Positions 1-64,000 of a stretch of 64,000 nt of DNA are shown here, piece by piece. A program made the translations under genes and the position numbers. Each line of letters opens with the position of its first letter. Position 1 is the stretch's first letter. The stretch spans positions 186,001 to 250,000 of the forward strand of contig JAHDXR010000005.1 of the NCBI GenBank assembly GCA_023384105.1, read 5' to 3'. The notes below the pieces were generated by a model. It made no database searches and was not told the DNA's origin. It saw only the letters and a list, made by a program, of their open reading frames with translations. Origin of the DNA: Hyphomonadaceae bacterium. GTDB lineage: Bacteria; Pseudomonadota; Alphaproteobacteria; Caulobacterales; Aquidulcibacteraceae.

Positions 1-631
1 CGTGCAGCGCGACGATGCGTTCGAGCGCGTCGGCGAACTCTGCGCCGCCATGCTCCGGCTCGCCGCGCGAGAAGGCGTTGCGCGCGATATCCAATGTGTG
101 CGGCAGGTGATCGACGCCAGCCACCATGGGCCCATAGGTCATCCGGTTGCGGACGATGCCGCCGACGCTGATGCCGCCGAAATTGGTTCCATGGTAGCCG
201 CGTTCGCGGCCGATCAGCCGGTACTTGCCCGGCTTGCCGCGGGCGCGATGATAGGCGAGCGCGATCTTCAGCGCCGTGTCGGCGCTCTCGCTGCCGCTGT
301 TGGTGAAGAAGATGCGGTCGATCCCGTCCGGCGTGATCTCGCCCAGGCGGTTGGCGAACTCGAACGCACTTGGATGGCCGAGATTGAACGTCGTCGCGTA
401 GTCGAGTTCGGCGGCGGCGCGTTGGATCGCTTCGACGATGCGCTTGCGCCCGTGGCCGGCCGCGCAGCACCACAGCCCGGACGTGGCGTCGAGGATCGCG
501 CGGCCGTCGGACGTATAATAATGCACGCCCTCGGCGCGCACGACCATGCGCGGGTCGGCCTTGAACGCCCGGTTGGGCGTGAACGGCATCCAGAAGGCGT
601 CAAGCGAATTGGGGCGCAGCGTATCGGGCAT
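1..631 (-). CDS. Class III (PLP) aminotransferase, 3' end cut by the window edge
   Basis: About 210 N-terminal residues are visible, starting at the ATG at 631 and running off the left edge. The fragment has the N-terminal features of omega-amino-acid:pyruvate aminotransferases: the MPFTPNRAFK and LDATSGLWCCAAGHG segments, the PLP-phosphate-binding TNSGSESADTALKIA, and GYHGTNFGG. The family moves an amino group from an omega-amino acid or polyamine to pyruvate or 2-oxoglutarate. It lies 51 bp downstream of a DUF465 gene on the same strand and close to two other class III aminotransferases and polyamine genes, so a beta-alanine or polyamine substrate is plausible. The PLP lysine is beyond the window, so activity cannot be judged. 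Confidence 0.9.
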   Translation of the reverse strand, partial: MPDTLRPNSLDAFWMPFTPNRAFKADPRMVVRAEGVHYYTSDGRAILDATSGLWCCAAGHGRKRIVEAIQRAAAELDYATTFNLGHPSAFEFANRLGEITPDGIDRIFFTNSGSESADTALKIALAYHRARGKPGKYRLIGRERGYHGTNFGGISVGGIVRNRMTYGPMVAGVDHLPHTLDIARNAFSRGEPEHGGAEFADALERIVALH

Positions 632-682
632 GCACCCATTCTGCGCCTGCGGCGGGAGCGCCGGCAAGGCGCCCGCTATGGC

Positions 683-934
683 TCAGGCCTTGGCCTTGGC
701 GATCAGCATCGCGATCTCGTCCAGGATTTTCAGCCGCTGCTTTTCCAGCGTCTCCAGATGGGTGTCGGACGCCGGGTGCGTGCCGTTCTGGATGCCCTGG
801 ATTTCTTCCCACAGCTTGTGATTCAGCTCCATCAAGCTCTTGAAGTGCGGGCTGGCCACCTTGAGCTGGTGGATGATTTCGCCATGGCCGGCGAATTCTT
901 CGGCGAGGGCGCGGTCAAGCTGTTCGTTATGCAT
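683..934 (-). CDS. Small DUF465/YdcH-family protein
   Basis: This 83-residue protein starts at the ATG at 934 (MHNEQLDRALAEEF). It has the pattern of DUF465/YdcH proteins: an all-helical short chain with the FKSLMELNHKLWEEIQGIQ segment and a charged LETLEKQRLKILDEIAMLI helix that probably forms a coiled coil. No biochemical function is known for the family. It is followed at 51 bp by the aminotransferase at the left edge on the same strand, so the two may be co-transcribed. A divergent aminotransferase starts at 1019, leaving 84 bp for promoters. Confidence 0.85.
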   Translation of the reverse strand: MHNEQLDRALAEEFAGHGEIIHQLKVASPHFKSLMELNHKLWEEIQGIQNGTHPASDTHLETLEKQRLKILDEIAMLIAKAKA

Positions 935-1018
935 GCCGGTTGCATAAGCCGCTTTTGGAGGGGCGGCTTTGATCCAGATCAGGCTGGCGTTTTCGCCGGG
1001 GCCGGAGGAGAAGGCCGC

Positions 1019-2380
1019 ATGACGCTCGCCAACCTTATCGCGCGCGAGACGCAGACGTTTCTGGACGCCCATCCCGGGAGCGCGGCGCGGGCCGGCGCGC
1101 TCAAGGCGCACTGGCTGTTCGGCGCGCCGTTCCACTGGATGAACGACTGGGCCGCGCCCGCCGCGATCGTCGCCGGAGACGGCGACGGCGCGGTGCTGAC
1201 CGATATCGACGGCAACGCCTACGATGATTTTTGCCTCGGCGACACGCCCGGCATGTTCGGCCATGCGCGCCCGGAGATCGCGCGGGCGGTGGCGGCGCAG
1301 GCGCAGCGCGGGACGACCTTCATGCTGCCGACCGAGGAGGCGGCAGGCGTCGGCGCGCTGCTGGCGGAGCGGTTCGGCCTGCCGCTGTGGCAGACGGCGC
1401 TCTCGGCGTCGGACGCGAACCGCGCCGCGATCCGCTGGGCGCGGGCGGTGACCGGCAAGCCGGTGATCGTCGTGTTCGACGGCTGCTATCACGGCATGGT
1501 CGAGGATTGCTTCGTCGAGATCCGCCACGGCCGCACGCGCCCCGATCCCGGCCTGATCGGCCAGGTGTTCGACATGACGCGCACGACGCGCGCCGTGCCG
1601 TTCAACGATCTGGGCGCGCTCGAAGCGGTGCTGGCCCAAGGCGATGTTGCGGCGGTGCTGGCCGAGCCGGCGATGACCAATTGCGGTATGATCCTGCCCG
1701 AGGAGAATTTCCATAAGCGCCTGCGCGCGCTGACCGGGAAAGCGGGGGCGCTGCTGATCCTGGACGAGACGCACACGCTCTCGACCGGTCCGGGCGGGGC
1801 GACCGGAGCTTGGCGGCTGGCGCCTGATGCGCTGGTGATCGGCAAGGCCATCGCCGGCGGCTTTCCGGCGGCGGTCTGGGGCGTGAGCGCCGAACTGGGC
1901 GGGAAGATTCAATCCTGGACCGGCGGGGACGCCGGCGGTCCAAGGACCGGCCGCTCCGGCATCGGCACGACGCTGGCCGGCAATGCGATGGGAATCGCGG
2001 CGATCGGGGCCACGTTGCGGGAGCTGGCGACGCCCGAGGCGTATGCGGCGATGCTCGCGGGCGCCGATATGCTGGTCGCCGAGCTGCGCAGCGTGATCGC
2101 CCGGCGCGGGCTGCCCTGGTGCGTGGTGCATGTGGGGGCGCGCGCCGAGATCGTGTTCGCGCCCGAGCCGCCCCGGAATGCCGCCGAAATGCGTCCCGCC
2201 CTGGCGCAGGCGGAGCTGAACCAAGCGCTTCATCTCTATCTGATCAATCGCGGTGTGCTGATCGCCCCGTTTCACATGATGATGCTGGTCTCTCCCGCCA
2301 CCACAGCGCAGCAGATTGACCGGCTCGTCGCGGCGGTCGATAGCTTCGCCGCCGAATACCTCCAAGAAAGCGCCGCATGA
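1019..2380 (+). CDS. Class III aminotransferase (glutamate-1-semialdehyde aminotransferase-like) with an in-frame repeat insertion
   Basis: The 453-residue protein starts at the ATG at 1019; a longer open frame upstream is only open antisense sequence. Family marks are FDGCYHGMVED, the cofactor aspartate in LILDETHTLS, and the PLP lysine Lys276 in VIGKAIAGGFPAAVWG, followed by GIGTTLAGNAM. Residues 300-308 (WTGGDAGGP) are encoded exactly by a 27-bp palindromic repeat copy at 1916-1942, in the loop after the PLP lysine. The stop overlaps the start of the next ligase (ATGA), so they form an operon. Context suggests an amino-group transfer in polyamine or beta-alanine metabolism; the substrate is not determinable from sequence. 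Confidence 0.9.
   Translation: MTLANLIARETQTFLDAHPGSAARAGALKAHWLFGAPFHWMNDWAAPAAIVAGDGDGAVLTDIDGNAYDDFCLGDTPGMFGHARPEIARAVAAQAQRGTTFMLPTEEAAGVGALLAERFGLPLWQTALSASDANRAAIRWARAVTGKPVIVVFDGCYHGMVEDCFVEIRHGRTRPDPGLIGQVFDMTRTTRAVPFNDLGALEAVLAQGDVAAVLAEPAMTNCGMILPEENFHKRLRALTGKAGALLILDETHTLSTGPGGATGAWRLAPDALVIGKAIAGGFPAAVWGVSAELGGKIQSWTGGDAGGPRTGRSGIGTTLAGNAMGIAAIGATLRELATPEAYAAMLAGADMLVAELRSVIARRGLPWCVVHVGARAEIVFAPEPPRNAAEMRPALAQAELNQALHLYLINRGVLIAPFHMMMLVSPATTAQQIDRLVAAVDSFAAEYLQESAA
1916..1942 (+). repeat. Palindromic element A, 27-bp copy inside a coding sequence
   Basis: The copy begins TGGACCGGCG and ends GCCGGCGGTCCA, a shortened version of the 29-bp palindrome seen intact at 47745-47773. 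It occupies exactly nine codons (300-308) of the aminotransferase at 1019-2380 and does not disturb the frame. The common form is 29 bp, so this copy has lost two bases, which restores a multiple of three. Confidence 0.75.
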
Positions 2381-3753
2381 GCATCGCCGATCCGAAGGAA
2401 GCGAAGGCCTTCCTCGACAAGCATCCCGAGATCGAGTTCTTCGAAATTCTGTTCACCAACATATCCGGCGTGCCGCGCGGCAAGCGGCTGCGCCGGCACG
2501 AGATCATGGCGGTGTACGAGCAGGGGCGCTTCCTGCCGGGCTCGATCCTGGTCAACGACATCACCGGCCAGGACGTGGAGGCGACCGGGCTGGTGTGGGA
2601 GGACGGCGACGCCGACCGCGTCGCGCGCCCGATCGCCGGGCGGCTGACGCCCGCGCCCTGGCTCGGCCCCGACGTCGCCCAGGTCGCGGTGTCGATGTAC
2701 GAACTCGACGGCGCGCCGCACGATCTCGATCCGCGCCACGTGCTGAAGCGGGTGATCGACCGGTTCGACGCCGACGGCCTCGTCCCGGTGGCGGCGTGCG
2801 AGCTTGAGTATTACCTGGTCGACGCCGAGCGCACGCCGGACGGCGGCGTCCAGCTGCCGCGATCGCCGCTGACGGGCGAGCGGGCGATGCAGCACCAGGT
2901 CTACGGTCTGCGCGAAGTGGAGGAGGCGAGCGGCTTCCTCCGCGACCTCTGGGAGTCGGCGGACGCGATGGACGTGCCGCTCGAAGGCGCGATCAGCGAA
3001 TACGCGCCGGGCCAGCTCGAACTCACCTTGAAGCATCACGCCGACGCGCTGCGCGCGGCCGACGATGCGGTGCTCTACAAGCGCGCCGCCAAGGGGTGCG
3101 CCTTGCGGCATGGCTGCGAGGCGACGTTCATGGCCAAGCCCTTCGCCGAACGCGCGGGCTCGGGCATGCATCTGCACGTCAGCATCAACGACAAGGCCGG
3201 CAGGAACATCTTCGCCTCCGACAGGCCCGAGGGCGAGCCGGTGCTGGCGCACGCAGTCGGCGGCATGAAGGCGCTGCTGGCGGATTCCATGGCTGTCTTT
3301 GCGCCGAACGCCAATTCCTACCGCCGCTTCCGCGCCAATTCCTATGCGCCGGTCGCGCCGACCTGGGGCGTCAACAACCGCACCGTCTCGTTCCGCGTGC
3401 CCGCCGGCGCGCCGCACACGCGCCACGTCGAGCATCGCGTCGCCGGCGCCGACGCACATCCGACGCTGGCGCTGGCGGCGCTGCTGGCGGGGGTGCATCA
3501 CGGCATCGGCAACAAGATCGATCCGGGGCCGGCGATCGTCGGCGACGGCTACGCCCAGGCGGCGCAATCCGGTGAACGGATACCGACAAACTGGTTCGCC
3601 GCGGTCGATCGTTTCGCCGAGTCCGAGATCATGAAGGCGTATCTGGGCGAGCGTTTCGTGCGGATGTTCGCCACCGTGAAGCGGGTCGAGCAGGAACGCT
3701 ATCAAAGCGTCATTCCCAACACCGACTTCGACTGGTATCTGCGCACCTGCTGA
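2377..3753 (+). CDS. Glutamine synthetase family ligase, gamma-glutamylpolyamine synthetase-like
   Basis: The 458-residue protein has the whole glutamine synthetase fold: beta-grasp with NISGVPRGKRL near residues 29-39, the EYAPGQLELTL metal-site segment, GSGMHLHVSIND, and the NSYRRFRANSYAP / GVNNRTVSFRVP / EHRVAGADAHP active-site run. Members of this PuuA-like branch join glutamate to the amino group of putrescine or another amine using ATP. It overlaps the aminotransferase before it by 4 bp and is followed at 37 bp by panD, ahead of a polyamine importer. A second paralogue lies at 11739-13103, so the two may divide amine substrates. True ammonia-assimilating GlnA is unlikely given the context. 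Confidence 0.88.
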   Translation: MSIADPKEAKAFLDKHPEIEFFEILFTNISGVPRGKRLRRHEIMAVYEQGRFLPGSILVNDITGQDVEATGLVWEDGDADRVARPIAGRLTPAPWLGPDVAQVAVSMYELDGAPHDLDPRHVLKRVIDRFDADGLVPVAACELEYYLVDAERTPDGGVQLPRSPLTGERAMQHQVYGLREVEEASGFLRDLWESADAMDVPLEGAISEYAPGQLELTLKHHADALRAADDAVLYKRAAKGCALRHGCEATFMAKPFAERAGSGMHLHVSINDKAGRNIFASDRPEGEPVLAHAVGGMKALLADSMAVFAPNANSYRRFRANSYAPVAPTWGVNNRTVSFRVPAGAPHTRHVEHRVAGADAHPTLALAALLAGVHHGIGNKIDPGPAIVGDGYAQAAQSGERIPTNWFAAVDRFAESEIMKAYLGERFVRMFATVKRVEQERYQSVIPNTDFDWYLRTC

Positions 3754-3790
3754 GCGCAGGCGCGGGCGGCGAGAGACAGGGACAAACAAG

Positions 3791-4153
3791 ATGCGGTGGG
3801 TGCTTCGTTCGAAGCTGCACAATGGATGCGTGACCGACGCGAACCTTTCCTATGTCGGCTCGATCGAGATCGATGAGGATCTGGTCGACGCCGTCGGCAT
3901 GTGGGTAGGCGAGCGCGTGCTGGTGGTGTCCAACACCTCCGGGGCGCGGCTGGAAACCTACATCATCGCCGGGGCGCGCGGTTCGGGCGTCATCTCGATC
4001 AACGGGGCGGCCGCCCACCTGATCAAGGCCGGCGAGCAGGTCATCGTCATGGGCTTCGAACTCTCCAAGGAGCCGATCCGCCCCAGCGTCGTGCTCCTCA
4101 ATGACGAGAACCGGATCGTCGAGTGGCTGGACGGCGAGCGCAACGCCCGCTGA
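3791..4153 (+). CDS. panD: Aspartate 1-decarboxylase PanD
   Basis: This 120-residue protein matches the pyruvoyl-dependent decarboxylase that makes beta-alanine from aspartate for pantothenate synthesis. Visible marks are SKLH (Lys8, His10), the self-cleavage site Tyr21-Val-Gly23-Ser24 (serine becomes the pyruvoyl group), Arg53 in SGARLETYII, and GSGVISINGAAAHL. Length is normal for the family. It is not next to panB or panC here; instead it sits between a gamma-glutamylamine ligase and the polyamine importer and near class III aminotransferases that could use beta-alanine. Its place in this operon is unusual. Confidence 0.93.
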   Translation: MRWVLRSKLHNGCVTDANLSYVGSIEIDEDLVDAVGMWVGERVLVVSNTSGARLETYIIAGARGSGVISINGAAAHLIKAGEQVIVMGFELSKEPIRPSVVLLNDENRIVEWLDGERNAR

Positions 4154-4305
4154 GGGGGCGCACGGACTGCCCGTACAGAACAAGAACGCAGCGCCGATGT
4201 CTCCGGGGGATATTGATCGCGGGCGCGACTTGCGCGCTTGTTAGGGTATTGATCTAGTTGCGGCGGGGCCGCCGCCTCGCGGTCCGGCAGGTAAGGGCGC
4301 ACACC

Positions 4306-5412
4306 ATGAGCAAAGCCAAGTTTCTGAAAGGCGCATCGCGCCGTTCCCTGCTGCAGCAGTTCGGCGCTGCGGCGATCGGCGTGTCCTTCGCCGGCGGCCT
4401 GTCCGCGTGCGGGCGCGGCGGCGGCGGCCGCACCGTCAACTTCTATAACTGGGACACCTATATCGGCCCGACGACGCTGGACGACTTCCGCGAAGCCACC
4501 GGCGTGCCGGTCAACATGAGCCTGTTCGCCACCAATGACGAATTGTTCGCGCGTCTGCGCGCCGGCAATCCCGGCTATGACGTGATCGTTCCGTCGAACG
4601 AATTCGTCACCCGCATGAGCGAAGCCGGCATGCTGCAGGAGCTGGATCACTCCAAGATCCCGAACATGGCCAACCTGCTGCCGGAATTCCAGGACGCCAG
4701 CTTCGATCCGGGCCGCCGCTATTCGATGCCTTACACCTGGCTCGTGCTCGGCATCGGCTACAATAAGGAAGCGGTGGCCGCGAAGGGCGTCCCAACGCCG
4801 AACTCCTGGCGCTACCTGTTCGACAGCCCGATCTTCTCGCAGCGCCTGTCGCTGCTCTCGGAATCGGCGGACCTCATCCGCCTCTGCGCCAAGTACCAGG
4901 GCATTTCGCTCAACGGCATCCCGGATTCCAACCTGGCCACGATCGAGCAGATGCTGATCCGCCAGAAGCCGCACTTGAAGCAGTTCCACCAGGACAACGG
5001 CCAGGACCTGCTCGCCGCCGGCGAGGTCGACATCGTGCTCGAATACAATGGCGACATGGCTCAGCTGATGAGCGCCGAGGGCGGCGACCGGTTCGACTTC
5101 CTCGTGCCGCAGGAGGGCACGCTGATCAATTCGGATTGCCTCTGCATTCCGACCGGCGCGCCGAACCCCGACGACGCGCACGCCTTCATCAACTATCTGC
5201 TCGATCCGGAAGCCGGGAAGAAGATCACCGAAGAAATCCAGTTTCCGACGCCGAACCGGGCCGTGCGCGATCTGATGCCGGAAAGTTACAGGACCAATAC
5301 CGTCATCTTCCCGCCGGCGGACGTGATGGCCAAGAGCGAGTACGGCGAGTTCGAGGGCGACGAGCGGGCGCGGCTCTACGAGGAAATCTTCACCCGCATC
5401 AGCGCGGCCTGA
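4306..5412 (+). CDS. potF: Periplasmic putrescine/spermidine-binding lipoprotein of an ABC importer
   Basis: The ATG at 4306 gives a 368-residue protein with a twin-arginine-like leader (SRRSLLQQFG) and a lipobox (GGLSAC), so it is probably an exported lipoprotein. After it comes VNFYNWDTYIGPTTLDDF, the usual N-terminus of PotD/PotF, and later TGAPNPDDAHAFINYLLDPE. It captures polyamines for the permeases PotH and PotI encoded directly downstream (46-bp gap, then overlaps). A 152-bp gap separates it from panD and may contain its own promoter. Confidence 0.92.
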   Translation: MSKAKFLKGASRRSLLQQFGAAAIGVSFAGGLSACGRGGGGRTVNFYNWDTYIGPTTLDDFREATGVPVNMSLFATNDELFARLRAGNPGYDVIVPSNEFVTRMSEAGMLQELDHSKIPNMANLLPEFQDASFDPGRRYSMPYTWLVLGIGYNKEAVAAKGVPTPNSWRYLFDSPIFSQRLSLLSESADLIRLCAKYQGISLNGIPDSNLATIEQMLIRQKPHLKQFHQDNGQDLLAAGEVDIVLEYNGDMAQLMSAEGGDRFDFLVPQEGTLINSDCLCIPTGAPNPDDAHAFINYLLDPEAGKKITEEIQFPTPNRAVRDLMPESYRTNTVIFPPADVMAKSEYGEFEGDERARLYEEIFTRISAA

Positions 5413-5458
5413 CGATCTGCCTTTCTTCCGCGTCGGGAGAAGGGCGTAAGGAGAGTGT

Positions 5459-6364
5459 ATGGAGCAGAGCTGGAAGCAGGCGAAGACGGCGTTCGCGGCG
5501 GTGGCCGCGCCGCCTGTGTTTTGGCTCTTGCTCTTCTTCGTCGTGCCGCTGGCGGTGATCTGGGCCTATACGTTCGGCGAGAACACGGGCCCGATCACCA
5601 TCGACTTCACCGGCACGTTCGCGAACTACGCGCGCGCGCTTGAGCCGCTTTATCTCGGCATCTTCGCGAAGAGCCTCGTCATCGCCGGGCTGACGACCGC
5701 GCTGTGCCTGGTGGTCGGCTTTCCGGTGGCGCTGGCGATCGCGTTCTCGAGCCCGCGGGCGAAGGCGTGGCTGCTGCTGCTGATCATGCTGCCGTTCTGG
5801 ACCAACCTGCTGATCCGCACCTTCGCCCTGATCGCGGTGCTGCGCGAGCAGGGCTATGTGAACTTCACGCTGGAATGGCTCTGGAACAACGCCAGCGGCT
5901 TCATGACCCTGATCGGCCTGCAGCCGCTCGGCGAATACGAGCCGCTGACGCTGCTCTACAACAACACCGCCGTGGTGATCGGCCTGGTCTACGTGCACCT
6001 GCCGTTCATGGTGCTGCCGCTCTATTCCGCGCTCGACCGCATGGACCGTTCGCTGATGGAGGCGAGCCTCGATCTCGGCGCGGGACATTTGCGCACGATC
6101 TGGTCGGTGGTCGTGCCGCTGGCGGCGCCCGGCATCGCCTCGGGCGTGCTGATCACCTTCATCCCCGCGCTCGGCGCCTACCTCACGCCCGATCTGCTCG
6201 GCGGCACCGACAGCCAGATGATCGCCAACGTGATCGAGCGCCAGTTCAAGCGCGCCAACGACTGGCCGTTCGGCGCGGCGCTCTCGTTCCTGCTGATGTA
6301 CCTCACCTTCATCGCCATCGCGCTTCAGGCGCTGGTGCAGCGCAGAGCCGACCGGAGAGGCTGA
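5459..6364 (+). CDS. potH: Polyamine ABC transporter permease (PotB/PotH type)
   Basis: The 301-residue inner-membrane protein has about six hydrophobic segments, the first at WLLLFFVVPLAVIWAYTF and others at SLVIAGLTTALCLVVGF and AWLLLLIMLPFWTNLLIR. The cytoplasmic EAA loop that docks the ATPase is EASLDLGAGHLRTIWSVVVP. Its TGA stop shares a base with the ATG of the second permease, showing tight coupling. It forms half of the transmembrane channel of the PotFGHI-type importer. Confidence 0.93.
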   Translation: MEQSWKQAKTAFAAVAAPPVFWLLLFFVVPLAVIWAYTFGENTGPITIDFTGTFANYARALEPLYLGIFAKSLVIAGLTTALCLVVGFPVALAIAFSSPRAKAWLLLLIMLPFWTNLLIRTFALIAVLREQGYVNFTLEWLWNNASGFMTLIGLQPLGEYEPLTLLYNNTAVVIGLVYVHLPFMVLPLYSALDRMDRSLMEASLDLGAGHLRTIWSVVVPLAAPGIASGVLITFIPALGAYLTPDLLGGTDSQMIANVIERQFKRANDWPFGAALSFLLMYLTFIAIALQALVQRRADRRG

Positions 6365-7251
6365 TGGCGAAGCAAGCGCTCCCGGCCGCGACCGCCGCCG
6401 TCACCGAGCGGCCGGCGCCGCGCGAGAAGCCCGGCCCGCTCGAATACATGCGCCGCTGGCCGCTGCAGCTGATGGTCGGCCTGACGCTGCTCTTCCTCTA
6501 TCTGCCGCTGATCACGCTGATGGCGTTCAGCTTCAACGACAGTCGCCGCAACATCGTCTGGCAGGGCTTCACGCTCAAATATTACGAGAAGGCGCTGGCC
6601 AACGAGTCGTTGATCCAGGCTTTCGTCAATTCGCTCACCATCGCCTTTCTCTGCACCATCGTTTCGGTGATCCTCGGCGCGCTGGCGGCGGTGATGCTGT
6701 GGCGCTTCCGTTTTCCGGGAAAAACGGCGCTGGAAGGCACGCTGGCGCTGCCGATCGTGGTGCCGGAGATTTGCCTGGGCGTGGCCATGCTGGTGTTCTT
6801 CGCGCGGGTGATGCCGTGGCCGACGGGGCTGCCCTGGCCGTTCAATCTCGGCGCCATCACCATCGCCCACATCTCCTTCGCCTTCCCGTTCGTGGCCACG
6901 GTGGTGCGGGCGCGGCTCGCCTCGTTCAACCGCGAGCTGGAGGAGGCCGCCAAGGACCTCGGCGCCAGCGAGTGGCGCACCTTCTGGGACGTGCTGGTGC
7001 CGCACATGCGCCCCGGCCTGATCGCCGGGGCGCTGCTGGCCTTCACCTTGTCGCTCGACGACTTCGTCATCACATTCTTCACCTCCGGGCCCGACACCAT
7101 CACCTTCCCGGTCAAGGTCTATTCGATGCTGCGCTTCTCGGTGACGCCGGAAGTCAACGCCGCCTCGACCATCCTCATCGTGGTGACGGTGGTGCTGACG
7201 GCGATCGGATTGCAGCTGCAGAACCAGAAGCCCAAAGAAGACAAGGCTTGA
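6364..7251 (+). CDS. potI: Polyamine ABC transporter permease (PotC/PotI type)
   Basis: Starting at the ATG at 6364 (overlapping the previous stop), this 295-residue protein is the second channel subunit. It has an N-terminal membrane segment (LMVGLTLLFLYLPLITLMAF), the SFNDSRRNIVWQGFTLKYY periplasmic run typical of PotC/PotI, and an EAA loop EEAAKDLGASEWRTFWDVLV. One base separates its stop from the start of the ATPase gene. Confidence 0.93.
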   Translation: MAKQALPAATAAVTERPAPREKPGPLEYMRRWPLQLMVGLTLLFLYLPLITLMAFSFNDSRRNIVWQGFTLKYYEKALANESLIQAFVNSLTIAFLCTIVSVILGALAAVMLWRFRFPGKTALEGTLALPIVVPEICLGVAMLVFFARVMPWPTGLPWPFNLGAITIAHISFAFPFVATVVRARLASFNRELEEAAKDLGASEWRTFWDVLVPHMRPGLIAGALLAFTLSLDDFVITFFTSGPDTITFPVKVYSMLRFSVTPEVNAASTILIVVTVVLTAIGLQLQNQKPKEDKA

Positions 7252-7252
7252 G

Positions 7253-8425
7253 ATGACCGACGTTTCGCCCGTCCACACCCAAGCCGACAAGCCGGCTTCG
7301 CCGGTGAAGCCGAACCCGATCATCAGCTTCGAGGGCGTGACCAAGCGCTTCGGCAAGACCATCGCCGTCGACGATGTCACGCTGCAGATTCAGGAGGGCG
7401 AGTTCTTCGCGCTGCTGGGGCCCTCCGGCTGCGGCAAGACCACGCTGCTGCGCATGCTCGCCGGTTTCGAGACGCCCAGCGAAGGGCGCATCCTCATCGA
7501 CGGCAGGGACATCGCCGCACTGCCGCCGAACAAGCGGCCGGTCAACATGGTGTTCCAGAGCTACGCCGTGTTTCCGCACATGAAGGTGGCCGACAACGTC
7601 GCCTACGGCCTCAAGATGGACGGCGCGCCGGCCGCCGAGATCAAGACGCGCGTGGCCGAGGCGCTGGAGCTGGTGAAGCTCGGCGGCCTGGGCGAGCGCA
7701 TGCCCGACCAGCTTTCCGGCGGCCAGCGTCAGCGCGTGGCGCTGGCGCGCGCGCTGGTGAAGCGGCCGCGCGTGCTGCTGCTGGACGAACCGCTCTCGGC
7801 GCTCGACGCCAAGCTGCGCGACCAGATGCGCTCCGAGCTGACCTCGCTGCAGGAGAAGGTCGGCATCACTTTCATCATGGTGACGCACGATCAGGACGAG
7901 GCGCTCGCCATCGCCACCCGCTGCGCGGTGATGAACCGCGGCGTGCTGGCGCAGGTGGCGACGCCGGCCGATCTCTACGAATTCCCGAACTCGCGCTTCG
8001 TGGCCGACTTCGTCGGCAGCGTGAACATGTTCGAAGGCGTGCTGGAGAAAGACGAACCGAACCAGGCGGTGGTGCGCTGCACCGAACTCGCCGCGCCGGT
8101 CTATCTCGATCACGGCGTAACCGGCGCGCGCGGCTCGACCGTGTGGGTGGCGCTGCGGCCCGAAAAAATCGAGATGCACAAGCGCAATGGCGGCGAGGCG
8201 CTGAAGATGGAAGACGCGCCCGCCGGCGCCAACGTCGTCGCCGGCGTAATCCGCGACATCGTCTATCTCGGCAGCGAGACCAATTTCGAGGTTGAGCTCG
8301 AAGGCGGGCGCAGGGTGAAGACGTTCCGCTCCAATCTCACCCGCTACGACCAGGAGGACTTCACCTGGGACGAGCCGGTCTGGCTCGCCTGGCACGCCTG
8401 CTCCCCGGCGGTGCTGCTGTCATGA
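7253..8425 (+). CDS. potG: Polyamine ABC transporter ATP-binding subunit (PotA/PotG type)
   Basis: The 390-residue ATPase has Walker A GPSGCGKT at residues 56-63, signature LSGGQRQR near 154-161, Walker B VLLLDEP near 174-180, and a C-terminal TOBE-type domain (WVALRPEKIEM onward). It powers the importer encoded upstream. Its stop overlaps the start of puuD by 4 bp, joining import and breakdown in one transcript. Confidence 0.94.
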   Translation: MTDVSPVHTQADKPASPVKPNPIISFEGVTKRFGKTIAVDDVTLQIQEGEFFALLGPSGCGKTTLLRMLAGFETPSEGRILIDGRDIAALPPNKRPVNMVFQSYAVFPHMKVADNVAYGLKMDGAPAAEIKTRVAEALELVKLGGLGERMPDQLSGGQRQRVALARALVKRPRVLLLDEPLSALDAKLRDQMRSELTSLQEKVGITFIMVTHDQDEALAIATRCAVMNRGVLAQVATPADLYEFPNSRFVADFVGSVNMFEGVLEKDEPNQAVVRCTELAAPVYLDHGVTGARGSTVWVALRPEKIEMHKRNGGEALKMEDAPAGANVVAGVIRDIVYLGSETNFEVELEGGRRVKTFRSNLTRYDQEDFTWDEPVWLAWHACSPAVLLS

Positions 8426-9183
8426 GGCCTGACGAGAATCGCCCGGTTCTGGGCGTGATCTCCTGCAACCGCGACGTCGAGAACCAGGCCGCGCAAGTGG
8501 TGATGACGCGCTATCTCAACTCGGCGCTCACCTACGCCAACGCGGCGGCGCTGCTGGCGCCGGCGATGCCGGGACTGATTCACGCGCGCGAAGTGGCGCC
8601 GCGGCTCGACGGGCTGCTGCTGACCGGCACGCCCTCCAACCTCGATCCCAAGCGCTACGGCGATCTCGCCGACGACGCGCCGGGCCCGTTCGATCCCGAT
8701 CGCGACGAGATGACGGCGCGGCTGATCGAAGCGATGCTCGATCTCGGCAAGCCGGTGTTCGGCATCTGCCGCGGCTTCCAGGAGCTGAACGTCGCCTTCG
8801 GCGGCACGCTGCGGCGCGACATGGCCGAGCATCCGGAGCTGATCGCCCACCACGCGCCGAGCGACAAGAGCTTCGCCGAGTATTTCGAGCATGTGCATCC
8901 GGTGACGCTCAAAGAGGGCGTGCTGAAAAGCGCCTACGGCAAGAGCGAGCTCGATGTCGTCAGCGTCCACTACCAGGGCGTCGACAAGCTGGGCGCGGGC
9001 CTCAGGGTCGAGGCGGTGGCGCCCGACGGCGTGGTCGAAGCCGTCTCCGCCGAGGTCAACGGCGCGCCGGTGCTCGCGGTGCAATGGCATCCCGAGTGGA
9101 AGGCGCACGAGAACCCCGAAAGCCAGATGTTCTTCAAGCTTTTGGGCCGGGCTCTGCGCCGCCGGCCGCTGGTCCCGCGCTGA
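8422..9183 (+). CDS. puuD: Gamma-glutamyl-gamma-aminobutyrate hydrolase PuuD
   Basis: This 253-residue class I glutamine amidotransferase-like hydrolase splits gamma-glutamyl-GABA to glutamate and GABA, the last step of the Puu pathway. The nucleophile is Cys116 in FGICRGFQELNVAFGG, and the rest of the triad is His223 and Glu225 in VQWHPEW. No synthetase partner domain is present, as expected for PuuD. The ATGA overlap with the ABC ATPase gene supports the polyamine role. Confidence 0.92.
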   Translation: MRPDENRPVLGVISCNRDVENQAAQVVMTRYLNSALTYANAAALLAPAMPGLIHAREVAPRLDGLLLTGTPSNLDPKRYGDLADDAPGPFDPDRDEMTARLIEAMLDLGKPVFGICRGFQELNVAFGGTLRRDMAEHPELIAHHAPSDKSFAEYFEHVHPVTLKEGVLKSAYGKSELDVVSVHYQGVDKLGAGLRVEAVAPDGVVEAVSAEVNGAPVLAVQWHPEWKAHENPESQMFFKLLGRALRRRPLVPR

Positions 9184-9222
9184 CGCGCGCGCCACAACAC
9201 ATTTCGTCCGAGGGAAAACACC

Positions 9223-10626
9223 ATGGCCGCCCCGCGCAACTACAACATCGCCGAACTTCGCCGGCTCGACGTCGCCCACCACCTGCCGGCGCAAGCCAAT
9301 TACGCCGAGATCGAAGCGCTCGGCGGCAGCCGCATCATCACCCGCGCCGAGGGCTGCACCATCTATGACGGCGACGGGAACGCCATTCTCGACGGCATGG
9401 CGGGGCTGTGGTGCGTGAATGTCGGCTATGGCCGCGAGGAACTCGTGCGCGCGGCCGCCGAGCAGATGCAGGAGCTGCCGTTCTACAACACCTTCTTCAA
9501 GACGGCGACGCCGCCGCCGGTGATGCTGGCGGCGAAGCTGGCGCAGCTGCTGGGCGGCCGGCTGCAGCACGTGTTTTTCAACTCGTCGGGTTCGGAAGCG
9601 AACGACACCGTCTTCCGAATGGTGCGCCATTACTGGAAGTCGAAGGGCGAGCCCAAGCGCGCCAATTTCATCAGCCGCTGGAACGCCTATCACGGTTCGA
9701 CCGTCGCCGGCGTCAGCCTCGGCGGCATGAAGCTCATGCACGCCATCGGCGATCTGCCGATCCCCGGCGTGCATCACGTGATGCAGCCTTATCGCTTCAA
9801 CGAAGGCTTCGGCGAGGACGAGGAAGCGTTCGCGGCGCGGGCGGCGCAGGAAATCGAGGACAAGATTCTCGAACTCGGCCCCGAGAGCGTCGCCGCCTTC
9901 ATCGGCGAGCCGGTGCAGGGCGCGGGCGGCGTGATCATTCCGCCCAAGGGCTACTGGAAGCGCGTCGACGCGATCTGCAAGAAGTACGGCGTCCTGCTCG
10001 TTTCCGACGAAGTGATCTGCGGCTTCGGCCGGCTCGGCGCCTGGTTCGGCTTCCAGCATTTCGGCGTCACGCCCGATCTCGTCTCGATGGCGAAGGGGCT
10101 GTCGTCGGGCTATCTGCCGATCTCCGCCGTCGGCGTGTCGGACGAGATCGTGAAGGTGCTGCGCGAGAAGGGCGGCGAGTTCATTCACGGCTACACCTAT
10201 TCGGGCCACCCGGTTTCCGCCGCCGTGGCGCTGAAGAACCTCGAAATCATCGAACGCGAAGGCTTGGTCGAGCGCGTGAAGGACGATGTCGGCCCGTACT
10301 TCGCCAATGCGCTGAGGCGGCTCGATGGCGATCCGCTGGTGGGCGAAGCGCGCTCGCTCGGGCTGATCGGCGCGGTCGAGATCGTGGCGAAGAAGGGGAC
10401 GAACGAGCGCTTCACCGGCAAGGAGGGCAAGGCCGGGCCGATCGTCCGCGACGTCTGCATCAAGAACGGCCTGATGGTGCGCGGCATCCGCGACTCGATC
10501 GTGATGTGCCCGCCGCTCGTCATCACGCACGCGGAGATCGACCGCATGGTCGATATCATCGCCCGTTCGCTGCGCGAGGCCGAGCCGGCGCTGCGCGCGC
10601 TGCCGGCGGACGAGCAAGCCGGCTGA
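9223..10626 (+). CDS. spuC: Class III aminotransferase, putrescine/omega-amino acid:pyruvate type
   Basis: The 467-residue protein is complete and has the marks of putrescine/beta-alanine:pyruvate aminotransferases: GMAGLWCVNVGYGR, FFNSSGSEANDTVFRM, WNAYHGSTVAG, the cofactor aspartate in VLLVSDEVICGFGRLG, and the PLP lysine in SMAKGLSSGYLP. It starts 39 bp after puuD with a GAGGG-like ribosome site. It probably deaminates putrescine, spermidine or GABA, giving a route that bypasses the gamma-glutamylated intermediates. Which amine it prefers cannot be read from the sequence. Confidence 0.9.
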   Translation: MAAPRNYNIAELRRLDVAHHLPAQANYAEIEALGGSRIITRAEGCTIYDGDGNAILDGMAGLWCVNVGYGREELVRAAAEQMQELPFYNTFFKTATPPPVMLAAKLAQLLGGRLQHVFFNSSGSEANDTVFRMVRHYWKSKGEPKRANFISRWNAYHGSTVAGVSLGGMKLMHAIGDLPIPGVHHVMQPYRFNEGFGEDEEAFAARAAQEIEDKILELGPESVAAFIGEPVQGAGGVIIPPKGYWKRVDAICKKYGVLLVSDEVICGFGRLGAWFGFQHFGVTPDLVSMAKGLSSGYLPISAVGVSDEIVKVLREKGGEFIHGYTYSGHPVSAAVALKNLEIIEREGLVERVKDDVGPYFANALRRLDGDPLVGEARSLGLIGAVEIVAKKGTNERFTGKEGKAGPIVRDVCIKNGLMVRGIRDSIVMCPPLVITHAEIDRMVDIIARSLREAEPALRALPADEQAG

Positions 10627-10638
10627 ACAAACCCACTA

Positions 10639-10766
10639 TGGACCGCCGGCGTCCCGCCGGCCCGCTCGAACCTACGAAGGCGCGAGCGAACGGCTCCGCC
10701 GCGCATGCAACGCGGAGCGCTCTCTTTTCAGAAGTACGCACATGCCGGCGTCCCGCCGGCGGTCCA
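10639..10766. repeat. Palindromic element A, 128-bp two-unit copy
   Basis: The element begins TGGACCGCCGGCG and ends CGCCGGCGGTCCA, so its ends are inverted copies, with the CCCGCCGGC core repeated inside each end. The spacer contains a GCATGCAACG segment also seen in element C. It fills the space between two converging genes and ends three bases before the stop codon of the GntR gene, so it may also act as a bidirectional transcription stop, though there is no T-run. Confidence 0.75.
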
Positions 10767-10769
10767 CGG

Positions 10770-11450
10770 TCAGGCGCTCAGCCCGCCTTCGCGCGCGAGG
10801 CCTGAGCGCATGACCAGGCCCATGCCGTCGGTGATGTCGGTGGCGATGGCCGCGTGCAGCGCCTCGGCGTCGCCCGCCTTGATCGCATCGACCGCGGTGC
10901 GGTGATTGCCGTGCAGATCGGTGCTGGCGACATGGCCATGCATGTTGCGCATGAACGGGCCGAACTGCAGCCACAGCGTCTCGATCAGATGCGTCAGCGT
11001 CCGGCGCGGCTGGATGTTGTAGAGCGTGAAGTGGAAACCGTGATTGCTCTGCATGTAGGCGTCGGTGTCGCCGCTCTCGATCGCCGCATCGAGCGCGTCG
11101 TCGAGCGCGATCAGCCGCTCCACGTCCGCGTCGGTGAGGTGCGGCAGCGCCAGCGCGGCGGCTTCCGGCTCCAGCAGCAGGCGGCAGCTCAGCAGGTCTT
11201 CGAAGCGCTCCGGCGTCATCGCCGGCACGCGCACGCGGCGCTTGGCCCGGATCGCGAGCGCGCCTTCGGCCGCCAGCCGCGAAAGCGCATCGCGCACCGG
11301 CGTCTGGCTGACGCCGAGTTCGGCGGCGATTGAGCGGGTCGAGAGTTCATGGCCCGGCGACATGCGTCCGTGGATCAGGCGCTGGCGCAATTCGTTATAG
11401 ACGACGGCGTTGAGGCCTTCGTCCACTGTTGCTTCAGGGAGTCTCGTCAT
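10770..11450 (-). CDS. GntR-family (FCD/FadR subfamily) transcriptional regulator
   Basis: The 226-residue protein has an N-terminal winged helix (LSTRSIAAELGVSQTPVRDALSRLA, residues about 36-60) and a C-terminal all-helical FCD ligand domain with the usual Asp/His metal-site pattern (NHGFHFTLY, HGNHRTAVDAI). It lies between the importer operon and the puuA/puuB pair and is divergent from the latter, so it most likely controls polyamine or GABA use. The start chosen is the ATG at 11450. Confidence 0.9.
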   Translation of the reverse strand: MTRLPEATVDEGLNAVVYNELRQRLIHGRMSPGHELSTRSIAAELGVSQTPVRDALSRLAAEGALAIRAKRRVRVPAMTPERFEDLLSCRLLLEPEAAALALPHLTDADVERLIALDDALDAAIESGDTDAYMQSNHGFHFTLYNIQPRRTLTHLIETLWLQFGPFMRNMHGHVASTDLHGNHRTAVDAIKAGDAEALHAAIATDITDGMGLVMRSGLAREGGLSA

Positions 11451-11531
11451 GACCCGGGGACCCTAAGGTAAAGCCGCCGCAATTAAAGTGAAAAACGACA
11501 AGCGGCGACATATCCGGCGCGGCGGGCGCGC

Positions 11532-11561
11532 TTGACTTCGTATCAAGCCCACACTCATAGT
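11532..11561 (+). promoter_or_regulatory. Candidate sigma-70-type promoter for puuA
   Basis: A TTGACT hexamer at 11532-11537 and a CATAGT hexamer at 11556-11561 are separated by 18 bp, in the divergent region between the GntR gene and the ligase at 11739. The following ATGTTGTAATCA stretch overlaps the expected transcription start and could be bound by the GntR protein. The 170-nt leader this implies shows nothing else I recognise. Confidence 0.35.
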
Positions 11562-11738
11562 ATGTTGTAATCAGGTGACTAATGCGCCCCTGCGGCCTTC
11601 TCTCGAAGGCGAATGCGCGCGGTTCGCGAGCGGCATTTGCATGCAGCTTCGCCGCTTTTCCGCGCGCGTTTGAGTTGACCCTCAGAACGTTACGCTGCGC
11701 CATTCCGGCGCCGGGCGCGGTTGTCCGCATGGTGTTTC

Positions 11739-13103
11739 ATGGCTGAAAAGAGTTTCGCAACCTGGATCAAGGAGCGAGGCATCGGCGAGGTCGAGTGCCT
11801 GGTCCCCGACCTCAACGGCGTCATCCGCGGCAAGGTGTTTCCGGCGCAGAAGTTTCTTCAAAGCGAACGTGACGGCTCGCTCCGGATTCCGTCGAGCATC
11901 TATCTGCTGACGGTGACAGGCGAGTATGCCGACGACGCCGACGAGGCGCTGTCGATGCAGGATCCCGACGTCGTGCTGCGGCCGGATCCGGACACGATCT
12001 GCGTCGCGCCGGGCTACAAGACGCCCACCGCCTTCGTGTTCGCGGACGCCTATCACACCAGCGGCGAGCCGTACGACATCGCCCCGCGCCACGTGTTGAA
12101 GAAGGTGGTCGAACTCTACGAGGCGGAGGGCCTGCGCCCGGTCGTGGCGCCTGAACTGGAATTCTATCTCACCCAGGTGAACACCGATCCCGATCTGCCG
12201 CTGGCGCCGCCGGCGGGCCGTTCCGGTCGCTCGGAGACGGCGCCGCAGCCCTACGGACTCGAGGCGATCACCGAATACGAAGACCTGATCGAGACGATCT
12301 ACGAGCACGCCGAGGCGGCCTCGCTGCATCTCGACACGATGATTCACGAAAGCGGCACCGCCCAGCTCGAGATCAACTTCAACCACGGCGATCCGGTGCA
12401 CGTCTCCGACCAGGTGCTGGTGTTCAAGCGCATCGTCCGCCAGGTGGCGCTGAAGCACGGCGTCTATGCGACGTTTATGGCCAAGCCGATGGAGAACCAG
12501 CCGGGCAGCGCCATGCACCTGCACGTGTCCATCGTCGACGCCAAGAAGGGCGAGAACCTGTTCGGCGTCGAACCCGGCCAGGGCGGCGACGGCAATACCG
12601 ACCGGTTCCGCCATTTCGTCGGCGGTTTGCAGAAGTACCTTGGCGAGTGCACGCCGCTGTTTGCGCCGAACGTGAACTCGTTCCGCCGCATGCGGCCGGA
12701 TTTCTCCGCGCCGATCAATCTGCAATGGGGCTACGACAACCGCTCCTGCGGCCTGCGCGTGCCGATCTCGCGGCCGGAGAACCGGCGCATCGAGAACCGC
12801 CTGCCGGGCGCAGACGCCAATCCGTATCTCGCCATCGCCGCCGTGCTGGTGTGCGGCTATCTCGGCATGCGCGACAAGATCGACCCGGCGGCGATGGTGC
12901 AGGGCAGCGCCTACAAGTGGGCGCGCACGCTGCCGCGCACGCTGCGCGAGGGCCTGGACCGTTTCGCCAAGTGCGAACCGGTGATCGAGCTGCTCGGCCC
13001 GCACTTCTGCAAGGCGTTCCAGATGATCAAGGATCACGAGCTCGGCAATTTCGAAGGCGTGATCAGCTCCTGGGAGCGCGACCACCTGCTGCTCAAGGTC
13101 TGA
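11739..13103 (+). CDS. puuA: Gamma-glutamylputrescine synthetase-like ligase (glutamine synthetase family)
   Basis: The ATG at 11739 gives 454 residues with NLNGVIRGKVF, the metal-binding ESGTAQLEINFNHGD, GSAMHLHVSIVD and the active-site run NSFRRMRPDFSAP / GYDNRSCGLRVP / ENRLPGADANPYLA. It is a PuuA-type ligase that conjugates glutamate to putrescine. Only one base separates its stop from the GTG of the PuuB-like oxidase, which performs the next reaction, so this copy is the better puuA candidate of the two in the window. A TTG 18 bp upstream is in frame but less likely as start. Confidence 0.9.
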   Translation: MAEKSFATWIKERGIGEVECLVPDLNGVIRGKVFPAQKFLQSERDGSLRIPSSIYLLTVTGEYADDADEALSMQDPDVVLRPDPDTICVAPGYKTPTAFVFADAYHTSGEPYDIAPRHVLKKVVELYEAEGLRPVVAPELEFYLTQVNTDPDLPLAPPAGRSGRSETAPQPYGLEAITEYEDLIETIYEHAEAASLHLDTMIHESGTAQLEINFNHGDPVHVSDQVLVFKRIVRQVALKHGVYATFMAKPMENQPGSAMHLHVSIVDAKKGENLFGVEPGQGGDGNTDRFRHFVGGLQKYLGECTPLFAPNVNSFRRMRPDFSAPINLQWGYDNRSCGLRVPISRPENRRIENRLPGADANPYLAIAAVLVCGYLGMRDKIDPAAMVQGSAYKWARTLPRTLREGLDRFAKCEPVIELLGPHFCKAFQMIKDHELGNFEGVISSWERDHLLLKV

Positions 13104-13104
13104 C

Positions 13105-14388
13105 GTGGGATTCAATTCCGGCCTCGGCATGGAGCGGTCGTACTATGTCGCGACCGCCAATCCGTTCGCGTCGGCGCCGCAGCTCGAAGGCGAGGCGCGC
13201 GCCGACGTCGTCGTCATCGGCGGCGGCTATACCGGGCTGCATGCGGCGCTGAACGCCGCCGAGCGCGGCTATTCCGTCGCGCTCCTGGAAGCCGGGCGGA
13301 TCGGCTGGGGCGCCTCGGGCCGCAATGGCGGCCAGATGATCCCGGGCTGGCGCAAGGGCGCGGCCGAGCTGGTCGCGCGCTACGGCAAAGCGCAGGCGCG
13401 GCGGCTGTTCGACCTTGCGCTTGAAGCCCGCGCGCTCACGCTGGAGCGGATCGCGCGGCACGACATCCGGTGCGACCTGCGCAGCAACGGCCACCTCACC
13501 GCGGCGGCGAAGCCCGGCGATCTCTCATGGATGCGGACCGAGGCGGAAACGCTCGCCGGCGTGATGGACTATCAGCAGGCGCGCGTGCTGAGCGCCGAGG
13601 AAACGCGGGCCAGGGTCGCGGCGCAGGGCGTCCATGGCGGTCTGCTCGATGCGGGCGGCGGCCACCTGCATCCGCTGAACTACGCGCTGGGCCTCGCCGA
13701 CGCGGCGCGCAGCGCGGGCGTTGCGCTGTACGAGAACGCGCGCGTCGTCGGCGTTGACGCGCAGCGCGGCGTGATCGCGAGGACCGAAACCGGCGCGGTG
13801 AAAGCGCGCTACGGCGTGCTGGCGTGCGATGCGCTGCTGCACGGGCTCGAGCCGCGCATCGCCGGGCGCATCATGCCGGTGGCGAACTATCTGATCGCGA
13901 CCGAGCCGCTGCAGCGGCCGCAGGATCTGATCGCCGACCAGCTCGCCGTCAGCGACAGCCGCTTCGTCGTCAACTATTTCCGCCTCAGCGCGGACGGGCG
14001 CCTGGTGTTCGGCGGCGGCGAGCGCTACACGCCGGCGCCGCCCGCCGACATCGAAGCCTTCGTGCGCAGACACATGCTGCGGCTCTTCCCGCAGCTCCGC
14101 GCCGCGCGGATCGATTACGCCTGGGGCGGCCTGGTCTCGATCACGATGACGCGCATGCCCCATATCGGCCGCTTCGGCGATCTGTTCTACGCGCACGGCT
14201 ATTCCGGGCAGGGCGTGCTGACGCCGGCGCTGGTCGGCAAGGTGCTGGCCGAAGCGATGGCCGGCGCGGCGGAGCGCTTCGACGTGCTCGCGGGCCTCGC
14301 GCCGCCCGAGTTCCCCGGCGGCGCTGCGTTGCGCGCGCCGCTGCACGTGCTGGGCATGCTCTGGTACGCGCTGCGCGACCGGCTCTAA
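13105..14388 (+). CDS. puuB: FAD-dependent gamma-glutamylputrescine oxidase (PuuB-like)
   Basis: The 427-residue flavoprotein belongs to the DAO family: ADVVVIGGGYTGLHAALNAA (residues about 33-52) binds FAD, followed by GASGRNGGQMIPGW, and the C-terminal VSITMTRMPHIGRFGDLFYAHGYSG closes the FAD site. PuuB oxidises gamma-glutamylputrescine to the aldehyde with release of ammonia and H2O2. The GTG at 13105 is one base after the puuA stop; an in-frame ATG at 13129 (MERSYYVATANP) is an equally possible start. No aldehyde dehydrogenase follows. Confidence 0.9.
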   Translation: MGFNSGLGMERSYYVATANPFASAPQLEGEARADVVVIGGGYTGLHAALNAAERGYSVALLEAGRIGWGASGRNGGQMIPGWRKGAAELVARYGKAQARRLFDLALEARALTLERIARHDIRCDLRSNGHLTAAAKPGDLSWMRTEAETLAGVMDYQQARVLSAEETRARVAAQGVHGGLLDAGGGHLHPLNYALGLADAARSAGVALYENARVVGVDAQRGVIARTETGAVKARYGVLACDALLHGLEPRIAGRIMPVANYLIATEPLQRPQDLIADQLAVSDSRFVVNYFRLSADGRLVFGGGERYTPAPPADIEAFVRRHMLRLFPQLRAARIDYAWGGLVSITMTRMPHIGRFGDLFYAHGYSGQGVLTPALVGKVLAEAMAGAAERFDVLAGLAPPEFPGGAALRAPLHVLGMLWYALRDRL

Positions 14389-14412
14389 GGCGTCTCGGCG
14401 TCCCATCCGATG

Positions 14413-14463
14413 TGCAGGACGAAGCGGGGCCGCCGGCTTCCAGCCGGCATGCAACGTTTCCAC
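14413..14463. repeat. Element C, 51-bp GC-rich hairpin repeat
   Basis: The copy runs from TGCAGGACGAAGCGGGG to GCATGCAACGTTTCCAC, with a central GCCGGC stem. A near-identical copy of the same length lies in the opposite direction at 56493-56543. It sits between the convergent puuB and eda genes. Confidence 0.7.
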
Positions 14464-14484
14464 ATCTCGTCCGCATCCGACGCT

Positions 14485-15117
14485 TTACCGCAATCCCGCC
14501 GCCCGCCGCGCCGCCGCTTCGACGCCGCTCCAATCGCCGCCCTTGATCTTGTCCGCCGGCGCGATCCAGGAGCCGCCGACGCACAGCACGTTGCCGAGCG
14601 CGAGATAGCCGGGCGCTTTCTCGGCCGTGATCCCGCCGGTGGGGCAGAAGCGCGCCTGCGGGAACGGGCCGCCCTGCGCTTTCAGCGCGGCGGGGCCGCC
14701 GAGCTGTTCGGCGGGGAAGAACTTGAAGCAGCTGTAGCCGCGTTCGAGCCCGCGCTGGATTTCGCTCGAAGTGGCGACGCCGGGGATGAACGGAATGTCC
14801 CGCCTGGCCGCCGCCTTCAGCAGTTTCGGCGTGCCGCCGGGCGAAAGCGCATACTTGGCGCCGGCGCCGATCGCGGCGTCGAGATCGTCGGCCGTCAGCA
14901 CGGTGCCGGCGCCGACCACCATGGCCGGCGCCTCGCTGGCGACGGCGCGGATCGCATCGAGCGCGGCCGGTGTGCGCAGGGTGATCTCGACGGTGCGGAC
15001 GCCGCCCGCGAGCAGCGCGCGCGCCAGCGGCGGCGCCTGCGCGGCGTCTTCGATCACCACCACCGGCATCACCGGCGAAAGCCGCAATACGTCTTCGGGC
15101 GTCAGCTTTGCGCTCAT
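14485..15117 (-). CDS. eda: KDPG aldolase (2-dehydro-3-deoxy-phosphogluconate aldolase)
   Basis: This 210-residue class I aldolase splits KDPG into pyruvate and glyceraldehyde 3-phosphate, the final Entner-Doudoroff step. The Schiff-base lysine is Lys132 in YSCFKFFPAEQLGG, the catalytic glutamate Glu44 in TVEITLRTP, and VGAGTVLT and CPTGGI are the phosphate-binding parts. Its ATG overlaps the stop of the upstream sugar kinase by 4 bp. It is on the strand opposite to zwf and edd, which supply its substrate. Confidence 0.95.
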   Translation of the reverse strand: MSAKLTPEDVLRLSPVMPVVVIEDAAQAPPLARALLAGGVRTVEITLRTPAALDAIRAVASEAPAMVVGAGTVLTADDLDAAIGAGAKYALSPGGTPKLLKAAARRDIPFIPGVATSSEIQRGLERGYSCFKFFPAEQLGGPAALKAQGGPFPQARFCPTGGITAEKAPGYLALGNVLCVGGSWIAPADKIKGGDWSGVEAAARRAAGLR

Positions 15118-16109
15118 CGCCGCACGTCCGAGCCGGAATTGGAGAGATAGAACGCCACGTCGTCCGCCGTCGCCAGGTTGAAGTCGCCTGGAATGTAGTG
15201 CTTCAGGCAGGCCGCGGCCACGGCGAAGTCGAGCATCGCTTGTTCGTCCGCGCCGCTGACGAGTCCGTGCAGCAGGCCCGCCGCGAAGGCGTCGCCGCCG
15301 CCGATGCGGTCGACGATGCCGGCGACGGCGTGGGCGCGCGTGCGCGCGGCGCCGGCGCGGGTGACGCTGACGCCGCTAAGCTCATGATGATCGGCGCTGA
15401 TCACTTTGCGCTCGGTATGGGCGATGCGTTGCAGATGCGGATAGCGCGCAAACGCGATCTGCGCCGCCGCCTCGCTGCTTTCGGCGCGTTCGCCGGCGAC
15501 GAGGGCGATGTCGCGCGCTTCGGCGAAGGCGAGATCGGCCTCGGCGAACAGCGCATCGAGCACGGGCTTCGGATCGCCGCCGCGCGCCGCCCACAGCCTG
15601 GCGCGGAAATTGGCGTCGCAGGAGACTTTCACGCCCGCGGCGCGCGCGGCCTTCATCGCCCGCAATGCGGCGCCGGCGCCGTTTACGCTGACGGCCGGCG
15701 TGACGCCCGAGACGTGCAGCCAGTCGGCGCCGGCGAGCGCCGCGCCCCAATCGATCGCCTCCGGCGCGGCGAGCGCGAAGGCGGAATGAGCGCGGTCGTA
15801 GAGCACGTCGGCGGGGCGCTGGCCGGCGCCGGGCGTCAGGAAATAGAGTCCCATGCGGCCCGCGCCGAAGGCGACATGGCGGGTGTCGACGCCCCAGCGC
15901 CGCAGCTCCCCCAGCGCGCCATGCGCCAGCGCATTATCCGGCAGCACGCTGACGGCGCGCGCCTCGTGGCCCAGCCGCGCCAGCGAGACGGCGACATTGG
16001 CCTCGGCCCCGCCGACATGGCTCTCAAGCCGGGGCGTTTGCAGCATCAGCTCCCGGCCGGGGGCCGAGAGCCGGATCAGGATTTCGCCGAAACAGACGAT
16101 ACGGGCCAC
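15114..16109 (-). CDS. kdgK: PfkB-family sugar kinase, probable 2-dehydro-3-deoxygluconate kinase
   Basis: The ribokinase-fold protein begins ARIVCFGEILIRLSAPG and has the PfkB C-terminal signature region (RIGGGDAFAAGLLHG) with the catalytic aspartate. I chose the GTG at 16109 because GAAGG lies 7 nt before it and the product then starts like other KdgK proteins (331 residues); in-frame ATG (16136) and TTG (16163) lack ribosome sites. The enzyme would phosphorylate KDG to KDPG, feeding the overlapping eda gene. The LacI-type repressor gene directly precedes it, and a candidate operator lies in its leader. Confidence 0.88.
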   Translation of the reverse strand: MARIVCFGEILIRLSAPGRELMLQTPRLESHVGGAEANVAVSLARLGHEARAVSVLPDNALAHGALGELRRWGVDTRHVAFGAGRMGLYFLTPGAGQRPADVLYDRAHSAFALAAPEAIDWGAALAGADWLHVSGVTPAVSVNGAGAALRAMKAARAAGVKVSCDANFRARLWAARGGDPKPVLDALFAEADLAFAEARDIALVAGERAESSEAAAQIAFARYPHLQRIAHTERKVISADHHELSGVSVTRAGAARTRAHAVAGIVDRIGGGDAFAAGLLHGLVSGADEQAMLDFAVAAACLKHYIPGDFNLATADDVAFYLSNSGSDVRR

Positions 16110-16120
16110 GTGCTTGCCTT

Positions 16121-16138
16121 CGGTAACCGGTATCATTC
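16121..16138 (-). promoter_or_regulatory. Candidate LacI/GntR-type operator before kdgK
   Basis: On the minus strand the site reads AATGATACCGGTTACCG, an imperfect palindrome around ACCGGT. It resembles the ATGTTACC-type half-sites known for the E. coli gluconate repressor GntR, a LacI-family protein. It lies 12 nt upstream of the preferred kdgK start and 28 bp downstream of a LacI-family gene. The resemblance is from memory of the E. coli sites and has not been scored. Confidence 0.4.
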
Positions 16139-16165
16139 GACCATGAGCCGCCCGAAGGCGCAAGC

Positions 16166-17233
16166 TCAGCGCCGGGCGGGGCCAGTGGATTCGCGCACCA
16201 CCAGGGCCGGCGAGGTCTCGTAGGCCGCCTGCTGCGGCGGCTCGGCCCCGGCGCTGGCGAGCGCGATCAGCTTCTCGGCCGCCATCCGGCCGGTCTCGCG
16301 CGTCGGCGTGCGCACCGTGGTCAGCGGCGGCCAGACGCTCGAAGCGATCTGGAAGTCGTCATAGCCGACGATGGAGACGTCGTCCGGGCACTTGAGGCCG
16401 GCGCGCACCACCGCGTGCAGCGCGCCGGCGGCCATTTCGTCATTGGCGGCGAAGATCGCGGTCGGCCGCGGCGTGCGCTTCAGCAGCTCCGCGGCGCAGG
16501 AGACGCCGGTCTCGAACGTATAGGCGCCGTGCATGACGTACTCGTCGGCGAGGTCGAGGCCGCGCGCCTTCAGTTCGTCCTCGAAGCCGCCGCGCCGCTC
16601 CTGCGACGAGCGGAAGCTGGTCGGGCCGGAGATGAAGCCGATCACGGTATGGCCAAGCTCGGCCAGGTGCCGCGCCGCCGCGCGGCCGCCGACGCGGTCG
16701 TTGGAGATGATCATGTGCGCGGCGTCGTCCACCGGCACCGAGGCGATGCGGATGTAGGGCGTGCCGACCTCGTGCAGCACCGCCTTCACCCGGTCGTCCT
16801 CCGAGGCCGACGGCGTCAGCACCACGCCGGCCAGCCGCTGCCGCTCGATGAAGCGGCGGAAGTCGGCGATGAAGGTCGGGTTGCTGCGGTTGCAGGGATG
16901 GACCACCAGCTCGTAGCCGGAGCCGCGCATGCCGTCGAGCATGCCGAGCTGCATGTTCACGACGTATTGCGGGTTGGGGTTGTCGTAGGCGAGGCCGATC
17001 AGGAACGAGCGGCGGAAGGCGAGGCCGCGCGCCTGCGGATCGGGCGAAAAGCCGATCTCGGCGATGATGCGGTTGATGTTCTCGCGGGTTTCTTCCTTGA
17101 CGAACGGCGACTGGTTGATGACGCGCGAGACGGTCTTCTTCGACACCCCGGCCAGCCGCGCCACGTCGTTGATGGTCGGTTTCTTGTCGCCGCCCGGCCC
17201 GCGCCTCAGCGGCGGATTCTCGTCACTGGCCAT
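16166..17233 (-). CDS. LacI-family transcriptional repressor of the Entner-Doudoroff genes
   Basis: The ATG at 17233, preceded by GGGAGAG, gives 355 residues. The DNA-binding helices are TINDVARLAGVSKKTVSRVI (residues 20-39) followed by the hinge region, then a periplasmic-binding-protein-like effector domain (LIGLAYDNPNPQY to TTVRTPTRETGRMA). It lies between kdgK-eda and the divergent zwf-edd, so it probably senses a sugar acid or sugar phosphate of this pathway and represses both arms. The effector is not known. Confidence 0.9.
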   Translation of the reverse strand: MASDENPPLRRGPGGDKKPTINDVARLAGVSKKTVSRVINQSPFVKEETRENINRIIAEIGFSPDPQARGLAFRRSFLIGLAYDNPNPQYVVNMQLGMLDGMRGSGYELVVHPCNRSNPTFIADFRRFIERQRLAGVVLTPSASEDDRVKAVLHEVGTPYIRIASVPVDDAAHMIISNDRVGGRAAARHLAELGHTVIGFISGPTSFRSSQERRGGFEDELKARGLDLADEYVMHGAYTFETGVSCAAELLKRTPRPTAIFAANDEMAAGALHAVVRAGLKCPDDVSIVGYDDFQIASSVWPPLTTVRTPTRETGRMAAEKLIALASAGAEPPQQAAYETSPALVVRESTGPARR

Positions 17234-17286
17234 ATCTCTCCCGCCTGCGCGGAACATAGGCGTCCGCGGGCGCGATTGGCAACGCA

Positions 17287-17315
17287 ATTGTCGCGGGACA
17301 ATTCTGTCCCGACAG
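17287..17315. promoter_or_regulatory. Overlapping palindromes in the LacI/zwf divergent promoter region
   Basis: ATTGTC-GCGG-GACAAT at 17287-17302 and GGGACA-ATTC-TGTCCC within 17295-17310 overlap each other. They sit 53 to 81 bp upstream of the zwf start and on the 5' side of the repressor gene. The position fits an operator for a pathway regulator, but the sequence differs from the ACCGGT-centred site before kdgK, so a second regulator is possible. Confidence 0.4.
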
Positions 17316-17367
17316 CGGCTTGAAGGCCTGTTTGCGCGGCGGGGCGAAACCTAGTTTGTATGGACGC

Positions 17368-18834
17368 ATGGCCGAGTTCATCCCCGTTCCCCCCTTTGAC
17401 CTTGTCGTCTTCGGCGCCACCGGCGATCTGTCGCTGCGCAAGCTCTTCCCGGCGCTGCTGCACCGCTATCTCGACGGCCAGATTCCGCCGCAGTCGCGCA
17501 TCGTCGGCGTGGCGCGCTCGGACCTCGACACCGAGACCTTCCGCCGGATGGTGCGTGAGAGCCGCGGCAAGTTCGCGCCCGGCGCCTGCGTCGACGAAGC
17601 CAGGTGCGCCGAGTTTCTGCAGCACGTGCACTATGCGCGCATCGACGCGGCCGCGCCGGCGGACGAATGGAGCGCGCTGGAGCAGGCGCTCGCGAACGGC
17701 GCCGGCAATGTGCGCATCTTCTATCTGTCGACGGCGCCGAACCTGTTCGTCACCATCGCGCAGCGCCTCGCCGAGGCCGGGCTTGCGACGCCCGAGTCGC
17801 GCATCGTGCTGGAAAAGCCGATCGGGCGCGACCTCGCTTCCTCGCGCGAGATCAATGACGGCGTCGGCCGCGTGTTCGACGAACACAACACGTTCCGCAT
17901 CGACCACTATCTCGGCAAGGAGACGGTGCAGAACCTGCTGGTGCTGCGCTTCGCCAACATGCTGATCGAGCCGGTATGGTCGCGCGCCTATATCGACCAC
18001 GTGCAGATCACGGTGGCCGAAGCGATCGGCATCGAAGGCCGCGCCGACTATTACGACAAGTCCGGCGCGCTGCGCGACATGGTGCAGAACCACCTGCTGC
18101 AGCTCTTGTGTCTGGTCGCGCTGGAATCGCCGAACTCGATGGAGGCGGACGCCATCCGCACCGAAAAGCTCAAGGTGCTTTCGGCGCTGCGCCGCATCGA
18201 GGCCAGGGACGTGGCCGCCAAGACCGTGCGCGGGCAATACAAGGCGGGGCTCGTGGGCGGCCAGAAGGTGGAGGGCTACGTCGACGAGCTGGGCCGGCCC
18301 ACCCACACGGAGACGTTCGTCGCCGTCAAGGCCGAGGTCGACAACTGGCGCTGGGCCGGCGTGCCGTTCTATCTGCGCACCGGCAAGCGCATGAGCGCGC
18401 GCCGCTCCGAGGTCGTGGTGCAGTTCAAGGATACGCCCGTGCCGGTGTTCGGCGCCGGCGCCGGCGCGCCGAACAAGCTGGTTCTGCGCCTGCAGCCGGA
18501 CGAGGGCGTGCGCCTGTGGCTCAACGTGAAGGAGCCGGGCCCCGGCGGCCTGCGCGTGAAGCCGGTGCCGCTCAATCTCTCCTACGCCGATGCGTTCACG
18601 CTCCGCTATCCCGACGCCTACGAGCGGCTGCTGATGGACGTCGTCCGCGGCAACCTCTCGCTGTTCATGCGCCGCGACGAAGTCGATGCGGCGTGGATGT
18701 GGGCCGACGCTCTGCTGGCGGCGTGGGAGGAAACGGGCGCCGAGCCGTACGGCTACGCCGCCGGCTCGAACGGGCCGACGCAATCGGCGCTGATGCTCGA
18801 CCGCGACGGCCGGGCCTGGTGGGATCCGGAATGA
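17368..18834 (+). CDS. zwf: Glucose-6-phosphate 1-dehydrogenase
   Basis: The ATG at 17368 gives 488 residues, normal for the enzyme. GATGDL at residues 16-21 binds NADP, and RIDHYLGKE (residues 177-185) is the substrate-binding and catalytic segment. It oxidises glucose 6-phosphate to 6-phosphogluconolactone, the entry to the Entner-Doudoroff route completed by edd and eda nearby. No 6-phosphogluconolactonase (pgl) gene lies between zwf and edd; the 148-bp gap is filled by an inverted repeat. Confidence 0.96.
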   Translation: MAEFIPVPPFDLVVFGATGDLSLRKLFPALLHRYLDGQIPPQSRIVGVARSDLDTETFRRMVRESRGKFAPGACVDEARCAEFLQHVHYARIDAAAPADEWSALEQALANGAGNVRIFYLSTAPNLFVTIAQRLAEAGLATPESRIVLEKPIGRDLASSREINDGVGRVFDEHNTFRIDHYLGKETVQNLLVLRFANMLIEPVWSRAYIDHVQITVAEAIGIEGRADYYDKSGALRDMVQNHLLQLLCLVALESPNSMEADAIRTEKLKVLSALRRIEARDVAAKTVRGQYKAGLVGGQKVEGYVDELGRPTHTETFVAVKAEVDNWRWAGVPFYLRTGKRMSARRSEVVVQFKDTPVPVFGAGAGAPNKLVLRLQPDEGVRLWLNVKEPGPGGLRVKPVPLNLSYADAFTLRYPDAYERLLMDVVRGNLSLFMRRDEVDAAWMWADALLAAWEETGAEPYGYAAGSNGPTQSALMLDRDGRAWWDPE

Positions 18835-18842
18835 ATCTCGCC

Positions 18843-18968
18843 CTCTTCCCTTGAGGGGAGGGGGCGAAGCGCCGGCTTTGCAGGATGTGTAAAGAGCGAC
18901 ATGCAGATGCTTTCAAACGCAGCGCCTCACCCCGCCCCCCAACCCCCTCCCCTCAAGGGGAAGGGGAG
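18843..18968. repeat. Element B, long inverted repeat between zwf and edd
   Basis: The left arm TTCCCTTGAGGGGAGGGGG (within 18843-18864) is repeated inverted as CCCCCTCCCCTCAAGGGGAA on the right (within 18943-18968); each arm also has a CCCTTGAGGG hairpin of its own. The spacer of about 78 bp codes for nothing evident. The element ends 14 bp before the edd start and so lies in its leader if zwf and edd are co-transcribed. Confidence 0.75.
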
Positions 18969-18982
18969 CTAGGTCGCATTCC

Positions 18983-20812
18983 ATGACGCAACTCAATTCA
19001 ACCATCGCCCAGATCACCGAACGCATCCGCGCGCGCAGCGCCGGGCGCCGGCGCCGCTATCTCGATCTGATCGACGCGTACGACGCCGCCAGGCCGGCGC
19101 GGGTGAAGATCGCGGAAGCCAATCGCGCGCACGGCGCGGCCGGCTGCGCGGTGCAGGACAAGATCGAACTGCTCGGCGGCAAGTGGCCCTCGATCGGCAT
19201 CGTCACCGCCTATAACGACATGCTCTCCGCGCACGCGCCGTACGAGCGCTTTCCGGAGATCATCCGCGCCGCCGCGCGCGAGGCCGGCGCGGTGGCGCAG
19301 GTGGCGGGCGGGGTGCCGGCCATGTGCGACGGCGTCACCCAGGGCTTCGAAGGCATGGAGCTGTCGCTGTTCTCGCGCGACGTGATCGCGCTGAGCACGG
19401 CGGTGTCGCTCTCGCACGCGACCTTCGATTCCGCGCTGCTGCTGGGCATTTGCGACAAGATCGTGCCCGGCCTGCTGATCGGCGCGCTGAGATTTCCCTG
19501 GCTGCCGGTGATCCTCACGCCGGGCGGGCCGATGCCGTCCGGGCTGCCGAACAAGGAGAAGGCGGCGCGGCGGCAATTGTTCGCCGAAGGCAAGATCGGG
19601 CGCGAGGAGCTGCTGCAGGCGGAAGCCGAAAGCTATCACGCGCCGGGCACCTGCACGTTCTACGGCACCGCCAACTCAAACCAGATGATGATGGAGCTGA
19701 TGGGCCTGCATTTGCCGAACGCGGCGTTCGTCAATCCGAACACGCCGCTGCGCGACGCGCTCACGGCGGCGGCGGCCAGGCGCGCTGCGGCCATCACCGG
19801 CCTCGGCGACGACTATCGCCCGATCGGCCGGCTGATCGACGAGCGCTCGCTGGTCAACGCCATTGTCGGCCTGATGGCGACGGGCGGCTCCACCAACCAC
19901 TTCATCCACCTGCCGGCGATCGCGGCGGCTGCTGGAATCGAGCTGTCGTGGGACGATTTCAGCGACATCGCGCGGGTGACGCCGCTGCTCGCCAAGATTT
20001 ATCCGAACGGCGCCGCGGACGTGAACCAGTTCCGCGACGCCGGCGGCATGGCGTTCCTGACGCGCGAGCTGCTCGGCCTCAACCTCCTGCATCGCGACGT
20101 GATGACGGTCGTCAGCGACACGCTCGAGGACTACACGCGCGAGCCTTGGCTCGAGGACGGCGGCCTGGTGTGGCGCGAGGCGACGGCGTTCAGCCGCGAC
20201 GAGAGCATCGTGCGCCGCGGCGCTGATCCGTTCCAGCCGACGGGCGGACTCATGGTGATGAGCGGCGGGCTGGGCCGCGCCTGCGCGAAGACATCGGCGG
20301 TCGGCGCGCCGTTCATGATCGTCGAAGCGCCGGCGCGCGTGTTCGATTCGCAAGCGGAGGTGCAGGCCGCGTTCCGCGCCGGCGAGCTGGATCGCGACTG
20401 CGTCATCGTCGTGCGCGGGCAGGGGCCGCGCGCCAACGGCATGCCGGAGCTGCACAAGCTGATGCCGCTCATGGGCGCGCTGCAGGATCGCGGCTTCAAG
20501 GTGGCGCTGGTGACGGACGGGCGCATGTCCGGCGCGAGCGGCAAGGTGCTGGCCGCGATTCACGTCACGCCGGAAGCCGCCGAGGGCGGGCCGCTGGCGA
20601 AGGTGCGCGACGGCGACCTGATCCGCGTCGACGGAGTCGACGGCGTGCTCGACGTGGTGTCGCCGGGCGACTGGCGCGAGCGCGCGCCGGCCCAGCTCGA
20701 CCTCGCCGCGAACGCGCGCGGATCGGGGCGCGAACTGTTTTCGCTGTTCCGCGCCAACGCCTGCAGCGCCGAGCGCGGCGCCAGCGCGTTTCCGGATTAC
20801 GACCCAGCATAA
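18983..20812 (+). CDS. edd: Phosphogluconate dehydratase
   Basis: The 609-residue protein is full length for 6-phosphogluconate dehydratase, which makes KDPG. It has the IlvD/Edd fold with the iron-sulfur cysteines in [11 protein letters not shown] and [20 protein letters not shown], followed by [16 protein letters not shown] and the C-terminal [23 protein letters not shown]. It works between Zwf and Eda. The start ATG at 18983 follows an element B copy; AAGGGGAGC about 15 bp upstream may be the ribosome site. Confidence 0.96.
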
Positions 20813-20818
20813 GCCTTA

Positions 20819-20878
20819 TGGACCGCCGGCGTCCCGCCGGCATGCGCCGTCATGAGAAGCGCGGCGCCGGCGGGTCCA
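20819..20878. repeat. Palindromic element A, 60-bp copy
   Basis: It begins TGGACCGCCGGCGTCCCGCC and ends GCGGCGCCGGCGGGTCCA, with slightly decayed inverted ends. It fills the 69-bp gap between the convergent edd gene and the membrane glycosyltransferase. Confidence 0.7.
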
Positions 20879-20881
20879 TGC

Positions 20882-22435
20882 CTAGCGTTCGTGCGCCGCC
20901 TCGAACCGCGCCTGCCAGGCGGCGTCGCGCGGCGCCGGCGCGAAGCCTTCGCCGAGGGAGATTTCCATCTCGCGGTTGACATTGCCGCCGAGCGGCACGG
21001 TCAGATGCTCGACCGTGCGGAACACGGAGAAATCGTCGGCCACGAACGGCAGGTAGCGGGGCTGCATGTGCACGATCAGCACGCGGCCGCCTTCTTCCGG
21101 ACGCATGGGATCGGTCGCTTCGGCCGAGCTGTGCGCCTCGGCGCGCAGCAGCCACATCCGCACCGGCGGCAGCGGCGCGCCCGCGCGGCGCGCGTGGCGC
21201 CAGTGATAGGCCAGCTCGAAATAGGTGGCGCGGTCGTCGACCAGAACGGCCGTGAACGGCGCTTCGCCCGGCTGCGCCGCCGCGCGCAGCGCGATCTCGC
21301 GCGCGGTCTCTTCCCAGCCGCGGGCGCCGCGAATGTTCTTCGCCTGGTTCGAGATCGCGGGATAGGCGAGCACCAGCACCGCGACGAGCGCCGCAAGCGC
21401 GGTGTTGACCGCCGCCGACGCCGCCAGCCAGCGGCGCCCTTTCGCCGAACTGAACAGGCTGCCCGTGATCCACACCACGACGGCCGGATACGCCACCGCC
21501 GCCCAGTTGGCGTTGGCGCGCGAGATGAAGGCGATGATCGAGACGACGATGAACGGCGGCAGGATGTAGGCGATGAGGAACTTGTCCTCGGCCGACAGCC
21601 CCGACGCGCGCCGCCACGCGCGCCACAGCGCCCAGATCAGCGCGACGAAGACGATCGGCCCGATCACGAACGCCTGGCCGCCCAGGAACTCGAACAGTTC
21701 GTCGAAGTGGAACATGTCGCCGAGGTCGAGGCTCGCATTGGCGGCGGTGTGGCGCGCGGTGGCGAAACCGTTATTGACATTCCAGACGATGTTCGGCGTC
21801 ACGATCACGGCGCCGATCAGCGCCGCGGTCCAGCCTCTGCCGCCCGCAAGCGCCTGGCGCACCGTTTCCATGCGCCAGGCCGCGATCGCGGTGCAGACGA
21901 CGAAATAGAGCATGGCGTACTTGGCCAGCACGCCGAGGCCGACGAACACGCCGATCACGATCGCCCAGGCCATCGCCCGGGTGTTGATCAGCCGCCACAT
22001 CGCGAACAGCGCGACCGACCACAGCGGCAGGAGGATCGCGTCGGTCGAGATCAGCATCGAGCTGAACCAGACGCCCGGCAGCAAGAGCCAGCCGAGGCCG
22101 GCCCAGAAGCCCGGCCAGGCGCCGTACATGCTGCGGCCGAGCGCGAAGATCGCGCTTGCGCCCACCGCGTGCGCGATCGGCGCGCCGAGCCGCACCGCCC
22201 ATTCCACGTCCGTTCCCGCGAGCGCGGTGGTGAGTCCGATCACCCAGGCCACCATCGGCGGCTTGGTGAAATAGCCCCAGTCGAACGTGCGCGACCACAT
22301 CCAGTACTGGGCTTCGTCGAAATAGAGCCCGAGCGGACTGGCCTGCAGCGCGGCGATGCGCAGCCACGTCAATGCGATCAGCACGGCCAGGAAGGCCCAC
22401 GTCGCGCGGTCGAAGGCGGCCCGTTCTGCGGTCAT
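20882..22435 (-). CDS. Membrane glycosyltransferase, GT39/ArnT-like
   Basis: The 517-residue protein has about 10-12 hydrophobic segments and the conserved first-loop acidic motif LYFDEAQYWMW near residues 38-48, with FTKPPMVAWVIGL after it. These are marks of the dolichyl/undecaprenyl-phosphate-mannose glycosyltransferase superfamily (GT39/GT83), which transfers a sugar from a lipid carrier at the outer face of the inner membrane. A soluble C-terminal domain follows. The acceptor is not known; nothing in the neighbourhood makes a lipid-linked sugar. Confidence 0.82.
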   Translation of the reverse strand: MTAERAAFDRATWAFLAVLIALTWLRIAALQASPLGLYFDEAQYWMWSRTFDWGYFTKPPMVAWVIGLTTALAGTDVEWAVRLGAPIAHAVGASAIFALGRSMYGAWPGFWAGLGWLLLPGVWFSSMLISTDAILLPLWSVALFAMWRLINTRAMAWAIVIGVFVGLGVLAKYAMLYFVVCTAIAAWRMETVRQALAGGRGWTAALIGAVIVTPNIVWNVNNGFATARHTAANASLDLGDMFHFDELFEFLGGQAFVIGPIVFVALIWALWRAWRRASGLSAEDKFLIAYILPPFIVVSIIAFISRANANWAAVAYPAVVVWITGSLFSSAKGRRWLAASAAVNTALAALVAVLVLAYPAISNQAKNIRGARGWEETAREIALRAAAQPGEAPFTAVLVDDRATYFELAYHWRHARRAGAPLPPVRMWLLRAEAHSSAEATDPMRPEEGGRVLIVHMQPRYLPFVADDFSVFRTVEHLTVPLGGNVNREMEISLGEGFAPAPRDAAWQARFEAAHER

Positions 22436-22556
22436 CTCGATTAAACCCCGTGAGGGGTCTTAGCGGATGGGGGCGGCAGGCGCCAGAACAGCGGCGCACT
22501 TGCGCGGGGGGCAAACGCGCCTATCTGGGCTCGTTCGCATGCGCTAAGGAGCCGCC

Positions 22557-23543
22557 ATGACGACGATTCCCGCCGAATGGCGCCCGCACAAGGCGATCTG
22601 GACCGGCTGGCCCTCCGCGGCCGATCTCTGGGGCGGGGACCTGGAGCCCGCTCGCGCCGAGGTGGCGGCGATGGTGCGCGCGCTCTGGGACGAGGGCCGC
22701 GGCGACAAGGTGCGCATCCTCGCGCACGGCCGCGAGGCCGAGGCGACGGCGAAGCTGGCGCTTGGCCAGGCGGCGGAGGTGATCCCCGGCGCGTTCGGCG
22801 ACATCTGGTTCCGCGACACTGGCCCGCTGTTCACCGGCGACGCCCGCGCGATCGGCTTCAAGTTCAACGGCTGGGGCGGCAAGTACCAGCTGCCGCACGA
22901 CGACGAAGTCGGCGCGCGCATCGCGCTGCTGGCCAAGGCCCCGTACAAGCAGCACGACTTCATCCTGGAAGGCGGCGCCATCGAGATGGACGGCGAGGGC
23001 GCGCTGCTGACGACGCGCCAGTGCCTGCTCAATCCCAACCGCAACGCCCACTGGACCGAGGACGGCGCCGAGGTCGCGCTGAAGCGCGCGCTCGGGATCG
23101 AGAAGGTGCTGTGGCTCGACGAGGGACTGCTCAACGACCACACCGACGGCCACATCGACAATCTCGCCCGCTTCGTCGCGCCGGGTCGCGTCGTTTGCCA
23201 GGCGCCGTTCAGCCGCGACGATCCGAACCACGACGTGCTGGAGGAGATCGCGCTTTCGCTCGGCGCCATGCGCGATGCGCAGGGGCGTAAGCTCGACGTG
23301 ATCCGCATTCCCTCGCCCGGCGCGGTCGAGGACGAGGACGGCGACGTCGCGCCGGCCAGTCACATGAACTTCATCATCGGCAACACCACGGTGGTCGTGC
23401 CGATCTATTCCGGCAGCGGCGACGACGCCGTGAACGCGCTCGCGCCGCTGTTCCCGGACCGCAAGGTGGTCGGGCTGTCCTCGCACGCCATCCTCACCGG
23501 CGGCGGCTCGTTCCACTGCATCACCCAGCAGGAGCCGGCGTGA
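22557..23543 (+). CDS. aguA: Agmatine deiminase
   Basis: The 328-residue protein is a member of the porphyromonas-type peptidylarginine deiminase family that converts agmatine to N-carbamoylputrescine. Visible are FGDIWFRDTGPLF, the catalytic HTDGHIDNLARF histidine/aspartate segment, and the nucleophile Cys321 in GGGSFHCITQQ near the C-terminus. An AAGGAG site lies 6 nt before the ATG. Its product is the substrate of the amidase encoded 271 bp downstream. Confidence 0.95.
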   Translation: MTTIPAEWRPHKAIWTGWPSAADLWGGDLEPARAEVAAMVRALWDEGRGDKVRILAHGREAEATAKLALGQAAEVIPGAFGDIWFRDTGPLFTGDARAIGFKFNGWGGKYQLPHDDEVGARIALLAKAPYKQHDFILEGGAIEMDGEGALLTTRQCLLNPNRNAHWTEDGAEVALKRALGIEKVLWLDEGLLNDHTDGHIDNLARFVAPGRVVCQAPFSRDDPNHDVLEEIALSLGAMRDAQGRKLDVIRIPSPGAVEDEDGDVAPASHMNFIIGNTTVVVPIYSGSGDDAVNALAPLFPDRKVVGLSSHAILTGGGSFHCITQQEPA

Positions 23544-23560
23544 TGTCGGAGCATGCAACG

Positions 23561-23796
23561 CACCCCCTCCCCGCGAGGGGAGGGGCAGGGGGCGGCGCGA
23601 AGCTCCGCGCTCTCGGAACGATGCGCCGATATGGACCGCCGGCGTCCTCGCCGGCATGCGCCAGATCGAACAAGCGCCGGCGTCTGCGGGGAGCGGCGGC
23701 GCCATGCCGGCGAGGACGCCGGCGGTCCATAATGTGCGCACATTCAAGCGTCGAGTTTCACCCCACCCCCTGCCCCCTCCCCTCGCGGGGAGGAGG
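23561..23796. repeat. Element B inverted repeat with an element A nested inside
   Basis: The outer arms are ACCCCCTCCCCGCGAGGGGA... at 23561-23592 and the inverse (CCCCTCCCCTCGCGGGGAGG...) near 23764-23796, about 30 bp each and nearly perfect. The element A copy at 23632-23729 lies inside the spacer. Together they fill the whole aguA-aguB gap. Confidence 0.75.
23632..23729. repeat. Palindromic element A, 98-bp copy with perfect terminal inverted repeats
   Basis: The ends TGGACCGCCGGCGTCCTCGC... and the exact inverse ...GCGAGGACGCCGGCGGTCCA match over at least 26 bp on each side, flanked by AT on both sides. The spacer is about 45 bp. This is the cleanest two-unit copy in the window. Confidence 0.8.
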
Positions 23797-23814
23797 TTTA
23801 CGGAGCGCTGAAAA

Positions 23815-24651
23815 ATGCCCCGCACCATCACCGTCGCCGCGATCCAGACTTCGTACGGCGAAGACATCAACGCCAACATCGCCAAGACCGAGGGCTTCAT
23901 CCGCGAGGCGGCCAAGCGCGGCGCGCAGGTGATCCTGCCGTCGGAGCTGTTCCAGGGGCCGTACTTCTGCACCGCGCAGGAAGAGAAATGGTTCGCCACC
24001 GCCCACGAAGCGAAGACGCATCCGTGCGTCGTCGCGCTGGCGCCGGTGGCGAAGGAATTGGGCGTCGTCATTCCCGTCTCGATCTACGAGCGCGACGGGC
24101 CGCTCTATTTCAATTCGATCGTCATCCTCGACGCGGACGGCAGGCAGCTCGGCGTCTACCGCAAGAGCCACATTCCCGATGGGCCGGGCTATCAGGAGAA
24201 ATACTATTTCCGGCCCGGCGACACCGGCTTCAAGGTGTGGGACACCGCGCACGGCCGCATCGGCGTCGGCATCTGCTGGGACCAGTGGTTTCCCGAAGCG
24301 GCGCGGGCGATGGCGATTCAGGGCGCGGAGGTGCTGTTCTATCCGACCGCGATCGGCTCGGAGCCGCACGACGCCTCGCTCGACACGCGCGATCCGTGGC
24401 GGCGGGCGATGCAGGGGCATGCGGTGTCGAACGTGATTCCGGTGGTGGCGTCGAACCGCATCGGCGTCGAGGCGAGCGGGCAGGCGTTCTACGGTTCGAG
24501 CTTCATCGCCGATCATCGCGGCGATCTGGTCGAAAGCTTCGACCGCGCCGAGGAAGGCGTGCTCGTGCACAGGTTCGATCTCGACTTCCTCGACCGCCAC
24601 CGCGCCGCCTGGGGCTTCTTCCGCGACCGCCGCACGGAGTTCTATCACTAA
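23815..24651 (+). CDS. aguB: N-carbamoylputrescine amidase
   Basis: This 278-residue nitrilase-superfamily enzyme hydrolyses N-carbamoylputrescine to putrescine, CO2 and ammonia. The catalytic triad is visible: Glu44 (LPSELFQGPYFC), Lys117 (YRKSHIPDGPGYQEKYY) and Cys154 (GICWDQWFPEAAR). It follows aguA on the same strand, completing the agmatine-to-putrescine route whose product the Puu genes upstream in the window can break down. The gap between the two genes is filled by nested repeats. Confidence 0.95.
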   Translation: MPRTITVAAIQTSYGEDINANIAKTEGFIREAAKRGAQVILPSELFQGPYFCTAQEEKWFATAHEAKTHPCVVALAPVAKELGVVIPVSIYERDGPLYFNSIVILDADGRQLGVYRKSHIPDGPGYQEKYYFRPGDTGFKVWDTAHGRIGVGICWDQWFPEAARAMAIQGAEVLFYPTAIGSEPHDASLDTRDPWRRAMQGHAVSNVIPVVASNRIGVEASGQAFYGSSFIADHRGDLVESFDRAEEGVLVHRFDLDFLDRHRAAWGFFRDRRTEFYH

Positions 24652-24699
24652 CGCGCCGCCGAGTTGGCGGAGCGCGCTGGAGCGCGTATATTGCGGCCG

Positions 24700-24930
24700 A
24701 TGGACGATCTGATGAGCCGTATCACGATCAACCCCGCTCAGTGCGGCGGGCGCCCCTGTATCCGCGGCATGCGCATCCGCGTGCAGGACGTCCTCGAAAT
24801 GCTCGCCGGCGGCATGACGCAAGAGCAAATCCTCGCGGACTATGATGAGCTCGAGGCGGACGATATCGCCGCCGCATTGGCGTACGCGGCTAAGGCCGTA
24901 AGTCATCCTGTTCTCACCGCGGCGGAATGA
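24700..24930 (+). CDS. DUF433-family antitoxin
   Basis: The ATG at 24700 gives 76 residues with the DUF433 pattern: ITINPAQCGGRPCIRGMRI, then VQDVLEMLAGGMTQEQILAD and YDELEADDIAAALAYA, a helix-turn-helix-like fold seen in VapB-type antitoxins. It overlaps the next gene by ATGA, the usual arrangement for a DUF433/DUF5615 toxin-antitoxin pair, and would neutralise and autoregulate it. Confidence 0.85.
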   Translation: MDDLMSRITINPAQCGGRPCIRGMRIRVQDVLEMLAGGMTQEQILADYDELEADDIAAALAYAAKAVSHPVLTAAE

Positions 24931-25253
24931 TTTTCCTGATCGACCAGCACTTGCCGCGGCGGCTGGCGGCCTGGATCAGGACGCAGGGACATGGGGCGCT
25001 GCATGTGCGCGAAATGGGGCTGGAAAGCGCGAGCGACGTGGCGATCTGGACCGAAGCGGCCGCGCGAGGCGCGGTGATTGTCAGCAAGGACGAGGATTTC
25101 AGCGTCATCGTCCGCAGCACCGGGGGCCCCCAGGTTGTCTGGCTCCGCCTTGGCAATTGCAGCAACGATCGGCTGATGGCCCGAGTCGCCGAGGCATGGC
25201 CGCAGGTGCTGGCGGAGCTTGCAAGCGATGTTCCGCTGATCGAACTGCGTTGA
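24927..25253 (+). CDS. DUF5615 PIN-like toxin
   Basis: The 108-residue protein has the PIN-like acidic pattern of DUF5615/Mut7-C proteins: IFLIDQHLPRRLAAWI at the N-terminus, VREMGLESASDVAIW, and the acidic VIVSKDEDFSVIV segment. Such proteins are predicted ribonucleases paired with DUF433 antitoxins. The ATGA overlap with the antitoxin gene supports the pairing. RNase activity is inferred from the family. Confidence 0.83.
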   Translation: MIFLIDQHLPRRLAAWIRTQGHGALHVREMGLESASDVAIWTEAAARGAVIVSKDEDFSVIVRSTGGPQVVWLRLGNCSNDRLMARVAEAWPQVLAELASDVPLIELR

Positions 25254-25265
25254 AACAGGAACCAG

Positions 25266-25925
25266 ATGACCCAAACGCTCCGCATCGACTTCGTTTCCGA
25301 CATCGCCTGTCCGTGGTGCGTGATCGGGCTGGGTTCGCTGCTCAAGGCGCTCGATACGATGAAGGGCGAGGTCGAGGCGGAGATTCGCTTCTGGCCATTC
25401 GAACTCAATCCGGACATGCCGCCCGAGGGCGAGAACGCGGGCGAGCACGTCGCGCGCAAGTACGGTTCGACGCGCGAGCGATCGGACGCGGTGCGCGAGG
25501 CGATCAGGGAGCACGGCGCGGCGCTGGGCTTCACGTTCAACTACGGCCCCGACAGCCGCATCTGGAACACGTTCGACGCGCACAGGCTGCTGGCGTGGGC
25601 GCTGCCGCAGGGCAAGCAATTGGCGCTGAAGCAGGCGCTGTTCAAATCCAACTTCACCGATCAGCGCCCGACCGGCGATGTCGAGGCGCTGGTCGAGGCC
25701 GCGCGCGAGGCCGGGCTCGATCCGGACCAGGCGCGCGACGTGCTCGTCTCCGGCGCGTTCGCGGACGAGGTGCGCGCCGAGGAGGAGCATTGGCGGCGCA
25801 ACGGCGTCCAGGCCGTGCCCTCGGTGATCTTCAATCGGCGCTGGCTGATTCAAGGCGGCCAGCCGCCGGACGTGTTCGCCCAGGCGATCCGCGACATCCT
25901 CAGCGGCGCTGCGCGCGAGGCGTAA
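25266..25925 (+). CDS. DsbA-family (FrnE-like) thiol oxidoreductase
   Basis: The 219-residue protein has a thioredoxin fold with the active-site pair Cys15-Pro-Trp-Cys18 in VSDIACPWCVIG and the cis-Pro segment AVPSVIFNRRW. There is no signal peptide, so it is the cytoplasmic FrnE/2-hydroxychromene-2-carboxylate isomerase-like group rather than periplasmic DsbA. It lies 12 bp after the toxin gene but is probably functionally separate. Confidence 0.88.
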   Translation: MTQTLRIDFVSDIACPWCVIGLGSLLKALDTMKGEVEAEIRFWPFELNPDMPPEGENAGEHVARKYGSTRERSDAVREAIREHGAALGFTFNYGPDSRIWNTFDAHRLLAWALPQGKQLALKQALFKSNFTDQRPTGDVEALVEAAREAGLDPDQARDVLVSGAFADEVRAEEEHWRRNGVQAVPSVIFNRRWLIQGGQPPDVFAQAIRDILSGAAREA

Positions 25926-25948
25926 GCCGCTTCAATCCCTCAAGCGGA

Positions 25949-25987
25949 TGCAGGATGAAACCGGGCTGCCGGCTGGACGCCGGCGGT

Positions 25988-25990
<3 letters not shown>
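25949..25990. repeat. Hybrid of elements C and A overlapping the acs stop codon
   Basis: The left part TGCAGGATGAAACCGGGCTG matches the start of element C, while the right part GGACGCCGGCGGTCTA matches the end of element A with one change. The last three bases are the TAG stop codon of the minus-strand acs gene, so the element supplies that stop. Confidence 0.6.
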
Positions 25991-27925
<1,935 letters not shown>

Positions 27926-28088
27926 GGGCTTTTTTCCTCCGCCAGGAACAAAGCACAGCGGCGGCGCACAACAAAGACGCCGCAATGCAGAGAGCTTGCT
28001 GAATCGTAGGATTGCGGCGTGCAACCGCGGCGCGCGATGCGCGGTTTGGCTCCGGGCTGGGGGTTCCGTTTCGCTTTGGAGGATTGCA

Positions 28089-28439
28089 ATGCATCGCGCA
28101 CTCGCCTTGACTGCCGCAGCGTTCCTGATCGCCGCGCCGATCAGCGTCGCGCAGACGCCGGAGACGACCCCGCCGCCTGCGACCCAGACGGCGCCGCCGA
28201 CCGATCAGCCGCCGCCGACCGAACCGACTGCGCCGACCACGCCGACGCCGCCGGGCGCGCCGGACATGCCGCCGCGCACGGCGCCGCCGTCCACGGAACC
28301 GGCGCCGTCTGGCGCGCCGGAAGGCTGCCGCACGCGCCAGCCGGCCGGCGAACAATGCGCATGTCTGTCCGACACGAACCGCGTCGGCACGTCGACCGCG
28401 CACCCCGACGGCCACAACGTGTGTGTGCGGCCGGACTGA
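28089..28439 (+). CDS. Small secreted Pro/Thr-rich protein, function unknown
   Basis: The ATG at 28089 has a GGAGG site 5 nt upstream and gives 116 residues. A signal peptide ([20 protein letters not shown]) is followed by about 60 residues made almost only of Pro, Thr, Ala and Glu, then a short domain with three cysteines ([25 protein letters not shown]). It looks like an exported protein with a flexible linker and a small disulfide-bonded tail. I recognise no family. Confidence 0.65.
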
Positions 28440-28450
28440 GCGAACGGCGG

Positions 28451-28497
28451 GCGGCGAATGGCGAATGGGAGCGGTGCGCTCCCCGCCATTCGCTGCC
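28451..28497. terminator. Strong hairpin after the secreted-protein gene
   Basis: Nested stems form one long hairpin: GCGAATGGCG pairs with CGCCATTCGC, and inside it GGGAGCG pairs with CGCTCCC around a GTG loop. It lies in the 79-bp space between the convergent secreted-protein and lrp genes. There is no T-run on either side, so it may be a REP-like hairpin rather than a classical terminator. Confidence 0.5.
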
Positions 28498-28518
28498 TTG
28501 CCTAAAGCGCGTTCGGCT

Positions 28519-28998
28519 CTAGCGCGCCACGCTTGCGGCGCGGCGGAACACGGTGCGGATGGTGAAGTTCGAGACCAGGCGGCGCACGCCCGGGAGCTTG
28601 GACAGCGTTTCCTGGTGGATGCGCTCGTAGCGGTCGTTGTCGGCGATGACGATGCGCAGCAGATAATCGCTTTCGCCGGTCATCAGGTGGCAGTCCTGCA
28701 CTTCGCGGCAGAGCGCCACCGCGCGCTCGAACTTCGCCATGGTTTCGCGGCGCTGGTCTTCCAGCGTCACGGCGACGAACACGGTGGCGCTGCGGCCCAG
28801 CGCCTTCTCCGAGAGGATGGCGGCGTAGCCTTCGATCACCGCGGCGGCTTCCATGGCTTTGACGCGGCGGTGGCAGGCCGACGGCGAGAGCCCCACGCGC
28901 TCGGCCAGGGCGGCGGCCGTGAGCGCGCCGTCGCGCTCCAGCTCAATCAAGATTTTATGGTCGAACGCGTCGAGCTGAACGGGAGAATTTTGCGGCAT
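28519..28998 (-). CDS. Lrp/AsnC-family regulator
   Basis: The 159-residue protein has the Lrp helix-turn-helix (LTAAALAERVGLSPSACHRRVKAME, residues about 25-49) and the C-terminal RAM ligand domain (FVAVTLEDQRRETMAKF, CHLMTGESDYLLRIV). It is divergent from alanine dehydrogenase, the normal partner of this subgroup (AldR-type), so it probably activates ald in response to alanine or other amino acids. Confidence 0.92.
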   Translation of the reverse strand: MPQNSPVQLDAFDHKILIELERDGALTAAALAERVGLSPSACHRRVKAMEAAAVIEGYAAILSEKALGRSATVFVAVTLEDQRRETMAKFERAVALCREVQDCHLMTGESDYLLRIVIADNDRYERIHQETLSKLPGVRRLVSNFTIRTVFRRAASVAR

Positions 28999-29043
28999 GA
29001 GGGCGCTGGTGCTGAGAGTTCAGCGTCAATCTAGCATCAATTA

Positions 29044-29084
29044 GAAAAATATCGAAGAAAATGCACGTCTGTTGCGATATTTCC
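29044..29084. promoter_or_regulatory. Inverted repeat in the lrp/ald divergent promoter region
   Basis: GAAAAATATCG at 29044-29054 is repeated inverted as CGATATTTCC at 29075-29084, in an A/T-rich stretch that stands out against the GC-rich surroundings. It lies 23 bp upstream of ald and 46 bp from the lrp start. Lrp-type proteins bind such spaced A/T-rich inverted repeats, so it is a candidate site for the regulator encoded here. Confidence 0.5.
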
Positions 29085-29106
29085 CCGACGATCAGGAGAA
29101 AATCCC

Positions 29107-30219
29107 ATGCGTGTCGGCTGCCCCAAGGAAATCAAGGTCCATGAATACCGTGTCGGCCTGACGCCGGAGAGCGCCGCGGAGCTGGTGCGCGCCGGGCACG
29201 AGGTGATCCTGGAGACCAGGGCGGGCGAGGGCATCGGCGCGCCGGACAGCGTCTATGAAAAGGTCGGCGTGAATATCGCGCCCGACGCCGACGCGGTGTT
29301 CGCCCAGTCCGAGATGATCGTGAAGGTGAAGGAGCCGCAGGCGGTCGAGATCGCGCGGCTGAAGCCGCAGCACATCCTCTTCACCTATCTCCATCTCGCG
29401 CCCGATCCGGAGCAGGCGGAAGGGCTGATGCGGTCCGGCGCGACCTGCATCGCCTACGAGACGGTGACCGATAAGGACGGGCGCCTGCCGCTCCTGAAGC
29501 CGATGAGCGAGGTTGCGGGGCGGATGTCGGTCCAGGTCGGCGCGCATTACCTCGAAAAGGCGCATGGCGGCCGCGGCGTGCTGATGGGCGGCGTGCCGGG
29601 CGTGCGGCCGGCGGACGTGGTGATCCTCGGCGCCGGCGTGGCCGGCTACAACGCCGCGCAGATCGCGGTCGGCATGCGGGCGCGGGTGACGGTGTTCGAC
29701 AAGAACCCGGCGCGGCTGGAAGAACTCGACCGCGAATTCAACGGTCGGCTGGAGACGGTGTATTCCACCAGGGCCGCGGTCGAGGAAGCGGTGAAGGAGG
29801 CCGATGTCGTCATCGGCGCGGTGCTGGTGGCGGGCGCGGCGGCGCCGAAGCTGATCACGCGGCCGATGCTGAAGACCATGCGTCCGGGGTCGGTGCTGGT
29901 CGACATCTCGATCGACCAGGGCGGCTGCTTTGAAACGTCGAAGCCCACCACCCATTCCGATCCCGTCTTCACGGTCGACGGCGTCATTCATTATTGCGTC
30001 GCCAACATGCCGGGCGCGGTGGCGCGCACCTCGGCGTTCGCGCTGAACAACGCGACGCTGCCGTTTGTCCTGGCGCTCGCCAACAAGGGCTACAAGAAGG
30101 CGCTGCAAGACGATCCGCACCTCGCCGACGGCCTCAACGTCTATGAGGGCGCGATCGCGCACGAAGCGGTGGCCAAGGATCTCGGCAAGCCGTTCAAGCG
30201 GCCGAGCTGGCTGGGCTGA
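29107..30219 (+). CDS. ald: Alanine dehydrogenase
   Basis: The 370-residue enzyme interconverts alanine and pyruvate plus ammonia with NAD. N-terminal MRVGCPKEIKVHEYRVGLTP, the HILFTYLHLAPD segment with the catalytic histidine, the VVILGAGVAGYNAAQIAVGM nucleotide site and VTDKDGRLPLLKPMSEVAG are typical. An AGGAGA site precedes the ATG. It could recycle alanine formed by the alanine-producing (pyruvate-using) aminotransferases of the polyamine region. Confidence 0.96.
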   Translation: MRVGCPKEIKVHEYRVGLTPESAAELVRAGHEVILETRAGEGIGAPDSVYEKVGVNIAPDADAVFAQSEMIVKVKEPQAVEIARLKPQHILFTYLHLAPDPEQAEGLMRSGATCIAYETVTDKDGRLPLLKPMSEVAGRMSVQVGAHYLEKAHGGRGVLMGGVPGVRPADVVILGAGVAGYNAAQIAVGMRARVTVFDKNPARLEELDREFNGRLETVYSTRAAVEEAVKEADVVIGAVLVAGAAAPKLITRPMLKTMRPGSVLVDISIDQGGCFETSKPTTHSDPVFTVDGVIHYCVANMPGAVARTSAFALNNATLPFVLALANKGYKKALQDDPHLADGLNVYEGAIAHEAVAKDLGKPFKRPSWLG

Positions 30220-30232
30220 GCCGGTTCGGCGC

Positions 30233-30580
30233 ATGCCGGTCAGCAAAGCCCAGGCCCGCAAGCTTGCGCTTGCGCTGGAGGGCGTGAGCGAGGTGGCGCA
30301 TATGGACCGCCCCGCGTTCCGCACCACGCGGAAGATTTTTGCGACGCTGCCGCCGAGCGAAGAGGCGGTGAACCTCATGTTCGACCTGCCGACGCAAGAG
30401 TTCTTCTGCGAACAGGCGCCGGGCGTGATCGCGCCGCTGCCGGGCGGCTGGGGCCGGATGGGCATGTGCCGCTGCGATCTGAAGCTGGCGGACGAGCCGA
30501 TCGTGCATTCGGCGCTGAAGGCGGCGCATGCGCTGGCGGCGCCGAAACCGAAGGCAAAGCGCGCCAAGAAGAAGAGCTGA
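30233..30580 (+). CDS. MmcQ/YjbR-family protein
   Basis: The ATG at 30233, 13 bp after ald, gives 115 residues. It has the MmcQ/YjbR (CyaY-like fold) pattern: ARKLALALEGVSEVAHMDRP, FRTTRKIFATLPPSEEAVNL, and a C-terminal helix that here ends in a lysine-rich tail (KPKAKRAKKKS). Members are presumed DNA-binding but have no settled function. It may be the second gene of the ald transcript. Confidence 0.8.
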   Translation: MPVSKAQARKLALALEGVSEVAHMDRPAFRTTRKIFATLPPSEEAVNLMFDLPTQEFFCEQAPGVIAPLPGGWGRMGMCRCDLKLADEPIVHSALKAAHALAAPKPKAKRAKKKS

Positions 30581-30804
30581 AACACGCCGTTGCAAGGACG
30601 CCGGCGGGTTACTGCGCCTCAGGGTGGCGCGCGCCGGCGACGCAGCGCATGGTTCCAGAACCATGCTGGGCGGGGGCGGTAATCACATCTTCGTGGGCTG
30701 ACGCGTCCGCCGCGGACCTTGCGCGCATCTGCTTGGTTGGAGAGGTGCGCGGCAAGGAATTGTTCAGCATTAACGCGCACGCTCGGAGCGCTCGGAGAAC
30801 GCCA

Positions 30805-30990
30805 ATGCTCGAGAAACGAATCGGCGAGCCTTGCCCGACATGCCGGACGCCGCTGCAGCGGCGCCGGTCCACCTTTCGCACCATTGTCGGCGATGTCGCC
30901 TATTGCGCGCGCTGCTGCTCGTCGTTCGAACTCGCCTGCGAGGAAGACAAGAACGTAGCGGCGTTCGCGCCGGAATTCGCGCCGATCTGA
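30805..30990 (+). CDS. Small zinc-ribbon-like protein
   Basis: The ATG at 30805 gives 61 residues with two cysteine pairs, CPTC (residues 9-12) and CARCC (about 34-38), arranged as a zinc ribbon, between a short basic run and an acidic tail. An upstream frame extension lacks a ribosome site. No family is recognised. Similar small proteins bind metal or nucleic acid, but nothing here proves it. The 224 bp before it contain only a short palindrome (30649-30664). Confidence 0.5.
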   Translation: MLEKRIGEPCPTCRTPLQRRRSTFRTIVGDVAYCARCCSSFELACEEDKNVAAFAPEFAPI

Positions 30991-31053
30991 GGCGCGTGGA
31001 CATAAGCTGATACGCCGGGCCCCAGCGGAGCCCGGCGCAGCCGGTTTTCCCTC

Positions 31054-31311
31054 TCAGCGATTGTCCAACTGGCTCCGCACCGTGGCGAGTCCTTCGCGGG
31101 TGATGCGATAGGGGCCGCCGTTCTCGCTCCGGATGAAGCGGCGGCGGCGAAGCTTCAGAAAGACGGCGAGGGTGCAGTCGTCGAGCCGCCAGCCGTCGCG
31201 GTTGAGACAGTCGATTTCGACGATGTCGCCCTTCTCGTTCTTGCGGTGATGGATCGCGCCGCCCTGGGCGAGCGCGTGCAGCGTGCGCTGTTCGTACTTC
31301 GAGATGTTCAC
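31054..31311 (-). CDS. yjhX: YjhX-family protein
   Basis: The 85-residue protein aligns by eye along its whole length with E. coli Yjh[36 protein letters not shown], and the end [19 protein letters not shown]. YjhX has been listed as a toxin of the yjhX/yjhQ pair; no yjhQ-like acetyltransferase gene is adjacent here, so this may be a solitary copy with another job. Confidence 0.85.
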
Positions 31312-31482
31312 TGGAATGATTGCCTGGCCTGAACGTGATCGTTCGCGCGCGCCGTTCGCTCGCGGCGGCGCGGTTCAGAGCGGGCTGGCGTTCAAACGGA
31401 CGCGGCCCGCAGCGTCAGGCAATCTCGGTCGTCATAAGGCGGGCGGCTTGTGCCGCAGCGCGGCGGCGAATGCAAGCGCGGC

Positions 31483-32340
31483 TCAGTCCGCCGCATTCCG
31501 GGCGCTCAGGGGCGCTTGCCGCCGCAGGCGCGCAGCCCAGCGCCACATCACCTTGAACGGCCAGAGCAGCTGTGCGAGCGCGCCGGCGCCGATCTCGTCG
31601 CGCACGCCGAGCGGAACGGCGCACGGGCCGGGCAGACGATAGGTGCCGAACGCCTGGTCGAACACGGAGAACACGGTGGCGAAGTTCACGCCGGCGCCGT
31701 CGGCGTCGCGGATGTGGTGCCAGCGATGCGTGGCCGGCGAAATGAACACGCGCGCGAGCGGGCCGTAAGTCCACGGCAGATCCATGTGAATGTAAAGGCC
31801 GTAGAAGTGGCGCACGAGGTTGTTGATCATCAGCGCCCACATCGGAAAGCCGAGCAGGGCGAGAAAGCTCGTGTCGATCAAAGCGGTGGTAACGCGGTTG
31901 AACGGGTGGAAGCGCAGGCCCGTCGTCCACGTCATCGCGTCGTCGCTGTGATGGATGGCGTGCGCCGGCCAGAAGAAGCTGAGGTGCTCCAGCCGGTGGC
32001 GCCAATAGCCGATGAAGTCGCCGGCGAAGACGGCGAGAAACGCTGTCAGCCACGCCGGCAGGGCCGACCAGTGATCGGCGTCGAACAGGCGCAGGCCCGC
32101 CTGCTGCATCAGCCCGCCGGTGAAGGCGAGCCCCATCAGCAAGAGCGGGGTGACGAAGGCGATGTCGAACGCGAACAGGATGAGGTTGGTGCGCACCTGC
32201 GGCAGCGCGTTGCGGGCGATGCGGAAGGCGCTGGCGCCGCGGACGATGAAGGCGATCAGCGCAAACGCAAGCGCGGGCCAGATCAGCCCGGTGAAGGCGG
32301 CCCAGAACGCCTCGGCGGTTTGGAGCAGCAGCGCTTGCAC
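31483..32340 (-). CDS. Sterol desaturase/fatty acid hydroxylase family membrane enzyme
   Basis: The 285-residue membrane protein carries the histidine clusters of the di-iron family: HRLEH, HAIHH and HRWHH, set between hydrophobic segments. Members hydroxylate or desaturate lipids, carotenoids or sterols at the membrane. The substrate cannot be told. It lies one base downstream of the PhzF-like gene stop on the same strand, which suggests co-transcription. Confidence 0.9.
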   Translation of the reverse strand: MQALLLQTAEAFWAAFTGLIWPALAFALIAFIVRGASAFRIARNALPQVRTNLILFAFDIAFVTPLLLMGLAFTGGLMQQAGLRLFDADHWSALPAWLTAFLAVFAGDFIGYWRHRLEHLSFFWPAHAIHHSDDAMTWTTGLRFHPFNRVTTALIDTSFLALLGFPMWALMINNLVRHFYGLYIHMDLPWTYGPLARVFISPATHRWHHIRDADGAGVNFATVFSVFDQAFGTYRLPGPCAVPLGVRDEIGAGALAQLLWPFKVMWRWAARLRRQAPLSARNAAD

Positions 32341-32341
32341 A

Positions 32342-33241
32342 TCAGCAGAATAGCACGCCTTCGCTGATTTTCACCGCCTTGCCGGCGATGCGCGCGCCGG
32401 CAAGCTTGGCGCCCGCGATCTCCACCTCCAGGCCGATCAGCGAAGGCCGGCCCATTTCGACGCCCTGCAGGATCGGCAGCGTGTGCCAGCCGTCGGACAG
32501 ATCCTCGAACCGGGCGAGGACGCCGGCGAAGGCGGCGGCGCCGCCGCCGGTGGCGGGATCCTCGGCGATGCCGAGTTCCGGCGCGAACATGCGGGCATGG
32601 AAGGAATGCGGCGCGTTCTCTGCGGCGCGGGCGTAGACGAACATCTCGGTCGCGCCGAGCGCGGCCGAGATGTTCGCGTCCGCTGTGCGGGCGCGCGCCA
32701 GCGCCTGGCGCGAAGCGACGGGAACCATCGCGAACGGCACGCCGGCGGAGAACAGCGAGGGCGCATGACTGTCGAAGCCGATGTCTGCGAGGTCGAGGCC
32801 GAGCGCGCGGGCCGCGGCGTCCGGCGCCGGATCGGCGCCGGCCTGCTGCGAGAGCTTGGGCGCGGCGAACTCGGCGAAGCTTGCGCCGTTCGGCTCGATC
32901 TTCACGCCGCAGCGGACCGGGCCGATGCGCTCTTCGAGGATCAGAACGACGTCGCGCACTTCGTTGCGCGTATGGCGCGCTTCGGCGAGCGCGATGGCGC
33001 AGCCGATGGTGGGGTGTCCGGCGAAGGGGAGTTCCTTGCCGGGCGTGAAGATGCGCACGCTGGCTTCGTGCTGGGCGTAGGCGGGCGCGCGCACGAAGAC
33101 GGTCTCGGAGAGATTGAACTCACGGGCGACGGTCTGCATTTGCGCATCGGTGAGCGCATCGGCGTCATAGACGATCGCGAGCGGATTGCCGGCGAAGCGG
33201 GTGTCGGTGAAGACGTCGTAGGTGGCGTAGCGGAGCTGCAT
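32342..33241 (-). CDS. PhzF-family isomerase/epimerase
   Basis: The 299-residue protein has the diaminopimelate-epimerase fold of PhzF proteins: YDVFTDTRFAGNPLAIV at the N-terminus, the catalytic glutamate in FNLSETVFV, ELPFAGHPTIGCAIAL, and EDPATGGGAAAFAGVL in the second half. No other phenazine genes are present, so it is one of the common PhzF-like enzymes of unknown substrate. Confidence 0.9.
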   Translation of the reverse strand: MQLRYATYDVFTDTRFAGNPLAIVYDADALTDAQMQTVAREFNLSETVFVRAPAYAQHEASVRIFTPGKELPFAGHPTIGCAIALAEARHTRNEVRDVVLILEERIGPVRCGVKIEPNGASFAEFAAPKLSQQAGADPAPDAAARALGLDLADIGFDSHAPSLFSAGVPFAMVPVASRQALARARTADANISAALGATEMFVYARAAENAPHSFHARMFAPELGIAEDPATGGGAAAFAGVLARFEDLSDGWHTLPILQGVEMGRPSLIGLEVEIAGAKLAGARIAGKAVKISEGVLFC

Positions 33242-33272
33242 GCGCCTGTTCTAGCGCACGCCGCCGCGCGCG

Positions 33273-33596
33273 CTAGCGCCCCGCGGCGGAAATGCGCGCC
33301 GCGGCGGGCGCGCCGGCGACGCGGACGCGCTTGCCGCCGCCGGGCGGAGGCGGATCCGCCAAGCTCATGACCGCCATGCCCATCTGCACGCTGGCGAAAG
33401 TGAGGCCGACGAAGAACCAGAGCAGCAGCATGGCCGGCTGCGCGTTCTGAGCGGCGGCCAGCGTCGCCAGGCCGCCGATGTCGAAGATCAGGAAGCTGCC
33501 GACGAAGGCGGTGGAAATGGCGTAGCCGATCAGCGCATGCACCAGGAACAGGCGCACGAGATGCTGAGTGCGGAGGAAACGCGCGATCGAGTGCAT
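33273..33596 (-). CDS. Small membrane protein, function unknown
   Basis: The 107-residue protein has two or three hydrophobic segments (VRLFLVHALIGYAISTAFVG, MLLLWFFVGLTFASVQMGMA) and a soluble Pro/Gly/Arg-rich tail. It lies 31 bp upstream of the PhzF-like gene on the same strand. No family is recognised. Confidence 0.6.
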   Translation of the reverse strand: MHSIARFLRTQHLVRLFLVHALIGYAISTAFVGSFLIFDIGGLATLAAAQNAQPAMLLLWFFVGLTFASVQMGMAVMSLADPPPPGGGKRVRVAGAPAAARISAAGR

Positions 33597-33664
33597 GTGC
33601 TGACAATGCGCGGGGCGACGGGCGGTTTCAACGCTTCTGCGCCTGGAGCGCCGTATGCCGCAGT

Positions 33665-35110
33665 TCAGGCGAAGCCGCCGAAGTTCAGGAACTTCGTTTC
33701 GAGATACTCCTCCAGCCCCTCGACCCCGCCTTCGCGGCCGAGGCCGCTTTCCTTCACGCCGCCGAACGGGATGACCTCGTTGGAGAAGACGCCGTCATTG
33801 ATCGAGACCATGCCGGCCTCGATGCGCTCGGCCACGCGCCAGGCGCGGTTGACGTCCCCGGTGAAGAAATAGGCGGCCAAGCCGAACGGCGTGTCGTTGG
33901 CGATGGCGACGGCTTCGTCTTCGCTCTTGAAGCGGATCAGCGGCGCGACCGGGCCGAAAATCTCTTCGGTGTTGACGCGCATGTCGCGGGTGACGTTGGC
34001 GAGCACGGTGGGGGTGTAGAATTGCGCGCCGGCGGGATGCTTCTTGCCGCCGGTGAGCGCGGTCGCGCCCGACGCCAGCGCTTCGGCGACCATGCGCTCG
34101 ACTTTCTCGATCGCCTTCTCGTCGATCAGCGGGCCGATCTCGACGCCGTCCCGGTCGCCGGGGCCGACCTTGAGCTCGGCGACCGCTTCGGTGAGTTTTT
34201 GCGAGAAGGCGTCGTAGATCGCGTCCTCGACCAGGATGCGGTTGGCGCAGACGCAGGTCTGGCCCGCGTTGCGGAATTTGGAGGCGACAGCGCCTTTGAC
34301 GGCGAGATCGAGATCGGCGTCGGCGAACACCATAAGCGGCGCGTTGCCGCCGAGTTCGAGCGACACTTTCTTCACCGTGGAGCCGACGCAGAGCGCGCCC
34401 AGCGTCTTGCCGACTTCGGTCGAGCCGGTGAACGAGAACTTCCGCACCAGCGGGCTCTCGCACAGCACGCGGCCGACGTCGCCGGTGTGATTGCGTGTCG
34501 TCACCACGTTGAACACGCCGGGCGGAACGCCGGCCTGCTCGGCGAGTTCGGCCAGCGCCAGCGCGGTGAGCGGGGTCTGCGACGGCGGCTTGACCACGAA
34601 GGTGCAGCCGGCGGCGAGCGCCGGTGCCGCCTTGCGCGTGATCATCGCCATCGGGAAATTCCACGGCGTGATCGCCGCGGCGACGCCGACCGGCTGCTTG
34701 ATCGTCACATAGCGGCGCGTCGGCGTGGTGGCGGGGATGGCGCGGCCGTAGGCGCGCTTGGCTTCCTCGCCGAACCACTCGACGAACGCCGCGCCATAGG
34801 CGGCCTCGCCCTTCGCTTCCGCGAACGGCTTGCCGCCTTCGAGCGAGATGAGTCGCCCGAGCCGGTCGAGATCGGCGGTCATCAGCTCGAACCATCTGCG
34901 CAGAATCTGCGCCCGCTCCTTGGCGGCCTTGCCGGCCCAGGCCGGAAACGCCTTGTGCGCGGTGGCGACCGCTTCCTCGGCCTCGGCGGCGCCGAGATCG
35001 GGCGCGTGCGCGATCACCTGCTGGTTGGCGGGATTGTAGACCGCGAAGCGCTGGGCGCCCGAGCGCCACTGGCCGTCGATATAGGCGTCGGAGCGGAACG
35101 TGAGGTCCAT
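33665..35110 (-). CDS. gabD: Succinate-semialdehyde dehydrogenase
   Basis: The 481-residue aldehyde dehydrogenase resembles GabD. Asn151 (PWNFPMAM), Glu252 (LELGGNAP) and the nucleophile Cys286 (NAGQTCVCANR) are in place. It converts succinate semialdehyde to succinate with NAD(P), finishing GABA breakdown. Since no other aldehyde dehydrogenase is in the window, it may also take gamma-glutamyl-aminobutyraldehyde, the PuuC step, but this is inference. Confidence 0.93.
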   Translation of the reverse strand: MDLTFRSDAYIDGQWRSGAQRFAVYNPANQQVIAHAPDLGAAEAEEAVATAHKAFPAWAGKAAKERAQILRRWFELMTADLDRLGRLISLEGGKPFAEAKGEAAYGAAFVEWFGEEAKRAYGRAIPATTPTRRYVTIKQPVGVAAAITPWNFPMAMITRKAAPALAAGCTFVVKPPSQTPLTALALAELAEQAGVPPGVFNVVTTRNHTGDVGRVLCESPLVRKFSFTGSTEVGKTLGALCVGSTVKKVSLELGGNAPLMVFADADLDLAVKGAVASKFRNAGQTCVCANRILVEDAIYDAFSQKLTEAVAELKVGPGDRDGVEIGPLIDEKAIEKVERMVAEALASGATALTGGKKHPAGAQFYTPTVLANVTRDMRVNTEEIFGPVAPLIRFKSEDEAVAIANDTPFGLAAYFFTGDVNRAWRVAERIEAGMVSINDGVFSNEVIPFGGVKESGLGREGGVEGLEEYLETKFLNFGGFA

Positions 35111-35247
35111 GGCGCGTGTTCCTTGAACGAGATGAGGAGGACATTGCGCACGCTCAAAGCGGCTTCAACCCCCGTCCCCGATCGTGTTCCTCGATTGTGG
35201 CGCCGCGCCGTGCGCGAGCGTATAGCTTGGTCCGCAGGAGGGCGCGC

Positions 35248-36093
35248 ATGAGCTGGAAAGACATCCTGGTCATTGTCTCGGAGGCCGAGGCGGACGAGCC
35301 GGCGCTGGCTCTGGGCGAAGCGCTGGCGGGCCAGTGCGCCGACTGCCACCTGGCCGCGGCCTTCCTGACGCCGCTGCCGGACGAGCCGCTGGCGTACGAG
35401 CCGACCGTGGTGGCCGGGGTCTGGGCCGAGCTGCTCGGCCGCGCGCGCCAGGAAGCGGAAGCCGAGCGCAAGAAGGTCGAGAAGCGGCTCGCCGGTTTCG
35501 CACAGGACGTCGAGCTGCGCAGCGCCGAGGCGCTGTCGCGCGACCTGGGCCGGGTGGCGGCGGTGCATGCGCGCTACGCCGACGTTGCGGTGATGACGCG
35601 CCCGAGCGACGGACCGGGCGTCGAGCTGCGCGAGGAGATCATCGAGGGCGTGCTGTTTCACTCCGGCCGCCCGGCCTTGATCGCGCCGCCGGGCTGGAAG
35701 GGCCAGGGCGTCGGCAAGCGCGTGGTGGTGGCCTGGGACGCCAGCCGCGAGGCGACGCGGGCGCTGTCGGAGGCGCAGTCGATCCTGGACAAGGCCGAGC
35801 AGATCACGGTCGTGACCGTGGACGCCAAGCCGAAAATGTTCGGCCACGGCGACCAGCCGGGCGCCAATATCGCCGCGCACCTGTCGCGCCGCGGCCTGCC
35901 GGCGGACGTGCGCAATGTCGACTCCATGGGCCGCTCGGCTTCGCTGGCGATCCTGGAGGAAGCGACCAGCCTCAACGCCGATCTGGTGGTCATGGGCGGC
36001 TACGCCCATTCGCGGCTGCGCGAACTGGTGTTCGGCGGCGCCACGCGCGAACTGCTGCGTACGGCCACGGTGCCGCTGCTGATGGCGCATTAG
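35248..36093 (+). CDS. Universal stress protein, double UspA domain
   Basis: The ATG at 35248, with CAGGAGG upstream, gives 281 residues in two Usp-like halves. The first (KDILVIVSEAEADEPALALG) is poorly conserved; the second (KRVVVAWDASREATRALSEA) ends with the ATP-site pattern GGYAHSRLRELVFGGATRELL. Such tandem Usp proteins bind ATP and help survive stress. It is followed after 9 bp by a small membrane protein gene and then clpB, a stress-related neighbourhood. Confidence 0.87.
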   Translation: MSWKDILVIVSEAEADEPALALGEALAGQCADCHLAAAFLTPLPDEPLAYEPTVVAGVWAELLGRARQEAEAERKKVEKRLAGFAQDVELRSAEALSRDLGRVAAVHARYADVAVMTRPSDGPGVELREEIIEGVLFHSGRPALIAPPGWKGQGVGKRVVVAWDASREATRALSEAQSILDKAEQITVVTVDAKPKMFGHGDQPGANIAAHLSRRGLPADVRNVDSMGRSASLAILEEATSLNADLVVMGGYAHSRLRELVFGGATRELLRTATVPLLMAH

Positions 36094-36102
36094 GGAGCGG
36101 CG

Positions 36103-36279
36103 ATGGAGATCAATTGGTCTCTGATCGACGCGGTGCTGGTGATCGCGCTGGCGATCGTCCTCGGCTGGGCGGCGCTGAAACTGGTGGCGCGGGTGCTGAT
36201 CGCGGCGGCGTTCGTGGCGATCATCCTCGTCGTGTTCTTTGGCGTGCACCTCAGCGACTTCGGCATCCGGCTGGGCTGA
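36103..36279 (+). CDS. 58-residue membrane protein, function unknown
   Basis: A short frame starts at the ATG at 36103, preceded by GGGAGCGG, 9 bp after the universal stress protein stop. Its product has two hydrophobic stretches, IDAVLVIALAIVLGWAAL and VLIAAAFVAIILVVFFGV, and little else. Close spacing, a ribosome site and clean membrane character support a real gene coupled to the stress protein. Confidence 0.6.
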   Translation: MEINWSLIDAVLVIALAIVLGWAALKLVARVLIAAAFVAIILVVFFGVHLSDFGIRLG

Positions 36280-36401
36280 GCTTTTTCATCGTGCGCCCAC
36301 CCCTTGTGTGCTCCGGGCGCCACACTAAGTCATGGGCATCAACTCATGCCGGGTTGACCCGCCTCAATGGGGGTCGGCGCGGGACGCCTTAGGGGTCGCT
36401 C

Positions 36402-39002
<2,601 letters not shown>

Positions 39003-39060
39003 GGAGTAGTGCGCAAGTCCGGCGGCGGCGCTTCATTCCGACGCTGGACGCGCCGCCTTA

Positions 39061-39089
39061 TGGAGCGCCGGCATCCCGCCGGCGCTCCA
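39061..39089. repeat. Palindromic element A variant, 29 bp, after clpB
   Basis: A perfect palindrome apart from its centre, TGGAGCGCCGGC...GCCGGCGCTCCA, differing from the usual copy by one base in each arm (AGC for ACC) with the change compensated on the other side. It follows the clpB stop by 58 bp and could act as a transcript-end hairpin. Confidence 0.65.
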
Positions 39090-39123
39090 TGGAGAGCGGA
39101 AGCCTCCGGCTTCTGCCCTCTGA

Positions 39124-39372
39124 TCAGGGCTGCGTCGCTTCGTTGTCGTCGGTCGCGCGCTGGACGGCGCCGGCGGCGTCATTGGTCGCGTCCTCGACGG
39201 CTTCGCCGGCTTGATGCAGCGCTTCGCCGGTTTCCTGCGCGGCGTTGTCGAGCGCGGCGCCTGCTTCGTCGGCGGCCTGGCTGGTTTCCTGTTCGGCCTT
39301 GTTCACGTCGGCCTGGCTGCAGGCGGCGAGGCCGAGCGTCGTCGCGGCGATGGCGGCAATCAGAAGTCTCAT
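39124..39372 (-). CDS. Small Ala/Glu-rich lipoprotein
   Basis: The 82-residue protein has a signal with lipobox (ATTLGLAACSQ) and a helical tail rich in Ala, Glu and Asp (DEAGAALDNAAQETGEALHQ). The end DDNEATQP resembles that of the protein at 43869-44129, so they are paralogues. It is probably an outer-membrane or periplasmic lipoprotein of unknown role. Confidence 0.7.
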   Translation of the reverse strand: MRLLIAAIAATTLGLAACSQADVNKAEQETSQAADEAGAALDNAAQETGEALHQAGEAVEDATNDAAGAVQRATDDNEATQP

Positions 39373-39601
39373 AGGGTGTCTCCTTGGGCGTCCACGCCTT
39401 CAACGCGCTAACATGGGAGCAGTTCGGGCGGACAGTTCCAAATTCGGACAACACAGCGCGCCGAATGGATGGGAACTTAGACGGCGCCGCTGCGTTGCTT
39501 GCCGCCCGGTTCGCGCCGCCGTCGCGAACTCGCCGGCTCATGCGATCCGGCTGACGAAACGGGCGGCGTCCGGCTGAGGCCGCACGCCGCCCGGAGCCGG
39601 C

Positions 39602-39820
39602 TTATTCGTCGCTTTCGGGGGCCTTGTCGGCCGCGGCTTCTGCGGCGGGCGCTTCGCTGGCGGGCGCTTCTTCGGCCGCCGCCGGTTCGGCGGTCGCTTC
39701 TTCGGCCGCGGCGGCTTCTGCGGCCGGCGCTTCAGCGGCCGGCGTGTCGTCGGCAAGAGCGGCGCCCGACAGGGCGAGCGCTGCGGCGAAAGTAGTCGCT
39801 GCAATCATCGACTTCATCAT
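39602..39820 (-). CDS. Small exported Ala/Glu/Pro-rich protein
   Basis: The 72-residue protein starts at the double ATG at 39820 with GAGGGG 7 nt upstream. A signal peptide (MIAATTFAAALALSGAALA) is followed by a low-complexity tail of Ala, Glu and Pro with no cysteine. It resembles the lipoproteins nearby in composition but lacks their lipobox. No function is known. Confidence 0.6.
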   Translation of the reverse strand: MMKSMIAATTFAAALALSGAALADDTPAAEAPAAEAAAAEEATAEPAAAEEAPASEAPAAEAAADKAPESDE

Positions 39821-40194
39821 GATTGGTCCCCTCAATTGTTTTGAACACAGTTGTGGTGTCATCCGAAAGCAGAAGACGCGAGTCCCGAATCCGCGATCTG
39901 ACAAGATTGTGAAAGCTTACAGCGACCTGGGAACGCCGTGAGAAGGCCATGCCTGTGCCTGGGCTATACTGGATCCGTTCAGGAACATTTCGTGCACATC
40001 GCGGCGCCGGCCTTGTATGACCAAGAGTTTGGCTTGGCGCCGGCGTTCTCCGCCTCGCGGCTGCTTGAGCGGTCGTTGCTTCCGTGAAACAGTGGCCGCC
40101 TCGGCCCGGACAGGGTCGTCATAAGCGAGAAGCGGCGCCTGCCGCTGGGCGCCGTCCCCATCCCCGTCGAGGGAGAGAGAAGGGAGACAGCGCC
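39821..40194. other. 374-bp intergenic region without a supported gene
   Basis: Divergent region between the small exported protein and the EF-G-like gene. It contains a TATACT hexamer at 39965-39970 without a clear -35 partner, and direct GGCGCCGGC repeats near 40000 and 40037. Open frames on the minus strand here have no ribosome site and no recognisable product. I see nothing else. Confidence 0.5.
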
Positions 40195-42192
40195 ATGCCT
40201 GAAAGCAAATCGGCAAATGTGGTGAGGGCTATCGCCGTCGTCGGTCCGACCGGGGCGGGCAAGACGGCGTTGACCCAAGCCCTGGCTTCCGCCGCCTCGG
40301 GCGGCTCGGGCGCAGTCCCGGCCGCGGCGGGCCAGTCCACCGAAACCCAGTTCACCGCCATCGACTTCATGGGCGACCATTACGCGCTGATCGACGCGCC
40401 CGGCGCGGTCGATTTCTGCGCCGACGGCGATTACGCGCTGCTGGGCGCCGACCTCGCGATCGTCGTCGCCGATCCCGATCCGGAGAAGGCGGTGCTGCTG
40501 CAGCCGTTCCTGCGCAGCGTCGAGCAGTTCAAGATTCCGCACGCTCTCTTCATCAACAAGATCGACCAGGCGCGCGGGCGCATCCGCGACCTGCTGCAGG
40601 CGCTGCAGGATGTCAGCGCGCTGCCGCTGGTGGCGCGCCAGATTCCGATCTGGGAGAACGAGAAAGTCACCGGCTATGTCGATCTCGCGCTGGAGCGCGC
40701 GTATCACTACGAAAGCGGCAAGCCGTCGAGGATCATCGACATTCCCAAAACCATAGCCGAGCGCGAGACCGAAGCGCGCTTCCACATGCTCGAACAGCTC
40801 GCCGATTTCGACGACACGCTGATGGAGCAATTGCTCTCCGACGTGACGCCAGACCGCGACACGGTGTTCGCCGATCTGGTGCGCGAGACGCGGGAAGGGC
40901 TGATCGCGCCGGTGTTCTTCGGCTCGACGGCGCAGGGCCACGGCGTCCGTCGGCTGCTGAAGGCGCTGCGGCACGATACGCCGGAGCCGAACTACGCCGC
41001 CGGGCGTCTGGGGCTCAAAGGCGCCGGCGCTTACGTGATGAAGATCTCGCACGCCGGACAGGCGGGAAAGCTCGCCTATGCGCGCGTGTTCGCCGCCGCC
41101 TTGAACGAAGGCGATCAGCTGACGCTGAGCGATGGCGCGACGCAGCGGCCGGGCGCGCTGTTCGCGGTCAATGGCGGGCAGACGAAGAAGGTCTCGCGCG
41201 TGCCGGAAGGCGACATCGCCGCGCTGGGCAAGCTCGATGCGGTGGCGGCGGGCGATCTGCTCTCGCGCGACGGCGCCGCGCAGACGGCGGCGATCGCGCC
41301 GCAGAAGCGCTTCCCGGTGTTCGTGCTGGCGATCGCCACCAAGGACCGCAAGGACGACGTGCGCCTTTCCGGCGCGTTGCAGAAGCTGGTCGAGGAAGAC
41401 GCGGGCCTCGCCGTGCTGCACGATCAGACCACGCACGAAATCCTGCTGCAGGGGCAGGGCGAGCCGCATCTGCGCACGGTGCTGGAGCGGCTGAAGGCGC
41501 GCTTCGGCGTGGACGTCTCCACGGCGGCGCCGTCGACGCCGTACCAGGAGAGCATCCGCAAGAGCGCCGAAGTGCGCGGCCGGCACAAGAAGCAGACCGG
41601 CGGCCACGGCCAGTTCGGCGATTGCGTGATCCAGGTGAAGCCGCTGCCGCGCGGGCAGGGCTTCGAGTTCATCGACAAGATCACCGGCGGCGCGATCCCG
41701 CGGCAATGGATTCCGGCGGTCGAAGCCGGCGTGAAAGACGCCATGCAGAAGGGCTCGATCGGCTTTCCGGTGGTCGACGTGTCGGTGACGCTGATCGACG
41801 GCTCGTTCCACTCCGTCGATTCAAGCGAGCACTCGTTCCAGATGGCGGGCCGCCTCGCCATGCAGGACGCGATGGAGCAGTGCGGCTCGGTGCTGCTCGA
41901 GCCGATCGAGAAGCTCTCGATCTACACGCCGAGCTGGGGCACGCCGAAGATCAATTCGGCGGTGTCCGGCCGCAACGGGCAGATCCTGGGCTTCGAGCCG
42001 CGCGAGGGCTGGCCGGGCTGGGACCGCGTCGATGTGTACCTGCCGCATGCGGAGCGGCAGACCTTCATCATCGAACTGCGCTCGCTGACGCAGGGGCTCG
42101 CCACCTTCGAGGCCGCGTTCGATCACATGGTCGAAGTCACCGGCCGGCGCGCGGACGATGTCGCCAAGAAGGCGCAGCCGCACGCGGCTTAG
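40195..42192 (+). CDS. EF-G-like translational GTPase paralogue
   Basis: The ATG at 40195 gives 665 residues in EF-G order: a G domain with G1 GPTGAGKT (17-24), G3 DAPG (67-70) and G4 NKID (121-124), then EF-G domains II to V (KQTGGHGQFGDCVIQVKP, AVEAGVKDAMQKGSIGFPVV). Unlike true EF-G there is no RGITI switch I segment: only about 40 Ala/Gly/Ser-rich residues link G1 and G3. It is therefore a divergent second EF-G-type protein of unknown role and not the main translocase. Confidence 0.88.
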   Translation: MPESKSANVVRAIAVVGPTGAGKTALTQALASAASGGSGAVPAAAGQSTETQFTAIDFMGDHYALIDAPGAVDFCADGDYALLGADLAIVVADPDPEKAVLLQPFLRSVEQFKIPHALFINKIDQARGRIRDLLQALQDVSALPLVARQIPIWENEKVTGYVDLALERAYHYESGKPSRIIDIPKTIAERETEARFHMLEQLADFDDTLMEQLLSDVTPDRDTVFADLVRETREGLIAPVFFGSTAQGHGVRRLLKALRHDTPEPNYAAGRLGLKGAGAYVMKISHAGQAGKLAYARVFAAALNEGDQLTLSDGATQRPGALFAVNGGQTKKVSRVPEGDIAALGKLDAVAAGDLLSRDGAAQTAAIAPQKRFPVFVLAIATKDRKDDVRLSGALQKLVEEDAGLAVLHDQTTHEILLQGQGEPHLRTVLERLKARFGVDVSTAAPSTPYQESIRKSAEVRGRHKKQTGGHGQFGDCVIQVKPLPRGQGFEFIDKITGGAIPRQWIPAVEAGVKDAMQKGSIGFPVVDVSVTLIDGSFHSVDSSEHSFQMAGRLAMQDAMEQCGSVLLEPIEKLSIYTPSWGTPKINSAVSGRNGQILGFEPREGWPGWDRVDVYLPHAERQTFIIELRSLTQGLATFEAAFDHMVEVTGRRADDVAKKAQPHAA

Positions 42193-42581
42193 GTCAACAC
42201 CAATTGGGTCTGGATCACCAGCGCGACGGACTTTCCGTCTTCGCCGGTGATCCTGGTCTGCCAGACGCTGGTGGTCTTGCCCCTGTGCGCCGGCGTGGCT
42301 TCGCCGATCACGGTTGAACCGGCCTTCGCCGCGCCGAGGAAGTTGGTCTTGCTTTCGAGCGTGGTCGTGCTTTTCGCGCCCGGCGGCAGCGCGAGATAGG
42401 CGCCGACGGCGCCAAGCGTATCGGCGAACGCCATCACCGCGCCGCCATGCAGCACGCCGCCGGTGGTGCAGAGATCGGGGCGCACCGGCAGCCGCGCCGT
42501 CACGCGCTCGGCCGAGGCCTCGATGATCTCGACCCCCATCGTCTTGGCGAACGGAATGATGTCGATGCTGAGCGAGGTCAT
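42189..42581 (-). CDS. PaaI-family thioesterase (hotdog fold)
   Basis: The 130-residue protein has the hotdog pattern of PaaI/YbgC-type acyl-CoA thioesterases: LCTTGGVLHGGAVMAFADTLG (a 20-odd residue run with the HGG motif) and an ATPAHRGKTTSVWQTRI strand pair. It probably removes acyl groups from CoA. Its start overlaps the stop of the DMT transporter upstream by 4 bp. Confidence 0.87.
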   Translation of the reverse strand: MTSLSIDIIPFAKTMGVEIIEASAERVTARLPVRPDLCTTGGVLHGGAVMAFADTLGAVGAYLALPPGAKSTTTLESKTNFLGAAKAGSTVIGEATPAHRGKTTSVWQTRITGEDGKSVALVIQTQLVLT

Positions 42582-43465
42582 GGCGGCGTCTCCCTGGCGG
42601 CGGCGATACGGCGTTCATTATAGGCGGCGAACAGGCATGCGGCGATGATCAAAGCCGCGCCGGCGTAGATTTGGATGCGCGGCGTCTCGTGAAACACGAT
42701 GAAGCCGATCGCGCTGGCCCACAGAAACTCGGTGTAGTGAATCGGCGCGAGCTGTTGCGCTTCCGCCTTCGCATAGGCTTTCGCCATCAGGTACATGAAG
42801 CCGGCGGCGAGCGCGCCCATCAGCACGAAGACCGGCCAGTCCTCCGCGCGCGGCGGCGGCGAGAAGACGAGGGCGGGGCCGGCGACGATCAGGCCGGGGA
42901 TCAAGCTCGTCATCAGCCCGACGATCGGCGCGCCGTCGCTCCGCGCCCGCGCGCGCAGCAGCACCATGGCGACCGAGAACAAGGCCGCCGACACGAGCAC
43001 GGCGACGACGCCGAGCGTGTGCTGCGGCGATTCCGCCGCCGCCGGCGCGCCTTGCATCGCGACAATGACGCCGGCAAAGCCGATCGCCGCCGCCAGCAGG
43101 CTTGACGGCCGCACCTGTTCGCCCAGCATCGCCCGGGCCACGAACGGCACGATCAGCGGGTAGATGAAGGAGAGCGTCACCGCTTCGGCGAGCGGCAGCA
43201 CGGTCAGCGCCCAGAAGAACGTCATCGCCGTGCCGGCGATGACGAAGCCGCGCAGCCCGTGCGCGCGCCACATCTCCGCGGTGATGACGGGCCGGCCGGC
43301 GTGCGCCCAGATGCCGAACGAGAACACTGCGCTGAGGGCGTAGCGCGCGAAGCCGACGAGCAGGATGTGATTGTGCTGGCCCAGCCACTTGATGGTCGCG
43401 TCCATCGCCGAGCCGGCGACGATCGCCAGCGTCAGCACCAGCGCCGGCGGAAGACGGCCAAACAT
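42578..43465 (-). CDS. DMT superfamily (EamA) transporter
   Basis: The 295-residue protein has ten predicted membrane segments in two EamA repeats, with LPLAEAVTLSFIYPLIVPFV and the matching YTEFLWASAIGFIVFHE in the second half. EamA proteins export amino acids or other small metabolites. It is followed by the overlapping thioesterase gene. Its ribosome site GGGGAG lies inside a stable hairpin described at 43471-43501. Confidence 0.87.
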   Translation of the reverse strand: MFGRLPPALVLTLAIVAGSAMDATIKWLGQHNHILLVGFARYALSAVFSFGIWAHAGRPVITAEMWRAHGLRGFVIAGTAMTFFWALTVLPLAEAVTLSFIYPLIVPFVARAMLGEQVRPSSLLAAAIGFAGVIVAMQGAPAAAESPQHTLGVVAVLVSAALFSVAMVLLRARARSDGAPIVGLMTSLIPGLIVAGPALVFSPPPRAEDWPVFVLMGALAAGFMYLMAKAYAKAEAQQLAPIHYTEFLWASAIGFIVFHETPRIQIYAGAALIIAACLFAAYNERRIAAARETPP

Positions 43466-43470
43466 GAAAA

Positions 43471-43501
43471 CTCCCCGCGCGCCTTCTAGGCCCGCGGGGA
43501 G
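43471..43501 (-). terminator. Intrinsic terminator-like hairpin overlapping the next ribosome site
   Basis: CTCCCCGCG and CGCGGGGAG form a 9-bp stem, followed on the minus strand by TTTT, as in a rho-independent terminator for the lipoprotein gene upstream. The 3' arm contains GGGGAG, which is also the ribosome site for the DMT transporter whose ATG begins 6 nt later. Confidence 0.6.
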
Positions 43502-43526
43502 CTGTAGCGCAATCGCCGTGCGGCGG

Positions 43527-43766
43527 TTACGGCGTGGTGACGGGCGGGGGCGCGGTGGTTGCGCCTTCGGTCGCTTCGCCGCGCGCTTCGTCGGCCTGTT
43601 CGCCGGCCTCTTCCATCGGCCCTTGGCCCAGATCGGTCTGGCCGGTGGTGGATTGTTCGTAGGCGGTGTCGGCCGCTTCGCCCGCTTCCTCGTTCGGGCC
43701 CTGGCTGCAGGCGGCGATGCTCAGCATGGCGGCTGCGGCCGATGCGGTCAGCATAGACTTCAACAT
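43527..43766 (-). CDS. Small lipoprotein, paralogue of the next gene
   Basis: The 79-residue protein has a lipobox (AMLSIAACSQ) after a short signal, then an Ala/Glu/Gly-rich tail. GQGPMEEAGEQADEA matches QDGPLERAGERIDEA of the protein at 43869-44129, so the two adjacent genes arose by duplication. A terminator-like hairpin follows the stop. Function unknown. Confidence 0.72.
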   Translation of the reverse strand: MLKSMLTASAAAAMLSIAACSQGPNEEAGEAADTAYEQSTTGQTDLGQGPMEEAGEQADEARGEATEGATTAPPPVTTP

Positions 43767-43868
43767 GCGGTTCTCCTGATGTGTCTCAATCTGGATGTCT
43801 GCCGATCAGGCGGCGCACGCCGCCGAGGTCGACAACGTGCGCTCGCGCAGGCGGTTCCGCGCGCGCGA

Positions 43869-44129
43869 TCACGGATTGGTGGCTTCGTTGCCGTCGGTGG
43901 CGTCGTTCAGCGCGTCCGCGGCGTCGTCAGTGCGCTCGTTGCCGGTCGCTTCGTCGATGCGCTCGCCGGCGCGCTCGAGCGGGCCGTCCTGCAGGTTTTC
44001 CTCGCCCTGGACCGCTTGTTCGATCGACGAATCGAGATTTTCGCCGGTTTTCTCGGCGCTGCCGTCACACGCGGCGAGGCTCAGCATGGCCGTGGCGGCG
44101 GCAATGGCGGCGAGGGGCTTCAGCATCAT
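43869..44129 (-). CDS. Small lipoprotein, tandem paralogue
   Basis: The ATG at 44129, with AAGGAG upstream, gives 86 residues: signal with lipobox (AMLSLAACDG), then an acidic helical tail ending DDAADALNDATDGNEATNP. It is related to both the 43527 and 39124 proteins. Function unknown; an outer-membrane or periplasmic location is likely from the lipobox. Confidence 0.72.
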   Translation of the reverse strand: MMLKPLAAIAAATAMLSLAACDGSAEKTGENLDSSIEQAVQGEENLQDGPLERAGERIDEATGNERTDDAADALNDATDGNEATNP

Positions 44130-44242
44130 GGGGTCTCCTTTGCGGCTGCGAGCGGTAACACCCGGCAAAGCCTACGGTTCCGGGCGCGAGGAACACTGGC
44201 GCCGCGGACGCCAGCGGCTATAAGGCGCGCGAAGAGGGAACA

Positions 44243-45382
44243 ATGGCTGCCGAACTGACCGAAGACCAACACATGATCGTCGAGACCGCGCGCGCCTTCG
44301 CGCAGGAGCGGCTCCGGCCCAATGCGTCGCGCTGGGAGGATGAAGGGCTCGACCGTGACGTGCTGAAGGAGCTGGCGGGGCTCGGCTTTGCCGGCATCTA
44401 TGTCGGCGAGGAGCATGGCGGCTCGGGCCTGACGCGGCTCGATGCGGCGCTGATCTTCGAGGAGCTGTCGCGCGGCGACGTGGCGACGGCGGCGTTCATG
44501 TCGATCCACAACATGTGTTCGTGGATGATCGATCGCTTCGGCGGCGCCGAGCAGCGCGCGCAGTGGCTGCCGCGGCTGACGGCGGGCGAGAAGATCGCCT
44601 CCTATTGCCTGACGGAGCCCGGGTCCGGTTCGGACGCGGCCGCGCTGCGCACGACGGCGAAGCCGGACGGCAACGCCCATTACGTGATCAACGGCTCGAA
44701 GGCGTTCATCTCCGGCGCGGGCTTTTCCGATCTCTACGTCCTGATGTGCCGCACCGGCGAGGACGGCGCGAAGGGCGTCTCCACCTTGCTGGTCGAGAAC
44801 GGGACCGAGGGCCTCTCGTTCGGCAAGAAGGAAGACAAGATGGGCTGGCGCGCGCAGCCCACGGCGATCGTCAATTTCGAGGATTGCCGCGTGCCGGCGG
44901 AGAACCGCATCGGTCCCGAAGGCGAAGGCTTCAAGTATGCGATGATGGGTCTCGACGGCGGGCGTCTCAACATCGCCGCGTGCGCGCTCGGCGGCGCCCG
45001 GGACGCGCTGGACCGCGCGCTCGCCTACGTGAAGGAGCGCAAGCAGTTCGGCAAGCGCATCGCCGATTTCCAGAACACCCAGTTCGCGCTGGCCGACATG
45101 GAGACCGAACTCGCCGCCTCGCGCGCGCTGCTGCACCAGGCCGCGCGCAAGCTCGACGCCAAGACGCCGGACGCGACCAAGTATTGCGCCATGGCCAAGC
45201 GTTTCGTCACCGACGCGGCGTTCAAGGTGGCCGACCAGGCGCTGCAGCTGCACGGCGGCTACGGTTATCTCGCCGACTACGAGGTCGAGCGCATCGTGCG
45301 CGACCTGCGCGTCCACCGCATTCTGGAAGGCACCAACGAGATCATGCGCGTCATCGTCGCGCGCGAGATGCTCAAGGGATGA
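44243..45382 (+). CDS. Acyl-CoA dehydrogenase, short/branched-chain type
   Basis: The 379-residue flavoenzyme has the usual order: ELTEDQHMIVETARAFAQER N-terminus, YCLTEPGSGSDAAALRT, and the C-terminal HGGYGYLADYEVERIVRDLR with the catalytic glutamate in HRILEGTNEIMRVI. The pattern is closest to isobutyryl-/short-chain acyl-CoA dehydrogenases. It has no other beta-oxidation gene next to it, so the substrate remains open. Confidence 0.93.
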   Translation: MAAELTEDQHMIVETARAFAQERLRPNASRWEDEGLDRDVLKELAGLGFAGIYVGEEHGGSGLTRLDAALIFEELSRGDVATAAFMSIHNMCSWMIDRFGGAEQRAQWLPRLTAGEKIASYCLTEPGSGSDAAALRTTAKPDGNAHYVINGSKAFISGAGFSDLYVLMCRTGEDGAKGVSTLLVENGTEGLSFGKKEDKMGWRAQPTAIVNFEDCRVPAENRIGPEGEGFKYAMMGLDGGRLNIAACALGGARDALDRALAYVKERKQFGKRIADFQNTQFALADMETELAASRALLHQAARKLDAKTPDATKYCAMAKRFVTDAAFKVADQALQLHGGYGYLADYEVERIVRDLRVHRILEGTNEIMRVIVAREMLKG

Positions 45383-45462
45383 GATAGCGCCGCGCCGATG
45401 CGGGATGTCTTTGCGGCGGCGCAGCGCTTGCGCAAGCCCGGGATCGAGAAGGGAGCCAATTC

Positions 45463-45852
45463 ATGATCATGCGCGCGATGGGGCTCGGGTTTCTGCTGTG
45501 GGTCTTGAACTTCGCGATCTTCCGCCTGCTGGGGCAGGAGTTCTTCTATCCGGGCGTCGCGCCGCCGTTCCTGCTGTTCGCCGCCGTCGCGGCGATCGGC
45601 GCGGCGATCACGTTCGTGCTGCTGAAACTGCTGCGCGAGGCGCGCGGCGACGAATCCGAGGCGGCGGTGAGCGTGGCGCTGCCGAGCCTGCTGCTCAACG
45701 CGCTGCTGCTGCACGAATTCGGCATGGTGTTCCCGAACCTGGACTCGGCGATGGACGGCGTCTATGGCGCGCTGGCGCTGATCTACGCCGCCGCCATCAC
45801 GCTGACCGGCCTGATGATGACGCAGCTGGCCGAACAGGACGAACGCGTGTGA
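45463..45852 (+). CDS. Small integral membrane protein (DUF5367-like)
   Basis: The 129-residue protein has four hydrophobic segments (MGLGFLLWVLNFAIFRLLG, PPFLLFAAVAAIGAAITFV, SLLLNALLLHEFGMVF, ALALIYAAAITLTGLMM). It looks like the DUF5367 group of unknown function. Its stop overlaps the GTG of the phosphodiesterase gene, so the two are translated together. Confidence 0.7.
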   Translation: MIMRAMGLGFLLWVLNFAIFRLLGQEFFYPGVAPPFLLFAAVAAIGAAITFVLLKLLREARGDESEAAVSVALPSLLLNALLLHEFGMVFPNLDSAMDGVYGALALIYAAAITLTGLMMTQLAEQDERV

Positions 45853-46901
45853 GGCGGCGCGACGTCATCGGCGGCGCGCTGGCGCTGGGAGGATGCGCGA
45901 GCATGGGCGCCGACGCCGCACACAGGCCGATCGTGATCGCCCATCGCGGCGCCAGCGCCTATCGGCCCGAGCACACGATGGCGGCGTATCGGCTCGCCGT
46001 CGCCCAGGGCGCCGATTTCATCGAGCCCGACCTGGTGATGACCAGGGACGGCGTGCTGGTGTGCCGGCACGAGAACGAGATTTCCGAGACCACCGACGTC
46101 GCCGATCGGCCGGAATTCGCCGAGCGGCGCAAGGAAAAGAGCGTCGACGGCGCCACGGCGACGGGCTGGTGGGTCGAGGATTTCACCCTGGCCGAACTGA
46201 AAACGCTGCGCTGCAGAGAGCGGCTGCCGCAGCTCAGGCCGGGAAACACCGCGTATGACGGCCACGAGCGGATACCGACGTTCGCGGAAGCGCTGGCGCT
46301 GGCGACGGAAGCGGGCGTCGGCGTCTATCCGGAGCTGAAGCATCCGACCTTCCTGCGCGAGCGGGGGCTCGATCCGGTGACGGCGTTCATCGCGGCCGTG
46401 CGCGAAGGCGGCGGCCAGCGCGCGGCGGATGCGATGTACGTGCAGTGCTTCGAGACCGGCGCGCTCGTTCAGCTGGCGCAGATGTCGTCGATCCGCTGGC
46501 GCTGCATCCAGCTCGTCGCGGCGAGCGGCGGGCCGTGGGATCGGCGCGGGCTGAGCTACGCCGACATGCTGAGCGATGCGGGCCTGCGCGCCATCGCCGA
46601 ATATGCGCGCGGCGTCGGGCCGGAGAAGGCGCTGATCATTCCGAGAGACGGCGACGGGCGCTCGCTGGCGCCGACCGATCTCGTCGCCCGCGCGCATGCC
46701 GCCGGCCTGCTCGTGCATCCGTGGACGTTCCGGGCGGAGAACTACTTCCTGCCGGCGGAGTTGCGCCGCGGCGATGCGAATGCGCCGGACTATCTGCGCC
46801 AGCACGGCGATCTCGATGCGGAATTGCGCGCATTCTACGCAGCGGGCGTCGACGGCGTGTTCAGCGACGCGCCCGACGCAGCAGTGGCGGCGCGGGCTTA
46901 A
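45849..46901 (+). CDS. glpQ: Glycerophosphodiester phosphodiesterase, exported
   Basis: The GTG at 45849 overlaps the previous stop and gives 350 residues. The leader has twin arginines and a lipobox-like GGCAS. The GDPD motif HRGASAYRPEHT, the metal site EPDLVMTRDGVLVCRHENEI and the Glu in YPELKHP follow. It hydrolyses glycerophosphodiesters from lipid breakdown to glycerol 3-phosphate and an alcohol, probably in the periplasm. The frame extends further upstream but without a good start. Confidence 0.92.
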   Translation: MRRRDVIGGALALGGCASMGADAAHRPIVIAHRGASAYRPEHTMAAYRLAVAQGADFIEPDLVMTRDGVLVCRHENEISETTDVADRPEFAERRKEKSVDGATATGWWVEDFTLAELKTLRCRERLPQLRPGNTAYDGHERIPTFAEALALATEAGVGVYPELKHPTFLRERGLDPVTAFIAAVREGGGQRAADAMYVQCFETGALVQLAQMSSIRWRCIQLVAASGGPWDRRGLSYADMLSDAGLRAIAEYARGVGPEKALIIPRDGDGRSLAPTDLVARAHAAGLLVHPWTFRAENYFLPAELRRGDANAPDYLRQHGDLDAELRAFYAAGVDGVFSDAPDAAVAARA

Positions 46902-46910
46902 GCCACCCAC

Positions 46911-46933
46911 GGACCGCCGGCGCCCTCGCCGGC
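46911..46933. repeat. Half copy of palindromic element A
   Basis: GGACCGCCGGCGCCCTCGCC and the following GGC match one arm of element A; the other arm is missing, and the copy is followed by a CACGTTTGCAG stretch. It lies just after the glpQ stop. Confidence 0.5.
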
Positions 46934-46969
46934 AAGCCACGTTTGCAGTCATCCGCGCACACGCCAACC

Positions 46970-47012
46970 GCAGTCATTCCGGATCGCGCAGCGCGCGTCC
47001 GGAATGACTGCA
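46970..47012. repeat. Inverted repeat GCAGTCATTCCGG, hairpin
   Basis: GCAGTCATTCCGG is repeated inverted as CCGGAATGACTGC around a CGCGCAGCGCGCG core that can itself pair. A degenerate relative (TTTCCGGAATGACCC) lies near 47711-47725. It has the form of an extragenic REP-like hairpin and sits in the 249-bp gap between glpQ and the Arg-rich protein; nothing else is seen in that gap. Confidence 0.6.
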
Positions 47013-47150
47013 GCGCACGCGCCCGCCGCCGACTCGCCCGCCGGATCCGCGCGCGCCCTGTCCCGCAGCGTGGCGCATAAAATCCCAGCCCCGCCAGCGC
47101 CTCGCCTAAAATCAATCCGACCGGCCCCGCGCGCGCTTAGACTGCCGCGC

Positions 47151-47639
47151 ATGACCTTCACCCGCCCCCACACCCCCAAAGACGACCTGCAGGCGCTCTA
47201 CGCCTGCGCCGTCCTGTGGCTGTGCCGGCTGGCGGCGGCGATCGCGCGCCTGGGCGCGCCGCGGCGCAGCCGCACGCTGAAGCGCATCGTCCGCCGGCGC
47301 GAGCGCCTGGCCGAGTTCTACATCTTCCTGCTGGCGCTGAACCGGGTGCGTCCGCGCCCGCGCCGCACGCGCGTGCGCGCCGGGCCCGGCTTTCGCCGGG
47401 TCGAAGCCGACATGCGGCTGATGGTGAAGGGCGCGCGCATTCGCTTGCGCAACGCCAGCCTGCGCGCGCGGGTGCTGCGGCTGATCGACGTGCTGATGAA
47501 CCCCGAGCCCTACATCGCCCGCTTCGCCGCCAGGCTGCGCCGCGGCCTCACGCGCTTCCGCCTGATCGCCGCCGCGCCGGCGGCGGTCGCGCTGGTCTCG
47601 GCGCCGGCGCTTGCGCCCGCCGCCGCCGACAGCTCCTGA
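47151..47639 (+). CDS. Arginine-rich 162-residue protein, function unknown
   Basis: The ATG at 47151 opens a frame whose product is unusually basic: about a quarter of the residues are arginine, with clusters such as RRSRTLKRIVRRRERL and RVRPRPRRTRVRAG. A short hydrophobic piece lies at each end (LYACAVLWLCRLAAA; AAAPAAVALVSAPALAPAAA). No family is recognised. High GC content alone can raise the Arg content of a chance frame, so the gene is uncertain. Confidence 0.5.
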   Translation: MTFTRPHTPKDDLQALYACAVLWLCRLAAAIARLGAPRRSRTLKRIVRRRERLAEFYIFLLALNRVRPRPRRTRVRAGPGFRRVEADMRLMVKGARIRLRNASLRARVLRLIDVLMNPEPYIARFAARLRRGLTRFRLIAAAPAAVALVSAPALAPAAADSS

Positions 47640-47744
47640 GCCCTTCCGCACGTCCTGCAACTTTGCACTGCGCGAGCCCCCGCTCGGCGCAGCCTTTCGT
47701 GCTGCGCGCTTTCCGGAATGACCCGGGTTGAAGCGTCGCGCCTA

Positions 47745-47773
47745 TGGACCGCCGGCGTCCCGCCGGCGGTCCA
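47745..47773. repeat. Palindromic element A, 29-bp single unit
   Basis: The canonical short copy: TGGACCGCCGGCG, a CCC centre, and CGCCGGCGGTCCA, with the palindrome extended three more bases on each side (CTA/TAG, 47742-47776). It lies between converging genes, 15 bp past the stop codon of the minus-strand gene at 47791. Confidence 0.8.
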
Positions 47774-47790
47774 TAGGGTAACGCGCCGGC

Positions 47791-48138
47791 CTACGCTACG
47801 CGCCGCAGCATGTTGCGGTTCAGGATCGGCTGCTGCGCTTCGAGCAGGTCCTTCTCCACGAATTGGCGCGTCTGCTCGTCCTTGATCGCGAGGATGTGGA
47901 TCTCGCGGGCGCCCAGATTCTCCGCCGCCTGCCACATGTCATGGCGCGCCAGCGCCTTGGAGAAATCGTCGGTGCGGGCGATGAACAGGCTGATCGGGCC
48001 GCCCCAATCCAGCGCAGGCGCTTCCGGCGGCTTCACGAACATGTAGAGGCCGCCCACCGGCTCCCACGCGCGCTGCGCGCGCACGATCTCGAACTCGTAC
48101 CAGCGCCCGCCCGCGCCTTGCCAATTATACGTGTTCAA
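47791..48138 (-). CDS. Conserved-looking 115-residue protein, function unknown
   Basis: The protein has a balanced composition and a plausible fold: YNWQGAGGRWYEFEIVRAQR, GGLYMFVKPPEAP, PISLFIARTDDFSKALARHD and EIHILAIKDEQTRQFVEKDL. The pattern of a small alpha/beta domain ending with two conserved-looking helices resembles GIY-YIG-like or PHP-unrelated small proteins, but I cannot name a family. The even codon use and good composition argue that it is real. Confidence 0.6.
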   Translation of the reverse strand: MNTYNWQGAGGRWYEFEIVRAQRAWEPVGGLYMFVKPPEAPALDWGGPISLFIARTDDFSKALARHDMWQAAENLGAREIHILAIKDEQTRQFVEKDLLEAQQPILNRNMLRRVA

Positions 48139-48204
48139 TCGCCCCTCCGGGTTCCTGCTCGCTCACAAAACTAAAGTGAGTCGGCGGCGGGCGAAGCTAG
48201 CGTG

Positions 48205-48999
48205 TCAGGGCGCGGGGTCGGTGCTTACAGTTTGGACACTCGCGGCGCTGAGGAAAGCGGGCCAGAAACGCTCCAGCGCCGCCGCCTGCCGCTCGGCGTG
48301 ATCGGGGCGGTCGATCGGGACGATGCGCAGATCGACGCCGGAAAAATCCGGCGGGCCGACGGGCGAGCGTTCCCGCCACGCCGCATAATTCGCACCCGAA
48401 ACGTAGAGCGAGTAGCCCTGTGGATCGTGTTCGAGCAGATCGGAAACGAGCACCAGCCGCCGCCGCGAAATGGACGGATCGTAATCCGGATCGGCGGCGA
48501 CGGCGCGCAGCGCCGCGACGATGGGCGAGGCGCGCGCGGGTCCGGCGGAGGCGGCGCTGCGCAGCGCGCCGTCGAGCGCGCCGGCGAAATCCTGCTCCCA
48601 GCGCTCCCGCGTCATGCGTGCGTTTTCGAACAGCGGATTGGTCTGCTCGGGCGGGCGCGGCAGGCACTTGGAGAACAGGATCGACGGCTCCTGCGGCCGG
48701 CGCACATTGATGCGCATGATAGTGAGGCGATCGTATTGCGCGAGCCGTGCGCGCTCCTGCGCCAGCACTGCGCGCAGCTTGCGGCGGTGGCGCGGTTCGA
48801 GCCGGTCGGTGGCGTCGACCAGGATGATCGTATGCGCGGCGAGCGGCGCATCGGTGCGGCAGAGCGTGTCCGGGTCGGTCGGCGGCGGCCGCAGCATGAA
48901 CGCCGCGCCGCCAAGGCCGCCGAGCACGATCACCGCCAGCGCGATCAGCGCCAGGCCGAGCGCGTTGCGCCCGCCCGCGCCTTTCGCCCGCGGACTCAT
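48205..48999 (-). CDS. Membrane-anchored VWA-like protein, function unknown
   Basis: The 264-residue protein has one N-terminal membrane anchor (LGLALIALAVIVLGGLGGAA) and then a probable von Willebrand A-like domain: HTIILVDATDRLEPRH begins it (a DxT version of the metal-site DxSxS), YDRLTIMRINVRRP and RRRLVLVSDLLEH are its central strands. Its start overlaps the stop of the upstream membrane coiled-coil gene by 4 bp, so the two products probably act together. Function is not known. Confidence 0.65.
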   Translation of the reverse strand: MSPRAKGAGGRNALGLALIALAVIVLGGLGGAAFMLRPPPTDPDTLCRTDAPLAAHTIILVDATDRLEPRHRRKLRAVLAQERARLAQYDRLTIMRINVRRPQEPSILFSKCLPRPPEQTNPLFENARMTRERWEQDFAGALDGALRSAASAGPARASPIVAALRAVAADPDYDPSISRRRLVLVSDLLEHDPQGYSLYVSGANYAAWRERSPVGPPDFSGVDLRIVPIDRPDHAERQAAALERFWPAFLSAASVQTVSTDPAP

Positions 49000-50432
49000 G
49001 TGGGCTCGCCGCTGTCGAGCTGCGCGGTCGCACGCTCCAGCTCCGCCAGCAAGCCCTCGAGCGCTTGCGCCGATTGGCGCTGCGCATCCGCAAGGCGCGC
49101 GCGGGCGTCGTCGATCATCGACGCCGCGGTCGCGAGCGCGTCGAGCGCGGGACCGGCCGCGGGCGGAGCGGCGCCGAAATAGCCGGGCGCTGGCGCGGTG
49201 CGGGCCGCCATGTTCTCCTGGCGATAAAGGTGGATCGCCGACGCCGCCGCGTCATCGAGCGCGCGCGCCCTGGCGTCGAGCTGCTCCATCTTCACCGCCG
49301 CGGCGTCGAACGCCTTGTTCATCGCCTCGAACTCGGCCCGCATCTTCTCGATCCGGCCGGCGAGCGCGGTCTTGGCCGTGTCGATCGGCGCTTCCAGTTC
49401 GGCGCGCGCCGCGGCGCGGACGTTCGAGAGTTCCTGGCTCGCGGCCTCGGCGGCGCGCGCGATCTTGCCGAAGTCGGGATAGGGATCGTCGAAGCCGGAG
49501 TAGCCCTTGAGCGCGGCGAACACCCAGACGCCGGCGCCGAGCATCAGCAGGATGATGGCCTGCGGCGAATCGAGCTGCAGCAGCGACCAGATGTGAAAGC
49601 CGGCGTCGGAGCCCATGTCGATCTGGCGTCCCGCAAGCGCGGCCAGGCGATCGCGCCAGTCGGCGGCGAACAGGTTGAGCATCAGCGCAAGCAGCGCCAA
49701 AGCCGCAAACGCGACGGCGCCGGCGGCTTTGATCGGCAGGCGCGCATGCTGCAGGTAGCGCAGGCCCAGGAAGCCGGAGAGATAGCCGAGCGTGACATTG
49801 GTGCCGGAGAGTCCGATCGCGGTGATGGCGCCGCCGAGCAGGCCGCGCGCGTCGTCCTCGGCGAACAGCGCGGCGCTGAACAGCGCTTCGAACAGCGCAG
49901 CGCAGAACAGCAGCCCGGCTTGCAGCAGCGTCGAGCGCGGATAGACGGCGGCGCGGCGCAAGCCGTGTTCGCGCTTGAACGCTTCGACGTCGGCGCGGGC
50001 CTGGGCGGCGCGGGCGGCGGCCTCGCGCCAGTCGTGAGCCAGCCGGCCGGCCGCCTGCTTCAGCCCCAGCCGCGCATCGAGCGCCGGGCCGGAGAAGTCC
50101 TGCGGCGTCGGCGCAAGCGCGCGCAGGCGCCGTTCCGCCTCCGCTTTCGCTTCCTGGCGCGTCTGGTCGACGCGCGCGCGCTCGCCGGCGACGGCTTCGA
50201 TCACGGCCTGCTCGGCGGCGGAAAGCTCCAGCGCGTCATGGCGGGGCAGGTTGCGGGCGGCGTCTTCGCGGGCGCGCTTGCGCAGGCCGAGGCGCTTGTC
50301 GAGCGCAGCCGCGCTCAGTCCCTGCGGCGGCTTGGCCGCAGCAGCGCGCGCCGGCGCCGGCTTGGCTTGCGCTCCGTCCATCGAGCCCCGCTCCCCAGGC
50401 GGCACTAAAGCGCGGATGGGCCGCTTCTCCAA
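48996..50432 (-). CDS. Four-TM membrane protein with coiled coils, function unknown
   Basis: The 478-residue protein has an Ala/Arg-rich coiled-coil N-terminal half (residues 30-160), four hydrophobic segments (about 166-310: LLQAGLLFCAALFEALFSAA; AAGAVAFAALALLALMLNLF; AIILLMLGAGVWVFAAL), and a long C-terminal helix region (ELEAPIDTAKTALAGRIEKM onward). It may form a membrane scaffold for the VWA-like protein encoded by the overlapping next gene. A second possible start is the ATG at 50381 (MDGAQAKP). No family is recognised. Confidence 0.65.
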   Translation of the reverse strand: MEKRPIRALVPPGERGSMDGAQAKPAPARAAAAKPPQGLSAAALDKRLGLRKRAREDAARNLPRHDALELSAAEQAVIEAVAGERARVDQTRQEAKAEAERRLRALAPTPQDFSGPALDARLGLKQAAGRLAHDWREAAARAAQARADVEAFKREHGLRRAAVYPRSTLLQAGLLFCAALFEALFSAALFAEDDARGLLGGAITAIGLSGTNVTLGYLSGFLGLRYLQHARLPIKAAGAVAFAALALLALMLNLFAADWRDRLAALAGRQIDMGSDAGFHIWSLLQLDSPQAIILLMLGAGVWVFAALKGYSGFDDPYPDFGKIARAAEAASQELSNVRAAARAELEAPIDTAKTALAGRIEKMRAEFEAMNKAFDAAAVKMEQLDARARALDDAAASAIHLYRQENMAARTAPAPGYFGAAPPAAGPALDALATAASMIDDARARLADAQRQSAQALEGLLAELERATAQLDSGEPT

Positions 50433-50482
50433 GAGGCGCCGACTGGCTAAGAAGGCCGAAGGGAGCCTGAGGCTTGGGCGAA

Positions 50483-51226
50483 ATGCATGATCTGTTGGCG
50501 ATCGCCGAAGCGGCGGCGGCGGAGGCCGCAGCCGCGCTCAAGGCGCACCGCAGCCAGTGGGCCGTGATCGAGGCCGAGCACGGCCGCGAAGTGAAGATCG
50601 ACGCCGACAAGCGGGCCGAGGCGCTGATCCTGGCGGCGCTGGAGAAAGCCTCGCCGTTCCCGGTGATCTCGGAGGAAGCGGGCTGGGTGCGCGCCGCCGC
50701 GCGCGGCGAGCGCTTCGCCTGGGCGGTCGATCCGCTCGACGGCAGCGTCAACTATCTGCGCGACTATCCGCACTGCGCCGTTTCGATCGCGCTGCTCGAC
50801 AAGGGCGAACCGGTGCTCGGCGTCGTCGACTGCTTCGTGATGGACGAGCGCTTCACCGGTCTTGTCGGCGAAGGCGCATGGCTCAACGGCAGGCCGATAC
50901 GCGTTTCGACCATCGCCGATCCGGCCGGCGGCATCCTGCAAACCGGCGTGCCGTCGCGCGCGAGCGCCGACTCGATGGCGCTGTTCGAAGCGCGGCTGAA
51001 GAGCTGGCGCAAAGTGCGCATGATCGGTTCCGCGGCCACGGCGCTTGCTTATGTCGCGGCGGGGCGCGCCGAAGCCTATCGTGAATCGGGGTCGATGATT
51101 TGGGACGTCGCCGGAGGCTGCGCGCTGGTGAAGGCGGCGGGCGGCGAGTTCCGAATCAGCGGCGAAGCGCTCGACCGGCCGCTCGAAGTCGCGGCCGGAA
51201 ATTCATACGTTGCATTACCGGAGTGA
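50483..51226 (+). CDS. cysQ: 3'(2'),5'-bisphosphate nucleotidase CysQ-like (inositol monophosphatase family)
   Basis: The ATG at 50483 gives 247 residues. Metal-binding motifs of the family are visible: ISEEAGW, the DPLDGSVNYLRDYP signature, and IWDVAGGCALVKAAGG near the C-terminus. CysQ removes the 3'-phosphate from PAP made during sulfate assimilation; inositol monophosphatase is the alternative. It lies divergent from the coiled-coil membrane gene. Confidence 0.87.
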   Translation: MHDLLAIAEAAAAEAAAALKAHRSQWAVIEAEHGREVKIDADKRAEALILAALEKASPFPVISEEAGWVRAAARGERFAWAVDPLDGSVNYLRDYPHCAVSIALLDKGEPVLGVVDCFVMDERFTGLVGEGAWLNGRPIRVSTIADPAGGILQTGVPSRASADSMALFEARLKSWRKVRMIGSAATALAYVAAGRAEAYRESGSMIWDVAGGCALVKAAGGEFRISGEALDRPLEVAAGNSYVALPE

Positions 51227-51373
51227 CGTAAAGTTGTGCTGGATTGATGGATTGGCGCCACGCTACGGTTCAATGTCACGTAAACGTAACGGAAGAACAC
51301 CAGCAATGCAGTGGACAGGCCAGCGCGGCTGTCTGTACCTAAGGGCTAGCTGGGGTCTGTTTTGTGGTGTCGG

Positions 51374-52753
51374 ATGAGGGGGGAAACAGCTCTTGCCGGA
51401 TCCGCGCGCGCCGTGGGCGAAGCCCTGGCGCGCTGCGATGTGTGGGCGCAAGGCCTGGAGCTGACCTGCGCCGCGATCATAGGGCCCGGCGATAGCCCGC
51501 TTCCCATCCGCACACGCGCCGCCAGCTGGGGCGCGTTCGATTTCAGCGATCTCGGCGTGCGCCGCCTGGTTCTGGCCGAGGCGCCGCAGGACGGCGTCGA
51601 GGCGCGCGCGCTGCTCAGGCGCACCGCCGCCGCAAGGATGAAGGTGCTGCTGCTCGATGGCGGGCGCTTGCGCCCGCTCAAGCTCGAAGACCTGATCGGC
51701 GCGCCGCTGGGCGAGGTCGACGGACGGCGCATCGGCGAGATGATCGCCGGCAAGCGCGTGCTGATCACCGGCGCCGGCGGTTCGATCGGCGGCGAGTTGG
51801 CGCGCCGCATCGCGGGCCTTTCGCCCGCGCGGCTCACGCTGCTGGACAGCTCCGAGTACAATCTCTTCAACATCGGCAATGAGCTGCCGCAGGCGGTTCC
51901 GGCGCTTGCCGACGTGCGCGACCAGTATGCGATGAAGCGCTGGTTCTCGCGCGAGCGGCCTGAACTCGTCTTTCATACGGCGGCGCTGAAGCAGGTGCCG
52001 CTGGTGGAGCGGTTTCCGAGCGAGGGCGTGCTGACCAACGTCGCCGGCGTGCGCCACGTGGTTGAAGCCGCGCATGGCGTCGGCGCGGACGTCGTGTTCG
52101 TTTCGACGGACAAGGCGGTCGATCCGTCCGGCGTGATGGGCGCATCGAAACGGCTGGGCGAACTCTATTGCCAGGCGCTCGACCGGCGCGGTCAGCACCG
52201 TGCGGTTCCGGTGCGGCTGGGCAATGTGCTGGGCTCTTCCGGCTCGGTCGCGCCTACGTTCGAGAGGCAGCTCGCGGCGGGCGGCCCGCTCACGGTGACC
52301 GACCCGGAGGTGACGCGGTTCTTCCTGTCGATCGCGCAGGCGGCGGACGCCTTGCTGCAGGCGGCGGCGGTGAGCCTTGCATCGCCCATACGCGGCGCGG
52401 CGCTGGCGATCGACATGGGCGAGGCTTTGCCCGTGGTGGAGCTGGCGCGCAAAATGATCCGGCTGGCCGGCCTGCAGCCTGACGTCGACGTGCCGATCGT
52501 GTTCACCGGTTTGCGCCCGGGCGAGAAGCTGCACGAAGCGCTGATCGGCGCGGAGGAATGGCGCGAGGCCGATCCCGCGCCGAACGTGATGGCGGTGGCC
52601 TCGCCGCCGCGCAGCCTGCCGGACCTGCACGAGACCATGGAGCGGCTGACGCTGCTCGCGCGCGAAGGCGCCGACAGCGAAGCGGTGCGCGAACTGTTCG
52701 ACGCGATCGCGTGCGACGCGATGGCCGAGCCGTTGCCGGCGCTCGCCGGTTAG
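51374..52753 (+). CDS. CapD/FlaA1-like nucleotide-sugar dehydratase without membrane domain
   Basis: The ATG at 51374 gives 459 residues. The SDR domain has NAD motif GAGGSIG (133-139), then FHTAALKQVPLVE and VFVSTDKAVDPSGVMGASKR, the latter typical of UDP-sugar 4,6-dehydratases of capsule and O-antigen pathways. Relatives usually carry four N-terminal membrane helices; here there are about 120 soluble residues instead. The 147 bp upstream have repeated ACGTAA words and no clear ribosome site, so the start is uncertain. It may make a deoxy-sugar precursor. Confidence 0.85.
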   Translation: MRGETALAGSARAVGEALARCDVWAQGLELTCAAIIGPGDSPLPIRTRAASWGAFDFSDLGVRRLVLAEAPQDGVEARALLRRTAAARMKVLLLDGGRLRPLKLEDLIGAPLGEVDGRRIGEMIAGKRVLITGAGGSIGGELARRIAGLSPARLTLLDSSEYNLFNIGNELPQAVPALADVRDQYAMKRWFSRERPELVFHTAALKQVPLVERFPSEGVLTNVAGVRHVVEAAHGVGADVVFVSTDKAVDPSGVMGASKRLGELYCQALDRRGQHRAVPVRLGNVLGSSGSVAPTFERQLAAGGPLTVTDPEVTRFFLSIAQAADALLQAAAVSLASPIRGAALAIDMGEALPVVELARKMIRLAGLQPDVDVPIVFTGLRPGEKLHEALIGAEEWREADPAPNVMAVASPPRSLPDLHETMERLTLLAREGADSEAVRELFDAIACDAMAEPLPALAG

Positions 52754-52774
52754 AGCGCCGCGCTGAACCCGCCA

Positions 52775-52800
52775 TGGACCGCCGGCGCCCTCGCCGGCAT
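52775..52800. repeat. Half copy of palindromic element A
   Basis: TGGACCGCCGGCGCCCTCGC followed by CGGCAT is one arm of element A; the next bases (TTTCATCCTGA) resemble the end of element C. It lies 21 bp after the CapD-like stop. The remaining gap to the ABC permease gene shows nothing further. Confidence 0.55.
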
Positions 52801-52866
52801 TTCGTTTCATCCTGACAGCGGGAAGCTGGAACACCGCGGTCTGCGTCGAGCTTCGCGCACGATGCT

Positions 52867-54018
52867 TTAATCCAGCGTCCGGCGGAACCGCACCAGCGCC
52901 AACGCAGCCAGCGCCAGCGTGATCAGCGTCAGCGGCCACAGATCGCCGACGATGTCGGCGAAGCCGGCGCTCTTCAGCACGATCTCACGGATGATGCGCA
53001 GGAAGTGCGTGATCGGCAGGCATTCGCCGATGGCCTGCGCCCAGCCCGGCATGGCCTTGAACGGGAACATGAAGCCCGACAGCAGGATCGAGGGCAGGAA
53101 GACGAAGAACGTCATCTGCATCGCCTGCATCTGCGTGCGCGCGAGCGTCGAGATGAGATAGCCGAGCATCAGGTTGGCGAGGATGAACAGCGTCACGGCG
53201 ATGAGGAAGGCCGGCAGCGAGCCGGTGAACGGAATCCGGAACAGCGCCGTCGAAGTGATCAGCACGATCGCCACCTGAATGGCGCCGACGCCGATATAAG
53301 GCGTGGTCTTGCCGATCATCACTTCGATCGGCCGCACCGGCGTGGCGAGCAGGTTTTCCATCGTGCCGCGCTCGGTCTCGCGCGTCAGCGCGATCGAGGT
53401 GATCATCACCATGGTCATGGTGAGGATGACGCCCAGCAGCGCCGGCACGATATTGAAGGCGCTGACGCCGGCGGGATTGTAGAGGCGGTGGATCACGATC
53501 TCGTAGGGCGGTGGCCCCTGCGCCAGATAGGCCAGGGGGCCCGTGAATTCCGGAACGAACGCCGATCGCGCGATGCGTTCGATGGCGCCCAGCGCGCCGG
53601 TGGCGGCGACGGGGTCGCTGGCGTCGGCGGCGATCAGGATCTGCGGCCGCTCGCCGCGCAACAGGCGCCGCTCGAATCCCTCGGGAATGGAGATGAGGTA
53701 CGACGCCTGGCCGGAGCGCAGCATCGCTTCGCCTTCCTCCGCCGTGTGCGCGACGGCGACGATGTCGACGAAAGTGGAAGCGTGAAGCGAGGCGAGAAAC
53801 GCGCGCGTCATCGGGCCGTCCTCGCGCATCTCGACCACGGCGGGCAGGTGGCGCGGATCGGTGTTGATGGCGTAGCCGAACAGGATCAGCTGGATCACCG
53901 GCATCAGGATCATGATCGCGAACGTCGGCCGGTCGCGGCGCATCTGCACCAGTTCCTTGAGGAACACCGCGAACACGCGCGACCAGGACAGGTCGAGGCG
54001 TGGAAGGGCGGCCATCAC
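52867..54018 (-). CDS. ABC-2 type exporter permease (YbhS/YbhR-like)
   Basis: The 383-residue permease has one N-terminal membrane segment (FAIMILMPVIQLILFGYAIN), a large periplasmic domain, then five more segments. The motif ETERGTMENLLATPVRPIEV is typical of ABC-2 drug/cation exporters of the YbhFSR group. It overlaps the ATPase gene by 4 bp. The operon has only one permease gene, so the channel is likely a homodimer. Confidence 0.92.
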   Translation of the reverse strand: MMAALPRLDLSWSRVFAVFLKELVQMRRDRPTFAIMILMPVIQLILFGYAINTDPRHLPAVVEMREDGPMTRAFLASLHASTFVDIVAVAHTAEEGEAMLRSGQASYLISIPEGFERRLLRGERPQILIAADASDPVAATGALGAIERIARSAFVPEFTGPLAYLAQGPPPYEIVIHRLYNPAGVSAFNIVPALLGVILTMTMVMITSIALTRETERGTMENLLATPVRPIEVMIGKTTPYIGVGAIQVAIVLITSTALFRIPFTGSLPAFLIAVTLFILANLMLGYLISTLARTQMQAMQMTFFVFLPSILLSGFMFPFKAMPGWAQAIGECLPITHFLRIIREIVLKSAGFADIVGDLWPLTLITLALAALALVRFRRTLD

Positions 54019-54944
54019 TGGAAATTGTCCATGGCGCCGGACATGAGGTAGATGAAGATCTCCTCGAAGCCGGCTTCGATGGGCGCGGCGCTGAGCTGCG
54101 GCTGCGCGTCCTGCACACGGCGCACGGCGCGCTCAAGCGCCGCCGCGTCCTTGCCGCAAGCGTGAATCTCGGCGCCGAACCGCGCCACCAGCTCGACGCC
54201 CGGCGCGTCCTTCAGCATCAGTTCGGCCGGGTGCAGCGGATGGCCGGCCATGCGCCAGGCGTGCAAGCCGATCCGTCCGGGAATTTGCGCCGTCGGCGCG
54301 TCGATCAGTTTCTTGCCGTAGGCGATGTAGGCGATCGCGTCGCACTGCACGGCTTCGTCCATGTAGTGGGTGGAGACCAGCGTGGTGACGCCTTGCGAAG
54401 CGTACTGGCGGATGCGGTCCCAGAAATCGCGCCGCGCCTTGGGATCGACGCCGGCGGTCGGCTCGTCGAGCAGCAGCAGCTCCGGTTCGTGGATCATGCA
54501 GGCGGCGAGCGCCAGGCGCTGCTTCCAGCCGCCGGAGAGCTTGCCGGCGAGCTGCTCCTGGCGTTCGCTGAGGCCCAGCTCGGCGAGCGCCCGATCGAGC
54601 CGTTCCGCGCGGCGGTCGAGCCCGTAGAGGCGGGCGATGAAGTCGAGGTTCTCGCGGATCGACAGGTCCTCGTAGAGCGAGAACTTCTGCGTCATGTAGC
54701 CGACGCGTTCTTTGATCTTGAGGCTTTCGCGCAGCACGTCGAAGCCCAGCACTTCGCCGGCGCCGCTCTCGGGCTTCAGCAGCCCGCACACCATGCGGAT
54801 CGTGGTGGTCTTGCCGGAACCGTTCGGCCCCAGGAATCCGTAGATGGCGCCGCGCGGCACTTTCAGGTCGAAATCGTCGACGACTTTGCGGCCGCCATAC
54901 GACTTGGTCAGCCCGCGCACGTCGATGACGATCTCATCGCTCAT
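54015..54944 (-). CDS. ABC exporter ATP-binding protein (YbhF-like)
   Basis: The ATG at 54944 gives 309 residues: Walker A GPNGSGKT (39-46), signature LSGGWKQRLALA with the Trp variation seen in YbhF-type ATPases, and Walker B LLLLDEPTAGVD. It powers the permease encoded after it. The start overlaps the stop of the adaptor gene. A longer open frame reaching into the adaptor gene is not real. Confidence 0.94.
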   Translation of the reverse strand: MSDEIVIDVRGLTKSYGGRKVVDDFDLKVPRGAIYGFLGPNGSGKTTTIRMVCGLLKPESGAGEVLGFDVLRESLKIKERVGYMTQKFSLYEDLSIRENLDFIARLYGLDRRAERLDRALAELGLSERQEQLAGKLSGGWKQRLALAACMIHEPELLLLDEPTAGVDPKARRDFWDRIRQYASQGVTTLVSTHYMDEAVQCDAIAYIAYGKKLIDAPTAQIPGRIGLHAWRMAGHPLHPAELMLKDAPGVELVARFGAEIHACGKDAAALERAVRRVQDAQPQLSAAPIEAGFEEIFIYLMSGAMDNFQ

Positions 54945-55768
54945 TCGGCGATCCGCACGTCGACCGGCGCGCCGGGACGTATGGGCGTTGCGCCTTCGAA
55001 CCGGGCTTCGACCAGGAAGACCAGCTTCTCGCGCTGGTCGAGCGAGTAGATCACCGGCGGCGTGAATTGCGGCTCGGCGGCGACGAAGCTCACGGTGGCG
55101 AGAACCGGCTCGGGGCAGCCGTCGCACGTTACGCTCACGCGCGTTCCCACCGGCAGGCGCGACAGCATGGCCTGCGGCACGAAGAACCGCACTTTCATGT
55201 TCGTCGGCGCGAGCAGGGCGGCGACGGGCTGGCCGGCGGGGACCACTTCGCCCGGACGGTGATAGATTTGCTCGATCGTGCCGGCGACGGGTGCGGTTCC
55301 GCTCGTGTCGCCGAGGCGCTCGCGTGCGAGGCCCGTGGCCGCCTCCGCCGCGCCGGCTTCGCGGCGCGCCTGCGCCAGCTGCGCGTTGGCGGCGTCGCGG
55401 GCGGCGCGATCGGAATCGAGCCGCGCACGCGGATAGAAGCCGCGCTCGAACAGTTCGAGCCCGCGCGCATAGTTGCGCTCGGCGAGGACGGCGTTGGCCT
55501 GCGCCGTGCGCACGGCGGCGACGGCGGCCGCGCTCTGCGCGCTGGCGCTTGCGGCGCCGTACTGCAGGCGCTGCGGATCGAGCGTGAACACCTGCGCGCC
55601 GGCCTCGACCGCATCGCCTTCGCGCACCAGCAGCTCGCGGATGACGCCGGTTTCCTGGCTCGACAGATAGATGTAGTCGGCCTCGCCGTAGCCCTGCAGC
55701 ACCTCGCCCGGATCGCCGCCGCATGCGGCGGCGAACAGCGCCAGCGAGAGGATCAGGGAGCGCTTCAT
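54941..55768 (-). CDS. HlyD-family periplasmic adaptor (YbhG-like)
   Basis: The ATG at 55768 gives 275 residues with a lipobox signal (LILSLALFAAACGG), a biotinyl-lipoyl half (VIRELLVREGDAVEAGAQVF), a long helical hairpin (about 75-150), then APVAGTIEQIYHRPGEVVPA. It links the ABC exporter to an outer-membrane channel, which is not encoded here. It overlaps both neighbours by 4 bp, in the order TetR, adaptor, ATPase, permease. Confidence 0.92.
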   Translation of the reverse strand: MKRSLILSLALFAAACGGDPGEVLQGYGEADYIYLSSQETGVIRELLVREGDAVEAGAQVFTLDPQRLQYGAASASAQSAAAVAAVRTAQANAVLAERNYARGLELFERGFYPRARLDSDRAARDAANAQLAQARREAGAAEAATGLARERLGDTSGTAPVAGTIEQIYHRPGEVVPAGQPVAALLAPTNMKVRFFVPQAMLSRLPVGTRVSVTCDGCPEPVLATVSFVAAEPQFTPPVIYSLDQREKLVFLVEARFEGATPIRPGAPVDVRIAE

Positions 55769-56412
55769 GCGCGCGGCTCCAGCCCGTTCAGCAGAACGTC
55801 GAACTGCTGTTCGATCAGCTTCCGCGGATCGTTGAGAGCGGTTTCGCCTTTGAGGACATGCGTCCACATCGCTTCGAACAGGAGCGGGCCGATGAAGGCG
55901 CGCACGGCGGCGGCGGCGTCGACCTTGCGGATCTTGCCGCCGGCGACGCCGGCTTCGATCAATTGCTCCAACGCCCCGCGCGCCTTGGCGACGACCTGGA
56001 CGCGATAATACTCGGCGATCTCGGGGAAGCGGCCGCAGACGCCGATCACCAGCCGCGGCACCGCGACCACCTTGGGATCGGCCATGAGCGCGGCGATCGC
56101 CGTGCTCAGCATGCGCAGCGCCGTCAGCGGATCGGCCTGGCCGGCGGCGGCGAGCGTCGCTGCCTGGTGCGCCAGCGGCGAGACCTTGGCTTCGATCAGC
56201 GCTTCCAACAGCGCCATCTTGCTCGGGAAATAGAGATAGATCGCCGCCTTCGAGAGGCCGGCGGCCTTGGCGATGTCTTCCATCCGCGCCGCCTCGAAGC
56301 CCTTGGCGGTGAACTCGGCCAGCGCCGCCTCCAGAATCTCCTCCGGCCGCGCCTCGGCGCGCCTGCGCCAGCGCGGCGCGGGAACCCTGGCGGAGGCTGA
56401 TTTCGGGGCCAT
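55765..56412 (-). CDS. TetR-family repressor of the export operon
   Basis: The ATG at 56412 gives 215 residues with the TetR helix-turn-helix (MEDIAKAAGLSKAAIYLYFP, residues about 43-62). The ligand half resembles the regulators of YbhGFSR-type pumps (CecR-like), with GVCGRFPEIAEYYRVQVV. Its first gene position and the perfect operator 12 bp upstream of its start suggest autorepression of the operon. Confidence 0.92.
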   Translation of the reverse strand: MAPKSASARVPAPRWRRRAEARPEEILEAALAEFTAKGFEAARMEDIAKAAGLSKAAIYLYFPSKMALLEALIEAKVSPLAHQAATLAAAGQADPLTALRMLSTAIAALMADPKVVAVPRLVIGVCGRFPEIAEYYRVQVVAKARGALEQLIEAGVAGGKIRKVDAAAAVRAFIGPLLFEAMWTHVLKGETALNDPRKLIEQQFDVLLNGLEPRA

Positions 56413-56424
56413 GAGCGTCTTTAT

Positions 56425-56440
56425 AACTAACCGGTTAGTT
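56425..56440. promoter_or_regulatory. TetR operator, 16-bp perfect palindrome
   Basis: AACTAACCGGTTAGTT is a perfect palindrome lying 12 bp upstream of the TetR start, with an extra AGTT half-word following. ACTAACCGGTTAGT-type sites are common targets of TetR-family repressors of efflux operons. Binding here would block the whole four-gene operon. Confidence 0.75.
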
Positions 56441-56492
56441 AGTTGCAAGCGGTTTTTGGCCTTTGCGCTGGATACTTGGACGTCGGCGGGAC

Positions 56493-56543
56493 GTGGAAAC
56501 GCTGCATGCCGGCATCTTGCCGGCAACCCCGCTTCATCCTGCA
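56493..56543. repeat. Element C, 51-bp copy
   Basis: Reads GTGGAAACGCTGCATGCCGG at one end and CCCCGCTTCATCCTGCA at the other, the inverse of the 14413-14463 copy with a few changes. It lies between the TetR operator and the MFS stop codon. Confidence 0.7.
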
Positions 56544-56563
56544 CCTGGGGAGCGGGTGCGGCG

Positions 56564-57850
56564 TCAGTCGACCCAGTCGCGCCGCAGCGTGCGGGCGGCG
56601 ACCAGATAGAGCAGCGCGGCGACGAGATAGAAGCCGCTGCCGGCGAGGATCGAGTAGCGCAGCGACTCTTCGCCGAACTGCGCCGAGAGCACGTCCGAGA
56701 GCAGGCCGAGCAGGTAGGTGCCGAGGCCGATGCCGATCAGATTGTTGATGAAGAGGAAGCTTGCCGAAGCGGTCGTGCGCATGTTCGCCGGCGCGAGGTG
56801 CTGCACGGCGGCGATCACCGGGCCGAGCCAGACAAGGCCGAGCGCGGTCGGCGCGAGGAACAGGAAAAACGCGACCAGCGGCGACGGCGAGAGCAGCCCG
56901 ATCGCGTAGCACGGCAGCGCCAGCATCCAGGCGCCGGCCGGCACCAGCGCGAACATGGCGCGGCGTTTGGCGCCGAGCTTGTCGCCCAGCAGGCCGCCGA
57001 GCCACACGCCGATAACGCCGCCGATCAGCAGGATGGAAGCGTAGTAGAACGCGGCCTGCTGCAGATCGAAGCCGTAGGAGCGGCGCAGGAACGTCGGAAT
57101 CCAGTAGAACGAGCCGTAGCCCATGATCGAGGAGCACGACGCCCCGAACGAGAGCAGCCAGAAGCTCGGCTTCCTGGTGATGACGCCGAGCGACTGCAAC
57201 AGGCCGGCTTTCTCCGGCACGCCCGCCTGCGGCTTCACGTCGTAGCGGCCGCGGTCCGGCTCCTTGACCAACAGCTTGAAGATCGGCGCGATCAGCACGC
57301 CGGCGAGCCCGACGGTGACGAACGCCGCGCGCCAGTCGACCAGGCTCGCGACGATGCCGCCGAGCGCAATGCCCGCGGCGCTGCCGATCGGGATGCCGAA
57401 CGAATAGACCGCGAGCGCCCGTGCGCGCTCGTTCGGCGGAAAGTAGTCGGAGATCAGCGAATAGGCGGGCGCGACCCCGCCTGCTTCGCCGACGCCGACG
57501 CCCATGCGGGTGAGAAACAGCTGAGTGTAATTCTGCGCGACGCCGCAGAGCGCGGTGAAGCCGCTCCACAAGGTCAGCGCCGCCGTCATGATCCAGGTGC
57601 GGTTGCTGCGGTCGGCGAGCCAGGCGATCGGGATGCCCAGGCCGGTGTAGAACAGCGCGAACGACAGCCCGCCGAGCAGCCCCATCTCCGCATCCGTCGC
57701 GCCGAGCTCTTCCTGAATCGGCGTATTCAGGATGCCCATGATCTGACGGTCGATGAAGTTGAACGTGTAGACGACGAAGAGCAGCGCCAGCACGGTGAGG
57801 CGGCGCGGATCTGCGGGCTGCGGCGGGGCTTGCGAGGTTTGCTCTGTCAT
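56564..57850 (-). CDS. MFS transporter (spinster-like/ACS-type)
   Basis: The 428-residue protein has 12 hydrophobic segments. VYTFNFIDRQIMGILNTPIQ at the N-terminus and WLADRSNRTWIM in the 2-3 loop mark the group related to spinster and hexuronate/aromatic acid porters found beside TonB receptors in alphaproteobacteria. It is downstream of the TonB receptor gene but separated from it by a strong terminator, and its ATG has no clear ribosome site, so expression may depend on readthrough or a leaderless transcript. Confidence 0.9.
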   Translation of the reverse strand: MTEQTSQAPPQPADPRRLTVLALLFVVYTFNFIDRQIMGILNTPIQEELGATDAEMGLLGGLSFALFYTGLGIPIAWLADRSNRTWIMTAALTLWSGFTALCGVAQNYTQLFLTRMGVGVGEAGGVAPAYSLISDYFPPNERARALAVYSFGIPIGSAAGIALGGIVASLVDWRAAFVTVGLAGVLIAPIFKLLVKEPDRGRYDVKPQAGVPEKAGLLQSLGVITRKPSFWLLSFGASCSSIMGYGSFYWIPTFLRRSYGFDLQQAAFYYASILLIGGVIGVWLGGLLGDKLGAKRRAMFALVPAGAWMLALPCYAIGLLSPSPLVAFFLFLAPTALGLVWLGPVIAAVQHLAPANMRTTASASFLFINNLIGIGLGTYLLGLLSDVLSAQFGEESLRYSILAGSGFYLVAALLYLVAARTLRRDWVD

Positions 57851-57861
57851 CGGTCAAGAAA

Positions 57862-57892
57862 AACGGCGGCGCGAGAGTGCCGCGCCGCCGTT
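57862..57892 (-). terminator. Rho-independent terminator after the TonB receptor gene
   Basis: AACGGCGGCGCG and CGCGCCGCCGTT form a perfect 12-bp stem with a 7-nt loop; on the minus strand it is followed by TTTTTCTT. It stops 15 bp after the receptor gene's stop and ends 11 bp before the MFS start. Confidence 0.85.
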
Positions 57893-57906
57893 CCAGTGCG
57901 GGGAGA

Positions 57907-60174
57907 TCAGAAGCGGACCTCGATCGCGCCGGTGACTGTGAGCGGGTCTCCATAGAAGGCCGTCACAGAATTGTCCGTCGCTGCGCCGGGGAAATTGTAG
58001 CCTGAAGTGATGTAGCGTTCGTCGCCGAGGTTGCGGCCGTAGAGGCCGATCCGCAGACGATCATTGTCCGAGCGCCAGTAGATCGACGCATTGTACAGCG
58101 TGAACGCGTCCTGATCGAGCAGCGGGATCGCCGTCTCGAACTGTTGCGTGTCGCCGCGATAGGAGGCGGCGCCGGTGAAGGCGATCGACCCGGGCAGGGA
58201 GCCCAGCGTAAGCGGGACCTCGTAGGTGAGGCTCACGGAGCCGGTCCAGTCCGGCGTGTTCTGCACTTTGCGCTGCTCCGCGACGTTCACGCCGCCGACG
58301 ATGAACTCGGTGTATTCCGCGTCGATGTAGCCGAACGAAAGCGCGCCGCGGAGCGAGTCCGTGAACCGCGCGGTGCCTTCAAACTCGATGCCCGAGAACT
58401 CGGCGGCGCCGGCATTGGTGACGGTGCCGACGAACGTGGTCGTCGGCGGCGGCCCTGGGTTGATGACGATGACGGAGCCGGGAATCTGCACGTCGGTGTA
58501 GTCGGCGAAGAACACGGCGGTGTTGGCCGTGACGCGGCCGTCCCACAGCGTCGCCTTGGCGCCGACTTCGTAGGAGTCGACATATTCCGGCAGGAAGCCC
58601 TCGCGGACGTCGGCGTTGGCGAAGTTGCCGCGCGGGTCGAAGCCGCCGCCTTTGAAGCCTTGCGAGTACGAGGCGTAGAGGTTGAGCGTATCGCTCGGCG
58701 CCCACGCCAGGATCACGCGCGGCGTGAAGGCGTCGTCGGTGCGCGTGCCGCGGAAGTGCGGCACGACCTGTTCGCCGCCGACGACGACAGGCGGCGTTAT
58801 GCTGATGCCGGAGCCGCCGAAGTACGGCGAATTGAGGCCGAGGAACGTTTCGCGCCAGATGTGGGCGGTGCGTTCGTCCTCGGTATAGCGGCCGCCGACC
58901 GTGAGGCTCCACTGGTCGGTGATGTCGTAGGTCGCTTCGCCGAACACCGCCCAGGTTTCGGTGCCGACGTCGCCATAGGTGAAACTGGTCGCGCCCGAGA
59001 GGCCGAACACCACGTCGAACGCGTGGAATGCGTTGGCGTCGAGATAGTAGGCGCCGCCGACGACGTGCAGGCGATCGCCTTCATAGATCAGCTGCAGTTC
59101 CTGGCTGAACTGATCGTTGTTGTAGTGGGCCGGCACATCCATGGACGGGAAGGGCGTGGAGTCGAAGTCGATCGGCGCGATCGAGCGGTCCGAGCGGTCC
59201 GCAGTGATCGAACGCAGCGTGAGATTGTCGGTGATTCGCCAATCGACGAGCAGTTGCGCGCCGCGCGAGATCACGCGGTTTTCCGTCAGCGGGCCGAGCG
59301 TGGTGATGCCGGACTCGGTATCGTACTCGCTCGAGAGCGGTGAGGCGCTGTTGCCGGGGATGAGGCTCGGCAGCAGGCGGTAGCCTTGACGCGGCGCAGA
59401 GTTGTCCTCGGTGTAGTCGGCGCTCAGGCGGACGAGGAAGTCCGGCGTCGGCTCCCATTCGCCCGACACGCGCGCGGCGAATATGTCCTTGTTGTAGTTG
59501 TCCTCGCCGGTGAAGAGATTTTCGCCGAAGCCGCCGCGCGTGAGGCCGGCGACGGCGCCGCCGATGCGCAGCGTGTCGGTGATCGGCGTGGAGCCGGAAA
59601 GCACGACGTCGAGCTGATCGTAGCTGCCGACGGCGACGCGCGCGCGCAAGGTCGGATCGTCGCGATCGATCCGGCGCGTCACGTATTTGATGGCGCCGCC
59701 GATCGTGTTGCGGCCGTAGAGCGTGCCTTGCGGGCCGCGCAGGACCTCAAGGCGCTCGATGTCGTAGATATCGAGCAGCGCGCCCTGCGGGCGGTTGAGA
59801 TAGACGTCGTCCACATAGATGCCGACGCCTTGCTCGAAGCCGGCCACCGGATCCTGCTGACCGACGCCGCGGATGAAGGCGGTGAGCGTGGTATTCGTGG
59901 CGCGGGAGGCCTCAAGCGTCACGTTAGGCGTCGTCTCGCCGATGGCGGTGATGTCCTGGGCGCCGCGCGCTTCCAGCGTTTCCGCGCTATAGGCGGTCAC
60001 CGCGATCGGCACCTCCTGGAGCGTCTCTTCGCGCCGGCGCGCCGTGACGACGATGCCTTCGTCCTCTTCGACCACCGCATCCTGCGCCATCGCCGGCGCC
60101 GTGAATGCAAACGGCGTAGCGCAGACGCTCGCCAACAACAGCGCCAGACGCGCCGGATCGCCAAACCGCTTCAT
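57907..60174 (-). CDS. TonB-dependent outer-membrane receptor
   Basis: The ATG at 60174 gives 755 residues: signal peptide (LALLLASVCATPFAFTAPAM), a TonB-box-like segment (GIVVTARRREETLQEVPIAV), plug domain with GVGIYVDDVYLNRPQGALLD, and a beta-barrel ending in the aromatic residue Phe (GAIEVRF). It imports a bulky ligand using TonB energy. Overlap with the alpha/beta hydrolase gene and a neighbouring MFS transporter and acyl-CoA ligase suggest a lipid- or ester-like carbon source rather than iron; this is inference. Confidence 0.94.
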   Translation of the reverse strand: MKRFGDPARLALLLASVCATPFAFTAPAMAQDAVVEEDEGIVVTARRREETLQEVPIAVTAYSAETLEARGAQDITAIGETTPNVTLEASRATNTTLTAFIRGVGQQDPVAGFEQGVGIYVDDVYLNRPQGALLDIYDIERLEVLRGPQGTLYGRNTIGGAIKYVTRRIDRDDPTLRARVAVGSYDQLDVVLSGSTPITDTLRIGGAVAGLTRGGFGENLFTGEDNYNKDIFAARVSGEWEPTPDFLVRLSADYTEDNSAPRQGYRLLPSLIPGNSASPLSSEYDTESGITTLGPLTENRVISRGAQLLVDWRITDNLTLRSITADRSDRSIAPIDFDSTPFPSMDVPAHYNNDQFSQELQLIYEGDRLHVVGGAYYLDANAFHAFDVVFGLSGATSFTYGDVGTETWAVFGEATYDITDQWSLTVGGRYTEDERTAHIWRETFLGLNSPYFGGSGISITPPVVVGGEQVVPHFRGTRTDDAFTPRVILAWAPSDTLNLYASYSQGFKGGGFDPRGNFANADVREGFLPEYVDSYEVGAKATLWDGRVTANTAVFFADYTDVQIPGSVIVINPGPPPTTTFVGTVTNAGAAEFSGIEFEGTARFTDSLRGALSFGYIDAEYTEFIVGGVNVAEQRKVQNTPDWTGSVSLTYEVPLTLGSLPGSIAFTGAASYRGDTQQFETAIPLLDQDAFTLYNASIYWRSDNDRLRIGLYGRNLGDERYITSGYNFPGAATDNSVTAFYGDPLTVTGAIEVRF

Positions 60175-61028
60175 GAGACTGCTCCTCCGCTCCTCAAGTC
60201 GGGCCGCCGCTCCGTGTTGCGGACGAAAGCCTCGATCTCCTTGAAAAATGCATCCGGCGCTTCGAGATGGGGGACGTGCCCCGCGCCGGCGATCACCGCG
60301 CGTTCGCCGCGCGGAGCTGTGTGTGCGACGAAGGCCGTCGCGCCATCGGGATAGACTTGGCTGTCGGCGCCGGAGATCACGAGCATCGGCGCATCGATGC
60401 GCGTAAGCGCGCCGCGGAAATCCTGGGCCGCCATCGACGCCCACAGCGCAGCCATCGCTTCGGGGTCGGCGTTCGACATTTCGGCCTGCGCCCACTCGAC
60501 CAGGTCGGGGCGCCGCTCGCGCAGGCTGGGCGCGAACATGCGCGGCGCGAAGCGGGCGACGTAGGCGGGCCAATCGGCCTCGATTTCGGCAAGGGTCGCG
60601 GCGACGTCGGCTCTGGCGTAGCCGCCGGCGAGTCCGTCGCGCCAGATGTCGTCGTTGACCAGGCGCGGCGCCATGTCTTCGACGACGAGGCCGGCCAGGC
60701 GCGGGCCGAGCTTGGGCGCGGCGGCCCACAGCGCCATGGCGCCCATCGACCAGCCCAGCCCGATCACGCCGTCGAGGTCGAGCGCGGCGGCGAAATGGAC
60801 GATATCGTCGGCCAGGGTTTCAATGGTCAGCGGGGCCGCGCCCCGGCTGGCGCCCGGGTGGCCGCGTAGCGTGACAGTGAGGACGCGATGATGAGCGGCG
60901 AGACGGGCGCTCAGATCCTGGAAAAAGCCGCCGTTCGCGGCCCAGCCGTGCACCAGCAGGAGGGGCGAGCCCGCGCCGGCGTCGGCGTAGGCCATCGTCG
61001 CCCCGTCTGGCAAAACATGCACAGGCAT
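60171..61028 (-). CDS. Alpha/beta hydrolase (BioH/MhpC-like)
   Basis: The ATG at 61028 (MPVHVLPDGATMAYADAG) is the likely start, giving 285 residues; an ATG at 61052 would add eight. The fold has LLLVHGWAANGGFF (oxyanion hole), the nucleophile in LGWSMGAMAL, and the histidine in AGAGHVPHLEAPDAF. It hydrolyses an ester or similar bond. Its stop overlaps the start of the TonB receptor gene, so it may act on what the receptor imports. Confidence 0.9.
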   Translation of the reverse strand: MPVHVLPDGATMAYADAGAGSPLLLVHGWAANGGFFQDLSARLAAHHRVLTVTLRGHPGASRGAAPLTIETLADDIVHFAAALDLDGVIGLGWSMGAMALWAAAPKLGPRLAGLVVEDMAPRLVNDDIWRDGLAGGYARADVAATLAEIEADWPAYVARFAPRMFAPSLRERRPDLVEWAQAEMSNADPEAMAALWASMAAQDFRGALTRIDAPMLVISGADSQVYPDGATAFVAHTAPRGERAVIAGAGHVPHLEAPDAFFKEIEAFVRNTERRPDLRSGGAVS

Positions 61029-61105
61029 CGCCCGGCGTTCCCCCTCGGCCATTCCCCGGCCGATTTTTCCTTGTGTTCGCCGCCCTTGTAGCGGAGACTT
61101 GAAAC

Positions 61106-61753
61106 ATGAGTCAACATTCAGGTTCGGGCGTCGCAGCGGCGCAGGAGCGCACAGGCCCCAAAACGGAGCGCGGCCGGCGGACGCTCAGGCGGCTGCTCGA
61201 TGCGGCGGGGGAAGAATTTGGCGTCCGCGGCTACCACGAGACGGCGATCAGCCACATCACCCAGCGGGCGGGAGTGGGGCTGGGCACCTTCTACGTCTAC
61301 TTCAAGTCGAAGGAGGAGGTGTTCAAAGCCCTGGTGGCCGACATGGGCGCACGCACCCGCCATGCGCTCAGCGAGAGCGTGAAGGACGCCCCGAACCGGC
61401 TCGAGGCCGAGCGCCTCGGCATCCAGGCCTACCTGGAATTCGTGCGCATGCATAAGTCGCTTTATCGCGTCGTCATGGAGGCGCAGTTCGTCGCCCCGGA
61501 CGCCTACCGCGCCTATTACCGCACCTTCTCCGACGCGTACCGCCAGCAGCTCAGCCAGGCGGCCAAGCGCGGCGAGATCAGCGACGGCGACGCCGAGGTG
61601 CGGGTGTGGGCGCTGATGGGCGCCTCGACGTTTCTCGGGTTGAAATACGGCGTCTGGGAAGACGGCGCCGACGTGAACGCGGTGTCCGAGGCCGCTGCGG
61701 ATTTGATGATCAACGGGCTCGCGCCGCGAGCCAAGAACGGCGACGCCTCATAA
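61106..61753 (+). CDS. TetR-family regulator
   Basis: The 215-residue protein has the helix-turn-helix HETAISHITQRAGVGLGTFY (residues about 45-64) and an all-helical ligand domain. It is divergent from the alpha/beta hydrolase and TonB receptor genes and 25 bp before the acyl-CoA ligase gene, so it probably controls both transcripts, likely in response to an acyl-CoA. A TTGA-N8-TCAA palindrome overlaps its start codon region (about 61099-61114). Confidence 0.9.
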   Translation: MSQHSGSGVAAAQERTGPKTERGRRTLRRLLDAAGEEFGVRGYHETAISHITQRAGVGLGTFYVYFKSKEEVFKALVADMGARTRHALSESVKDAPNRLEAERLGIQAYLEFVRMHKSLYRVVMEAQFVAPDAYRAYYRTFSDAYRQQLSQAAKRGEISDGDAEVRVWALMGASTFLGLKYGVWEDGADVNAVSEAAADLMINGLAPRAKNGDAS

Positions 61754-61778
61754 GAATGCGCGCCAGGGGAGGGAAACC

Positions 61779-63380
61779 ATGGGTGTCGACCTCGTCGACA
61801 TCACCGCCAAGCGGGCGGCGCTGACGCCGCAGCGCATCGCGTTCGAGGACGCGCTCACCGGGCGCACGATGACCTACGCCGAACTCGATGATCGCGCCGC
61901 GCGCGCGGCGGCGGCGCTGGCGTCGCTCGGCGTCGAGCGCGAAGACCGCGTCGCCATCCTCTGCCGCAACCGTGTCGAGTTCTTCGAAATCCTGTTCGCC
62001 TGCGCCAAGCTCGGCGCGATCCTCGCGCCGTTGAACTGGCGCGCGCCGGCGGCGGAGCTGAAGCCATTGATGGCGGACTGCACGCCGAAAGCGCTGATCT
62101 ACGGCGCGGAGGACGCCGCCTCCGCGCATGCGCTTGCACGTGAAGGGCTGGCGCTCGTGGCGCTGGATCCTGGACCGCCGGCGTCCTCGCCGGCATGCGC
62201 CGTTTCAACTCCAAGCGACGTTGCAGCTGGAAACGTCATCGCCGGCGAGGACGCCGGCGGTCCAAGTGCGTATGCGCGTTTGCTTGCTGACGCTTCGCCG
62301 TTGCGCACCGAGCGCCGTTGGCGCGGCGAGGCGATTTGGTCGCTGAGCTATACGTCGGGCACCACCGGCGCGCCGAAAGGCGTGATCCAGACCTATCAGA
62401 TGGCCGCCGTGAACGCGTTTCACGTTGCGCAGGCGTTCGGCGTCAATGGCGGCGACACCACGCTCAACTTCCTGCCGCTGTTCCACACCGCCGGCATCCA
62501 GCTGGTCACGCTGCCGACGCTGATCGCGGGCGGCACGGTGATCGTGACGCCCGGGTTCGACGAGGCGCGCGCGCTTGAGCTGATGCCGCGGCTCGACGTG
62601 TTCTTCAGCGTGCCCGCCGTCTATCAGCAGTTGGCGCTGCATCCTGCGTTCGAGCGCGCCGATCTTTCGCGCGTGCGTTCGTGGGGCTGCGGCGGGGCGC
62701 CGTTGTCCGATGTGCTGGTGGAGCGTTTCGCCGCGAAGGGCGTGCGCGTCTGCAACGGCTACGGCATGACGGAAACCGGCCCTACCGCATTCGTCGCCGC
62801 GCCGGAAGATGCGCTGACGAAGATCGGCTCCGTCGGCAAGCCGCAGATGCTGCTCGATGTCCGCATCGTCGACGTGAACGGCGAAGACGTCGCCGAGGGC
62901 GAGAGCGGCGAGATCTGGATGCGCGGCGCGGGGCTCACGCCCGGCTACTGGAAGCGGCCGGAGGAGACGGCGAAGGCGTTCACGCCGGACGGCTGGCTCA
63001 GAAGCGGCGACATCGGCCGGCGCGACGCCGACGGCTGCTATTACGTCGCCGGCCGGATCAAGGAGATGTACATTTCGGGCGGCGAGAACGTGTATCCGGC
63101 CGAAGTCGAGAACGCGCTCGCGCGCCATCCGGCCGTGCTGGAGGCGGCTGTGCTCGGCGTAGCGGACGAGACATGGGGCGAGGTCGGGCACGCCTTCGTG
63201 CTGATGCGCCCCGGCGCGCAGCCGATCTCGGCGGCCGATCTGATTCAGTTTTGCCGCGGCAATCTCGCCGGGTATAAAACCCCGCGCCACGTGACCTTCG
63301 TGGACGAGTTCCCGCGCACCGCCGCGGGCAAGATCAGGAAGCATTTGCTCGCGCCGGCGCCGCACGCGCCGTCGCGCTGA
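61779..63380 (+). CDS. AMP-dependent acyl-CoA ligase with an in-frame repeat insertion
   Basis: The 533-residue enzyme activates a carboxylic acid to its CoA thioester (FadD-like). The AMP-binding motif YTSGTTGAPKG, NGYGMTETGPTAF, GWLRSGDIG and the C-terminal catalytic lysine in RTAAGKIRKH are all intact. About residues 132-163 (from PGPPASSPACAV to AGEDAGGPS) are encoded by a 94-bp palindromic element; sequence on both sides (LALVALD, AYARLLADASPL) reads like one continuous family segment. The enzyme likely stays active because the insert is in a loop of the N-terminal domain. Confidence 0.92.
   Translation: MGVDLVDITAKRAALTPQRIAFEDALTGRTMTYAELDDRAARAAAALASLGVEREDRVAILCRNRVEFFEILFACAKLGAILAPLNWRAPAAELKPLMADCTPKALIYGAEDAASAHALAREGLALVALDPGPPASSPACAVSTPSDVAAGNVIAGEDAGGPSAYARLLADASPLRTERRWRGEAIWSLSYTSGTTGAPKGVIQTYQMAAVNAFHVAQAFGVNGGDTTLNFLPLFHTAGIQLVTLPTLIAGGTVIVTPGFDEARALELMPRLDVFFSVPAVYQQLALHPAFERADLSRVRSWGCGGAPLSDVLVERFAAKGVRVCNGYGMTETGPTAFVAAPEDALTKIGSVGKPQMLLDVRIVDVNGEDVAEGESGEIWMRGAGLTPGYWKRPEETAKAFTPDGWLRSGDIGRRDADGCYYVAGRIKEMYISGGENVYPAEVENALARHPAVLEAAVLGVADETWGEVGHAFVLMRPGAQPISAADLIQFCRGNLAGYKTPRHVTFVDEFPRTAAGKIRKHLLAPAPHAPSR
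62171..62264 (+). repeat. Palindromic element A, 94-bp copy inside the acyl-CoA ligase gene
   Basis: The copy begins TGGACCGCCGGCGTCCTCGC and ends GCGAGGACGCCGGCGGTCCA, the same arms as the 23632-23729 copy, with an inner CGTTTC/GAAACG pair in the spacer. It lies within the ligase gene with no stop codon or frame break; with two flanking bases it accounts for 32 codons. Confidence 0.8.
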
Positions 63381-63414
63381 GCGGAGGCTGCAAGCAGGGA
63401 AGGGACGCGAGCCA

Positions 63415-64000
63415 ATGATCATTACAGGGCGGAACGCCTCACGCCGCGCATTGCTCGCGGGCGTATCGGGCGCGGTGCTGACGAGTGGTTGCTCGTCTTT
63501 TTTTGTCCCGAACAATGACACCGGTAACAGCGCTTTGCGGCGCGACGCCCGCGCGGCGATGAAGCGCGCCGCGCGCTTCATGCGCGAGCGGGTGGCGTAT
63601 CGCGGCGGCTATGTCTGGAGCTACCTGCCGGACTTCTCGCGCCGCTGGGGCGAGATGGAAGCCTATCCGACCATGATCTGGATCCAGCCGCCGGGCACGG
63701 CGACGGTCGGCCATCTCTATCTCGACTGCTTCCACGCCACGCGCGACGAGTTCTACTACCAGGCCGCGATGGAAGTGGCCGAGGGCCTGATCGCGGCGCA
63801 GCATCCGGCCGGCGGCTGGAACTACCTGCACGATTTCGCGGGCGAAGACTCGGCGCGGCGCTGGTACGGCACGATCGGCAAGAACGGCTGGCGGCTGGAG
63901 GAATTCCACCACTATTACGGCAATGCGACGTTCGATGACGCGGGCGCGTCGGAAGCATCGCAATTCCTGTTGCGGCTTTACCTCGAACGCCGCGCGCGCA
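63415..64000 (+). CDS. Exported pectate-lyase-like (alpha/alpha toroid) protein, cut by the window edge
   Basis: About 195 residues are visible from the ATG at 63415. A twin-arginine-like, lipobox-ended leader (SRRALLAGVSGAVLTSGCSS) is followed by GGYVWSYLPDFSRRWGEMEA, TVGHLYLDCFHATRDEFYY, HPAGGWNYLHDF and LEEFHHYYGNATFDD, a pattern I associate with proteins annotated as pectate lyases of the PelA/PL10-like toroid group. It is 34 bp after the ligase gene. Substrate and catalytic residues cannot be checked in this part. Confidence 0.7.
   Translation, partial: MIITGRNASRRALLAGVSGAVLTSGCSSFFVPNNDTGNSALRRDARAAMKRAARFMRERVAYRGGYVWSYLPDFSRRWGEMEAYPTMIWIQPPGTATVGHLYLDCFHATRDEFYYQAAMEVAEGLIAAQHPAGGWNYLHDFAGEDSARRWYGTIGKNGWRLEEFHHYYGNATFDDAGASEASQFLLRLYLERRAR

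Follow-up and report, generated by a model that had tools for sequence, protein, structure and literature searches.

The element and its host gene

The window, the whole stretch of 64,000 nucleotides that was analysed, contains an acyl-CoA ligase gene (AMP-binding enzyme, 533 aa) on the forward strand at 61779-63380, in which both PF00501 and PF13193 were detected and for which the best NCBIfam match was NF004837 (432.7 bits, below the cut-off of 476). Within its codons lies a REPIN-like element of 94 nt (62171-62264), built of two inverted REP units separated by a 46-nt spacer. The left unit (62171-62194, forward strand) has the head TGGACC, the stem GCCGGCG / CGCCGGC and the loop TCCT, and the right unit (62241-62264, reverse strand) is its perfect reverse complement, so that the outer arms are 24 nt long and perfect; 68 of the 94 positions match the element's own reverse complement. 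Folded as single-stranded DNA with 2 nt added on each side, the element reached -44.4 kcal/mol, against -20.6 +/- 2.4 kcal/mol for 200 shuffles (z -9.8), none of which folded as well. It is stop-free in the ligase frame, which stays open throughout the 94 nt. The original prediction of a 94-bp palindrome inside a complete acyl-CoA ligase frame was thus borne out by the arms, the fold and the frame.

Intergenic copies of the same repeat family were located at 23632-23729, identical to the ligase element over its first 31 and last 24 nt, and at 10639-10766, identical over the first 16 and last 13 nt, in which the spacer is longer and the hairpin loop differs. The arms, predicted to be the same in all three copies, are therefore exactly so for 23632-23729 and only approximately so for 10639-10766. 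A 29-nt intergenic palindrome of the same arms lies at 47745-47773 (C4:233745-233773), and further arms or short palindromes of the family were seen at 1927-1942, 20819-20834, 39061-39089 and 52775-52790. A search of the whole window with Rfam at gathering scores returned zero matches.

The ligase protein

Alignment, codon view and frame position placed the extra segment at codons 62169-62264 of the forward strand (residues 131-162, 32 aa). As had been predicted, about 32 residues are missing from homologues: residues ~131-162 were absent from all seven distant homologues aligned (48-56% identity), and among these seven none was found with the same residues on non-palindromic DNA. In an AlphaFold model (29 sequences, mean pLDDT 89.8) the insert falls between a strand (125-128) and a helix (164-171), its pLDDT falling under 50 for residues 136-152 and 156-158 and ranging over 38-54 when taken per ten residues; the 32 extra residues are modelled as a low-confidence loop that is probably disordered. 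The model otherwise resembles an ordinary adenylate-forming ligase, with feruloyl-CoA synthetase giving the lowest E-values and MenE a TM-score by target of up to 0.92. Downstream of the insert, dN was 0.073 and dS 0.69 against the G018 orthologue, and dN/dS was ~0.1 against both G018 and G008, an average that takes in time before the insertion; these rates indicate that this part of the ligase is under purifying selection. The further claim that a mobile palindrome was inserted in frame into an otherwise intact-looking ligase is consistent with these findings, and the protein is presumably made and active.

The repeat family and its distribution

The arm core TGGANCGCCGGCGNCC, searched with up to one mismatch, occurs in the genome 207 times forward and 198 times reverse, compared with 7 and 7 for a reversed-pattern control; 405 arms against 14 exclude chance as the source of the palindrome. 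The consensus of the 172 arms of 86 strict pairs (see below) is Y-W-Y-GGASCGCCGGCG, with a variable loop. A stricter unit has 226 exact copies in the 3.67-Mb Hyphomonadaceae-type genome of the window and, among 289 genomes drawn from the class, a draw holding no other member of the genus, was found in that genome alone. Exact arms were then counted in 61 genomes (30 of the genus and 31 of other genera): within the genus 16 of 30 genomes have at least 10, 13 have 1-9 and one has none, the highest numbers being 256 (G000), 155 (G012), 123 (G003) and 112 (G007), while 6 of the 31 genomes of other genera have 1-2, the level of the control, which also gave 1-2 in a few genomes. In the genomes scanned, abundance of the family is confined to its genus.

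Pairs were searched over 1.664 Mb (45% of the genome), a set that replaced an earlier pass over 864 kb (46 pairs, 97 single arms). Allowing three mismatches summed over neighbouring units, 98 were in the orientation '+-', against 6 '-+', 8 '++' and 10 '--', with many single units besides. The 98 inverted pairs fell to 86 when strict pairs (up to two mismatches) were required; the reversed sequence gave 2 and 0, respectively. A loose search for single units (two mismatches) returned 525 against 258 in the reversed sequence, for which reason single units in genes were left uncounted and only pairs were used. A MITE with target-site duplication would be bounded by a short direct repeat of its target. 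Strict pairs are flanked by TA on both sides in 32 of 86 cases, TA being itself palindromic, and by CT/AG, inverted rather than direct, in 7 of 86.

Association with a RAYT transposase gene

The genome of the window has a single Y1_Tnp gene (PF01797), classified as RAYT by NCBIfam NF047646 (98.4 bits, cut-off 80), whose aligned part is C17:418701-419243 on the reverse strand; an element of the repeat (C17:419257-419348) lies 13 nt upstream of its start. RAYT matches (E <= 1e-15) were obtained in 18 of the 61 genomes, 14 among the 30 of the genus and 4 among the 31 of other genera. Of the 30 RAYT loci, 18 have a flanking inverted repeat of at least 15 nt, which in 13 is the present arm, standing on both sides as the longest such repeat; five have one of 10-12 nt, and in seven the script found none of at least 10 nt, though some of these show arm-like words by eye on one or both sides. 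At L196, L198, L202, L206 and L215 the arms are separated by 1-17 nt from the ends of the RAYT gene as aligned, and at L203, L221 and L223 different stems follow the same GGASC head.

Arms are more numerous in the 14 genomes of the genus with a RAYT match (median 49) than in the 16 without (median 6.5; Mann-Whitney p = 0.004, uncorrected for kinship). Arms were also counted in G021 (52), G028 (45, genome 57% complete), G018 (29) and G011 (20), which gave no RAYT match at E <= 1e-15, while G004, G010 and G029 have a match yet only 2-3 arms. RAYT is the putative mover of the element; the REP-bearing genomes without a match and the RAYT loci with a short flanking repeat or none speak against this role.

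Genomic placement and pairs inside genes

Placement was determined with gene calls from a simple, purpose-made caller. Of the 98 pairs, 82 are intergenic, 41 of them in convergent, 39 in co-directional and 2 in divergent gaps, even though divergent gaps outnumber each other type (240 of 805 gaps of at least 60 nt). The distance of intergenic pairs to gene 3' ends has a median of 14 nt, 100 of 121 distances being at or below 40 nt. The remaining 16 pairs are inside frames, against 84.5 expected at random; in the strict set the number is 11 of 86, with 0 pairs in the control. By length, the in-frame share of strict pairs is 0 of 14 at 25-35 nt, 9 of 18 at 36-80 nt and 2 of 54 at 81-230 nt, the latter two classes differing with a Fisher p of 2e-5 (the 14 pairs of 25-35 nt left out, and class limits set after inspection of the data). 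With only 2 of 54 such pairs in frame, a full-length copy like that in the ligase is an unusual case.

The 11 strict in-gene pairs are read in all three frames (5, 4 and 2). Their hosts, as identified by family search, are the isoleucine-tRNA ligase IleRS (two inserts), CarB, RsmA/KsgA, TrmD, MnmE, MtaB (insert close to the C-terminus and past the matched domain), the acyl-CoA ligase, a UbiH-family hydroxylase (searched with 319 of its 422 residues), a YhhN protein (insert preceding the matched domain) and a 218-aa frame that has no family match and may not be a gene. In-gene pairs at C20:3221, C22:16945, C23:75354 and C4:175829 were dropped as chance-like, each having exactly three mismatches; C10:112968 in MutL, with the same number, was left out of the strict set and may be real. 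A codon score on 300-base flanks was discarded because it missed the ligase itself.

The ligase loop across the genus

Ligase orthologues (E <= 1e-100) were retrieved from 19 other genomes of the genus, loci being assigned to genomes by identical sequence. The loop is plain in 11 of 19 (G004, G008, G009, G014, G015, G016, G020, G021, G024, G027 and G029). Three of 19 have intact in-frame REP pairs of their own in the same loop (G007, 40 nt; G023, 61 nt; G011, 94 nt), all flanked by TA and TA at the same codon, whereas the G000 element is flanked by CC/AG and sits at a different codon. Possible remnants were noted in another three, as right-arm words in G001 and G028 and possibly as a short remnant in G018, and two carry another palindrome or its remnant, G005 (CTCCCCCG hairpins, by eye) and G019, which likely retains a remnant of the G005 type. 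No close empty site for the ligase element was found. Breaks of frame were seen in the G015 ligase (L089, near residue 37) and in the G023 ligase (L087, G023:C1:198694 onwards, CP096134), which in tblastn occupies three frames with breaks near residues 434 and 502; both may reflect sequencing indels.

These loops could descend from a single ancient insertion early in the genus, mostly lost or eroded and refreshed by gene conversion with other REP copies as the source, or from several insertions. The loop was mapped on a tree of CarB, RsmA and TrmD from 27 genomes, pruned to 17 tips, with G001 coded as present and G018, G005 and G019 as absent. Parsimony required 4 changes, while a single-gain history required 1 gain and 8 losses. 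The pair of G007 stands in a clade of support 100 in which the loop is plain at all four other tips, and that of G023 in a clade of support 98 in which the other two bear the different palindrome or its remnant; these placements, like the differing codon and flanks of the G000 element, argue for several insertions. The common codon of the three TA-flanked pairs and the remnant-like words at this loop are nevertheless what one old insertion would leave, the deep nodes of the tree have support of only 17-67, and CarB illustrates that inserts are inherited, one segment being common to G000, G025, G022 and probably G002 (decayed in G022 and G002). On this evidence a single ancient origin is rather unlikely.

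Two further explanations bear on the same loop. The element might be kept by selection, with the mRNA hairpin or the proline- and alanine-rich peptide functional in the ligase. Its 94-nt hairpin is still nearly perfect despite the rarity of long pairs in genes noted above, which would fit such a role; but the loop holds other elements, another palindrome family or nothing at all depending on the species, the strict in-gene pairs use all three frames, and remnants decay, which together make a selected function improbable. The assembler might instead have joined a repeat into the ligase gene, and the G011 orthologue (L086), which has an N run and a duplicated coding stretch at its palindrome in this loop, is a sign that hairpins of this kind disturb assembly. 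Such an artefact is very improbable for the window, where the frame is maintained across the whole element, and REP pairs occupy the same loop in separate assemblies of related species, one of which (G023) is a single contig.

Inserts in other household genes

REP segments recur in other household genes of the genus. They were found in RsmA of G000, G003, G005, G007, G015 and G021, most remaining genomes being without one and G019 and G023 having another palindrome instead; in MnmE of G000, G001, G003, G007, G011 and G015; and in TrmD of G000 and G012, with a decayed form in G007. Some copies are thus out of frame with the rest of their gene, which counts against a general rule of in-frame insertion: in RsmA of G015 and G023 the part downstream of the palindrome lies in another frame, and these two assemblies are frameshifted in further genes too (ligase, IleRS or MnmE). 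IleRS has two REP segments in G000 and one or more in G022; at the site of the second segment of G000 the other palindrome family is present in G003 and G021, and in a third loop it is present in G005, G018 and G022.

The MnmE alleles with REP segments (L385-L390) have the flanks SKLDL and TTGEGL in common between genomes that are apart on the tree, as if exchanged by recombination. Further repeats that resemble palindromes, with SPLAGEG...NAPHPPAPSPQGGGG as a frequent reading, are translated in frame at or near loops used by REP pairs, in L085 (G005 ligase), L257 and L266 (RsmA of G019 and G023), L254 (CarB of G036) and IleRS of G003, G005, G018, G021 and G022.

Proposed origin of the insert

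The ligase segment is most readily explained (probability about 0.85) as a REPIN-like, non-autonomous element of a RAYT-helped family that landed in frame and was kept in a tolerant loop. The inverted pair of REP hairpins would spread with the help of RAYT, and one copy would have landed in the codons of a loop that joins a beta-strand to a helix and precedes the TSGTTG motif of the ligase. Since the net insertion would have kept the reading frame and the element is GC-rich and stop-free in that frame, it would be translated into ~32 extra, probably disordered residues. The copy would have been retained because the loop tolerates many lengths, and in-frame copies may later decay through in-frame deletions. 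We infer that the insert is nearly neutral for the ligase. Mobile DNA appears to be lengthening proteins of related bacteria in the same way.

A broader reading is put forward tentatively. The RAYT-linked family and a second, unrelated palindrome family may together be a recurrent agent of in-frame insertion throughout the genus, with the loops of the ligase, RsmA and IleRS hit repeatedly in different species and the ligases of three species hit at one and the same TA within a Tyr codon. Insertion would then have a site preference, and loop length in these proteins would evolve by transposition; this possibility is, on balance, doubtful.

Comparison with known systems

The original prediction likened the element to the palindromes (RPE) of Rickettsia. 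The parallel holds for insertion in frame, as RPE are described in the available parts of PMC10969869 and PMC2229807 as palindromes in frame in conserved genes that tolerate them. By published description, RPE differ in being 105-150 bp long, RAYT goes unmentioned in those parts of the two accounts, and nearly half of the first reported RPE were in genes, compared with 11 of 86 strict pairs here. The closer kind is REPIN/REP-RAYT, because the arms of the element also flank RAYT genes of the genus.

With the REPIN/REP-RAYT system (GTAG REP superfamily) the present family shares inverted pairs of short hairpins that occur in many copies, their location at gene 3' ends and in the gaps of convergent genes, a RAYT gene flanked by the same hairpins (here 13 of 30 loci) and intragenic units, which in the published cases covered by the available part of PMC3733652 mostly code for 20-30 aa. 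In the available text of PMC3686654 a GT[A/G]G tetranucleotide 5' of the palindrome defines the REP head, and that of PMC8266576 has the REP transposase cutting REP at CT. The present family lacks the GT[A/G]G head, GTAG or GTGG occurring at -8 to +2 in 1 of 172 arms, and its conserved head is YGGASCG, unlike that of the classical REPs.

CGTC REPs, as treated in the same part of PMC3733652, are likewise found mostly in Alphaproteobacteria and mostly as head-to-head dimers, with a tail ending in CCA and known intragenic units, and they include RPE-4 and RPE-6. The criteria applied to that class were a CGTC (or TGTC, CCTC) head, a stem with AT pairs at its base and no link to a transposase. The present arm consensus is without a CGTC head and without AT pairs at the stem base, and the family is RAYT-linked, whereas CGTC REPs are reported there to be without association with transposase genes.

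The accessible portion of Di Nocera 2013 (PMC3733652) describes intragenic REPs of the GTAG and CGTC types in several species, over half of which code for 20-30 aa, and an insertion at roughly one position in two recB genes of Xanthomonas; in-frame REPs being thus in print outside Rickettsia, the phenomenon is less new than first thought. A search of the open-licence literature returned nothing specific on in-frame REPs in Alphaproteobacteria or on repeats in Terricaulis or Vitreimonas, nor did it turn up the present family, a RAYT-linked YGGASCG head in this lineage, or repeated use of the same loops across a genus; in the searchable text of a 2025 REP survey (PMC12306157) the words 'intragenic' and 'RAYT' are absent. 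In-frame REP insertion is therefore already known as a kind, and the family and its recurrent use of loops are apparently undescribed in the literature searched.

The family provides a case, complete with a candidate transposase, of mobile DNA extending the household proteins IleRS, CarB, TrmD, RsmA and MnmE. As the ligase loop is plain, occupied, filled by another family or decayed among relatives, the fate of such insertions, so far best known from Rickettsia, can be tested by comparison of strains and by assaying the enzyme in forms that have or lack the segment. Where alignments of proteins from this genus show loop insertions, these should be read with caution, since they can be mobile DNA and not domains.
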